Positions 1-36,856 of a stretch of 36,856 nucleotides of DNA are shown here, piece after piece. Source of the DNA: a virus. The position numbers were made by a program, and so were the translations under genes. Under the pieces are notes generated by a model. That model saw nothing but the letters and a program-made list of their open reading frames with translations. It was not told where the DNA came from and made no database searches. The stretch's first letter is position 1. Each line of letters starts with the position of its first letter. Location of the stretch: IMG/VR virus record IMGVR_UViG_3300025137_000112, positions 1 to 36,856 of that record; one strand, given 5' to 3'.

Positions 1-84
1 ATATCCTGTGTCATCTAAAGTGAATTTTATAGTTGATGTGCTTCCTAATAGATTATCAGGTAGTTCGTTTTCTAGTATTGTCAT
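1..84 (-). CDS. Hypothetical virion-region protein (5' part only, runs off the left edge)
   Basis: Only the first 28 codons are present, reading MTILENELPDNL and onward; the gene leaves the window at base 1. The ATG is preceded by GAAAGGCAAAAAATA, a fair Shine-Dalgarno. It starts 14 bases after the stop of the holin-like gene and has the same direction, so it belongs to the same late operon. The fragment is too short to assign. Its position suggests a structural gene. Confidence 0.7.
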   Translation of the reverse strand, partial: MTILENELPDNLLGSTSTIKFTLDDTGY

Positions 85-97
85 TATTTTTTGCCTT

Positions 98-517
98 TCA
101 TTTATCTGAATTTGTCTTTTTTAATTTATCGAAGCTGCGGATGCCGGCCATTCCTAATAAGGAAAGTACAAGTGGCATTAAGACGGCCATGTCTAGGGCA
201 GGTAAAGGATCGTGTTCTACGCTAAACGCTGCCAGTATGAACATAATAAACTGTTTTAATACATACTCCCACATTATCGCTAGCGCACAGGACATCCCGA
301 TAAGGGGGCGCCACGACCGCTGCATGATACCACCAATACCTTTAGCAGTAGACTTAGCATCAGCTAAGTTAATATCCATTTGTTTGGAATTTATTTCGTT
401 TTCTAATTGTTGAAGCTTAATTTTGATTTGACCTTTTTCTTCTTCTGAAGTGTGGACACTGTCGATCACTTTACCAACAGTGTCTACTAAAGATCCGCCT
501 AATAGCTTAGATAGCAT
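98..517 (-). CDS. Holin-like protein (3-TM, GTA-holin type)
   Basis: 139 residues. Residues about 25-60 form a charged helical stretch. The motif SWRPLIGM follows near residue 68, and then come two or three hydrophobic segments (about 72-98 and 112-126). This is the layout of the 3-TM holin family of gene transfer agents and many marine phages, which permeabilises the inner membrane so that lysozyme reaches the wall. The lysozyme gene lies at the far end of the window (24348-24797), so the lysis genes are split unless the genome is circular. A one-TM peptide gene ends 4 bases upstream. Confidence 0.72.
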   Translation of the reverse strand: MLSKLLGGSLVDTVGKVIDSVHTSEEEKGQIKIKLQQLENEINSKQMDINLADAKSTAKGIGGIMQRSWRPLIGMSCALAIMWEYVLKQFIMFILAAFSVEHDPLPALDMAVLMPLVLSLLGMAGIRSFDKLKKTNSDK

Positions 518-520
518 TGA

Positions 521-616
521 TTAGATTAATTGAGCGGCTGCCCAACCGACAACGATACCAACTACAAGCCATTTTTTTTTGGGGTGATCGTTCCAAAGTT
601 TTTTAATCATATCCAT
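521..616 (-). CDS. 31-residue single-TM peptide upstream of the holin
   Basis: A short ORF reading MDMIKKLWNDHPKKKW, then the hydrophobic stretch LVVGIVVGWAAAQLI. Its ATG overlaps the stop of the preceding gene as TAATG, and AAGGAG lies 7 bases upstream, so it is very likely translated. A basic N-terminus followed by one TM helix ending at the C-terminus suggests an N-in, inner-membrane peptide. It sits between the small virion-region genes and the holin-like gene. It could be a holin partner or antiholin; that is inferred from position only. Confidence 0.72.
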   Translation of the reverse strand: MDMIKKLWNDHPKKKWLVVGIVVGWAAAQLI

Positions 617-960
617 TAGAATACTCCTTTGAATGAGGTACCACGAATAGCAGCACCTGTGCCTCTCATACCTTGAGAGTTAGGTCCCTTTTTCGGAGGA
701 ACTGTTTTGGTGAGTTTCTTGTTCATCATCCCACCGTTATTTTTACCTAAAGCTTTTTTTAATTTCTTTAATCCTTTACCGATTGCACTGCCTACAGTCG
801 ATCCTCTTTCTTCTTCTGGTATCTTAGCAAATTCTTTTGATAGATAAGCGCCTATATCTTCTGAAGTAGGATCTTCATTACCTTCTAACTTCAAAGCTCT
901 TTTTGCTGCTCTAATATTTGAAGGATTATTAACAAACTGATCTCTTAATTCTTCAGACAT
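616..960 (-). CDS. Small hypothetical protein with C-terminal RGTGAAI..F.GVF tail
   Basis: 114 residues. The acidic helical N-terminal half (about 1-52) is followed by a Lys/Gly-rich middle and ends in RGTGAAIRGTSFKGVF. The neighbour at 960-1211 ends almost identically, so the two are a duplicated pair or share a docking tail. The start overlaps the previous stop (TAATG), with AAGGAG 7 bases upstream. Genes of this kind are found between portal and holin in marine phage contigs. Function unknown. Confidence 0.75.
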   Translation of the reverse strand: MSEELRDQFVNNPSNIRAAKRALKLEGNEDPTSEDIGAYLSKEFAKIPEEERGSTVGSAIGKGLKKLKKALGKNNGGMMNKKLTKTVPPKKGPNSQGMRGTGAAIRGTSFKGVF

Positions 961-1211
961 TAAAATACTCCTTGAAAACCTTTTCCTTTGATAGCTGCTC
1001 CTGTGCCACGAGCCATTCCGCCGTTAGCCATTTTTTTTGGCTTCTTCATTTTCTTTGCCATCTTCATTTCTTTTTCAGAAGCTGGGCGTAATCCTATCTC
1101 TAGAACCATACCACCATCTTTCATATAGCCCATTTTATTTCTAACTCCTGTTGGGAGTTTTGCTAGACCTGGGTTCTTTGCCTTGTCTACTGATTTTAAA
1201 TTTTTATTCAT
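960..1211 (-). CDS. Small basic hypothetical protein with C-terminal RGTGAAI..F.GVF tail
   Basis: 83 residues, strongly basic, with Gly-Met patches (KDGGM, ANGGMARG) and the C-terminus RGTGAAIKGKGFQGVF shared with the next gene. The ATG overlaps the upstream stop as TAATG; AGGA lies about 10 bases before it. Its last codons form AAGGAG, the ribosome binding site of the following gene. The basic, low-complexity composition suggests a DNA- or scaffold-associated virion protein, which is inference. No family recognised. Confidence 0.74.
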   Translation of the reverse strand: MNKNLKSVDKAKNPGLAKLPTGVRNKMGYMKDGGMVLEIGLRPASEKEMKMAKKMKKPKKMANGGMARGTGAAIKGKGFQGVF

Positions 1212-1480
1212 TAGTGTATTGTCCTATTATTTTGAGGTACAACCTCGTATTTATAATTTGCTAGTAAATGTAGCAGATCCTGAGTTTCTTTTAAACCTAA
1301 TTCTTTATTCATGGCCCACTGCCCTGCAGCTAAAAATGCACTAGCAATGGCCAACGGATCTACTTCTTGTGATATATATAAGGCGTGTAAGGCTTTAAAT
1401 TCAGTGGTTAAAGAGCCAACTAATTCTTGATCAATGTTTTCCCAAGAATTAACTTTTTTTTCTTTTCGTTTTTTTCCCAT
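1211..1480 (-). CDS. Small hypothetical late protein
   Basis: 89 residues: a Lys-rich start, then a mainly helical body. It overlaps the end of the MPLKKG-type gene by 32 bases and is coupled to the next gene by TAATG. The sequence ([19 protein letters not shown]) suggests helices but matches no family I recognise. It is conserved in direction and coupling with the portal operon. Confidence 0.68.
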
Positions 1481-1601
1481 CTTTTTTACCTGCCTTATCT
1501 AAAGCAATAGCAATTGCTTGTTTTTGAGGACGCCCTTCTTTCCTCATCTTAGATATATTAGCACTTATTGTACGACTACTACTACCTTTTTTTAGAGGCA
1601 T
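1449..1601 (-). CDS. Small basic MPLKKG-type protein (DUF6496-like)
   Basis: 50 residues starting [16 protein letters not shown] and containing [19 protein letters not shown]. The pattern MPLKKG...I..NI..l...GrP.KQA.AIAL.kAgK is that of a very common small phage protein found beside portal genes in marine phages. The function is unknown; its basic charge would suit DNA or RNA contact. It overlaps the portal 3' end by 20 bases and the next gene by 32 bases. Confidence 0.78.
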
Positions 1602-3990
1602 TTATTCTTTCTCTTTGTACAGCAGTTCTTTGATTTTGAATTGTTTGTTGTTGAGATAATCTTGCTGAATCAATGTTCTTTTTATAACTTAATTTTTCTT
1701 CTTCTAAGTTATGTCTTGCTAAGTCATCAGCAGCATCGACATTAATCTTTTGTTGATCTAAATCTAGTTCTTGTTGTTTTAAAGCAACCAGAGGATCTTG
1801 TGTTTCACCAAAAGGTATAGCGGTTTGTTCTTCAGCGACCATATCATCAATCATAGCTGCAATCTTAATTGCAACTTGTTTTTCAATTTGTGATTGGAAT
1901 TGTGCTTGTAGTTCTGGTGGAACCTGTCCTCCAAACTTAGCTGTCTCTTGTTGTAGTTCTGGTCCAACTTCTTCCATCACTTCGTTTCTTGCCATAGCGG
2001 AAGTATGCTCTACGACATGTGCTTGAAGTATAGTTGCAACTTGTGGATTGTTTCTAACTAAATAAGAACTCATGAATGCTCTGTGTGCTTCTATGTGAGC
2101 AGCGTGATTTTGATCTGGGAAAACATTTAATTGCCCCATCATTAAAGAAGCAGCGTTTTCAATTCCTGGGTCAACGGGTTGTGGCCCAGCAGGAGGAGGC
2201 AGTATTGCTTCTACTTGTTGTACTCCTAATGCCATATACATTCTGCGATACGCTTCATACAAATTATGAATTTCAGGATTAGCTTGTGCTAATTGTAATT
2301 GTGTTTGTGCCAACATAATTCTTTGACTCATGGAGAATATGTTAGGATCAGATACAGGCATGACATCTACTCTCTGGTCAAAGTCTGTAGCTTTAATTCC
2401 TCTATTGCCGCCCTCTACTTCATAAGGATATTCGGCAGGTAGAGAAGTTGAAAATAATTTTGCTAATAATTCAAATTCTTCTTTTTGTGCGTTATGACAT
2501 CTTTTGTGAATAGCGCTCATCACTTTGGAGCCTTGTTCTAATAAAGCCATAGTGGTTCCAACAGGATTAGCTTGTGACCCGTCGCCTACTTTCATATCTG
2601 CGATAGCAGCGAATCTTCTTCCTGCGTCTACCACATAACCAAGCAATTGAAATAAAGTTCCATCGGGTCCCTTATAAGGCAGAGGCATTAAGGCGTTTCG
2701 TAAATCTCCACCTGGTGCGTCCACGTCTCGGAACTCTCCAGGCATAAGAGGTTCTTCATCATCTCTGACACGAAGTCCTCTTGATTTAAATCCAGCAGGT
2801 AAGTTGGATAATGTACCTGCATCTAACAATGCTCGCAGTGCAGCTGTTGCAGTTCTTGTCAAACCGCCGAGCATGTGTACTAAACCAAAACCATAAAATC
2901 CGAGACCAGGTAAAAACTTGTAGTGAACAAAATATTTTTGTCTCATGAACATCGGATCATCTTGTAAGAAGTTTCGATAGATAGATAAAATTTTTCCGTT
3001 GCCTTGTTCGAGTGTTACAACGTAGGGAAGTTTTAGTCCTGTAGGCTCTCCATCTTCTCCCATGTTTTCAAAACCTTCTAGGTCTAAATCAACATGCATT
3101 TCTAATAATTCATATTGACCTGCGTGACCAGATTTTTTCACTCCTTCTAATTCGTCGTACTTTTCTTGAATATCTGAATAAGTGGAATACAACTCGTCGT
3201 TGTCCTCCATATCTATATCTCTGTAAAAACCAGATAGCATTTGTCTCTTCAAATCATTAGGAGAAATTTTTATTACATGAGTAATTCTTTCTGCATCATC
3301 TAATTCTGATGCGCCATAGTTGACAACGAGATCTTCACTAGGAATAAATTTTGCACAAGGTCTTGCCATACCACCATCGTAGTAAACTTTTTTAAAGGCA
3401 CTCCCTGCTAGAGGTAAGTGAAATAAAAGCTGATCCATTTCTGGATCGTACTCTTTCATCTTATAAACAATTTGATAGTTCATAAAATCTTTGACACGTT
3501 CCGCTTGTTGTTCCACCTCAGGAGTCGACGATCCTAGAATAGAAGTTTTAACGGGACCGCCCGCAGGTAGAAGCTCTTTGTAAGCTCCTGCTTGAAACTG
3601 CGTGACGGCCTCGGCGAGTAGTGGATGAGAAACTGATGCAGCGCCCCTGAAAGGTTCACTGACTTCTGTATATTTGAAACCTAATAAATCTAATCCTTTG
3701 ATGTAGGATTGTTCCCAATCTTTTCTTGATGTTTGGTCGACCGAGAACTGTGATCGTAAATCATTGGAAATTTCTGCTAATGTTTCTTCTGGAATATTTT
3801 CGGCTAAGTTGTCGGCGAATTCATCTCCAGTGTCCTCGGGCGATGAACCAAGGCTAGCTAGATCTTGATCATCTTCTCCCCCTTCAACTTCAACCTCCAT
3901 AGGCGCCTGTTGAATTTCTTGTTCTAAATTTGAGATTTCTTCTTGGGCACCTTCTGGTGCTTCGTTTAAAGTTTTGTCAATGTCAGCCAT
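1582..3990 (-). CDS. Portal protein (P22-like podophage type)
   Basis: 802 residues, the length expected of large P22-like portals. The N-terminus is acidic (about 1-75). The core contains [33 protein letters not shown] and a conserved FKKVYYD strand, typical of this marine-phage portal family. The C-terminal third is Gln/Glu-rich and helical, with [10 protein letters not shown] near the end, resembling the helical barrel region of long portals. The portal forms the dodecameric ring at the capsid vertex through which terminase pumps DNA. It lies 14 bases after the large terminase in the same operon, the usual order. Confidence 0.85.
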
Positions 3991-4004
3991 TTGATATTTA
4001 TACC

Positions 4005-5486
4005 TTATGATCCATAAAAAGCAATTCTACGTTTTGGTCTTTGTTCTATCTCTTCATCATAGTCATGCACAAGAGCACCAAACTGTCGATATCTCATCAA
4101 CGCTTGAGTGGTCGAGTCTACATAGTCATCGTTCCTACCATAAGGGAAAGCGGCACATTCTTCAATCAATTCTTCTGCCCATTTAAAGTTAGGGTACCAA
4201 ACCAATCCAGATTCAAACAACGGAGATACAGAGTTCACACGCACCATTTTGTCATTACCTCTACTTGGTGTAAAATTTATAACAGGAATACCCATGGCTT
4301 GTAGCTCTTGAGTAAGAGGCATACCTGATGCTTTAGCTTCGATAATAATTTGTTCGGGCTCCCAATAAGAGTTTTTCTCTAATGCTATCCGTTTAAGTTC
4401 TGGAAAGTCCCATCTTCCTTTGTCCGCTTCCAAAAGTATAACGTTTGGCTTTCCTGTCATCTCATTATAGAAAACTCCCCACGTTGTAATCGCAGAAAAG
4501 TCCGCAGTCTCCCTAGAACTAAAAGCAGTATCATAACTCTGTATGATATATTGCAAAGGCGGAGTAGGTTTCTCCCAAAGTTGCCACCACTCTCTTTTGA
4601 GAATAGAAGTTTCTTCTGACGTTGGTTCTTGTTGCCACTGTGCATTCCATTTTGCAACAGGCAAAGAAGCTTTGACAGCCTCGAGTTGATCCTTCTTCCA
4701 ATACTCTGGCCATTGCGGTTGTCCGTCGTCCATGATTGCAGGGAAGTCCACGATATGCCATTTGTCTGCGTTGTCATCTTTTGTTTGTGCTTCGATCAAT
4801 CTTTCTGTTAGATCTTCCTCGGACCATCTTGTCATGACAACGACAATTGATCCTCCTGGTTGTAAACGCTGACGAGGACCAGAGGTATACCACTCCCATG
4901 CGTTCTCCATGGCAGTCTTTGAAAGAGCGTCTTGCTCGGAATGAGGATCATCAATGATTAAAAGATCGGCACCACGACCTGTGATACTACCGCCTACACC
5001 TGCAGCGAAGTATTCGCCTCCATGATTCGTTTCCCACCGACCAGCGGCCTGCGAGTCAGCTCGTAGTTCACTGTCTGGGAAGATGGAACGATACTCTGAT
5101 TCATTCATCAAGTTCCTAACCTTACGACCAAAACGATATGCTAACTCTGCGGTATGGGTGGTTTGGATAATTTTCAATTTAGGGTTGTGCCCCATCATCC
5201 AAGCGGGGAACAGGTAACTGGCAAATTCAGACTTAGTGTGTCTAGGAGGCATATTCACTATCAATCTTGAAATTTTTTTGTCCCTGATGGCCTCCAACTT
5301 TTGAGAAATGATTTTATGGTGTCCCCCCTCAATGAAGTCGGGCCATATGGTTTTTACAAAACTGGCAAAGGAGTCCCTAGCTTTTTTTGCAGATTGCAAT
5401 TGAAACTTTTTAAGCTCTAGCTTTTTCAGGAACAAGCGTTGTTCGTCCTGGGACATCGAACCTAAATCTGAAAGAAAATCGGTCAT
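4005..5486 (-). CDS. terL: Terminase large subunit
   Basis: 493 residues. The ATPase half has a Walker A-like loop MPPRHTKSE (79-87), Walker B LLIIDDPHSEQD (175-186) and a coupling motif MTRWSEEDL (218-226). The RNase H-like nuclease half has SYDTAFSSRE (D319), IIEAKASG (E383) and DDYVDSTTQAL (D454/D457). It cuts concatemers and drives DNA into the prohead through the portal. It is first in the leftward operon, with a TTGACA/TATATA promoter just upstream. The small subunit lies apart at 9994-10575. Confidence 0.93.
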   Translation of the reverse strand: MTDFLSDLGSMSQDEQRLFLKKLELKKFQLQSAKKARDSFASFVKTIWPDFIEGGHHKIISQKLEAIRDKKISRLIVNMPPRHTKSEFASYLFPAWMMGHNPKLKIIQTTHTAELAYRFGRKVRNLMNESEYRSIFPDSELRADSQAAGRWETNHGGEYFAAGVGGSITGRGADLLIIDDPHSEQDALSKTAMENAWEWYTSGPRQRLQPGGSIVVVMTRWSEEDLTERLIEAQTKDDNADKWHIVDFPAIMDDGQPQWPEYWKKDQLEAVKASLPVAKWNAQWQQEPTSEETSILKREWWQLWEKPTPPLQYIIQSYDTAFSSRETADFSAITTWGVFYNEMTGKPNVILLEADKGRWDFPELKRIALEKNSYWEPEQIIIEAKASGMPLTQELQAMGIPVINFTPSRGNDKMVRVNSVSPLFESGLVWYPNFKWAEELIEECAAFPYGRNDDYVDSTTQALMRYRQFGALVHDYDEEIEQRPKRRIAFYGS

Positions 5487-5504
5487 TATTTGTCTATATA
5501 TTTA

Positions 5505-5533
5505 TATATATAGTCACCTATATACAATGTCAA
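5505..5533 (-). promoter_or_regulatory. Sigma70-type promoter for the terminase/portal operon
   Basis: On the minus strand TTGACA (5528-5533), 17 bases, TATATA (5505-5510). The predicted transcript starts about 12 bases before the terL ATG. The -35 box begins TTGACATT, as in promoters at 8817, 10918 and 15081. The palindrome GGGGTACCCC (5540-5549) lies just upstream and could be an operator. Confidence 0.6.
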
Positions 5534-5661
5534 ATTTAGGGGGTACCCCTTACATTGTTCAAGTTATATAGTATTCTTCGAATTCCTTAGTATCTCTTCA
5601 ATTTTTTGGCAGTCGGCACAGGCGTAATAAAATATGACCACCGATCATGGCAGAAAAGCGG

Positions 5662-5679
5662 GGCGGATTTTTGGCGGAT
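5662..5679 (+). repeat. Short GGCGGAT tandem repeat
   Basis: GGCGGAT occurs at 5662-5668 and again at 5673-5679 with an 11-base period, about one helical turn. The reverse-complement core CCGCC appears twice near 5883-5893. It could be a pair of protein-binding sites. Short and unproven. Confidence 0.4.
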
Positions 5680-5904
5680 GTTTTAGTAATAAATTATTAT
5701 TCATTGTTTCATGTTCCCAAAGATAATTTTTTATAAATTAATGGAATAAATTTATTTTTAATTCGTCTATGTATTTATGATCACTTACTTAATTTTAAAT
5801 ATATTAGTTTTAATTATTGTTTTTGGTTTTTGTTATATTAAAGCGAATTAATATATATAAAATCCCATTGATTAATCATACACCGCCCACCGCCAAAGGC
5901 TCTA

Positions 5905-5930
5905 TATGGCTCTTAAAACAAGAATAAATA
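5905..5930 (+). repeat. 26-base direct repeat, left copy
   Basis: TATGGCTCTTAAAACA followed by AGAATAAATA. It matches 24 of 26 bases with 8394-8419 in the same orientation. Together the copies flank the amidoligase and amidotransferase genes. Confidence 0.75.
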
Positions 5931-6059
5931 TTCATTTTAATTTAATATCTTGATGAGGGGGCAAGGCTAGTTCAAAAGATTAATGAATAATAAAGAAATA
6001 TAGAATTATCAAGGCTATTTATATTAATCATTTAATACTAATTAATTTATATATGTTTA

Positions 6060-6087
6060 TTGATTTATATGGGTTTTTTTATATATT
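6060..6087 (+). promoter_or_regulatory. Likely promoter of the amidoligase operon
   Basis: TTGATT (6060-6065), 16 bases, TATATT (6082-6087). The spacing and -10 are identical to the promoters at 8817 and 10918; the -35 is weaker. The expected start is near 6094, giving a leader of about 35 bases with AGAAAGG before the ATG at 6129. Confidence 0.5.
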
Positions 6088-6128
6088 CTAAATAGAAATA
6101 AAGAATATTCAGAAAGGTTAAAACAATT

Positions 6129-7478
6129 ATGAATATAAATATTAAACACGTTATTAATATAATTAATAATGATCAAATAGCTGAGAGCGAAAAAGAAAAA
6201 TACGTTTATTATTTTTTTGAAGAACGTTCAAAGGCTATACAAGGAAGACCACAAGAAAATTTTGTATTACTAAAAAGAAAATTAAAATTCTTAGTTGATA
6301 CAATTAATAACAGGCTAACAGATGATTATAAAGACTGCGTTTTTTATTGTCATTATGAAGACGAAGTCAAATTTGATACTAATTGCGAGTTATTTTATAA
6401 TGATCGTGAAGAAACCATTTCTGAGTGGGCATATAATGACTACTATGTTTGTTGCTGTAGCTGTGGTGAAAATTATCACGTTGATAACACAGATTATATA
6501 AATCATGGTCATTGGTGCAGTTCCTGTCGTGATGATGAATTTTTCTGGTGCGATAATTGTGATGAGTATATCAGCAATTCTGAAAGTTGTGATTGTGATA
6601 ATGAGGGAGATGAAGAAAATAATTTATATGCTTATAATTATAGAATACCTTTATTAAATCTTGGCAATTCTGATTTGAGATATGGCATTGAGTTAGAAAT
6701 GGAAGTTAGGGAAGACTATTATCGATCTGATACAGTGGAAGAAATTAGATCAGTCATGAATAAAAATGTTTATTCTGTACAGTGTAAAAGAGATGGCTCT
6801 TTATGTGAATATAATGGCTTTGAATTGGTTTCAACCAATGCTGATTTTTACTATCATAAAAATAAATTTTGGAACGATTTTTTTAAATTAAATTTAAATG
6901 AATCTTGCAAGGGCTATCATGGTAAAGACTGCGGATATCATATTCATATGAGTAGAAACGCATTTGATGAGAGTCAGATGCAAAGATTAAATTGTTTTTA
7001 TAATGATAAAAAAAATAGAAACTTTTTAATAGATATATCCGGAAGAAATCAAAGTAGTTATGCTAAATTTAAGGATGATATAGATTTAAATAGCCCTGTC
7101 TTTACTGACGGAGATGATTATAAATATCGTGCAATTAACTTCAATAATACTAGTACGATTGAAGTTAGAATATTTAGATCAAATCTCAAAAAGATTTCAT
7201 TTTTTAGAAATCTTGAATTGGTGCATAGCATAAATGATTTTATTCAAAATGATAAATCTACAAATTCAATTTATTATACTGAATATTTTGATTTTCTTTT
7301 AAATAATCCGAATAAAGATTATGTAAATCTTTTATTATGGTTAGATGATAAAGACTATTTTAGCCACCTTGAACACGTTGAAGACTTTAAAACTAGATAC
7401 AATGATTTTAAAAACATTGTAGAAGATTTTAGAACTAACAACCAAGAATTAATAAACTTAGAAAGTGAGGACAACTAA
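6129..7478 (+). CDS. Amidoligase-family enzyme with Zn-ribbon-like N-terminal region
   Basis: 449 residues. The helical N-terminus (1-100) is followed by a Cys-rich segment with paired cysteines (C109/C112, C130/C133, C141/C144, C154/C156), which looks like zinc ribbons or a treble clef. The C-terminal half fits the glutamine-synthetase-fold Amidoligase_2 family: YGIELEME (185-192), RDGS (221-224), ELVS (232-235), CGYHIHMS (268-275) and TIEVRIFR (343-350). These are the family's metal/ATP and substrate signature positions, so it is probably active, forming an ATP-dependent amide bond between a carboxylate and an amine. The substrate is unknown. A class II amidotransferase starts 3 bases after its stop; a cyclotransferase-like gene lies at 15071. 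Base composition is more AT-rich than that of the terminase genes. Confidence 0.85.
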   Translation: MNINIKHVINIINNDQIAESEKEKYVYYFFEERSKAIQGRPQENFVLLKRKLKFLVDTINNRLTDDYKDCVFYCHYEDEVKFDTNCELFYNDREETISEWAYNDYYVCCCSCGENYHVDNTDYINHGHWCSSCRDDEFFWCDNCDEYISNSESCDCDNEGDEENNLYAYNYRIPLLNLGNSDLRYGIELEMEVREDYYRSDTVEEIRSVMNKNVYSVQCKRDGSLCEYNGFELVSTNADFYYHKNKFWNDFFKLNLNESCKGYHGKDCGYHIHMSRNAFDESQMQRLNCFYNDKKNRNFLIDISGRNQSSYAKFKDDIDLNSPVFTDGDDYKYRAINFNNTSTIEVRIFRSNLKKISFFRNLELVHSINDFIQNDKSTNSIYYTEYFDFLLNNPNKDYVNLLLWLDDKDYFSHLEHVEDFKTRYNDFKNIVEDFRTNNQELINLESEDN

Positions 7479-7480
7479 AA

Positions 7481-8293
7481 ATGTGTTTAATTATTTTAGC
7501 TAATGATTTGAAGTCATTAGATTATAAGGATCTTGAAACCGCCTATAACAGGAATTCACAGGGTTTTGGGGTTATGTATATGAACAAAGAAAATAAATTT
7601 ATTACAGATAAATTTTTACCTAAAAATTTTAATGAGGTAAAAAACTTTTTTAATGTTCATAAGAGCCAAACAGATAAAATGGCTATTCATTTTAGGTTTA
7701 CTACTGAGGGAGCGACCAATAAAAAAAATTGTCACCCTTTTATTAGTTATCAAGATGATAAAAGAAAAATAGGATTTATGCACAATGGGGCACGTTTACC
7801 TATTCCATTAATTCATAAAAAATGTTCAGATACTTGGCATTTCAATCAATACTATTTGAAACCGCTTTTATCTGAAAATTCAAATATAATTTTAAATAAA
7901 GATTATCAAACAGAATTAGAGAATCATATTGATGATGACAAACTTTTATTTTTAGATAGTCAGACTTCAAAATTTATTATTATAAATGAAACTAGCGGGA
8001 ATTATAAGGGTGCGAATTGGTTTTCAAATGATTATTGGAATATCTCACTAGCCCCTAAATTATCTTATAGATTAGATAATGATTATTTATCAAATTATGA
8101 TGATAATGATTTTTATTCTAGCGGGCATTTGGTAGAGAGATCAATGACACCTCAATTAGATTTTTTATCCGACCATGAAATATTGAAAATGGGTAAAAAT
8201 GAATTATATGATTTTGTTGATGATTGTTATTACTCAGAAGATATGAGCCCTATATATAATTTAGTAGATAGGTATAAAAGAAACGTTAAATAA
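7481..8293 (+). CDS. Class II (Ntn) glutamine amidotransferase-like protein
   Basis: 270 residues starting MCLI: after Met removal Cys2 would be the N-terminal nucleophile, as in GATase II enzymes. Further family motifs are QGFGVMY (27-33), HFRFTTEG (70-77), NCHPF (83-87) and FMHNG (99-103). Such domains hydrolyse glutamine to glutamate and ammonia, or cleave related amides. There is no synthetase domain on the same chain; the partner is probably the amidoligase 3 bases upstream. Residues after about 170 are Asp/Tyr/Asn-rich and unassigned. It could supply ammonia or remove a gamma-glutamyl group; I cannot tell which. Confidence 0.85.
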   Translation: MCLIILANDLKSLDYKDLETAYNRNSQGFGVMYMNKENKFITDKFLPKNFNEVKNFFNVHKSQTDKMAIHFRFTTEGATNKKNCHPFISYQDDKRKIGFMHNGARLPIPLIHKKCSDTWHFNQYYLKPLLSENSNIILNKDYQTELENHIDDDKLLFLDSQTSKFIIINETSGNYKGANWFSNDYWNISLAPKLSYRLDNDYLSNYDDNDFYSSGHLVERSMTPQLDFLSDHEILKMGKNELYDFVDDCYYSEDMSPIYNLVDRYKRNVK

Positions 8294-8303
8294 TTAAAAT
8301 TAT

Positions 8304-8329
8304 TCAATAGCCCTTTAAAAGGCTATTGA
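8304..8329 (+). terminator. Hairpin after the amidotransferase gene, possible terminator
   Basis: TCAATAGCC (8304-8312), loop CTTTAAAA, GGCTATTGA (8321-8329): a perfect 9-bp stem 11 bases after the stop codon. The downstream sequence ACTACTTTTAAA has only a short T run, so it may be a weak terminator or an mRNA-stabilising hairpin. Confidence 0.55.
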
Positions 8330-8393
8330 CTACTTTTAAAACTGGGTTAAATCCCATAATAAGATCATACAGGGAAGATTTTAAATAGCCTTG

Positions 8394-8419
8394 TATGGCT
8401 CTTAAAACAGGAAAAAATA
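8394..8419 (+). repeat. 26-base direct repeat, right copy
   Basis: TATGGCTCTTAAAACA followed by GGAAAAAATA, 24/26 identical to 5905-5930. Directly before it, TAAATAGCCTTG (8382-8393) is the exact reverse complement of CAAGGCTATTTA at 6010-6021. Confidence 0.75.
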
Positions 8420-8447
8420 AAGGTAGTAGAAAGCGAAAAATAGAAAA

Positions 8448-8660
8448 ATGACTATTAAACAATTAGATTTATTTATTACTAAATATTCTTTTAAGCATTT
8501 AAAAGATGATACAGTTGATTACGATCCTATCAATAAATCTTGGCATAGGTGGGTAAGCAATAAGGCTAAACATTTCACAAGAGAAAGTTTATTAGAAGAT
8601 CAAAAGCATCAATCAATAAATCCGCTTTATTGGTTAGAGCTAAATCAAGGCAATCAATAA
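8448..8660 (+). CDS. Small hypothetical protein
   Basis: 70 residues, beginning MTIKQLDLFITKYSF, with a Trp-containing centre (KSWHRWVSNK) and a C-terminal LYWLELNQGNQ. No strong Shine-Dalgarno is visible (AAAATAGAAAA before the ATG). It starts 29 bases after the right copy of the 26-base repeat, so it lies just outside the amidoligase cassette. Function not recognised. Confidence 0.6.
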   Translation: MTIKQLDLFITKYSFKHLKDDTVDYDPINKSWHRWVSNKAKHFTRESLLEDQKHQSINPLYWLELNQGNQ

Positions 8661-8764
8661 TAAATTATTACTACTAGGATCAGAGAGCTGGATTCTGGAT
8701 TCGTAATTTTTTATTACTTTTTAAAATTTTTTCTGAAAAATTAAATTAAATTAATTGAGGTCGG

Positions 8765-8800
8765 GCACAAGCACAAGCACAGGGACAGGGACAAGAATAA
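8765..8800 (+). repeat. Hexanucleotide repeat tract (GCACAA-type)
   Basis: Successive hexamers GCACAA, GCACAA, GCACAG, GGACAG, GGACAA and GAATAA follow GGTCGG. The tract lies between genes, 17 bases before a promoter. Related hexamer runs occur at 9298-9339 and, shorter, near 9402 and 9518. Confidence 0.7.
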
Positions 8801-8816
8801 AAGTTTATTTAAAGGG

Positions 8817-8844
8817 TTGACATTAACCTATAAAATCCTATATT
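8817..8844 (+). promoter_or_regulatory. Strong sigma70-type promoter
   Basis: Consensus TTGACA (8817-8822), 16 bases, TATATT (8839-8844), about 35 bases before the ATG at 8879. It shares TTGACATT...CCTATATT with the promoter at 10918, so both are probably read together by the same polymerase. Confidence 0.75.
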
Positions 8845-8878
8845 GAAAATATAATAATAGAATATTAAGAGGTAAACA

Positions 8879-9115
8879 ATGAAAACTAAATACAAAATAA
8901 AAGCTGAGCATTTTCTTGGAGCAACTTCTGAACTTGCTGATCATATAATGCAATTGCAACTAGAAGAAACATACGAAGATTATATTGAATATGAAAATGA
9001 AGAAAAAACTAGCTCTCATTTTACTGATGAAGGACAAGAAATATTTAATGAAACTTTATCAGATGTAGAGCATATTTTATATAGATATGGAATTATACAT
9101 GAGGAAGCAGAATGA
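8879..9115 (+). CDS. Small acidic hypothetical protein
   Basis: 78 residues, rich in Glu, probably all helical (HFLGATSELADHIMQLQLEE). AAGAGG lies about 6 bases before the ATG, and a consensus promoter ends 35 bases upstream, so expression is likely and perhaps early. An ATGA overlap couples it to the next gene. No family recognised; small acidic early phage proteins are often host-takeover or DNA-mimic factors, but nothing here proves that. Confidence 0.7.
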   Translation: MKTKYKIKAEHFLGATSELADHIMQLQLEETYEDYIEYENEEKTSSHFTDEGQEIFNETLSDVEHILYRYGIIHEEAE

Positions 9116-9279
9116 AAGAATACACTTGCGAAATAAAACTTCACTTTGTTGGAAACAATAGAGAAGCTAATAGCGTTAAGGAATACAAAAGGCTAATCAC
9201 AGAGCAGTATCAAGAAGAGTATGGTATTGATCTAGACGAAAAGGAAATTGAAAATATACAAGAAAGTGGGGAAGAATAA
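9112..9279 (+). CDS. Small acidic hypothetical protein
   Basis: 55 residues, beginning MKEYTCEIKLHFVG, then a charged helix ending in ESGEE. It starts in an ATGA overlap with the upstream gene and ends 13 bases before the convergent nuclease gene. The beta-strand-then-helix pattern (KEYTCEIKLHFVG...KEYKRLITEQY) is seen in many small phage proteins. Function unknown. Confidence 0.65.
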   Translation: MKEYTCEIKLHFVGNNREANSVKEYKRLITEQYQEEYGIDLDEKEIENIQESGEE

Positions 9280-9292
9280 AGAGAAACGGAAT

Positions 9293-9865
9293 TTAAGGGA
9301 CAAGCTCAAGCACACGCACAAGCTCGGGCTCAAGCACATCTTTGTAAGGTTGGATTATCGTAAACAAGGGTGTGATTTCTTTATAGTTGGTCGCAAGCTC
9401 ACGGGCACAAGAACCTTCCCATAACATAATCTCTCTATATTCAGGGATCTTAGCCATAATAAAATTATCTTTGCAAAGTTCATATCTTTTGACATTCCAA
9501 GATATTTGAAACGGAGACAGGTTCAGGCACAAGCTATTTGCCACCTTTAATTCACACCAAAAAGAAATATTCCTCTTCAGCTTTGGAGACATGCACACGC
9601 CTAACAAATCTGGTATGCCTGGAGTTCCATAAGTTTCTACCCTAGTCCAATTGATAGAGGGGGTAATCTCTTTAATGTTCTTCCAAAAAGTCGATTCCCT
9701 TCCTCGCTTTGTTGAGAAACCTTTTTTGCTTTTTCTGTCTTGAGAGAATAGTTTTTCTCGTTTCGATAATACGAACTTCTTCTCCTTCGACGACGACAAG
9801 TCTGACTCCAAGTTCTTTTTGTTTGTCTTTAAGTTTATTTCCTGTACCTCCGACTGATTTACCAT
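9293..9865 (-). CDS. VRR-NUC-like PD-(D/E)XK nuclease
   Basis: 190 residues from the only in-frame ATG. The recognisable domain is the C-terminal two thirds: RVETYGTPGIPDLLGV (about 92-107), FWCELKV (about 121-127) and LSPFQISW (about 135-142). These match the PD...E-x-K...Q signature of VRR-NUC nucleases, which cut branched or ssDNA structures. The first 60 residues are Lys/Ser-rich and overlap the upstream nuclease gene in another frame for 194 bases, with poor ribosome-binding sequence. The real start is therefore uncertain. The C-terminus is built from hexanucleotide repeats. It probably resolves replication or recombination intermediates. Confidence 0.72.
   Translation of the reverse strand: MVNQSEVQEINLKTNKKNLESDLSSSKEKKFVLSKREKLFSQDRKSKKGFSTKRGRESTFWKNIKEITPSINWTRVETYGTPGIPDLLGVCMSPKLKRNISFWCELKVANSLCLNLSPFQISWNVKRYELCKDNFIMAKIPEYREIMLWEGSCARELATNYKEITPLFTIIQPYKDVLEPELVRVLELVP
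9298..9339. repeat. Hexanucleotide repeat tract inside the 3' end of the VRR-NUC-like gene
   Basis: Seven hexamers on the plus strand: GGACAA GCTCAA GCACAC GCACAA GCTCGG GCTCAA GCACAT. Read on the minus strand they encode the last residues of the nuclease as Leu-Glu/Leu-Val pairs (VLEPELVRVLELVP). The unit matches the intergenic tract at 8765-8800. Confidence 0.7.
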
Positions 9866-10070
9866 TTACAATTGTACTCGTTCCTCTAGATGTTTTAACA
9901 TCAAACAGGAAACATTTTCCATTCTTAGGATTGACGACAATGATGTCAATAGGGCCTTGCTCTGAGCAATTCTGAAAAACATAATATCCTTCTTCAAGAA
10001 ACTTTATTATCGCTTTCTTTAGACTGATCGTTGCTTTGAACTGTCTCGGATGCATGATCAATGATAACAT
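9672..10070 (-). CDS. Holliday-junction-resolvase-like PD-(D/E)XK nuclease
   Basis: 132 residues. KKAIIKFLEEGYYVFQNCSEQGPIDIIVVNPKNGKC (split here: helix 18-29, strands 30-55) gives E39, D44 and later FDVKTSRG (D58, K60). This is the E...D...DxK arrangement of archaeal Hjc-like or restriction-type nucleases. GAGAAAG precedes the ATG at 10070; a second ATG at 10055 lacks one. It overlaps the small terminase by 77 bases and the VRR-NUC-like gene by 194 bases. A role in resolving concatemers before packaging would suit its place beside terminase. Confidence 0.75.
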   Translation of the reverse strand: MLSLIMHPRQFKATISLKKAIIKFLEEGYYVFQNCSEQGPIDIIVVNPKNGKCFLFDVKTSRGTSTIVNGKSVGGTGNKLKDKQKELGVRLVVVEGEEVRIIETRKTILSRQKKQKRFLNKARKGIDFLEEH

Positions 10071-10575
10071 TCTTTCTCATCTTGTCTAATAGGTCTGTGA
10101 CCTCTTCTAAAGACAAATTATCAATAGTTTTATCCTTTACCTTATCTTTCTTGTCATAGAATCCTGCCGCTTTTCCTCTACTAACCTCAGCCATAAGAGC
10201 TGTCTTTAAATCAGGCTTCATATCAAAGTGAGCAACATCATCAGGTGAAGGGTTTTCAGCTCTCAAACCTAACTCATGTAGCCTTCTCATGTGAGTTGCG
10301 GGAGATATTTTGTATTTGTTCCAAAGATCTTCTTGAAGTGCTCTGATATAGCTGTGAACTTTGGGAAATAGTTTAGGGTTTTGTAATTGAGAAGCATAAG
10401 ATCTAGCCGATTTCTCAGGATAGCCTGCTAAAATTGCACACTCTCTAGCTGTTTTTCTATTCTCCTGAGCCACAAAGTGTTCGGCAAAAGAAGATTGTTT
10501 ACCTGTAAGCTCTTCTCTCATTTCAGCTAACTCTTTATTCAGAACCACAGGATCTCCAGGTTTTCTATATTTCAT
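9994..10575 (-). CDS. terS: Terminase small subunit
   Basis: 193 residues. The N-terminal third reads LTGKQSSFAEHFVA, RKTARECAILAGYPEKSARSYA and LFPKVHSYI. That is the helix-turn-helix pattern of phage small terminases: search helix, ..AA..AGY...SAR..AS.L..., then the oligomerisation helices. It recognises packaging-start DNA and regulates the large subunit. It is first in its own leftward unit and unlinked to terL. AAGGAA lies in front of the ATG inside a perfect palindrome (10582-10595). The C-terminus is charged and probably disordered. Confidence 0.85.
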   Translation of the reverse strand: MKYRKPGDPVVLNKELAEMREELTGKQSSFAEHFVAQENRKTARECAILAGYPEKSARSYASQLQNPKLFPKVHSYIRALQEDLWNKYKISPATHMRRLHELGLRAENPSPDDVAHFDMKPDLKTALMAEVSRGKAAGFYDKKDKVKDKTIDNLSLEEVTDLLDKMRKNVIIDHASETVQSNDQSKESDNKVS

Positions 10576-10581
10576 AGTTAA

Positions 10582-10595
10582 TTCCTTATAAGGAA
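10582..10595. promoter_or_regulatory. Palindrome carrying the small terminase Shine-Dalgarno
   Basis: TTCCTTATAAGGAA is a perfect 14-base palindrome. On the minus strand its AAGGAA is the ribosome binding site of the terminase small subunit gene. It could be an operator or an RNA hairpin limiting translation. Confidence 0.5.
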
Positions 10596-10659
10596 CATTC
10601 TATACAAATTATAGAAAAAAAGTAAGCACATTTGATATTCTTGCCTCTGTCTAGGGTTA

Positions 10660-10689
10660 GAGAGAATAACTTGTTCTCTCAGAGAATAA
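10660..10689. repeat. AGAGAATAA direct repeat with inverted repeat
   Basis: GAGAGAA (10660-10666) pairs with TTCTCTC (10674-10680). AGAGAATAA occurs at 10661-10669 and 10681-10689, exactly 20 bases apart, i.e. two helical turns. The arrangement suits a dimeric regulator binding side by side between two divergent units. Confidence 0.5.
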
Positions 10690-10830
10690 GTGAGAGAGTG
10701 AAGTATTTACAATAAACTATTGATTTAAGTTAATTATTTAAGAGAGAGAGTCAAGAGAACGAGATATGAATAATTTTTTTTATTTTTTTTTATTTTGTGA
10801 ATATGGTTCTCTTATAGTAAACTAACTCTT

Positions 10831-10914
10831 CCGTGGTTCGTGGGCATTGATTCGGCCTCCTTTCGACGAATCTGTTCTTTCCTCCTTTCTTCTAACATAG
10901 CCCACTTACCACGG
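10831..10914 (+). ncRNA. GC-rich folded element with long-range stem (candidate structured RNA or DNA site)
   Basis: CCGTGG (10831-10836) pairs with CCACGG (10909-10914), and TGGGC (10841-10845) with GCCCA (10900-10904), separated by a symmetric 4x4 internal loop. Inside, GATTCG (10849-10854) pairs with CGAATC (10867-10872). GGGCATTGA is repeated at 10842 and 10913. It stands out as GC-rich in very AT-rich DNA and ends 3 bases before the -35 box at 10918. Since it is upstream of that promoter, it is either read from another promoter or acts as DNA. Confidence 0.5.
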
Positions 10915-10917
10915 GCA

Positions 10918-10945
10918 TTGACATTTATATAAAAATACCTATATT
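10918..10945 (+). promoter_or_regulatory. Strong sigma70-type promoter of the rightward small-gene operon
   Basis: TTGACA (10918-10923), 16 bases, TATATT (10940-10945), 25 bases before the ATG at 10971. It shares TTGACATT and CCTATATT with the promoter at 8817. Confidence 0.75.
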
Positions 10946-10970
10946 AAAACCCATAGAAAGGCAGAATATC

Positions 10971-11120
10971 ATGGAACTTAAAGAACTATCAATCGAAGAA
11001 CTAAAGCAAGTTATACTTAATATTTCTAAGGAAATAGAAAGAAGAACAATTAGAGTACCTATAGACGAAGATAAAGAAAAAGTCGATAATACAAGACAAA
11101 ATTTATTTTTAAAAGGCTAA
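10971..11120 (+). CDS. Small charged hypothetical protein (49 residues)
   Basis: MELKELSIEELKQVILNISK followed by KEIERRTIRVP and a Lys/Asp-rich end: one amphipathic helix. GAAAGGCAG lies about 7 bases before the ATG, and a consensus promoter is directly upstream, so this is the first gene of the operon. Its stop overlaps the next start (TAATG). Function unknown. Confidence 0.7.
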   Translation: MELKELSIEELKQVILNISKEIERRTIRVPIDEDKEKVDNTRQNLFLKG

Positions 11121-11350
11121 TGGATATAACAGTCAAGATAACTAAAGAAAAAGAATCTAGGTCTTACACCTTCATAGGGGAAAAAGAGTCTATTCTTCCT
11201 GACATCAAAGCTTTAATACAAAAGAATAAAGGAGAAAAAATCGAAGTGGTTTCAGAAGAGAATAACCCCGATCTTTCTTTTAAAGAGCTTTTCGAAGAAG
11301 AAGACAAGTGGTGGGAGAAAATCCCTCACGGGCCTAGCATGGGAGAATAA
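11120..11350 (+). CDS. Small hypothetical protein
   Basis: 76 residues. A beta-rich start (MDITVKITKEKESRSYTF) is followed by an amphipathic helix, then an acidic segment with Trp pairs (EEDKWWEKIPHGPSMGE). Start and upstream stop overlap as TAATG. No family recognised. Confidence 0.68.
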   Translation: MDITVKITKEKESRSYTFIGEKESILPDIKALIQKNKGEKIEVVSEENNPDLSFKELFEEEDKWWEKIPHGPSMGE

Positions 11351-11354
11351 AAGA

Positions 11355-11561
11355 ATGACGGAAAAAGTTTTAGACTTTAAGAAGCCTAAAAAAAGAAGAG
11401 TCATCAAAGATGATTCTTTTGTAGTAAGACTGCCCTATCCACTGACAATACATACGTTAGTAGATATAGTAGAAAGAATGGGAATTGATCATGAAGGAAC
11501 GGTATTGCCAGGACTTAAGTTCATTGAACGATCAATTGTTAAAATAGAAAGGGAAGAATAA
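11355..11561 (+). CDS. Small basic hypothetical protein
   Basis: 68 residues, beginning MTEKVLDFKKPKKRRV, then SFVVRLPYPLTIHTLVDIVERMG. The ATG follows the previous stop by 4 bases, and GGGAGAATAAAAG includes a Shine-Dalgarno GGGAG. The 'VLDFKKPKKRR' start resembles small phage proteins of unknown role. Its stop overlaps the next start. Confidence 0.66.
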   Translation: MTEKVLDFKKPKKRRVIKDDSFVVRLPYPLTIHTLVDIVERMGIDHEGTVLPGLKFIERSIVKIEREE

Positions 11562-11749
11562 TGGAAAAGATAATAATACTTTTAAATCTTTGTCTACCTA
11601 GTGATGGAGCCATAGAGTGTATCTTTGCGAAAGAAGAAGTAAAAAGCCAAGAACTTTGTGAGCAAAAAATAGAACAACTAGAATATGAATTTTCAGACTT
11701 ATTAAACGTTCATCATTTCAGTGTGGAATGTCAAAAGGTGGAAGCATGA
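11561..11749 (+). CDS. Small Cys-containing hypothetical protein
   Basis: 62 residues: a hydrophobic first strand (KIIILLNLC), then cysteines at 11, 20, 33 and 57 around a charged helix. The protein at 17012-17215 has the same layout of hydrophobic start and spaced cysteines, so they may be distant relatives; this is inferred from pattern only. Translation is coupled on both sides (TAATGG and ATGA). Confidence 0.65.
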   Translation: MEKIIILLNLCLPSDGAIECIFAKEEVKSQELCEQKIEQLEYEFSDLLNVHHFSVECQKVEA

Positions 11750-11838
11750 AATATACATACGATCACATTATAAAAATTTTAAAACAACGATATGGTTGGA
11801 AGAAGATACCATTGTATCTACCTAAGGAGGCAAAATGA
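11746..11838 (+). CDS. 30-residue micro-protein
   Basis: MKYTYDHIIKILKQRYGWKK followed by IPLYLPKEAK: a basic helix of helix-turn-helix size with a short tail. It starts in an ATGA overlap with the previous gene, and its own stop overlaps the next ATG. Its last codons contain AAGGAGG, the Shine-Dalgarno of the next gene, so its translation may serve to open that start. It may also be a real peptide. Confidence 0.6.
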   Translation: MKYTYDHIIKILKQRYGWKKIPLYLPKEAK

Positions 11839-12029
11839 ACAAAAGAAACTTAGAGGCTAACCAAGGAGAACAAAAAGGATCTTTAAGGCACCAAGCAGAA
11901 GCGGGCTTGAAAAGAAAAATGAGAAGAGAAATAGGTAAAAAATTAGGAAAGAACTATTTCGCTAATACAATGGCTACGAGTGTAGCGGGAGAAAAAAATG
12001 ATAATACCAGATATAAGACCAACTGCTAA
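11835..12029 (+). CDS. Small very basic hypothetical protein
   Basis: 64 residues, Lys/Arg-rich (LKRKMRREIGKKLGKNYF), preceded by AAGGAGG at ideal spacing. The basic helix suggests nucleic-acid contact. The last 11 codons overlap the next gene in another frame. Confidence 0.62.
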   Translation: MNKRNLEANQGEQKGSLRHQAEAGLKRKMRREIGKKLGKNYFANTMATSVAGEKNDNTRYKTNC

Positions 12030-12279
12030 AGGTCTAGGAATAGATAGTAAAAATTTAGCAGAAGCATTAAAAATATGGTCATCAATTAGAGAGCACGCTA
12101 GGGAAATGACCACCATTAGTGATAATTGGGCGAGAATACACCGTAGTCTTCCACATGATGTTGCCCCTGTTCAACGAGAAGTAGAACTAAAAGAATTTTA
12201 TCATCATGCAGGCATGACTATAGGAAATCTTTCAACAGAAATATTAGAAAAAATATTAGAGGAAATAGCAGATGTATAA
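11998..12279 (+). CDS. Small hypothetical protein
   Basis: 93 residues, mostly helical (LAEALKIWSSIREHAREM, VELKEFYHHAGMTIG). GGGAG lies 7 bases before the ATG, which supports this start despite the 32-base overlap with the upstream gene. It overlaps the methyltransferase start by 8 bases. Function not recognised. Confidence 0.68.
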   Translation: MIIPDIRPTAKGLGIDSKNLAEALKIWSSIREHAREMTTISDNWARIHRSLPHDVAPVQREVELKEFYHHAGMTIGNLSTEILEKILEEIADV

Positions 12280-12910
12280 ATATTTAGATATTCCTGGTTG
12301 GTTTAATATGCACGACGCATTGATGAACCTAGTCAAATACTGTGAAGATGGTGATGACATAGTAGAAATAGGGTGTTTCGCAGGACGATCAACAAGGTTT
12401 CTCTGTGACTCACTAGAACTGAGCGGAAAGCCTAAAGTCACAGTTCACGTCATAGATACCTTTGAAGGATCGGGCCAAGAACATTTAGATGTCAATTTAA
12501 ACAGCATGTATGACGATTTTATGAGGAATTTAGAAGACCATTTAGAATGTGGGAGAGTTCAATTAAACGTCAACAAGTCTGATAATCAAAATATCCTTGA
12601 TTCTTTTGAAGAAAAGTCAGTTTTTGGGGTAATTGTCGACGGAGCACATACCTATGACGCAGTCAAAGAGGATGTGATTAATTGGTGGCCAAAGGTAAAG
12701 GAAGGTGGAATCATGGTTGGTGATGATGTATCTTTAGAGTCTGTAAAGCAAGCTGCTTTGGATGGATTTGCGTACCATGGAATTGACACATACAATATTT
12801 GTAAGGGAGTTGAGGGATGGTTCTCTCAGATAAAGAACGACAAAAACAAACAGATAGCCAACAGCCTGAAGTTAATCCCCGGGAAAAACTCTATGAAGTT
12901 AAATGGCTAG
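12272..12910 (+). CDS. Class I SAM-dependent methyltransferase (Methyltransf_24/TylF-like)
   Basis: 212 residues. Motif I is IVEIGCFAGRSTRFLCDSL (about 30-48), with an acidic residue after the second strand (VIDTFEGS, D62) and the post-motif GVIVDGAHTYDAVKEDV (about 119-135). The DGxHxYxxVxxD pattern is typical of macrocin-O-methyltransferase-like enzymes that act on sugars or small molecules, often with a metal. GGIMVGDD follows. The substrate is unknown; it could modify a host or virion glycan. AGAGGAAA precedes the ATG. Confidence 0.82.
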   Translation: MYKYLDIPGWFNMHDALMNLVKYCEDGDDIVEIGCFAGRSTRFLCDSLELSGKPKVTVHVIDTFEGSGQEHLDVNLNSMYDDFMRNLEDHLECGRVQLNVNKSDNQNILDSFEEKSVFGVIVDGAHTYDAVKEDVINWWPKVKEGGIMVGDDVSLESVKQAALDGFAYHGIDTYNICKGVEGWFSQIKNDKNKQIANSLKLIPGKNSMKLNG

Positions 12911-13122
12911 ACGCTTATGAAATGGAATCGGGGTGGCAAACTCTTGAAGACGCCATCAAGATCACACCCCCCGAGGTCTCTTCTGTTGGCTACGTTCTCA
13001 AAGAAACGAAAGAATACATTATCTTGGCGGCAGATATTGGATCAGATAAAATGGATAACGACGTCGGGCGGGTGACCGTGATCCCTGGTCAGTGGATCCT
13101 CGAGATAAAAATAATACTCTAA
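12817..13122 (+). CDS. Phage hypothetical protein (WLDA..SGW type)
   Basis: 101 residues. The core YEVKWLDAYEMESGWQTL...PPEVSSVGYVL...YIILAAD...IPGQWILEI matches a small family common in phages of marine and soil bacteria, with no known function. The 94-base overlap with the methyltransferase suggests the first 30 residues may be spurious, but GGGAGTTGAGGG sits in front of this ATG and no later ATG precedes the core. The 3' half is clearly richer in GC than its neighbours, hinting at separate origin. Confidence 0.65.
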   Translation: MVLSDKERQKQTDSQQPEVNPREKLYEVKWLDAYEMESGWQTLEDAIKITPPEVSSVGYVLKETKEYIILAADIGSDKMDNDVGRVTVIPGQWILEIKIIL

Positions 13123-13159
13123 GTCAAGAAATTTATTTTAATTTTACTGTAGATATTTA

Positions 13160-13184
13160 CTTGCAAACTTTGATATACTGCAAG
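13160..13184 (+). promoter_or_regulatory. Extended -10 promoter with overlapping operator-like inverted repeat
   Basis: TGATATACT (13171-13179) fits an extended -10 (TGnTATAmT). The inverted repeat CTTGCA (13160-13165)/TGCAAG (13179-13184) straddles it. The predicted start lies only a few bases before the ATG at 13190, so the transcript would be nearly leaderless. Confidence 0.5.
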
Positions 13185-13189
13185 TTCGC

Positions 13190-13369
13190 ATGAAAAAATT
13201 TGAACTAAATCATCAATCATTATCCCCTAGTGAGCTTAGAAATTTACTAATAGCTTCACTACAAAATCAATTATCAATGGAAAGAGGTAAGGACAAGTGT
13301 CTCTGTGGCGAGGATGAGCCTGCGAAAGAAGAAAGAGAACAAGAATCTAATCTAGCTGTGGGCGGTTAA
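13190..13369 (+). CDS. Small hypothetical protein, possibly leaderless
   Basis: 59 residues: MKKFELNHQSLSPSELRNLL, then an amphipathic helix, CLCGEDEPA and an acidic end. No ribosome binding site is visible, but an extended -10 promoter sits about 11 bases upstream. The CxC pair could bind metal or form a small Zn site. The 3' end overlaps the convergent gene by 23 bases. Confidence 0.55.
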   Translation: MKKFELNHQSLSPSELRNLLIASLQNQLSMERGKDKCLCGEDEPAKEEREQESNLAVGG

Positions 13370-13571
13370 TATTAGGCTCAATTAGAAAAGCTTTTTCTAG
13401 CATTGAGTCTACCTGACTGAGCATACTATCCCAATCATCTGCTAAATACCCACTTACATTCCCGTCGTTGAAAGTCACTAAGACTTTATCAACTGTATCT
13501 TTCAATACCGGATCGTACATTCGTTGTCTTTGGACAGCGAGGACGATTTTTGTTTTTATATCGTTCAACAT
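13347..13571 (-). CDS. Small hypothetical protein
   Basis: 74 residues (MLNDIKTKIVLAVQRQRMYD..., VLVTFNDGNVSGYLADDWDSML). AGGACAACATT lies before the ATG. The ATG itself sits in a perfect 13-base palindrome (13566-13578), and an 11-bp hairpin (13588-13626) lies in the leader, so its expression may be controlled by RNA structure. No family recognised. Confidence 0.62.
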   Translation of the reverse strand: MLNDIKTKIVLAVQRQRMYDPVLKDTVDKVLVTFNDGNVSGYLADDWDSMLSQVDSMLEKAFLIEPNINRPQLD

Positions 13572-13874
13572 AATGTTGTCCTATTGTAAAAGCGGGAGTT
13601 CGAAACAGGGAAATGCTCCCGCTCTTATGGATATTTATATAGATTTGTGGGTAAATTGATACCAGAAAGTCAAGCTTAAATTTTAAGTCAAGGGGAGGGA
13701 TCAGCGCCCCTTGACCGTTCTTGCGAGAGCAAGATAGATCTCATCCATCTGCTTGGGAGGTAGACTTTAGAGATATTACTGATTCTCGCTATCAGTAATC
13801 AAGAGAAAGGATATGGGACTCGATTATCTTGCGGAGATAAAACCATACCCCTTCTCCTCATTACTGAGGGACAG
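13572..13874 (-). ncRNA. Hairpin-rich noncoding tract (candidate structured RNA)
   Basis: 303 bases without a gene. Perfect stems: GTCAAGGGG/CCCCTTGAC (13687-13715), TCTTGC-GAGA-GCAAGA with a GNRA-type loop (13719-13734), ATTACTGAT/ATCAGTAAT (13775-13799), TTATCT/AGATAA (13824-13840) nested in TATGG/CCATA (13812-13847), and CCTCA/TGAGG (13856-13869). The 11-bp leader hairpin and the hairpin at 13870 flank it. A series of separate stems in AT-rich DNA points to a structured transcript. The strand is uncertain: the GNRA loop appears when it is read on the plus strand; the neighbouring genes are minus. Confidence 0.55.
13588..13626 (-). promoter_or_regulatory. Strong 11-bp hairpin in the leader of the 74-residue gene (terminator or attenuator)
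   Basis: On the minus strand AAGAGCGGGAG pairs with CTCCCGCTTTT (one G-U), with a 17-base loop. The stem ends in a T run, so it could be an intrinsic terminator for the upstream leftward transcript or an attenuator. The next gene starts 17 bases further on. Confidence 0.6.
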
Positions 13875-13884
13875 TTATACTGTC
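13870..13884. terminator. Hairpin over the stop codon of the RHH-like gene
   Basis: GACAGT-TAT-ACTGTC, a perfect 6-bp inverted repeat that contains the TAA stop of the leftward gene. It could be an operator for that DNA-binding protein, an mRNA 3' hairpin, or part of the hairpin tract. Confidence 0.4.
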
Positions 13885-14027
13885 TTTCGATGTTCTTTCT
13901 TCCATTCTTTATCAACAAGTTGAGCTACAACTCCTGATATTTTCCTGTCTTTGCCCGCTAAATTTTTTAACTTAGCATGTGTTTCTACTCTCACGATAAT
14001 AGATTTGTACTTACTTATGTCGGTCAT
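13875..14027 (-). CDS. Small ribbon-helix-helix-like DNA-binding protein
   Basis: 50 residues: MTDISKYKSIIVRVETHAKL, then KNLAGKDRKISGVVAQLVDK and EWKKEH. A short beta strand (SIIVRV) followed by two helices is the layout of Arc/MetJ-type RHH repressors, which bind DNA as dimers through the strand. The start overlaps the previous stop as ATGA. It is probably a transcription regulator; candidate targets include the inverted repeats at 13160-13184 and 13870-13884. Confidence 0.6.
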   Translation of the reverse strand: MTDISKYKSIIVRVETHAKLKNLAGKDRKISGVVAQLVDKEWKKEHRKTV

Positions 14028-14245
14028 TCTATGTCCCCTCTCATGTAGTCGTCGATTAAACTCAAAAAATCTTCAAGTTCTGATTTAACTAATTTAAAAT
14101 TAGTAGCTCTATGCTCTGAACTTAGTTGTTGAAAACCAGGTAGTTCTTCTACTTTATTAATTGCCATAACAGCTTCTTCTACTCTCGCGTAAAGATCTTC
14201 CATCTCAAATCTTTTTTCTAAGTAATATGCTCCTGTTTTACTCAT
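14024..14245 (-). CDS. Small helical hypothetical protein
   Basis: 73 residues, strongly helical (RFEMEDLYARVEEAVMAINKVEE, KLVKSELEDFLSLIDDY). AAGGAAAGAG lies before the ATG. It is in the same leftward unit as the ParB-like gene and the RHH-like gene, with which it shares an ATGA overlap. No family recognised. Confidence 0.65.
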   Translation of the reverse strand: MSKTGAYYLEKRFEMEDLYARVEEAVMAINKVEELPGFQQLSSEHRATNFKLVKSELEDFLSLIDDYMRGDIE

Positions 14246-14262
14246 TCTCTTTCCTTTCTATT

Positions 14263-15009
14263 CTATTCTAAAAAGTATTTAGCTTTGTCTCTATTTCTAT
14301 AATTATGAAGACGAAGAATACTTTTTAAGTTGTCCATGGTTTGATAAGCGTTTTTCCATTCGTATGGAAACCTTTCAAAGTTTTCTATAAAACGATAAGT
14401 ATCAAATTCTTTTACTTTTCTAAGCTTCATTAAGGCTCTGATAAAGTATTGCCTGTTCCATATTTTTATAGGGACCCCAGAACTTTTAAACATTTTAATC
14501 AAACCTTTGATCATTTCATATACCTCAAGAGATAAAATGAAATTACCTGATTTAAAATCAGTAGTGCTGCACTTAACATCAGGCTTGCCTTTTGAAAATT
14601 CAGCGCAGGCATGTAAAATAAAAGAGTGAGATACTCCTAATTTGAAGAGATCCATATATCTTACGTAATCAGAATTGTCCTCTGATACAGCATAAGAATT
14701 TCCAATATTAACTGATGTCCAATTTTTTTGATCTTTATTGATGGCTCTGATTAAATCTAAAATTTTATCGTCAGAAGAAAGTATGTTATCGAATACATAC
14801 TTAACTGGCATTCCTAAATTTTCACAAGCTTTCAATCTGTGTTGTCCATCCATGACGCTTTTGTCTTTTGTCAATAAGATAGGATTCTTCAAACCAAATT
14901 GTTTAATTTGTTTTTGAAGTCTTTTAACTCGATCTTTTTCAATCGGTCTGTTCCCGTTAATTAACGAAAACATATCGTAGTTTTGTGTTTCGTATATTTG
15001 ATGTTTCAT
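14263..15009 (-). CDS. ParB/sulfiredoxin-fold domain protein
   Basis: 248 residues from the second ATG, chosen because AAGGA sits about 8 bases before it; an ATG at 15033 would add 8 residues with no such site. Residues 12-90 are ParB-like: ..DRVKRLQKQIKQFGLKNPILLTKD then VMDGQHRLKAC (52-62). The GQHR box binds nucleotide in ParB/Srx-fold proteins. The C-terminal 150 residues are basic and unassigned. Stand-alone phage members may be nucleases, NTPases or modification enzymes. It has its own promoter and follows the cyclotransferase-like gene. Confidence 0.78.
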   Translation of the reverse strand: MKHQIYETQNYDMFSLINGNRPIEKDRVKRLQKQIKQFGLKNPILLTKDKSVMDGQHRLKACENLGMPVKYVFDNILSSDDKILDLIRAINKDQKNWTSVNIGNSYAVSEDNSDYVRYMDLFKLGVSHSFILHACAEFSKGKPDVKCSTTDFKSGNFILSLEVYEMIKGLIKMFKSSGVPIKIWNRQYFIRALMKLRKVKEFDTYRFIENFERFPYEWKNAYQTMDNLKSILRLHNYRNRDKAKYFLE

Positions 15010-15051
15010 CTTTGATTCCTTTTGGTTTTTCATTCTGTAGTTATATATAAT

Positions 15052-15081
15052 ATTATATAATAACTCCTACTTAAATGTCAA
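15052..15081 (-). promoter_or_regulatory. Sigma70-type promoter for the ParB-like gene
   Basis: Minus strand TTGACA (15076-15081) with TATAAT (15052-15057, 18-base spacer) or TATATA (15054-15059, 16-base spacer). The -35 lies in the last codons of the cyclotransferase-like gene. It starts TTGACATT like the other phage promoters. Confidence 0.65.
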
Positions 15082-15541
15082 GCCTTGTTGCAGAATAATT
15101 AACTGCTTCTTCCAAAGGTTGAGTAGGCAAATCGCAATCAATGTAGCCTCTGACGATAGTTTCCAAGTAAGATTCTGAAGGAGGATAAACTATATTCTTA
15201 TCCACCATGGAGTAGAACATAATTCTTTGAGGCACAAACCTATCAAGTTTATCGCTCCAATTATTATAATATTTTTTTATATACAGATTTGGGTAGCCCT
15301 CATACCTATCAAGAGATCTTTCACACTCCTCTGTTATTGTAAATAATGCACCTAATACTGACTTATCTTTGGACTGTTGCACATCTGCAACACTTCTAAA
15401 AACTAGTTCATACTCTGGTAATTCAAAAGTATCTACATACTCTGATTTGGGGCACCTAATTTTCATATGCTGATGATTCATGTTTGAACCATAAGCAAAG
15501 TAATACTTTATTTCTTTTTCTTTTTGCTTTCTATTAGCCAT
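15071..15541 (-). CDS. Gamma-glutamylcyclotransferase-like (GGCT/AIG2) protein
   Basis: 156 residues. FAYGSNMN (15-22) is the substrate loop of the GGCT fold. VLGALFTIT (62-70) and LDRYEGYPNLY (77-87) follow, with E81 as the catalytic glutamate. Such enzymes release 5-oxoproline from gamma-glutamyl amines or amides. In published analyses of amidoligase systems, GGCT-like and class II amidotransferase proteins accompany amidoligases, so this gene may work with 6129-8293 although it is 7 kb away and on the other strand. It overlaps the SNF2-like gene by 34 bases. Confidence 0.83.
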   Translation of the reverse strand: MANRKQKEKEIKYYFAYGSNMNHQHMKIRCPKSEYVDTFELPEYELVFRSVADVQQSKDKSVLGALFTITEECERSLDRYEGYPNLYIKKYYNNWSDKLDRFVPQRIMFYSMVDKNIVYPPSESYLETIVRGYIDCDLPTQPLEEAVNYSATRLDI

Positions 15542-16974
15542 TCTTTTAATGTTTCTCCTAATGACTGTGAGGCCAAGTCAATTTTATTACGCAAACTACT
15601 CACGATATTTTCATCAACTGTCTTCTCACAAATTAAATCAATGTATGTGACATTGTTCTTCTGACCGATTCTGTGTGCTCGATCTTCTGATTGTATTCTT
15701 TTCTCTAAGTCATAATTATTAGAGTAATATACAACAGTATGAGCAGCAGTTAGTGTTAGTCCGTAGCCTCCGGTCTGTTGATTAGCTACAAAAAACCTAA
15801 CAGGACTTTGTGAATCCTGAAACGTCTTTACTATCTCTTGTCTATCCTTATCTTTGGTATCTCCAAAATAAGTGACAACGCTATCTTCTCCAAATTTCTT
15901 TTCTAAGTTTTGTTTTATATCAAAAATAGAATGACGATAGTTTGCCCAGATAATAACCTTGCCGTCTACTTCTTCTAATACATCTAATAACTCAGTCATA
16001 CGATTATTCTTAATTGGAATGGGCGGTGATCCGTCGTCCGTGGGTAAGTGACCACAAGTAATCTGATGTAGTCTAAGAAGCATGGTCATTGTATTATTAA
16101 CCGATAATGTTTCTCCATCTAATTGAGCTATAGCAAAGGTAGATAGATCGTTATAAAGTTTTTCTTGTTCCTTGGTTAGTTCAATATATCTAGGAGAATA
16201 AATTTTCGAAGGTAAGTCTAAGCAATCTTCTTTCAAGACTCTAAAAGAAAACTGACCAAGCCTGTAAGATAATTCGTCTAAGTTCCTAAAGCCTACAACA
16301 TGATTAAAAGAATGTGTCGAAGAATGTCTTTTAACCTCAATAGCGTATCGGGCCTTATAGGCATAGTAGGAACTAAAACCTAAGAGATCTTCATTCAAAA
16401 ATTGACACTGCGAATAAAGGTCAAGAGGATTCTTAGTGACAGGAGATCCTGTTAAAATTCTTCTGTACTTAGCAAAGCGAGACGCTTTTACTAAATTTTT
16501 TGTACGGCTAGCTCCCATAGTTTTGATTGTAGTGCTTTCATCTACAGCTAATAAACTAATGGTCGAGTTCAAATATCTAGCTAAAAATTCTGCGGCAGGT
16601 TTATTCGACAAAGCTTCTATGTTCATCAAGAATATATCTAGTCCATCAAAAGTTTCGGATAGCTTATCAATATTTTTTTTGTCTTCTTTATTTCTAGAAC
16701 TGGGGGCTACCCAAGTAGTAATTCTTGTTTCAATATGATCAGGTAAGTGTGCGGGTATTTCTAATCTTTCCCAATTACGATACACACCTTTGGGGGCGAT
16801 AACGACAGCAGCGTTAATTTCTTTCTTATCGTAAAGCATAGCAATATTATCTATCAATACTTTTGATTTGCCTGTCCCCATTTCCATGAAGTATGCAAAA
16901 TTATCTTTGTCCCAACTACAACCTAATGCTTGTAATTGATGATTAAACGGCTTCGTCTTAAAATTCGGATACAT
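15508..16974 (-). CDS. SNF2-family (SF2) DNA helicase/translocase
   Basis: 488 residues. Motif I is EMGTGKSKVLIDN (31-43), motif II LLAVDESTTIK with DEST (145-148) and motif III LTGSPVTKNPLDLY (174-187). The C-terminal lobe has VIIWANYRHS, QQTGGYGLTL and RIQSEDRAHRIGQKN (motif VI). This is the compact phage form of SNF2 ATPases, which move on dsDNA and help replication, recombination or exclusion of host proteins. It has its own TTGACA/TATATA promoter and is the first large gene of the leftward block. Confidence 0.9.
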   Translation of the reverse strand: MYPNFKTKPFNHQLQALGCSWDKDNFAYFMEMGTGKSKVLIDNIAMLYDKKEINAAVVIAPKGVYRNWERLEIPAHLPDHIETRITTWVAPSSRNKEDKKNIDKLSETFDGLDIFLMNIEALSNKPAAEFLARYLNSTISLLAVDESTTIKTMGASRTKNLVKASRFAKYRRILTGSPVTKNPLDLYSQCQFLNEDLLGFSSYYAYKARYAIEVKRHSSTHSFNHVVGFRNLDELSYRLGQFSFRVLKEDCLDLPSKIYSPRYIELTKEQEKLYNDLSTFAIAQLDGETLSVNNTMTMLLRLHQITCGHLPTDDGSPPIPIKNNRMTELLDVLEEVDGKVIIWANYRHSIFDIKQNLEKKFGEDSVVTYFGDTKDKDRQEIVKTFQDSQSPVRFFVANQQTGGYGLTLTAAHTVVYYSNNYDLEKRIQSEDRAHRIGQKNNVTYIDLICEKTVDENIVSSLRNKIDLASQSLGETLKEWLIESKKKKK

Positions 16975-16998
16975 ATGTTTTAAACTTTCTAATTTCTT

Positions 16999-17026
16999 TA
17001 TATAGGATAAGCTATAAGATTGTCAA
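16999..17026 (-). promoter_or_regulatory. Sigma70-type promoter for the SNF2 helicase gene
   Basis: Minus strand TTGACA (17021-17026), 16 bases, TATATA (16999-17004), giving a leader of about 18 bases before the ATG at 16974. The -35 lies at the end of the 67-residue gene. Confidence 0.65.
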
Positions 17027-17215
17027 GTCTTTTGAAACACAAAAAGAAGTCATGTGTAGATCGGGTGTAGCGATTGTAGAATATAAGTCTTGAGCAGCAG
17101 CTCTACATTCTTGTAGAGAAGTAAAGGTATATTTGAATTCTTCTTCAATACAGGTCTGATCTAACGGAATTGTTTGATCATTTATACACATCCAAATTAA
17201 CATAAAATATTTCAT
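17012..17215 (-). CDS. Small Cys-containing hypothetical protein
   Basis: 67 residues with a hydrophobic start (MKYFMLIWMCIND) and cysteines at 10, 22, 37 and 58 around a helix (LQECRAAAQDLYS). The layout resembles the 62-residue protein at 11561-11749. A periplasm-facing or disulfide-bonded peptide is possible. It is divergent from the gene at 17272. Confidence 0.6.
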   Translation of the reverse strand: MKYFMLIWMCINDQTIPLDQTCIEEEFKYTFTSLQECRAAAQDLYSTIATPDLHMTSFCVSKDLTIL

Positions 17216-17271
17216 AGTTGAAATACTATAATAAATATTCTACTACTTGTAGTATAAAAGAAAGAAAGAAA
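17216..17271. promoter_or_regulatory. Divergent promoter region with TACTAC..GTAGTA palindrome
   Basis: 56 bases between divergent genes. TATAAT (17227-17232) reads toward the replication genes. TACTAC-TT-GTAGTA (17241-17254) is a perfect 14-base palindrome just downstream, well placed for a repressor. No good -35 is seen. Confidence 0.45.
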
Positions 17272-17592
17272 ATGAAAAAAGTATTTATTACGACTAACAC
17301 TAAGCTGCCTACTGGTGGTTATCGGGATGTTTCAGATTGTGAAAGATTCGGAACGCCTATCATTATGTTTGAAAATCCTAAACAGATTCAAGTAAATTCT
17401 AACAGATTTGCTTTTTCAGTAGAGAAAAAACTAAAAGATTTTACATCTGAGGATTTTTTATTATTGATGGGAGACCCCGTATTAATTGGGATTGTTTGCG
17501 CTGTCGCAGCAAAAATTACAAATAATAATTTTAAGGTCTTGAAATGGGACAGAGAGAGTGCTATATATATTCCTATAACAATAGAATTATAA
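17272..17592 (+). CDS. Hypothetical protein at the head of the replication operon
   Basis: 106 residues from ATG (MKKVFITTNTKLPTGGYRDV). An in-frame TTG 54 bases upstream lies before the predicted -10, so I reject it. The sequence is alpha/beta in character, with a short hydrophobic run (LLLMGDPVLIGIVCAVAA). No family recognised. It ends 13 bases before the next gene. Confidence 0.65.
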   Translation: MKKVFITTNTKLPTGGYRDVSDCERFGTPIIMFENPKQIQVNSNRFAFSVEKKLKDFTSEDFLLLMGDPVLIGIVCAVAAKITNNNFKVLKWDRESAIYIPITIEL

Positions 17593-17605
17593 TAAGGAGT
17601 TTTAT

Positions 17606-18169
17606 ATGGGTCTATTAGATAAAGCTTACGAACAGTCTAAGATCAATTCTTTAGACAGCTCAGAAGTAAAAGATGTTGGTGAAGCCTGCAACGAACTAGA
17701 TAATGTTCGTCAGTCTCTCGCTAATAAAGAATCAGAAATTAAACAACTCAAAGATAGAGAGTATCAATTAGAAAACGAAGTGATACCAAGTTTCTTTGAA
17801 TCGGCAGGTGTGTCCTCAATTAGTTTGATGGATGGTAGTAAAGTTTCTATCAAAGATCAAACAAGAGCAAACATCACACAAGAGAATGAAGACTTTTGTT
17901 TTGATTGGTTAAAGCAATCAGGACTGGATGACGTTATTAAAAATAATGTTGTGTTGACATTTGGCCGTGGACAAGATTCCGATGCTGTTAATATTATGAA
18001 CGAATTACAAGACCGAGGTCTTTATCCTAGTAATAAAAAAGCAGTAGCATGGAATACCTTAGCTAAACTTGTAGAAGAACAGATCGGAAAAGGTTCAATG
18101 CCGTCTGATATTCAAGCTAAGTTCGGGGTTTACACCCAGAAGAAAGTAAAGATTGATCGTAAAAAATAA
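17606..18169 (+). CDS. Conserved replication-region protein with N-terminal coiled coil
   Basis: 187 residues. Residues 25-60 form a coiled coil (DNVRQSLANKESEIKQLKD). Then follow LMDGSKVSIKDQTRAN and a C-terminal end FGVYTQKKVKIDRKK. Proteins with this plan sit next to the SSB-like gene in many marine phage contigs; they are uncharacterised. AAGGAG is 7 bases before the ATG. A role as partner of the SSB-like protein is an inference from position. Confidence 0.7.
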   Translation: MGLLDKAYEQSKINSLDSSEVKDVGEACNELDNVRQSLANKESEIKQLKDREYQLENEVIPSFFESAGVSSISLMDGSKVSIKDQTRANITQENEDFCFDWLKQSGLDDVIKNNVVLTFGRGQDSDAVNIMNELQDRGLYPSNKKAVAWNTLAKLVEEQIGKGSMPSDIQAKFGVYTQKKVKIDRKK

Positions 18170-18192
18170 AAATAAAAAAGGAAAAACTACAA

Positions 18193-18981
18193 ATGACAAA
18201 CGCAAAAACTAACGGCTCTGTAGCCGTAAAGGCAGAAACCTTACCTTCAGTCAAGATGGAAAATCTTGAGAAGTTTGCAGGTACAGGATTAGATACCATT
18301 ACGACAGATGATATCGCAACTCCAAGACTTAAAGTTTTGGCAGCACTATCTCCTGAGATAGAAGAAATTGAAGGCGCAAAAGCTGGAATGATCTTAAACT
18401 CAGTGAGCAAGAAAGCATACTCAGGACAAGACGGAATCAAAGTCGTTGTCTGTGGGTATGACAAAGTATGGTTGGAATGGACAGACAGAGGAAAAGGTTC
18501 TTCTGCTCCTGTCAATATCTTTTCACCAAAAGATAAACCAACTAATGCGGTGCGTGGAGATGACGGAAAGTTCCGTCTTGAGAACGGAAACTATTTAGAA
18601 GAATGTGCAAACTTTTATGTGCTTCTTTTAAATGGCGGAGTAGCTCCCGAGCCTGCGATCATATCAATGAAAGCAACACAACTAAAGGCCGCTCGTAGTT
18701 GGGCGTATAGCTTAAAGAATGAGTTTATTCAGAATCCTACAAGTAAAAAACTTTTCTTAGCTCCTAGTTGGTATCGTGTTTATAACTTAACTACTACCAA
18801 GCAACAAAACGATAAAGGTTCTTGGTATGGGTGGGTTGTTAATAAGGACGAATTCCTTAACCACGAAGGTACTTTTGATATGGCGGCTAACTTCAACGAA
18901 TCAGTCAGAGGCGGTAAAGTGACACCGAAGTATGACGATGAAGCTGATAGTTCAAGTTCAGGTCAAGACACTCCGTTTTAA
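18193..18981 (+). CDS. Probable ssDNA-binding protein with acidic SSB-like tail
   Basis: 262 residues. The central part (about 35-225) is beta-rich with aromatic and basic residues (GIKVVVCGYDKVWLEWTDRG, ARSWAYSLKNEF). The end reads YDDEADSSSSGQDTPF: an acidic, Ser-rich tail with a terminal Pro-Phe, as in bacterial SSB (DDDIPF) and analogous to the acidic tail of T7 gp2.5. That tip docks replication partners. The gene directly precedes the primase (TAATG overlap), the expected place. The OB fold is not provable by eye. Confidence 0.65.
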   Translation: MTNAKTNGSVAVKAETLPSVKMENLEKFAGTGLDTITTDDIATPRLKVLAALSPEIEEIEGAKAGMILNSVSKKAYSGQDGIKVVVCGYDKVWLEWTDRGKGSSAPVNIFSPKDKPTNAVRGDDGKFRLENGNYLEECANFYVLLLNGGVAPEPAIISMKATQLKAARSWAYSLKNEFIQNPTSKKLFLAPSWYRVYNLTTTKQQNDKGSWYGWVVNKDEFLNHEGTFDMAANFNESVRGGKVTPKYDDEADSSSSGQDTPF

Positions 18982-20540
18982 TGAACGATAGGGTCTCTAA
19001 ATTTAGAGAGATCTTTCTAGGGTTGGAGCGTGCATATGGTACGTTCCAACCTAAAGAAAGTCTCAGAGAAGATAATAAAGCAGAAGGCGAAACTTGGATT
19101 CGCAAGAAACCTTTAGAAGATTCTTTATGGGAAGATCACTTATCTGGTGCGTGGCCTAGCCTTGGCATTTTTCCTATTAATGATGAGGATAAATGTCGTT
19201 GGGGATGTATAGATGTGGATGAATATCCACTTGATCATGTATCAATTGCAAAAAAATTATCAGAAAAAAAATTACCTTTTATTGTTTCTAAATCTAAGAG
19301 TGGCGGTGCTCACATATTTTTGTTTTTTAAAGAATATGTTCCCGCAGGTTTAGTTCATAATAAAATAAAAGAGTTAGCGGCTTTCATGGGTCTAGGACAT
19401 TGTGAAGTATTTCCAAAACAAGAAAGACTAATGAGAGAAGGCAACCCTAAAGATTGGGAAGTAGGTAGCTTTCTTAATATGCCATATCACAATGGCTTAG
19501 AACATACAGACAGATACGCTTTTAGTGATGAGGGAAACACTTTGAGTTTAGAAGAGTTTATAAAAGAAGTTGATCAGAAATCTATTACCCTTGAAGAGTT
19601 AAAAAAATTATCTTTGAAAAAAGAAAATTCAGAATTCTCTGATGCGCCTTACTGTATCGAAGCTTACTTAACAGAAAACAAAACAGTTCAACCAGGAAGT
19701 AGAGATAACTTTCTTTTTCAGTATGCAGTTTTTGCTAAGAAAAAGTATGGCGAAACATACGAAGAAGAAGTTCATAAATTTCATCACAAGTATTTTGAAG
19801 ATCCACTTAGACCAAAAGAAATAGAAAAAATTATTAAGCAAGCAGAGAAAAAAGATTGGGGGTACAAATGTAAAGATCAACCCATGTGTTCTTTTTGTAA
19901 TAAAACCAAGTGTCGTGTTAGAAAATATGGTGTGGGGGATAGTAATGTTGTAAGCGATGTTGGAAACGTTATTCAATATGGAGACAATGAAGATACCATT
20001 TATCATGTCACTATTAATCAAGAGCAAACAATTGTTTGCGGTGTAGAAGAATTATACGACCAACATAAGTTTAGAAAAAAATGTTTAGTTAAATTAGGGT
20101 CTATGCCTTCCATGATGAAGAGAGAAGATTGGGACTACTACATCACAGATATAGTTTCAAAAGCAATCAAGGTTAGATCAGAGTTTGAAATGACACCTGA
20201 GGGTGAGTTTAGAAATGTACTAACGAGGTATATATCTAATCAAGCTAATGCTATGGACATTGATGATATTCTTAATGGTCAATGTTTCGTGGAAGATGAG
20301 GAAAGCAAAGTGTATTTTCGTATGGATCAGCTTCAAGAGTATATGCGCAATCGAAGATATATAGCTTTAAGCTCTAATCAAATGGGTATCTTTTTGAGAA
20401 ACTTAGGTGGCGATTGCTCTAAAAGAAAACTAAATGGTAAATCGGCACAGCTTGTGTGGTGGGTGCCTAGTGAAAAGTTTGCTAGTAAAAAAGTTGTAGA
20501 AGTTCAAGAAGAAAAAGTCGAGGAGGCAATACCATTTTAA
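18981..20540 (+). CDS. Archaeo-eukaryotic-type primase (AEP/TOTE-like) with Zn cluster
   Basis: 519 residues. RWGCIDVDEYPLD (74-86) gives the DxD metal motif (D78, D80), KSGGAHIFLFF (106-116) the sGxH motif (H111), then EVFPKQ (142-147) and SFLNMPYHNG (163-172). This is the catalytic core of AEP primases of the kind also found in TOTE elements. After a PriCT-like helical part come C297, C303, C306 and C311, a probable Zn site. The C-terminal 200 residues are unassigned, and the end is EEKVEEAIPF, an SSB-like tip. It makes primers for the family A polymerase encoded downstream. Confidence 0.82.
   Translation: MNDRVSKFREIFLGLERAYGTFQPKESLREDNKAEGETWIRKKPLEDSLWEDHLSGAWPSLGIFPINDEDKCRWGCIDVDEYPLDHVSIAKKLSEKKLPFIVSKSKSGGAHIFLFFKEYVPAGLVHNKIKELAAFMGLGHCEVFPKQERLMREGNPKDWEVGSFLNMPYHNGLEHTDRYAFSDEGNTLSLEEFIKEVDQKSITLEELKKLSLKKENSEFSDAPYCIEAYLTENKTVQPGSRDNFLFQYAVFAKKKYGETYEEEVHKFHHKYFEDPLRPKEIEKIIKQAEKKDWGYKCKDQPMCSFCNKTKCRVRKYGVGDSNVVSDVGNVIQYGDNEDTIYHVTINQEQTIVCGVEELYDQHKFRKKCLVKLGSMPSMMKREDWDYYITDIVSKAIKVRSEFEMTPEGEFRNVLTRYISNQANAMDIDDILNGQCFVEDEESKVYFRMDQLQEYMRNRRYIALSSNQMGIFLRNLGGDCSKRKLNGKSAQLVWWVPSEKFASKKVVEVQEEKVEEAIPF
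20521..20536 (+). promoter_or_regulatory. Shine-Dalgarno AGGAGG and candidate ATT start of the helicase
   Basis: AGGAGG (20521-20526), spacer CAATACC (7 bases), ATT (20534-20536) in frame with the helicase Walker A. No in-frame ATG, GTG or TTG exists between the upstream stop (20486) and the TTG at 20591. The ATG at 20544 is out of frame and 17 bases from the Shine-Dalgarno. Confidence 0.55.
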
Positions 20541-22048
20541 ATAATGTTTGTAAGATAATAGGTCCTCCAGGCACAGGCAAGACAACAACATTGTTGAGAC
20601 TTGTAGAAGAACAGTTGTCCGAGGGCCGTGAGCCAGACAGGATTGGCTACTTTTCTTTTACTAAGAAAGCAACACAAGAAGCCATAGACAGGGCTTGTGC
20701 TAAGTTCAAATTACCTCGCAAAGAATTAAAATGGTTTAGGACACTACATAGTCTAGCTTATCAATGGCTTGGTTGTACTTACACTGACATGATTCAGAAA
20801 CAAGACTTCAAAGATTTTTACAGAGAGTATGGAATAGATATTTCTAAATCAATTAAAACTGATGATGTTCCTTTTGGAGAAGAGGACTCAGGATTATCTT
20901 TGTTAGATTTATATCGTGTTAAGAATACTTCGTTAGAAGAAGAGTTTAGAAAACATGGGCACGTTAAAGGGGGACTTCAGAGACTACAAAGAATTGATAA
21001 GCTTTATCGTTTGTTTAAAAAACAAAGAGGTGTCAAAGATTATACAGATTTAATTACAGAGTTTAATAAGATAGATCAATCTCCTCGATTAGACATTGTG
21101 ATTGTTGATGAGGTACAGGATTTAAAACCAAACGAATGGCAAATGGTTAAAATCATGATGAGACAGGCACAGGCGACTTACCTAGCAGGAGACGATGATC
21201 AAGCTATTTATTCTTGGAGTGGAGCTGATGTATCTAAACTCATAGATCTAGACTGTCATTTGCAAGTTTTAAATCAATCCTATAGAATACCTAAAACAAT
21301 ATTCGCAAAGTCTAATAGTCTTGTGTCAAAAATAAAAAAAAGAATTAACAAAGAATGGCAACCTCGTAAAGAAGAAGGTCAAGTTCGTAATACAAATTTT
21401 GAAAGTATAAATCTCAATCAAGGTCAGTGGTTAATTTTAGGTAGAACTAATTATTATATTGATGAAGTTTCAAAAGAGTTGAAAAACAAGGGTTTTTTCT
21501 ATGAGAAAAATAATTATTTATCTATCAGCAACGACATTGCTACAGCTTATAGGTCTTGGATTGCGCTGCAAAACAAAGAAAGTATTTCTTATTCTAACGT
21601 AAAGATAATGTATCAATTTATATCTGTAGGAGAGAAAGGTGTTTCAAGAGGAAAAAAAGGTTTGCCTGGAGCGGATATAGAAGAGAAATATTCTTATGAA
21701 GTTTTATCAAAAGAATGGGGTTTAAATATACCTATTAGTTATTCTTGGGAGACAGCTCTTAGTAGGATTGTTGAATCAGATAGAAACTATATAAAGCATA
21801 TACTTAGAACTGGTCATAGCTTAGACGAGAAACCTAACATTAAACTGTCAACTATTCATGGGGCTAAGGGCGGTGAAAGTCAAAATGTAATTTTGTTTTC
21901 CGACATATCTAAAAGAATTAACGACAACATGTGGGTCAACAGAGATGACGAACGTAGAGTTTTTTATGTTGGTATGACTAGAGCAAAAGAAAATCTTTAC
22001 GTCATACCTTCTACTTCTCCTTATGAATTTGAGGAGGTCTTAAGATGA
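20534..22048 (+). CDS. UvrD/Rep-like SF1 helicase, apparent AUU start
   Basis: About 504 residues. Motifs: KIIGPPGTGKTTTLL (Walker A, 20552-20596), FSFTKKATQEA (Ia), IVDEVQDLKPNEW (II), YLAGDDDQAIYSWSGAD (III), LNQSYRIP (IV), STIHGAKGGESQ (V) and RRVFYVGMTRAKENLYV (VI). The first in-frame ATG/GTG/TTG is a TTG at 20591, which would delete most of Walker A. Upstream, the frame is open to 20489, and the best start is ATT at 20534, with AGGAGG 7 bases before it and overlapping the primase stop. The alternative is a one-base error or mutation after ATG 20544. It unwinds DNA at the fork. Confidence 0.85.
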   Translation: MLNNVCKIIGPPGTGKTTTLLRLVEEQLSEGREPDRIGYFSFTKKATQEAIDRACAKFKLPRKELKWFRTLHSLAYQWLGCTYTDMIQKQDFKDFYREYGIDISKSIKTDDVPFGEEDSGLSLLDLYRVKNTSLEEEFRKHGHVKGGLQRLQRIDKLYRLFKKQRGVKDYTDLITEFNKIDQSPRLDIVIVDEVQDLKPNEWQMVKIMMRQAQATYLAGDDDQAIYSWSGADVSKLIDLDCHLQVLNQSYRIPKTIFAKSNSLVSKIKKRINKEWQPRKEEGQVRNTNFESINLNQGQWLILGRTNYYIDEVSKELKNKGFFYEKNNYLSISNDIATAYRSWIALQNKESISYSNVKIMYQFISVGEKGVSRGKKGLPGADIEEKYSYEVLSKEWGLNIPISYSWETALSRIVESDRNYIKHILRTGHSLDEKPNIKLSTIHGAKGGESQNVILFSDISKRINDNMWVNRDDERRVFYVGMTRAKENLYVIPSTSPYEFEEVLR

Positions 22049-23925
22049 TATTCGAACAACAAATGGATTTGTTAAAAAAAGAAAACAAACCAGAGTGGAC
22101 AAGACCAAGCTTTCCAGATGTTAAAGGTGTTAAACAAGTCGCAGTAGACTTAGAAACTTATGATCCACAGATCAAGACTCTTGGTGGTGGGTGGGCAACG
22201 AACAAAGGTTTCGTCGTTGGTGTTGCTGTATCTTTTGAAGGTTTCGATGGTTACTTCCCTGTGCGTCATGAGCGAGGAGGAAATTTTTCTGAGGAAGAAG
22301 TAAAGAGATGGCTCAAGAAATTATTTAAAGAAGATCCTATTGTTCTTTGTCATAACGCAGTCTACGACTTAGGTTGGCTTAGGCGTTGGGGTGTGGATTG
22401 TGATGTGACTAAAGTCTACGATACTTTGATTGCCGCTCCTTTAGTTGATGAAAACAGATTCAGTTACAGTTTAAATAATTTAGCTAAAGATTATTTAGGA
22501 GAAAGAAAGCAAGGAAATATTTTAGATGACTTTGGAAAAGAACATGGCTTCAAAGCTATTGAGAACATGCACTTAGTTCCTGTCGAGTACGCAGGTATTT
22601 ACGCAGAACAAGACACAAAGTTGACTTACAAACTTTGGGAAGTGTTGAGAGTTGAGCTTCAAAAACAGGGACTCATTGATGTTTTTAATTTAGAAACAGA
22701 TCTTCTTCGTTTACTTTTGGAGATGAGATGGAAAGGTGTCCGTGTTGATTTAGAGAAAGCAGATAAAACTAAAAAGTTTTTTAAGGCAGAAGAAGAAAAG
22801 ATTTATCAAAATATTAAAAAAGAAACAGGCATTAAGATTGACGCCTCTGATATTTATACAGCGTCTTCTCTTCAAAAAATATTTGACAAACTAGGGGAGA
22901 AATACAGCTACACTGAGAAAAATAAGCAGGCTAAGATTAGTAATTCAGCTATGAAAGAAAGTGATAATCCTTTGATTCAATCAATATCTGTGGCTAGAGA
23001 GTATAACAAAGCACATACTACGTTCATTGATTCAATCTTGAAGCACCAAGTTGACGGCAGGATTCATGCTGAGATCAACCAACTCAAAGGAGAGTTCGGA
23101 GGAACTGTCAGTGGGCGGTTGTCAATGAATAATCCTAACCTACAACAGGTGCCCGCTAGGAACGAAGTCATTGGTCCTAAGATAAGATCTTTATTTTTAC
23201 CTGAAGAGGGAGAAAAGTGGGCTTCTTTGGATTATTCGCAACAAGAGCCCAGATTGTTAGTTCACTACGCAAAAAAACACGGTTTAGAGGGCGCTGACGC
23301 TATGATTAAATTTTTCCGTGACGGAGAGGACTTCCATCAGGTAACTTCAAATATGGCTAAAATATCTAGAAAAGAGGCGAAAACTATAGGTTTAGGGCTT
23401 ATGTATGGTATGGGCATAGCCAAACTAGCAGGCTCTCTAGATATTAGTCAAGAAGAGGCAAAGGCATTAAAAAAGAAGTACAATGACAATGTAAGTTTTT
23501 TAAATAGCATAATTGTTCGTGCTACAAGATACACAGAACAAAATGGACATATCAATACACTGCTTGGAAGAAGATGTCGTTTTGATCTTTGGGAGAATAA
23601 AGATTTTTATGACAAGAGAATGATGAATTATGAAAACGCTAAGAAGACTTGGGCGTGGAATGAAATGAAAAGAGCAGGTACCTATCGAGCATTGAATAGG
23701 TTAATACAAGGTTCAGCAGCAGATCAAACCAAACAAGCCATGGTGAATCTGTGGAAGAATGTAAGGGTTATTCCTATGATTCAAATACATGACGAACTCA
23801 ATATCTCCATAACCAATGAGACCCAGGTAAAAGAGATTAAAGAGATGATGGAGTCTGCTGTTGAACTACATGTGCCTGTCAAATGTGATGTGGAAATAGG
23901 TAATAATTGGGGAGAAATAAAATGA
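22045..23925 (+). CDS. polA: Family A DNA polymerase with 3'-5' exonuclease domain
   Basis: 626 residues, without the 5'-3' exonuclease, as usual in phages. Exonuclease motifs: VDLET (D35, E37), HNAVYDLGWL (N104, D108) and YAGIYAEQD (D190), so proofreading residues are intact. Polymerase: SGRLSMNNPNLQQVP (356-370), motif A SLDYSQQEPR (D396), motif B RKEAKTIGLGLMYG (R442, K446, L450, Y454) and motif C IHDE (D583, E584). The residue equivalent to E. coli Phe762 is Leu450. Start and upstream stop overlap (ATGA). Confidence 0.95.
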   Translation: MIFEQQMDLLKKENKPEWTRPSFPDVKGVKQVAVDLETYDPQIKTLGGGWATNKGFVVGVAVSFEGFDGYFPVRHERGGNFSEEEVKRWLKKLFKEDPIVLCHNAVYDLGWLRRWGVDCDVTKVYDTLIAAPLVDENRFSYSLNNLAKDYLGERKQGNILDDFGKEHGFKAIENMHLVPVEYAGIYAEQDTKLTYKLWEVLRVELQKQGLIDVFNLETDLLRLLLEMRWKGVRVDLEKADKTKKFFKAEEEKIYQNIKKETGIKIDASDIYTASSLQKIFDKLGEKYSYTEKNKQAKISNSAMKESDNPLIQSISVAREYNKAHTTFIDSILKHQVDGRIHAEINQLKGEFGGTVSGRLSMNNPNLQQVPARNEVIGPKIRSLFLPEEGEKWASLDYSQQEPRLLVHYAKKHGLEGADAMIKFFRDGEDFHQVTSNMAKISRKEAKTIGLGLMYGMGIAKLAGSLDISQEEAKALKKKYNDNVSFLNSIIVRATRYTEQNGHINTLLGRRCRFDLWENKDFYDKRMMNYENAKKTWAWNEMKRAGTYRALNRLIQGSAADQTKQAMVNLWKNVRVIPMIQIHDELNISITNETQVKEIKEMMESAVELHVPVKCDVEIGNNWGEIK

Positions 23926-24152
23926 GAGTAACATATCAAAGTGGTGAAGTTTATCTAAGTTTAACTAGAGAAGAAGTTGATCACATATACGAAAATAAGG
24001 GAACACCTGTTTCAATAGGAGTTAGAACATTAAAGATTTTACATGAAGATGTATCTAATTGTGTAAAAGCACATTGGTCTAATGTTGAGGTCTGGGAAGC
24101 TGTGGAAGAACATCTGCAGTCTAATAAAAGCAAATCTAAAAGTAAAAAATAA
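23922..24152 (+). CDS. Small hypothetical protein after DNA polymerase
   Basis: 76 residues from ATG (MRVTYQSGEVYLSLTREEV), overlapping the polymerase stop as ATGA, with GGGGAG upstream. A TTG 15 bases earlier is less likely. It has a beta-strand start, two helices and a Lys/Ser tail (KSKSKSKK) that would suit nucleic-acid contact. Function unknown. Confidence 0.66.
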   Translation: MRVTYQSGEVYLSLTREEVDHIYENKGTPVSIGVRTLKILHEDVSNCVKAHWSNVEVWEAVEEHLQSNKSKSKSKK

Positions 24153-24156
24153 ATGT

Positions 24157-24182
24157 ATGTTCTCTAGTCCATAGGAGAACAT
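24157..24182 (+). promoter_or_regulatory. Hairpin hiding the Shine-Dalgarno of the 55-residue gene
   Basis: ATGTTCTC (24157-24164) pairs perfectly with GAGAACAT (24175-24182) around a 10-base loop. The stem takes up most of the AGGAG ribosome binding site of the gene starting at 24184, so translation may depend on ribosomes from upstream or on another factor. Confidence 0.5.
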
Positions 24183-24183
24183 T

Positions 24184-24351
24184 ATGATTAAAATTTTAAA
24201 AACACTAGGTAACTTTTTTACACTTGAGCCTAACGCTGATGCAGCTATTAAACAATGGCTACAAACTGAGTATAAAAAAGATTGGCACGGAGCTTACGTT
24301 CAATTTAAAATGGACGGAACACTGCCAAATCACGTTAGAAGAACACTTTAA
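24184..24351 (+). CDS. Small hypothetical protein at the end of the replication operon
   Basis: 55 residues: MIKILKTLGNFFTLEPNADA, then AIKQWLQTEYKKDW and LPNHVRRTL. AGGAGAAC lies 4-8 bases before the ATG, inside a hairpin. It is convergent with the lysozyme gene and overlaps its stop by 4 bases. The W/Y-rich helix resembles small phage proteins of unknown role. Confidence 0.6.
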   Translation: MIKILKTLGNFFTLEPNADAAIKQWLQTEYKKDWHGAYVQFKMDGTLPNHVRRTL

Positions 24352-24357
24352 GTGTTC
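24341..24357. terminator. Palindrome at the convergent gene junction
   Basis: GAACACTT-T-AAGTGTTC, a perfect 8-bp inverted repeat covering both stop codons of the converging genes. There is no T tract on either side, so it could be a weak two-way terminator or an mRNA-end hairpin. Confidence 0.5.
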
Positions 24358-24797
24358 GCTACAATTTCAGCAAGATGCTCACAGCGCTTCGGTGTCTGTG
24401 AATGCCATCTGGAATCCTGCATCTCAGCTGCGGCTGTCTTATAGTCCTTAACTCTTAAAGCTTTAAAAAACTTGAGAAACTTACTAACGCCTGTGGTCCC
24501 CAATTGAAAAACCATTTCCAAAATTACCTCACCTATGTGTTGTGGTACATCGTGACCAATCTTATCTTCAATTAACATGTCGGCTCCTGCTGCCGCTCTA
24601 TTTAAATCCATTTCAAATATTTCAATAATCTGATCCATGGGTACCTCTACCCCTTCAGCAAATCTTTCCATTTCATGTGGCTGTACAAGGTGGCCTATAC
24701 CCACAGTTTTTTTGCCCAAACTGTCCAAGTATACGGAGGTCCTTAGGCCTTCATGGTCCTGCACCCGAGCCTTCAGTTCATCAGTTATTTCAATCAT
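24348..24797 (-). CDS. Endolysin, T4-type lysozyme (GH24)
   Basis: 149 residues. HEGLRTSVYLDSLGKKTVGIGH (15-36) holds the catalytic triad pattern E16-x8-D25-x5-T31 of T4 lysozyme; the enzyme cleaves the MurNAc-GlcNAc bond. No signal peptide is present, so it needs a holin (candidate at 98-517). The length is slightly below T4 lysozyme (164). It is the last gene of the leftward virion operon, with ATGA overlap to the upstream virion gene. Confidence 0.9.
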   Translation of the reverse strand: MIEITDELKARVQDHEGLRTSVYLDSLGKKTVGIGHLVQPHEMERFAEGVEVPMDQIIEIFEMDLNRAAAGADMLIEDKIGHDVPQHIGEVILEMVFQLGTTGVSKFLKFFKALRVKDYKTAAAEMQDSRWHSQTPKRCEHLAEIVANT

Positions 24798-26437
24798 GAC
24801 TTTGAAGAGATGATACCGCCGTACATCTTCTTATCCATTAATCCACCTTCTGCCACCATGGCTAGGTATTGTTGTGCTATGTCTGGTTTGTTTTCAAACT
24901 GAATAACTCTTCTTAAAAGTTCATCTTCTTCACCGGGGTCAACAGTATCTCCCACACCTTGCTTTACAAAGTTTACATAATTGTTAAAGGAATCTGGGTT
25001 ATCTGATTCAGGAGCAAACTCTCCTATGATTTCATCAACGTTGCCACCATATCTTTCTGTCTTAATAGCTAAATCATTCTTAGCTGCCAGTATACCTGAC
25101 TGTGCATCAGGAAATACAGCAAAGCCATTACCATAAATTTCTCCTGTAGCCCCTGCTTGTCCTACATCCATTAAGTTTACAGGGTTGTTATAAGCAGTAA
25201 CTTGAGTTCTTGATTCTGGCCTAAAATCTTTTAATAACATTACACCAGATTGAGTAGCGACTTCATCGTCACTTACCGTCTCAAAATCACTATCTACAGT
25301 TTGAGCTTCAAAGACTCTTTTTCTATCTAACTTCAAATCTACATCACTCCCTTGCTCATCAAAAAATAGTTCTGGATAACCTGTCACAGGATCTGGGCCT
25401 GCTCCCGGTAGATTAGGACCCCCTAAGGTTCCTCCCGGTTCGTTAGACTGTAATTCTGATCCACGAGTCGTTGACCCTGTTTCAAATTCCATATCTCCTG
25501 TATATTCACCAGATAAAATTTGTTGAGTAACTTGATTAACTGCTGATTGAATTTGAAGATCATTAAATCCTTGATCTTTTAATCTTTCTTTTAAAATTCC
25601 AATGGTAGCATTATACCCCGGTATCTCTGTGCTATCGGGTAAAGGTTCTTGTGTTGCTGGATCATCCACAGTTATAATTCCTGATTTTTGTAAATCTTCT
25701 CTGAATTGACCAGACTCTACATAATTATCATCTTCCAGACTAATTTTAGGTTCTGGTAAACTTCTTAGGCCTGCCCCTGCTTGATAACCTGAACCTGGAG
25801 TTCTTAAAAAATCTATTTCTAAACCTAATGCATCTTTATTAGCTTCTGATGCTAAATCTCTAAAGTTTCTTAATTGTTTAACTTTTTCTTGTTGTTCCGC
25901 AAAAGTATATTTATTTGGGTTGTCTGCTATTTCTTTTTGTACATCAGTGAGACTATTGTAGGCGTTACTGACTTTATCAGTTGCATAATTGTAAACACCC
26001 TTTATGACTCCTAAAATTCCTATGTTACCACTCATGATTGCATCGCCAGCACCTTTAGCCATGCTTCCCATAGCGTAGCCCATGTCGCTTCCTATTTCTC
26101 TAAAAGTAGGACCATATTTGAAAGCTAGTTCTTGTTCTCTCTGCGCTACAGTTTTTCCACCAGCAGTGGCCGCTTGAGTTAATCCTGTCACTGTCCCCGT
26201 TACTTTACCTGTCACAGGATCTACGATGTTTACGGCTTTCGTTTTTGTAGGATCGTTTTTAAAAGCTCTTAATTCATCAAACTGTTTTTGTCTACGCTCT
26301 AGTCGATCATCAGAAATATCTGGCCTGTTATTAAAAAACACTCTTCTAGTTCCTGTTCTTGCAGAAGTTGAAGTGCTTTTAGATGGCTTACTAAAAGACT
26401 GTGATTTAAAAGATTCCTGTTCGCCTGGTACTGCCAT
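24794..26437 (-). CDS. Virion protein with C-terminal muramidase-like domain
   Basis: 547 residues. Disordered, Ser/Thr-rich start; a Gly-rich hydrophobic segment around 115-150; then a long linker. Residues 413-525 carry YNNPVNLMDVGQAG, FAVFPDAQSGILAAKNDL and IIGEFAPESDNPDSFNNYV. This NNPxNL...FaxFpd...G..A...L...I..yaP..dN pattern is typical of phage structural wall-degrading domains. It probably opens the cell wall locally during DNA ejection. It is distinct from the free endolysin encoded next to it. Confidence 0.75.
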   Translation of the reverse strand: MAVPGEQESFKSQSFSKPSKSTSTSARTGTRRVFFNNRPDISDDRLERRQKQFDELRAFKNDPTKTKAVNIVDPVTGKVTGTVTGLTQAATAGGKTVAQREQELAFKYGPTFREIGSDMGYAMGSMAKGAGDAIMSGNIGILGVIKGVYNYATDKVSNAYNSLTDVQKEIADNPNKYTFAEQQEKVKQLRNFRDLASEANKDALGLEIDFLRTPGSGYQAGAGLRSLPEPKISLEDDNYVESGQFREDLQKSGIITVDDPATQEPLPDSTEIPGYNATIGILKERLKDQGFNDLQIQSAVNQVTQQILSGEYTGDMEFETGSTTRGSELQSNEPGGTLGGPNLPGAGPDPVTGYPELFFDEQGSDVDLKLDRKRVFEAQTVDSDFETVSDDEVATQSGVMLLKDFRPESRTQVTAYNNPVNLMDVGQAGATGEIYGNGFAVFPDAQSGILAAKNDLAIKTERYGGNVDEIIGEFAPESDNPDSFNNYVNFVKQGVGDTVDPGEEDELLRRVIQFENKPDIAQQYLAMVAEGGLMDKKMYGGIISSKS

Positions 26438-29400
26438 TATGTATTCCTTTGCCTATAAATTTCTTGAAGAAGTGGATCATCACCTAACAATGTATCAGCT
26501 GCTAGCTGAGAATCAAGAGTTTGTGTGTTTGTAATAACTCTACCTGCTCCCCCTGTTACATTTACATTGGGCTGTTGTCCTTGAACATTGGACGCTGATT
26601 GTTGAACACCTTGAAGACCAAAGAAATCAGCAACATTATCTATGATACTAGACTCTGGTAACTCAAAATTAACATTAAGATCGGATAAAAGACTTCTACC
26701 ATTGTTAGCAGATATGTAGTCATAAATTTTTGTTAATGATCCTTGTAGAGGATCAATCGGAGCACTGCCAGTTTGCTGTGCAAGTCTAAGAGAATTTTCG
26801 TAAAAGAGTTTTCTAACTTCTTTACTTGGTTTATAGGGTTGATAAGTACCGCCAATGATAGCTCCTCTAGTTTTCTTTGGTAGCCTGTCTAATTGTCTAT
26901 TTAAATCAATAGGTTTAATACCTAATAGTTCAGCAGCTTTATAGTTCTTATACATATCTTGATAAGCATTAAATCTACTTTCTTCTGCGCCTAAGTATTC
27001 TTTTAAAATTTGTTGAGGGGTTATAGCTCCTCCTTTTAACACATCTCCTAAAAATGTAGCTCTAGCAGAAGAAGTTCTTTTGTTAAAATCTCCAACCATA
27101 AACTTAAAAGATTGAGCAGGATCTACTTCAATATTTCTAAAACCAAATATACCTAAGGCTTCGTCACTTAAATCATAAGTTCTACCATACTTGTCAGCCA
27201 CATTGAAAGGAGCACCGCCAATACGAGTAGCAGCATCCAAAGAACCAGGGGTAAATGTGTCCATGATATGCATAGTTGCTTTAAATAACTTTTCTCCTAA
27301 AGGATCTGCATCTCTAAACACTTGAGAACCTTGCCTTGTTCTTCCTCCTCTTAATAATAAATCGTTTGCAGCTTCTATAAATATAGCTTCTGATAAAAAT
27401 GGTTTTGCCAATTCACTCATAGCTTTGATACCACCTTCAGTTAATCTCGCAGTGATACCTGCGTTAGTAGATTCTCCTTCAGTCAATTGATTCATTACAG
27501 TTCTTGCAGGGCGTAGTAAAGAATCATAAGGATAGATATAAGATAAGTCTAAGTATTGAACATTGCCTGTTTCTGCGTCTCTGCCTGTCGGCACTAATAA
27601 AGAATTTTCTGACCAAGAAGGAACAAAACGTCTTAAAGCAGACATTTCTTCATCTGTAAATTGAGACAATTGTTTTCCTAATTCAACAGCTCCCACAGGT
27701 AAAGCAGCTCCCGTTCCCAAGACGCCTGTCATTCTTCTCATTCCAATATCTCTTGTTTCTTCTACAGCAAGTTCTCTGGCTGCTCTTTGTATGGTATTGA
27801 ATCCTGTTCTTATAATCTCTGCAGGGAAAGCCACAAAAGTTCCTAATGGAAGTTTTCTCAAAGCTTTAATGTTATTTCCAACGTAAGCGTAATTCGGAAT
27901 ATTATTTTTTGTAACATCTGCAGATAAGTTTTTTACCAGAGCTTCCACTGCATCTTCTTCTACTCTAGATCCTTCTTGTCCTAATCTACCGGCGAAGGAA
28001 GCATCACTCTCTCCTTCTAATCTTTTAATAGTATTTTTTGGCTGAAAGAAAATAGGATCACTAAAAGTTATATCTCTTCTTCCCATGAGCCTGCCTACTT
28101 TTTTTCTTAATTGTTCAACAACAACTTCTGGATTTTTTAACCCTGTCTCTGTTTTTAAAAGACTCATTCTGTTTTTTCTTGCTGTTTCATAAAGAGGATT
28201 AGCAACGGTTTTACCTGCCTGTGCATCGAAAACAGTTTTAGGGATATTTTCTAAATCTTTAGAGCCTTTTATTAATTTAGAAACTACTTCTTTTCCTTTT
28301 GCTTCTCCCATTTCTTTAAGCTCAGGGTTTCTCATAACAAATTTACTCATAAAATTATTGTAGTTTCCTTGTTCAAAGGTGTAGTTATATATTTTCCAAA
28401 AGTCATCTTCCGCCATATAGGTATCAGTTATTTTACCTCTTAGCCTACTGAACTTTTGAGCAACAACATCAAATGTATTGTTTAATACTGTATCGGCTCC
28501 AAAATTATCAACTGGTTGAAGTCTTGACCCTAAGTCAACGATCTCTCCAATAACGGGGTTTGTCCCTGTTATACCTCTTCTTGTGTAATCTAAATACAAA
28601 TCAAAAGCTTCTTGACTATCTCTCCCCTTTTGAAAAGCACCAAATGATTTTTTAAAAGCATCTACTGTTCTTTTAGGATCTGTGAAAGAAATATTTCCAT
28701 TAAGCATAGTAAAAGCACTAGCGCTTAATAAGTTTCTAACGTGAGTAAAAGGAGAAAAAATTGTTTTAGCCTGTTGAGATCCTGCTTTAGGAGCTAAGAC
28801 AAAAAAACTATATAATTTAGATAAAGCTCCCTCCTCTCCGCCTTTTACCTGATTCTGAAAAGCGTCAGCTATTTCTCTTGTTGTATATAGGCCTGAGATG
28901 TCTTGATCCACATTTAAAGTTTTAGATAGTTTTCCTATAGGAACAATATCTCCTGATCTAGCTCCTAGAGCTTTAGCTGCATCATCCGCAGTTTCAAAAA
29001 ATATTTTACCTTTTGTTAATTTTCCAAGTTGACCTAACATTTCCACTTCTGTAATTAGAGCTCCCTGTTTGGCTATTGTTGAAGATATATTAAAGAAAGG
29101 ATTTTTAATTTCTCCAAAAAACTCTTTTAACTCTTGTGGTAATTTTTTTTCTTTTAAAATTCCATCGTCAACCATTAGTCCTAAAGACTTTAAAGATTCA
29201 TTGCCTGGTAAGTTTGTAACTCCCTTTCCTACATCTTCTTGAATAAGTTTATTTAAAATATCTTTTGCTTGATCTTCAGGAGCTACTCCTGATTGAGGAA
29301 CAATTCCTTTAAATCTTTTATCACTTCCATCTATACCGCTAGCCAAAGTTCTTTTTCCAATTTGTATTTGATTTAAAACATAGTCATACGCTTTTTTATA

Positions 29401-30741
29401 GGCTTCATCAGTTGGTTTAAACTTTGAAAAAGCTTTACCCAAAGCTCCATGTCTTTCGATCAAAGCGTACCTCGTTGTGGAGTATTCTCCTAAATTATCT
29501 TTAATGGCTTTTCTTAAAAATTTAAATTGTTCGTTGTCCGGTATTATATCTAGAATAGCATTTGAGTAGTTGTCAATAGTTGATCGTGCATTGTCAATGC
29601 CTGAAAATAATTTTTGAGTTAATTCTGGATTTGCTACGCCTAATTTATTTAAATAAGTATCTAAAGAACTTCTTTCTCCTGAGGTTAAAAAAGTATTTAT
29701 AGCTTCTCCAAATTCTTGCTTGATTGCTTTAAGTTCGTCTCCTTTTTTACCTGTTTCTTTTAAAATTTTATCTACAGTTATTTCTAATTGACGACCAAAC
29801 GCTTGACCCTCTACAGTGAATTTACCAAGTTCGTTCTTTCTTGTTTCAAGTAATTCAAATATTTCTCTAGGCTTAACTCCTTGAGGAGTAAAATCAGCAA
29901 TAATTTTTTTAATACTATTATCTAAAGCATCGTATTGCATTTTATATTTTATTGCACCGGCACCTTTAGCAATACCTTTACCTACGCCACCAATAACAGA
30001 AGTAAGAATAGCTCCTTCTCCTGCAAACTTTAATCTATTGCCAATTTCTCTAATGGCTTCATCTCTTCCAAAAGTCTCTTGAGTATCTCTTCTTGTTATT
30101 CCTCCAAACTCATCACCAATAGTTCCAATGTCAGGATCAGCAAAGACAAAATCAGCCAAGCCACCACCACCAAGACCTGCTCCAAAAACATAAGCTTTAT
30201 CTTTTAAAGATCTATTTCTTAATTCTGGAGGAGTTAGTCTATCAACTTCTTCTTGTAAGGCTTTGTTTGCTCTTCTTCTTTTACCTGTAACAGGGTCTTT
30301 AAGTTTATCTAATCTAAGTGCTTCTTTCTTTTCTTTTAAAGTTTTAGCATTACCAAACCTTTTTAAATCTACATACTTATTTAATCTTTTTGCTTTTAAT
30401 GCTTTACCTGCAAGTCTTGAGGCCAAAGTATAACCTGCTGTGCTTGGTATACCTAAGCTAACAAAAGTTTCTGTTAATTTACCTGCAGTGGTTGATTCTG
30501 CTATTTCATCAAAAGGATTAATTCTATCAAAAAAAGATTCTACAGATGCAGCTGTATCAGTATCTAAACCTAAGTCTATAAGTTCTGCACCTAAAGATAC
30601 GAACTGTTCTGGTATTTTAAAGAGACCTGATCCTATACCTGCTAATGCACTAACAAAAGAACCATGTTCATCATCATCAATTTCTCTTAGAGTTTTATCT
30701 TCATCAAGAAGATCCATGTCTAAAGTTGATCCTAAAGCCAT
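26437..30741 (-). CDS. Very large internal virion (DNA-ejection) protein
   Basis: 1434 residues, largest in the window. Mostly helical and charged, with a few Gly/Ala-rich hydrophobic stretches (AGEGAILTSVIGGVGKGIAKGAG near 240-262; LGTGAALPVGAVELG further on). No enzyme motif is apparent. Its size, its place between two other ejection-type genes and the muramidase-domain protein, and its low-complexity ends fit the large internal core proteins of podophages (the role of T7 gp16). Such proteins enter the cell first and form a conduit for DNA. This is by analogy; I see no residue-level homology. Confidence 0.65.
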   Translation of the reverse strand: MALGSTLDMDLLDEDKTLREIDDDEHGSFVSALAGIGSGLFKIPEQFVSLGAELIDLGLDTDTAASVESFFDRINPFDEIAESTTAGKLTETFVSLGIPSTAGYTLASRLAGKALKAKRLNKYVDLKRFGNAKTLKEKKEALRLDKLKDPVTGKRRRANKALQEEVDRLTPPELRNRSLKDKAYVFGAGLGGGGLADFVFADPDIGTIGDEFGGITRRDTQETFGRDEAIREIGNRLKFAGEGAILTSVIGGVGKGIAKGAGAIKYKMQYDALDNSIKKIIADFTPQGVKPREIFELLETRKNELGKFTVEGQAFGRQLEITVDKILKETGKKGDELKAIKQEFGEAINTFLTSGERSSLDTYLNKLGVANPELTQKLFSGIDNARSTIDNYSNAILDIIPDNEQFKFLRKAIKDNLGEYSTTRYALIERHGALGKAFSKFKPTDEAYKKAYDYVLNQIQIGKRTLASGIDGSDKRFKGIVPQSGVAPEDQAKDILNKLIQEDVGKGVTNLPGNESLKSLGLMVDDGILKEKKLPQELKEFFGEIKNPFFNISSTIAKQGALITEVEMLGQLGKLTKGKIFFETADDAAKALGARSGDIVPIGKLSKTLNVDQDISGLYTTREIADAFQNQVKGGEEGALSKLYSFFVLAPKAGSQQAKTIFSPFTHVRNLLSASAFTMLNGNISFTDPKRTVDAFKKSFGAFQKGRDSQEAFDLYLDYTRRGITGTNPVIGEIVDLGSRLQPVDNFGADTVLNNTFDVVAQKFSRLRGKITDTYMAEDDFWKIYNYTFEQGNYNNFMSKFVMRNPELKEMGEAKGKEVVSKLIKGSKDLENIPKTVFDAQAGKTVANPLYETARKNRMSLLKTETGLKNPEVVVEQLRKKVGRLMGRRDITFSDPIFFQPKNTIKRLEGESDASFAGRLGQEGSRVEEDAVEALVKNLSADVTKNNIPNYAYVGNNIKALRKLPLGTFVAFPAEIIRTGFNTIQRAARELAVEETRDIGMRRMTGVLGTGAALPVGAVELGKQLSQFTDEEMSALRRFVPSWSENSLLVPTGRDAETGNVQYLDLSYIYPYDSLLRPARTVMNQLTEGESTNAGITARLTEGGIKAMSELAKPFLSEAIFIEAANDLLLRGGRTRQGSQVFRDADPLGEKLFKATMHIMDTFTPGSLDAATRIGGAPFNVADKYGRTYDLSDEALGIFGFRNIEVDPAQSFKFMVGDFNKRTSSARATFLGDVLKGGAITPQQILKEYLGAEESRFNAYQDMYKNYKAAELLGIKPIDLNRQLDRLPKKTRGAIIGGTYQPYKPSKEVRKLFYENSLRLAQQTGSAPIDPLQGSLTKIYDYISANNGRSLLSDLNVNFELPESSIIDNVADFFGLQGVQQSASNVQGQQPNVNVTGGAGRVITNTQTLDSQLAADTLLGDDPLLQEIYRQRNT

Positions 30742-30745
30742 GATC

Positions 30746-31921
30746 TTACTTTGTACTTAAAATCTCTACATTTAATTTTTCAAAGTCATCAGGGAAAGTT
30801 AAAAACTTTTTGTCTTTTAAAGCGCCCGGTTGTATTCTGTAGGCGTTACCCTCTTCATCATTGTAAACTAAGTTTGCTCCTCCGTCTTGGTTTATTTTTT
30901 TCACTGAAATTTTATTATTCTCGTCTCTAAAAGAATCAATATCTGATAATTCACTTTTAGGTAGAATACCTGTCCCCTTAGCTGCTCCTGCAGGATTGCC
31001 TGGATTAGATTCTTTTGCTTTTGTGTATAGCAATACTTTTTCTAATTCATCTGTCTTGCCTGCAATTTGTAATTCTGTATCAAGTTGATCTTCAGCAGAT
31101 TTAATGGCTGCTAAGTCTATGGCTCTAGCATCTTTGCTTGCATCATTAGCTAATTGAGCAAAAGCTCTTAATGGGTCTGTAGCTGAAGTTGCAATTTTTT
31201 CAGCAATATTTCCGCCTCTAGCAGAAGCTAGATTTAAACCAAATTGTGCTAATTGTAATAAACCTTGTTGCCTCATCATTTCTTTAGGATCGCCAAGCAT
31301 TTGTTTATAAAGATCGGAACGCTCTAAAGCTAAAGTTTTTAATCTAGCTATTTCGTCTTGTTCTTTAGTTATATCGTCTTCAATTACTTCAGGAGTTTCT
31401 TCTTGTGTTTCTTCTTTTTTAGTGTCTGTAGTTTTAGTTTTCTTTTTTTCCTGAATCTCCGTTTTCTTTTCCGCTTTTTTATTTGATGTTGTTGCTAATT
31501 CATTTTGTAATTGATTTAACTCAGCTTGTTCTGCTGACACATCTAATCCGGCAGACTGCTTCTGAGATATTAGAGCTTCTAATTTTTCAATTCTAGCTTC
31601 AATATTTCTTTCTTCTAAAACTATATTATTTAAATCTTGTGAATCTGTAAATGTTTCTGTATTTGCACTCAGAACTTGATCTGCGATTGTTGTATCGCCA
31701 CCACTTCCCCCAAAAGTTCCCTCTCTTTCAATAGCACTTTTTTGAATCTCGAGGCTAGGATATATAGGTTCTCTTGCATTAGGTAAAGTTACACCATCTC
31801 TATCAGATCCTTTATTAAACTTCTGAACCACACCGCCATTAGCAAATGCAGGAATACCGTAAACACTTAATTGTTCCTTGGTCAATCGACGCTGAAACAT
31901 GGGTCTATCTAATATAGCCAT
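30746..31921 (-). CDS. Virion-associated coiled-coil protein
   Basis: 391 residues beginning MAILDRPMFQRRLTKEQL, a start common in marine podophage structural proteins. Residues about 95-205 form a Lys/Glu-rich coiled coil (KKAEKKTEIQEKKKTKTTDTK). LLQLAQFGLNLASARGGN (about 225-242) is a conserved membrane-like patch. It starts at the stop of the upstream gene (ATAATGG). It is probably an internal or tail-vertex component; the exact role is unknown. Confidence 0.65.
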   Translation of the reverse strand: MAILDRPMFQRRLTKEQLSVYGIPAFANGGVVQKFNKGSDRDGVTLPNAREPIYPSLEIQKSAIEREGTFGGSGGDTTIADQVLSANTETFTDSQDLNNIVLEERNIEARIEKLEALISQKQSAGLDVSAEQAELNQLQNELATTSNKKAEKKTEIQEKKKTKTTDTKKEETQEETPEVIEDDITKEQDEIARLKTLALERSDLYKQMLGDPKEMMRQQGLLQLAQFGLNLASARGGNIAEKIATSATDPLRAFAQLANDASKDARAIDLAAIKSAEDQLDTELQIAGKTDELEKVLLYTKAKESNPGNPAGAAKGTGILPKSELSDIDSFRDENNKISVKKINQDGGANLVYNDEEGNAYRIQPGALKDKKFLTFPDDFEKLNVEILSTK

Positions 31922-32940
31922 TATCCTGCTAACAAGCCAATGCCTGCTCCTGTTCCGCCTAAGGCGCCTAGCGTACTAAGACCAGCTATACCTAACCCTG
32001 CAACCTGTTGAAAGAGAGAAGGCGAAGGTTGAGATGTATATTGAACTTGTGAAGTAGGAACTCCTCTTAAAATATCAGAAGCAAATCCTGCTCTTCTAAA
32101 TGGTTCTTGTTGCCTTGCTAGTTCAGTTGCTCTAGCTGCTTCTAAAACATTTTGTTGCTGTTGCTGTTGAACTCCACCGACACTTAATAATCTATTTATA
32201 TCTACACCACCTAGTTGTTGTGTTAAAGATCCCAAACCTGATTGTGCTTGAGCCACACCTAAAGTTTGTGTTCCCAATGATCCTAGTTGTTGTGCCGTTG
32301 CTCTTTGAGCTTGTTGTGCTTGTAAATAATTTCTTGATAAATCTTCAAAAATTCTTTGTGATTTTACCTGTGCTAAGTTTCTAGATTCTTCTGCTTCCCG
32401 GACACCGAACCTCGAACCACCGAAAGCTCCTGCAGCTACTGCCTCGGCAGATGTTCTTTGTCCTTGCATTTCAGCTTGCCTGTCTAATTCTTTTAAAGCT
32501 TCCGATGTAACATTTTGTTGATAAGGATCCATATAAGTAGAAATTTGTGAGGGGTCTAAAGCCTGAACTCCAGAAGAGATAGCTCCAAGACCTGCTTCAA
32601 CAGATTTACCTGAAGCATCTAAAAAAGGTTGATAAGCACCTAATCCTTGTTGTGCTTTTTGTATAGCTGTTAATTGTGCTTCTTGAAGACCAGCAACTTG
32701 TTTAGCTGGAACTCCTTGTGGTATACCCGCTAGTCCTTTTAGCCTAACTTCATATTGTTCCGCAGATTCTCCAGGTCTTTGTTCTGCACCGATTTCTTTT
32801 AATCTAAGCGAATACTCTGCTTCTGTTTCGCCTGCTTGTCTTTGAAAATTGGGAATACCAAAAACAGAACCTAATAACTGTTCTGCTCTATCTTCAATGA
32901 AGGGCGCCTGTCTTGAATATTGAACTATTTCTTCTGCCAT
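31921..32940 (-). CDS. Virion protein with GAFGGSR motif, Gln-rich
   Basis: 339 residues. The conserved part (about 135-215) reads YMDPYQQNV, AVAAGAFGGSRFGVREAEESRNLAQ, a motif found in many podophage and marine phage structural proteins. A Gln run (VQQQQQQNV near 255) and a Gly-rich hydrophobic end (GIAGLSTLGALGGTGAGIG) suggest membrane contact. Probably an internal/ejection protein. Confidence 0.7.
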   Translation of the reverse strand: MAEEIVQYSRQAPFIEDRAEQLLGSVFGIPNFQRQAGETEAEYSLRLKEIGAEQRPGESAEQYEVRLKGLAGIPQGVPAKQVAGLQEAQLTAIQKAQQGLGAYQPFLDASGKSVEAGLGAISSGVQALDPSQISTYMDPYQQNVTSEALKELDRQAEMQGQRTSAEAVAAGAFGGSRFGVREAEESRNLAQVKSQRIFEDLSRNYLQAQQAQRATAQQLGSLGTQTLGVAQAQSGLGSLTQQLGGVDINRLLSVGGVQQQQQQNVLEAARATELARQQEPFRRAGFASDILRGVPTSQVQYTSQPSPSLFQQVAGLGIAGLSTLGALGGTGAGIGLLAG

Positions 32941-33755
32941 TATGCTACCTTCTTTTCTAATTTGTTCATCATATCGTACATGGTTTTAGCGCCTTGACGA
33001 CGTTGCTCTACCTTATCATCTTTTTTTGCGCCCTTCAATGCTCCTAATCCTCTAACTGCTTTTGCAGTCATAACAAACTCGCCATCACTTAACATAGCAG
33101 GAATGTCATCAGACTTTTCTGTGCCGGGGCCAGAGATCTGTCCTGTCTTTCTAGGAAAGCCTCCGTCTTTTAAACTTCTATAAGTTGGTGCGGCTGCACC
33201 ATATTCTCCTGTAGACTCATCAAAATAAGTTACAGGTGCGCTAGTCATATCTAAAGGAGCAATACTACCTGCTTCTGGTGAGGGAGAAATATTAGATGTT
33301 TCTTCTTCTTCTCCCATTGACGAAGCTAAAGCTCCAAGCGCTCCTAAACCTAATGCGCCTTTTGTTAAACCACTCATTCCCTTAAATGCTTCTGCTCCTC
33401 TTTGGAAAACACTAGGGGTTCCTACAGCTTGTCCTCCAAAGCCTTGGCTTGCAGATACATTTGCTAAAGAAAGAGGATCTCCTCCTAAAGCTGCTTTTAA
33501 TTCAGAAGCTGTTTTGGCTTGTTTAATAGCACTTGGAACTGCTGTGCTTCCATACTGAGAAGCTGCTGATCCAAATAATCCTGCACTTGAAGCAAAACTT
33601 CCTAAACCAAAACCCATTAGAGCAGATGTGGCTACGTTAGCAGGGTTGTCCCCTCTAATAGCTGATCCTAAACCTGCACCTATAGAAGCCCCCATAGGTC
33701 CTCCTACTGCGAAGCCTATTGCTCCTGTGATTGCGGGTAGTAGTTTTTTAAACAT
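32940..33755 (-). CDS. Gly-rich tail/ejection protein with SDDIPAMLSDGEF motif
   Basis: 271 residues. The N-terminus is a long Gly/Ala membrane-like region (AITGAIGFAVGGPMGASIGAG). The C-terminal part has SGPGTEKSDDIPAMLSDGEFV followed by a helix ending in KLEKKVA. The GPGt..SDdIpAmLSdGEFV element is a common motif in phage tail and virion proteins. It lies in the ejection gene cluster; the mechanism is unknown. Confidence 0.7.
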   Translation of the reverse strand: MFKKLLPAITGAIGFAVGGPMGASIGAGLGSAIRGDNPANVATSALMGFGLGSFASSAGLFGSAASQYGSTAVPSAIKQAKTASELKAALGGDPLSLANVSASQGFGGQAVGTPSVFQRGAEAFKGMSGLTKGALGLGALGALASSMGEEEETSNISPSPEAGSIAPLDMTSAPVTYFDESTGEYGAAAPTYRSLKDGGFPRKTGQISGPGTEKSDDIPAMLSDGEFVMTAKAVRGLGALKGAKKDDKVEQRRQGAKTMYDMMNKLEKKVA

Positions 33756-34007
33756 TTATTCTTCCTTGTTGGTTGCACCCATACCAAGTCTAGGTGCAAA
33801 TATTGTTACATCTCTTTGAATATCTTCTTCTGTAGTATCTGTACTAGGATCGGCAACATCTGCAGAAGCTGCTTCTTCTGTGTCATAATTAGTTCCAGTC
33901 TTCTTATGAGTCAGAACTGTTTCCGTCTTGCAACTGTATATAGGCACTTGTTGACCATCTATTTCTTTGTGTCCTACAATCTTCGGTTCTTCTATAATTT
34001 TTGTCAT
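33756..34007 (-). CDS. Small acidic hypothetical virion-region protein
   Basis: 83 residues: MTKIIEEPKIVGHKEIDGQQ, VLTHKKTGTNYDTEEAASADV and an acidic end. The middle looks like a beta hairpin (VPIYSCKTETVLTHKKTG). It sits between the 118-residue protein and the Gly-rich virion gene, one base from the latter. No family recognised. Confidence 0.68.
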   Translation of the reverse strand: MTKIIEEPKIVGHKEIDGQQVPIYSCKTETVLTHKKTGTNYDTEEAASADVADPSTDTTEEDIQRDVTIFAPRLGMGATNKEE

Positions 34008-34024
34008 CTTATCCTCTATTTGTA

Positions 34025-34381
34025 CTATTGTTGTTGTTTAATTTCAAGCAGGGAAACACTAACCATAGCCTTGTTTGCAGCGTTGGCTGTGACTTTAAGC
34101 ACGTCTCCACTTTGAAAGACCTTTACATCTTGTCTTGTAGTAGTCTCTGTAGCGGCTACGTCTACCTCATCCACTTCAAAATCAGCAGTTCCATTGTTAT
34201 GTGTTATGCTTACAGTCACTGTATCTGAAGCATGATAATTGTGCACTGATAAAGATTTAACCACAAAAGTAGTCACTGGAACAGGTGGACTTGCAGCCAC
34301 ATCTGCAGTGGGCACTGTAAATACAGTTGTCAAACCTGTAGTAGTAACATTACTTATAAATCTTTTAAATACGTCTGCCAT
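34025..34381 (-). CDS. Small beta-rich virion-associated protein
   Basis: 118 residues. An initial helix (MADVFKRFISNV) is followed by Thr/Val-rich beta strands (TTVFTVPTADVA, SLSVHNYHASDTVTVSITH, LKVTANAANKAMVSVSLLEI). The composition and alternation suggest a beta-sandwich, such as a decoration or adaptor protein. Coupled by overlap with the preceding 55-residue gene. Function inferred only. Confidence 0.7.
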   Translation of the reverse strand: MADVFKRFISNVTTTGLTTVFTVPTADVAASPPVPVTTFVVKSLSVHNYHASDTVTVSITHNNGTADFEVDEVDVAATETTTRQDVKVFQSGDVLKVTANAANKAMVSVSLLEIKQQQ

Positions 34382-34548
34382 TACCCAAAGAAAAACGCCC
34401 TTCTCGTTTGCTCATCCGCATTGTCTTGTTGATAGGATGAATTTAGTTGTAATATAATTTGTTCCAATTGACGAATCAATTCTGCAAAAGACCTTGAATC
34501 ATATTGATCAGGTGGATCGGGAAATCTTGTTTGAGGTATTTTAGCCAT
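34381..34548 (-). CDS. Small protein (MAKIPQTRFPDPP type)
   Basis: 55 residues: MAKIPQTRFPDPPDQYDSRS, then helix FAELIRQLEQIILQL and end RRAFFFG. Overlaps both neighbours (TAATG at 34548 and at 34381). Similar small proteins with a Pro-rich start and one amphipathic helix accompany this structural gene in related marine phage contigs. Likely a virion or assembly factor. Confidence 0.68.
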   Translation of the reverse strand: MAKIPQTRFPDPPDQYDSRSFAELIRQLEQIILQLNSSYQQDNADEQTRRAFFFG

Positions 34549-36680
34549 TATCTTTCACCATCAGCTTCAGCGTCTATATGGTAAGTTCCTGTCTTAAAAT
34601 TACCACCAATAACATTACTTTGAATTTTAAAGTTCACCTGTCTACCCCTACCTCTCATATCTTTTTTTGTATCTGTTGTTGCAACTGTTAGGGCTGCTTG
34701 ACTTATAACATCTCCATAAGGATAATTTTTAAAACTAAATGTTATATCTAAATTACCTGACTGATCTCTAAAGTCAGGAACAAACTTAGAAATTCTCATA
34801 GGAGCTTCTCCTTGCGCTGATATAGTAAAGTCTCCTGTTTTAATAAAAGAATTCATTGCTTGACCATCGTTATCTGTTCCAGATTCTTGTGCATAATACT
34901 TTGATACACCATTAGATAAACTTACTACAGTTGGAGTTGCATTAGCTACACTATCTGTAAGATATTCTGTCGCCAAAGGATTTTGAAACACGCCTCTGTC
35001 GACCCAACTTGTTCTGTTCAATGTACCGACAGCCCAGGATTGTTCTAAATAATTATAAATTACACATTTGTTTACTTGAGGATCAGAAACGTTATTTGGA
35101 TTGGTCACATAGAACCAAATAATTTCTGCAAACTCCGTGTTGACACCTGCAAAAATTTGATCGGTTTGTGTTAAATCAATATTTTCAAAAACAAAATCAT
35201 CTACAGTACAGGGTAGTTTTTTAACGGTACCATCAAATACAAAGAAAGCGTTCTGACCCATCCAATAAGATACGTCTCTCACGACCACTCCCGCGTGTTG
35301 ACCGAGTAGTCCACAATTTCTACCTAATTGATTTAAACCAAAGGTAAAAGGTGGGCCAATAAATTGCAGAGCGTGAAGTGATGTATCTGTCCACACCAAT
35401 ATTTGACCACGAGCTTTATCTGCTCCTACGATTGTAGAACCATCTTGTATTCTCAAAGAGCCTGCGGTATTTTCTGCTGTTGGTTGATAAGTATTAATAT
35501 CTTCTTGTGATGAGAATCTTAGTAGTAAAGGATCTTGAGATCCTCTTGTGCCAATTGTTTTTTCTGTACCAAATAAAATTAAATGTCTATCAGGTGTTGA
35601 AACTAAAGAAAACTTACTTGCAGTTGGTGCGTTTGTTATCGCAGTAGCTTTCCCTGTTAAACCATCAGTTGTGGGCGACCATTGAAAAGTAGAACCATCT
35701 AAAACTGTAGCTATCATCAGCTCACCAAAATTATCAATAGACCAATCTCTACCATTAAGTATGGTGCTTGAACTAACACTCGGAATATTCCAAGCATTAG
35801 CGTTTGCAGAATCTTCAAAAAGTGTCACAACAGCATCGTCTGCATGAGCAGATCTAGTAGAACTATCAACCGATCTTGTAATACCTGTTAAAGTAGTAGA
35901 TGTCTTACCTGTGTAAGATATTATTTCATCTTCCACTATTACTTTCCCTACAGAAGAAAATCCTGTCGTACTATCTAACGTAATTGCAGTTCCTGAACCT
36001 CCTGTACCTGCGGTGTCATCTAACAAGGCTCCGTTTAACTGATTTGATACAGCAGTTGAAAAACCACCAAAACCATTTGTACTCCAACCATAGCCAAAAG
36101 TTGAAAACGCAGGAGCAGTATTGATGTCAAACGTTGCTGTGGCAGTTCCATTATTTGTAGTGCTTCCAGTTGTTTCATTAGCATCTTGCTGTATGACAAA
36201 AGAGTTTACATCAGTAATTGATTTAATTTCAAAACTTCTATCAAAATTAGCAGCTGTATAACTTGTTCCTGATAAACCTGTAGTGCCTGAAAAAGTAACT
36301 ATATCACCAACGGTAGCTCCGTGTGATGTTATATTTACAGTTACATTTGCAGAACCGTTTGTTGTGTTAAAGATTTGAGTTACTGATGAATTTGTTTGTC
36401 TTACAGGTGTTATGTCGTAAAGGATGTCATTTGCATAGATGTATAATTTTTTATCCGTACCTAGCGCAGCTAATCTTGTGCCATCTAAAGCAACCCAGTG
36501 ATGAGCATCTCTGACAACACCAATTAAAGTGCTATTAGTAGTCTTAGTCCAACCCCCTATTTTTTCAGGTAGCCCATATCTAAATCTTACGTTGTCACAA
36601 TCAATATAACTTCCACCAGCGCCTAAATCACTTGTCTGTTTTTGGATTCCCGGTTGTATTTGTATCTTTGTTAATGCCAT
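34548..36680 (-). CDS. Tail hub/stabilisation-type virion protein (P22 gp10-like?)
   Basis: 710 residues. The N-terminus YIDCDNVRFRYGLPEKIGGWTK, with repeated W and D/G turns (HHWVALDGTRLAAL), is typical of the marine phage family related to P22-type DNA-stabilisation/hub proteins. Two inserted beta modules are visible: about 105-190 (Thr/Asn-rich, TSHGATVGDIVTFSG) and about 225-290 (ITLDSTTGFSSVG...IISYTGKT). The rest is propeller-like beta sheet. It probably closes the portal channel after packaging. The 5' end overlaps the upstream gene by 53 bases. Confidence 0.7.
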   Translation of the reverse strand: MALTKIQIQPGIQKQTSDLGAGGSYIDCDNVRFRYGLPEKIGGWTKTTNSTLIGVVRDAHHWVALDGTRLAALGTDKKLYIYANDILYDITPVRQTNSSVTQIFNTTNGSANVTVNITSHGATVGDIVTFSGTTGLSGTSYTAANFDRSFEIKSITDVNSFVIQQDANETTGSTTNNGTATATFDINTAPAFSTFGYGWSTNGFGGFSTAVSNQLNGALLDDTAGTGGSGTAITLDSTTGFSSVGKVIVEDEIISYTGKTSTTLTGITRSVDSSTRSAHADDAVVTLFEDSANANAWNIPSVSSSTILNGRDWSIDNFGELMIATVLDGSTFQWSPTTDGLTGKATAITNAPTASKFSLVSTPDRHLILFGTEKTIGTRGSQDPLLLRFSSQEDINTYQPTAENTAGSLRIQDGSTIVGADKARGQILVWTDTSLHALQFIGPPFTFGLNQLGRNCGLLGQHAGVVVRDVSYWMGQNAFFVFDGTVKKLPCTVDDFVFENIDLTQTDQIFAGVNTEFAEIIWFYVTNPNNVSDPQVNKCVIYNYLEQSWAVGTLNRTSWVDRGVFQNPLATEYLTDSVANATPTVVSLSNGVSKYYAQESGTDNDGQAMNSFIKTGDFTISAQGEAPMRISKFVPDFRDQSGNLDITFSFKNYPYGDVISQAALTVATTDTKKDMRGRGRQVNFKIQSNVIGGNFKTGTYHIDAEADGER

Positions 36681-36856
36681 CTGCTACACTAAATATTGTT
36701 CCCACGTGACCTTTGAAATGCATGTTTCCTTGATGTGTTAAAGGAGCAGCTACATCGGCCCATATTTTACCACCTATCTTAGACCATAATCTACTAAAAT
36801 AATAGTCTTCACTTAGATATCGTTCATCTTTGTCCCAGTCAATCTTTCCTACACCA
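36628..36856 (-). CDS. Glycosyltransferase-like protein (3' part only, enters from the right edge)
   Basis: The last 76 codons, reading GVGKIDWDKDERYLSEDYYF and, later, WADVAAPLTHQGNMHFKG, ending NPKTDK. SEDYYFSRLW..IGGKIWADV...LTHQG..HF.G is the C-terminal signature of a bacterial/phage glycosyltransferase-like family (acidic SED motif, then T-H). It could decorate capsid or host glycans. It overlaps the next gene by 53 bases. The call rests on the fragment only. Confidence 0.55.
   Translation of the reverse strand, partial: GVGKIDWDKDERYLSEDYYFSRLWSKIGGKIWADVAAPLTHQGNMHFKGHVGTIFSVADGINKDTNTTGNPKTDK

Follow-up and report, generated by a model that had tools for sequence, protein, structure and literature searches.

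Virus record IMGVR_UViG_3300025137_000112 (IMG/VR), a single record analyzed over its whole 36,856 bp (hereafter, the window), carries near terL an amidoligase gene (AmL) and a class II glutamine amidotransferase gene (GAT), which lie between two copies of a 26-bp direct repeat. A sequence-only reading had taken the repeats for the footprint of a cassette, or moron, gained or lost by recombination. This raises the question of whether the repeats are cassette ends or have another role beside these genes, and what the two enzymes might make. The features that bear on it are listed here.

5859..5930, + strand: element copy 1, upstream of AmL and between the divergent terL and AmL, with the 26-mer at 5905-5930; aligned with the copies of relatives
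6060..6087, + strand: promoter-like site near AmL, TTGATT-16-TATATT, a consensus match only
6129..7478, + strand: AmL, 449 aa, a Cys-rich N-terminal region and a predicted glutamine-synthetase-like ligase domain
7481..8293, + strand: class II glutamine amidotransferase GAT, 270 aa, PF13230 (E 1.6e-5)
8304..8329, + strand: terminator-like hairpin 3' of GAT (TCAATAGCC...GGCTATTGA), usable on both strands
8348..8419, + strand: element copy 2, just upstream of ORF 8448, with the 26-mer at 8394-8419
8448..8660, + strand: gene behind copy 2, encoding a small protein with an N-terminal QLDLF motif
15071..15541, - strand: gamma-glutamyl cyclotransferase-like gene GGCT, GGACT/AIG2-like (PF06094, E 2.5e-9; phrog_2520, E 4e-25)

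Both enzyme families proposed earlier were upheld. The window AmL gave no match to Pfam, including Amidoligase_2 (PF12224), and 9 of 25 aligned AmL homologues matched that family (best 5.9e-7). An AlphaFold2 model of AmL (pLDDT 83) had its best PDB match among YbdK-type proteins (Z 11.8, 217 residues, 3.9 Å), followed by glutamine synthetases, GmaS, and Dop, and also matched phage amidoligases in a viral structure library. AmL is accordingly modeled with a YbdK/glutamine-synthetase fold: residues 181-449 share the predicted fold of YbdK-type carboxylate-amine ligases (Z 11.8 to 1tt4, 11.6 to 1r8g), although identity to these is just 14-15% and the Cys-rich N-terminal region falls outside the aligned range. 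Six cysteines ahead of the ligase domain (C109, C112, C130, C133, C141, and C154) are invariant in 21 marine sequences, and this region may bind zinc. The motifs GxExE, DGS, GxHxH, and NxxTxExRxF, a list taken from the alignment rather than from the family's original description, are invariant in all 25 AmL sequences, including the Marvin and MEP401 homologues. For GAT, the score against PF13230 was 24.4 bits (cut-off 23), the family was matched by 21/21 GAT homologues, and PDB profile searches returned PurF/GlmS. Its N-terminal nucleophile C2, together with R72, N102, G103, and D117, is invariant among homologues, so the catalytic signatures of both enzymes are intact, as had been supposed. 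Purifying selection acts on both genes (omega 0.09-0.30 for AmL, 0.02-0.18 for GAT).

The two genes are separated by 2 bp in the window, in agreement with the first description. With few exceptions, loci that show both genes have GAT immediately behind AmL, distant phages included, and the gap is mostly between -10 and +5. The two genes probably make up a single operon of a kind known from phages. In the putative reaction, GAT would take the amide nitrogen from glutamine, and AmL would activate a carboxylate, probably gamma-glutamyl, with ATP to yield an amide. Mean pairwise identity over 120 pairs was 53% for AmL, 65% for GAT, 75% for ORF 9293, and 91% for terL. Divergence of AmL and GAT far faster than that of neighboring genes, with omega still low, was seen in L030, L034, L042-L044, L072, and other AmL loci, and this fast divergence of alleles hints at an evolving target. 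Only one relative was found in a collection of bacterial and archaeal genomes, on a 3,578-bp contig (L253) of a Bacteroidota MAG, where AmL is 45% identical and is followed by GAT. This short contig groups with phage L232 and is thus probably viral.

A gamma-glutamyl-type chemistry, as suggested at the outset, gained support from a third gene. GGCT lies 7 kb from the AmL-GAT pair, was present in 7/7 records with AmL (G021, G027, G004, G050, G002, G003, and G048), and was absent from 3/3 records without it (those of L029, L038, and L327). The comparison covers 10 related records with both sites in view, G001 and G051 being left out because their SNF2-like neighbor was not found. A perfect 10/10 split has a chance of 1 in 120 if records are independent, a figure that is optimistic for related records. 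Nonetheless, the co-occurrence supports a single gamma-glutamyl pathway, in which GGCT would cleave gamma-glutamyl amides.

Sets of amidoligase, GATase, and GGCT in phages are mentioned in PMC5498523, citing Iyer et al. and Hardies et al., as predicted peptidoglycan-modification cassettes, and are named there for PSA-HP1, phiEco32, LUZ24, tf, PaP3, and CW02. The published guess is that such sets modify cell-wall peptides against superinfection. Like the phiEco32/PSA-HP1-type cassette, the genome studied here holds an amidoligase, a class II GATase, and GGCT in one small phage genome. It differs in that GGCT stands apart rather than in the same block, in that the pair adjoins terL with an added pair of elements, and in that no Pfam match to an ATP-grasp enzyme or a second amidoligase family was found among the window proteins scanned, in a record that may be incomplete. 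The amidoligase-GATase pair is also known from the OM43 phages MEP401/MEP402 (PMC10580990). In these and in Mycobacterium phage Marvin (gp105-gp106), homologous genes are adjacent in the same order, with identities to MEP401/402 of 27-29% for AmL and about 30-34% for GAT. In the marine family, the Cys-rich N-terminal region extends further than in MEP401/402 and Marvin, and internal identity is about 40-60%. None of these phages was among the GGCT matches listed.

The repeat is real, and its coordinates, shared orientation, and 24/26 identity were reproduced. No further copy with up to three mismatches occurs elsewhere in the window, and 100 dinucleotide-preserving shuffles gave a mean of 0.00, placing it far beyond chance. 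A second block common to both copies, ATCATACA, lies 30 bases upstream of the 26-mer; since the spacing is identical in both, the repeated unit is about 70 bp. Alignment of relatives likewise showed the 26-mer to be the 3' half of an approximately 70-bp element with the consensus TGATnnATCAYAC, about 22 variable bases, TRTAYGGCTCTTAAAAC, and then A-rich sequence. Copy 2 is predicted to fold at -15.3 kcal/mol (z -3.95), and no common RNA fold was predicted for the 44-nt form of the element. Searches of the window gave no credible match to Rfam families. A tRNA/att origin of the repeat was considered and rejected, as the window holds no tRNA and the collection of bacterial and archaeal genomes has no instance of the element pattern. 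A consensus scan picked 46 promoter-like sites in the region, where 33 +/- 6 are expected by chance; this is near chance level, and none was picked directly at copy 2. The region is AT-rich, as first described, with a GC of 0.264 between the repeats and 0.358 over the window. However, the AT-rich block extends to 5487-5904 before copy 1 (0.285) and to 8420-9115 after copy 2 (0.277), so the repeats do not bound it.

The window was compared with twelve fetched loci that carry the element. In all eight element-bearing cases that include terL, AmL is divergent from it. Copy 1 precedes AmL by 254-266 bases, and copy 2 follows the AmL stop by about 858-886 bases. This spacing is kept even in L232, where AmL is only 44% identical. 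Across eight genomes and 68 aligned bases, copy 1 is 81% identical to other copy 1s and copy 2 is 86% identical to other copy 2s, while the two copies of one genome are 65% alike, a value no higher than that for unlike copies of different genomes. Hence, the alignments point to an old paralogous pair with no sign of exchange between its members. The phages concerned are small, of a terL/polA kind, and their relationship to pelagiphage HTVC027P is seen in a terL identity of 63%. The window also encodes a primase with an AEP-TOTE domain (PF22548) and PriCT_1 (18981-20540, +), beside genes related to cyanophage Pam3 gp32-gp34, and a Methyltransf_24/TylF-like methyltransferase (12272-12910, +) that is conserved in many relatives.

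Junctions at copy 2 were compared in sixteen genome pairs. The four pairs that share the next gene (L177/L238, L238/L244, L208/L203, and L213/L221) cross copy 2 without a break. In all 11 pairs with a differing next gene, homology ends at +68 to +85 of copy 2 and, in most of them, resumes one small ORF further on. The window and L202 have the next gene in common and diverge at +110, inside that gene. The slot thus delimited holds nothing (window, L202, L213, and L221), a METEKRKKFVKFSN-type gene, an MQYNNYMGY gene, or an MKKYTYALEIE gene, and the fixed gene after it encodes the QLDLF peptide. Such gene-swap junctions coincide with copy 2 and not with copy 1, and several of them fall at ribosome-binding sites and start codons. 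Since single small genes come and go between copy 2 and the QLDLF gene, the element marks a slot outside the enzyme pair. Relatives of the QLDLF protein are 26-70 aa long and occur in L013, L015, L021, L023, L027, L038, L177, L202, L213, and others; the motif, rarely QLNLF, QLDLL, or QLDLI, is their most conserved feature. QL(S/D)LF is the highest-affinity consensus for binding to the bacterial beta sliding clamp (PMC11139829), and the small protein is possibly a phage clamp-binding protein, judged by its motif. The phage DNA polymerase has QMDLL at residue 6.

We consider it probable that the AmL-GAT operon is of a known kind, that the repeats are the 3' halves of leader- or regulatory-like elements of about 70 bp rather than cassette ends, and that copy 2 marks a gene slot. 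Each element would precede a transcription unit on the plus strand: AmL-GAT in the case of copy 1, the QLDLF gene in that of copy 2. In the window, 28 nt separate the end of copy 2 from the ATG of ORF 8448; this copy also lies downstream of the terminator-like hairpin of GAT, and therefore occupies the place where the leader of ORF 8448 must be. A role as 5' leader or regulatory sequence is the most likely one for both copies.

The wider distribution of the element complicates this reading. IMG/VR was searched with the two-block pattern, a 15-mer scan of viral contigs having given many chance matches. Besides AmL-GAT loci, the search recovered a 45-nt form from other marine phages (L204, L205, L207, L210, L214, L217, L219, L224, L226, L236, and L239), a stem-loop that shares the outer sequences AATCAYAC and TAYGGCTCTTAAAA. 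The 16 records tested, of up to 57 kb, gave one strong match each, and most weaker matches are the same palindrome on the opposite strand. A covariance model of the 45-nt form scored the window copies at 32 bits (copy 2) and 24 bits (copy 1). No Rfam match at gathering score was obtained for ten loci with this form, the collection of bacterial and archaeal genomes gave no instance of its pattern, and searches of named phages for the element gave weak matches only (E 2-5), in unrelated phages. The 45-nt form lies within about 3-30 nt of the stop codons of convergent genes in L204, L205, L207, L210, L217, L236, and L239, where a leader makes no sense. This counts against the leader reading, as do the near-chance promoter scan and the lack of a common predicted fold for the 44-nt form. 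It also follows polA (the DNA polymerase gene) in L219 and L224 and lies between divergent units in L212/L228. At its 3' edge, from +55/+56, an insert of about 380 bp is present in L214 and L226 relative to L219; other pairs are continuous straight across the element.

Taken together with the slot at copy 2, this distribution leads us to suggest, tentatively, that the sequence is a previously undescribed element, with conserved AATCAYAC...TAYGGCTCTTAAAA around a variable stem-loop, found as a single copy in several uncultivated marine phage groups and as a pair in the AmL-GAT clade. It might be a regulatory signal whose 3' edge is a preferred join point for small genes, and so an independently arisen counterpart of the PeSLs of T4-like phages. 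As summarized in PMC5931544, citing Comeau, Arbiol, and Krisch (2014), PeSLs are composite promoter-terminator motifs that mediate modular shuffling. They resemble the present case, as far as that summary goes, in being a repeated noncoding element beside a stem-loop and before small swappable accessory genes, with the hairpin at 8304-8329 before copy 2 corresponding to the stem-loop terminator beside the motif. By the same account, they differ from it in phage group and sequence, as here the phages are small marine ones, the promoter is putative, and shuffling is seen at copy 2 only.

In the AmL clade, we rank the leader reading first, and its main rival is that the element is a terminator or processing signal. 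Under this alternative, the element would chiefly terminate transcription or serve as a hairpin for RNA processing, the 45-nt form would end convergent operons, and the 44-nt copies of the AmL clade would be decayed or reused relics. Its position at convergent stop codons and after polA is as expected from such a role, as is the 11-bp stem, in which four inner pairs are changed on both sides (10 double-change cells versus 2.8 in shuffles). However, no T-run stands directly behind the stem, the outer sequences are conserved even where unpaired, the element sits between divergent genes in L212/L228 and at copy 1, and GAT already has a terminator-like hairpin of its own before copy 2. On balance, we regard this alternative as unlikely.

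Recombination between the 26-bp repeats, by which the AmL-GAT pair would be gained or lost as a moron, fared much worse. The direct repeats do flank the pair on both sides, and the pair does vary in presence among relatives, as had been anticipated, being missing from some close ones (e.g., L009 beside L010 in the terL tree). However, no empty site with a single repeat copy was found among relatives. L009, the closest relative without AmL, is 97-99% identical to L010 through terL, but continuous homology between the two breaks off about 276 bp short of copy 1, at 58 bp upstream of the terL start codon, and homology of L009 to L177 does not resume until ~1.6 kb beyond copy 2. Right behind copy 1, homology returns as a 69% patch, but L009 has no intact copy. 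Moreover, most AmL-GAT loci lack the repeats altogether: 31 loci co-oriented with terL occupy the same place without them, and four AmL loci divergent from terL (L018, L026, L269, and L008) also lack them, so that relatives include divergent pairs with the element, divergent pairs without it, co-oriented pairs without it, and genomes without the pair. Alleles are also exchanged without the element (L034/L072, terL 99%, GAT 58%, and AmL 49%), partner copies are not homogenized, and the swapping that is tied to a repeat involves copy 2 only, on the outer side of the enzyme pair. Recombination between the repeats is therefore very improbable, and the repeats are not supported as cassette ends. 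Rather, the comparisons indicate that AmL-GAT occupies a variable region next to terL, diversifies fast there, and is no insert between repeats. Least probable of all is a role of the element in site-specific recombination, as an att- or attC-like site with genes inserted at its 3' edge. Join points do lie at that edge in the AmL clade and in L214/L226 versus L219, and the palindrome has a variable stem. However, the AmL-clade join points fit start-codon microhomology, the inserts showed no second site at their far end, and the scan of window proteins turned up no recombinase or integrase family. The pattern also has no occurrence in the bacterial and archaeal genome collection, and several pairs are continuous across the element.

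The story of a cassette scar is thus replaced by testable statements, namely that AmL-GAT and the distant GGCT belong to one pathway and that the repeats are control-like. The stem-loop element is the part worth following, as a stem-loop common to otherwise different marine phages may mark where small genes get added. If true, it would offer a handle on accessory-gene rearrangement in abundant, mostly uncultivated marine viruses.

Follow-up and report, generated by a model that had tools for sequence, protein, structure and literature searches.

A candidate pseudoknotted and bistable RNA domain conserved between two genes of a leftward phage operon

In trp-type attenuation and in ermC-type leaders, two mutually exclusive helices compete and a ribosome covers one of the strands. 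SAM-II, preQ1 and c-di-GMP-II are pseudoknotted riboswitches. The RNAs HK022 put and EAR are involved in antitermination, put being of phage origin, and the CcsR or ‘cuckoo’ type comprises anti-Shine-Dalgarno small RNAs of Alphaproteobacteria. ToxI, the RNA of a type III toxin-antitoxin system, is small and pseudoknotted and is also known from phages. GOLLD and ROOL likewise occur in a phage context. They are large, ornate RNAs (PMC12286853).

The principal element described here, termed E1, lies in a phage operon and is reminiscent of these systems to differing degrees. Similar to the translation-coupled attenuators, E1 has exclusive helices, one strand of which could be covered by a ribosome. 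Unlike in the trp and ermC types, that ribosome would be finishing a full-length upstream gene, with the stop codon in or beside the switching strand, and E1 has neither a leader peptide nor a fixed downstream gene and instead contains a predicted pseudoknotted core and invariant loops. The compact pseudoknot, conserved unpaired bases and competing helix resemble those of SAM-II, preQ1 and c-di-GMP-II, from which E1 differs in having no Rfam model match and no metabolic gene and in being confined to phages. As in put and EAR, E1 would be a structured nascent RNA within an operon, in a phage context shared with put; however, it is located near the operon end and appears to differ in architecture. 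An invariant C-rich CCUCC loop recalls the CcsR/‘cuckoo’ RNAs, whereas E1 is single, larger, pseudoknotted and placed within an operon, and shows no enrichment of targets among the phage’s own genes. Like ToxI, E1 is a small pseudoknotted phage RNA, but it is present in single copy, without tandem repeats and without a recognised downstream endoribonuclease gene. GOLLD and ROOL are, like E1, structured RNAs with no assigned function (PMC12286853); E1 is several-fold smaller, and it has no Rfam model match.

The window, which is the whole 36,856-nucleotide stretch analysed, is a 36.9-kb IMG/VR virus record of an uncultured marine phage. The terminase, SNF2-type helicase and DNA polymerase of the window have their nearest matches, at 42–64% identity, in HTVC023P-type marine phages (023Pt_psg01, HTVC023P and HTVC027P) and in DSL-LC04, from a lake. 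The hairpin-rich tract is situated in a leftward operon with the gene order helicase, gamma-glutamyl cyclotransferase, ParB-like, orf73, orf50, tract and orf74, after which orf74 faces rightward genes. The gamma-glutamyl cyclotransferase-like gene of this operon (15071-15541, minus strand) matches PHROG 2520 with an E value of 4e-25, and a methyltransferase-like gene (12272-12910, plus strand; Methyltransf_24, E 9e-19) faces the operon end and is kept in most relatives. The tract is bounded by the stop of one short ORF and the start of another:

13875..14027, minus strand: orf50, a 50-aa ribbon-helix-helix-like protein, with its stop codon just before arm1
13347..13571, minus strand: orf74, a 74-aa protein behind E2, predicted to fold as beta-beta-beta-alpha, with no close solved fold

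The model of orf50 is helix-helix with weak matches to ribbon-helix-helix folds, and an Arc-like PHROG was matched by 4 of 20 orf50 members; a sequence search of solved structures returned no match for orf50. The orf74 protein of the window has no family match, and fold comparison gave a strong match for neither protein.

A sequence-only reading had described the tract as a gene-free interval carrying a single string of consecutive perfect stems. An ORF check of the window identified no convincing gene within the tract, although the last ~10 bases of the interval as then drawn are the end of the 50-aa gene. The stems are present as inverted repeats (13792-13816/13843-13867, 13775-13783/13791-13799, 13687-13695/13707-13715 and 13591-13598/13616-13623). 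Folding of both strands, the check proposed at the time, gave a 311-nt stretch that outfolds 100 of 100 dinucleotide shuffles on either strand, with a z-score of -5.7 for the minus strand and a weaker one of -4.3 for the plus strand. The stems do not form one string, however, but belong to two separate elements of the minus strand, E1 (13867-13687) and E2 (13664-13579), with hairpins of unequal standing. Judged from the base pairing, the tract is an RNA structure of the minus strand, and this strand is assigned because the conserved helices contain wobble pairs that read as G-U on the minus strand but would read as A-C on the plus, and because both flanking genes run in the same direction; the stronger fold z-score lends further support.

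Comparisons with described families agree with the earlier statements that the tract is not a tRNA and belongs to no recognised class. ARAGORN detected no tRNA or tmRNA, Rfam 15 gave no match at the gathering score in the window and five relatives, and permissive Rfam E-value searches yielded chance-level matches only. A literature search covering few subscription journals found nothing on noncoding RNA in these phages. The RNA family of E1 thus appears to be new; ribosome-driven helix switching is a known principle. The parts of E1 are as follows:

13687..13867, minus strand: E1, the whole structured RNA (P1, then the core of P2/P3/P4 with P-alt, then P5), 181 nt in the window, identified by covariation, model matches and a constant gene pair
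13843..13867, minus strand: 5′ arm of P1, TCAGTAATGAGGAGAAGGGGTATGG, the first 8 nt of which are arm1 (13860-13867), competing with arm3
13792..13816, minus strand: 3′ arm of P1, the last 8 nt of which are arm2 (13792-13799), with arm1 or arm3 as partner
13830..13837, minus strand: UCUCCGCA motif in the apical hairpin of P1 (in the P5 loop in some relatives)
13775..13799, minus strand: P-alt hairpin, AUUACUGAU (13791-13799) with AUCAGUAAU (13775-13783), loop AGCGAGA, 9 bp, 100% paired
13784..13789, minus strand: 5′ strand of P2, GCGAGA, also within the P-alt loop, with three double compensations in the contig L051 (UAGGA/UCCUA)
13723..13728, minus strand: 3′ strand of P2, UCUCGC, with compensations in L051
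13770..13774, minus strand: 5′ strand of P3, AUCUC, with partner GAGAU at 13738-13742; of its five pairs, four do not vary and the other shows a compensation in L051
13753..13762, minus strand: invariant stretch UACCUCCCAA, unpaired although its last A may join P4, unchanged even in L051
13749..13753, minus strand: 5′ strand of P4, AGCAG, with partner UUGCU at 13728-13732, pseudoknotted with P3; helices differ among relatives
13687..13715, minus strand: P5 hairpin, GUCAAGGGG...CCCCUUGAC, with changes on both sides at eight of nine pairs

P1 is composed of 8 bp, a mismatch, a further 9–16 bp and a variable apex. In its smallest form among relatives, short arms of 8+9 bp are closed by a 6-nt loop, whereas in its largest it is an extensive branched domain. 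P2 encloses P3 and P4, and the core is predicted to be a pseudoknot because the 5′ strand of P4 lies inside the P3 loop and its 3′ strand outside. P5 is a 9–13-bp hairpin; it is not an intrinsic terminator, its stem being followed by UUAAAA or similar with no U run, and no terminator-like site was found on the minus strand in this region of the window. Loop lengths vary among relatives by non-multiples of three, and E1 is therefore not coding.

The UCUCCGCA motif looks like the 3′ strand of P2, UCUCGCA, with a single C added. It has 24 copies in 356 kb of relatives, where 4.4 would be expected by chance. Of these, 23 are located in E1, occupying the P1 apex or else the P5 loop, the latter in L137 and in relatives with a short P1; the remaining copy lies ~300 nt downstream. 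A long form of the P1 apex replaces the UCUCCGCA hairpin in L024, L033, L041, L120 and L126, and most of these long apices carry GGCUCGGAAAGG-like and UUGCAAAA-like segments.

Two of the alignments (A2 and A4) were divided into arms by hand, and the P1 arms were taken at fixed offsets. Across 26 distinct sequences, pairing in P1, P2 and P5 combined is 98.7%, and both partners have changed at 11 pairs; the 3′ arm of P5 was chosen by complementarity, which inflates its pairing percentage, and the hairpin is also present in individual folds. P1 by itself is 99.5% paired. None of 500 shuffles reaches any of five measures for these helices, and slid partners are only 42–55% paired. The helices of P4 differ from relative to relative (AGCUAGA/UUUAGCU, AAACAGA/UCUGUUU, AAUCAGA/UUUGAUU and AGUGUAU/AUACAUU), and in a permutation test, in which the sequences are related, none of 20000 re-pairings between sequences does as well. 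Within the main group P2 hardly varies, and its covariation comes from one distant homologue; in this contig, L051, which a covariance model detected at an E value of about 2e-5, three pairs are doubly changed (UAGGA/UCCUA). P3 is nearly invariant, and its support is correspondingly thin. With P1, P4 and P5 covarying across relatives, the predicted structure is well supported, and compensatory changes in excess of both shuffled and slid controls argue that E1 is a conserved structured RNA.

The main stems are thus preserved in relatives by compensatory change rather than lost, as expected from the earlier proposal of a structured noncoding RNA or multi-hairpin leader. The GNRA-type hairpin singled out with that proposal (TCTTGC-GAGA-GCAAGA, 13719-13734) does not hold up as a conserved part: it exists on the plus strand only, the loop being UCUC on the minus strand, and many relatives have substitutions that disrupt the stem (CUUGCUCUCGCAUG, UUAGCUCUCGCAUG). 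The domain-spanning GCGAGA/UCUCGC pairing, by contrast, is retained.

The 3′ end of P1 has two possible partners. Arm2, AUUACUGA, can pair with arm1, UCAGUAAU, in P1 or with arm3, AUCAGUAAU, in P-alt, all nine pairs of which are paired in 100% of cells in the 26 sequences. P-alt excludes the lower half of P1, and essentially all relatives retain the two helices; because both are preserved yet mutually exclusive, E1 looks bistable. On a tree built from helicase, orf50 and orf74 DNA, the variable pairs of P-alt change 3+6+6+3 = 18 times with the pair always kept, and pairs of P1 and P5 also change repeatedly (e.g. five changes from A-U to G-C at a single pair of P1), counts that recombination may inflate. 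The P-alt loop contains the 5′ strand of P2, such that P-alt would abolish P2 or turn it into a second pseudoknot. Predicted with pseudoknots left out, P-alt is 4.6–12.9 kcal/mol less stable than P1. With arm1 blocked, the predicted minimum fold forms P-alt in 24 of 36 sequences and still lacks it in the other 12.

At all 37 loci tested, the stop codon of the upstream ORF is placed between -10 and +4 relative to arm1, the position being exactly +4 in 27, and the upstream ORFs at these loci come from several different families. In six loci, the window included, the stop lies 10 nt upstream of arm1, a position from which a terminating ribosome would cover arm1 in part; at the others it would cover the whole of arm1. 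In the window, an extra hairpin, GACAG-UAUAA-CUGUC (13875-13889, minus strand), surrounds the orf50 stop codon, and similar sequences occur in relatives with the stop 10 nt before arm1. Most loci end the upstream ORF with tandem stops, UAAUGA or UAAUAA, which argues against stop-codon readthrough. A mini-ORF starting from UAAUGA inside P1 was discarded, being absent in L008 and L051, and an arm1 hairpin with a GUAA loop around the stop codon, seen in many relatives and likewise absent from those two, is not claimed.

Relatives were gathered by protein scans (ParB-like, helicase) and pattern scans. About 50 IMG/VR contigs carry E1, in every case downstream of orf50 and upstream of orf74, and it is present in 44 of 44 orf74 loci and 45 of 45 orf50 loci with enough flank, contigs that largely overlap the first set. 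An extra 64–99-aa ORF may separate orf50 from E1. There is considerable variability on the other side: a ~36-aa ORF, other ORFs, another structured stretch or an opposite-strand gene can lie between E1 and E2, where the window has nothing, and no constant gene or terminator is found directly downstream of E1 in the relatives. Searches of the whole of HTVC023P and 023Pt_psg01, of the first 20 kb of HTVC027P and of 25 kb of DSL-LC04 returned no E1. GTDB genomes gave no exact match to one E1 core pattern, a search that divergent copies would escape, and a pattern match in the 424-kb contig L134 was attributed to chance.

Several further features were observed around these loci. In L028 and L037-L040, an opposite-strand gene and terminator-like hairpins have apparently been inserted between E1 and orf74. 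A second structured stretch between E1 and E2, termed E3 (L046:9320-9545; also in L032, L048 and L049 and partly in L025), has a fold z of -3.9, and its end is formed by a long GC stem with a T run; Rfam gave no match for E3 in L032 or L046. The window contains another strongly folding intergenic region (10640-10985, z -2.9), just before a 49-aa ORF (10971-11120), with a GGCCTCCTTTC segment resembling one in E3. A small protein family, LKELSIEELK...RRTIK, is encoded between E1 and E2 in many relatives (L024:9604-9711, L039:3487-3609 and others) and in the opposite operon in the window (10971-11120, plus strand), L025, L026 and L140, so that the gene has moved.

The second element, E2, is composed of two parts:

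13629..13664, minus strand: E2 box, AT-rich and promoter-like (in relatives ATTTATCC-AAAAA-TATATAAATA), immediately preceding the E2 hairpin; the alignment comprises 24 distinct sequences
13590..13624, minus strand: E2 hairpin, stem AGCGGGAG/CUCCCGCU with conserved loop (A)CCCUGUUUCGA, showing two-sided stem changes

The E2 box has one strong match in the window; as a sigma-70 promoter it was rejected, there being no consensus at the usual spacing. The hairpin lies directly before the ribosome site of orf74, and in the stem variants GCCGGAAG/CUUCCGGC, GCCAGGAG/CUCCUGGC and GAGGGGGGU/ACUCCCCUC both sides are changed with the loop largely kept. E2 is retained, with a slightly longer loop, before the diverged orf74 of L051, and therefore follows orf74. 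It is best read as a start signal with a 5′ hairpin, or as a translational operator, of orf74.

The reading that we favour, tentatively, places E1 in the mRNA of the leftward operon as a pseudoknotted, bistable RNA domain that acts in cis and has its state set by a terminating ribosome; the ribosome is proposed for this role because the stop codon overlaps or adjoins arm1. E1 would be transcribed with the operon. A ribosome terminating on the upstream gene would cover arm1, leaving arm2 to pair with arm3 in P-alt, with the P2 strand GCGAGA held in the P-alt loop. With the ribosome absent, P1 and P2 would form, the core would close and the UACCUCCCAA loop would be offered to a partner. E1 would thereby report translation of the last genes of the operon, and the P1/P2 state may act on its own transcript through stability, processing, or passage of polymerase or ribosomes downstream, with E2 serving as a separate start-and-hairpin element for orf74. 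Two exclusive conserved helices and a ribosome position that overlaps the switching strand, here through a stop codon at -10 to +4 of arm1 with partial cover at -10, are features shared with translation-coupled switches, but no regulated downstream signal or gene was found, and E1 is for this reason compared with such switches rather than classed as one. A cis switch is also weakened by the lack of a constant downstream gene to control and by relatives with terminator-like hairpins or an opposite-strand gene before orf74, and the stop-codon overlap could simply reflect a compact genome.

Because the missing constant gene weakens a classical cis switch, it is nearly as likely, though doubtful in itself, that E1 is a free-standing noncoding RNA of the phage, which either is cleaved out of the operon transcript or forms its end and which acts in trans through UACCUCCCAA, GGAU and UCUCCGCA on a protein or RNA of host or phage; P1 and P-alt would then be folding steps and the stop-codon overlap a matter of compactness. 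No fixed downstream gene is needed in this case. The short unpaired motifs are invariant while the P1 apex and P5 loop vary freely in length, UCUCCGCA shifts between these two sites but stays in E1, and UACCUCCCAA includes ACCUCC, the anti-Shine-Dalgarno core. Against this reading, no promoter of its own was recognised upstream, and the complementarity of the C-rich loop to the ribosome sites of the window’s genes is not above that of shuffled loops, with best and mean duplex energy both within the shuffled range. It also leaves the exclusive helix and the fixed stop-codon position unexplained.

An unlikely alternative is an mRNA processing or 3′-end protection site, in which P1 and P5 would be cut or resist nucleases and so separate the operon and orf74 messages. 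The long, near-perfect P1 duplex of many relatives, the location of E1 at the operon end in window-type genomes, and the further structured element with a T run after E1 in L046-type genomes would suit such a site, but P1 is short in some relatives and large and branched in others, and an invariant pseudoknot core is needless for nucleases. Distinctly unlikely is a new class of phage RNA that unites gating and action in trans, namely a pseudoknotted noncoding RNA gated by the ribosome terminating on the preceding gene, whose anti-Shine-Dalgarno-like UACCUCCCAA loop would then act on host or phage translation. A small-molecule riboswitch, with the P2/P3/P4 core as aptamer and P1/P-alt as switching platform, is improbable: the compact core of ~65 nt is pseudoknotted, has invariant unpaired bases and is enclosed by a helix competing with another, but downstream genes vary, none in common pointing to a ligand, the element is restricted to one phage group, and no Rfam riboswitch matches. 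Quite improbable is an RNA that alters RNA polymerase to read through terminators, like HK022 put or EAR; E1 would be a structured nascent RNA in an operon, and some relatives have terminator-like hairpins downstream, yet only one to three short genes follow, orf74 seems to have its own start signal in E2, and the window has nothing between E1 and E2. That the structure works as DNA (an origin, packaging site or recombination joint) is highly improbable, since the swapping of flanking ORFs on both sides of E1 between relatives, as at a recombination joint, is outweighed by the strand asymmetry of the wobble pairs, the invariant single-stranded motifs and the co-directional genes, which indicate RNA of one strand.

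Structured RNAs of ocean dsDNA phages have hardly been described, and E1 is present in every checkable relative in this phage group. The comparison yields precise base-pair predictions (P1 versus P-alt, P2, and P3/P4), and a synthetic RNA is enough to test them even though the phage is uncultured. If the proposed switch is real, E1 would be an RNA that senses the termination of translation of a full gene by means of a stop codon in or next to a switching helix.
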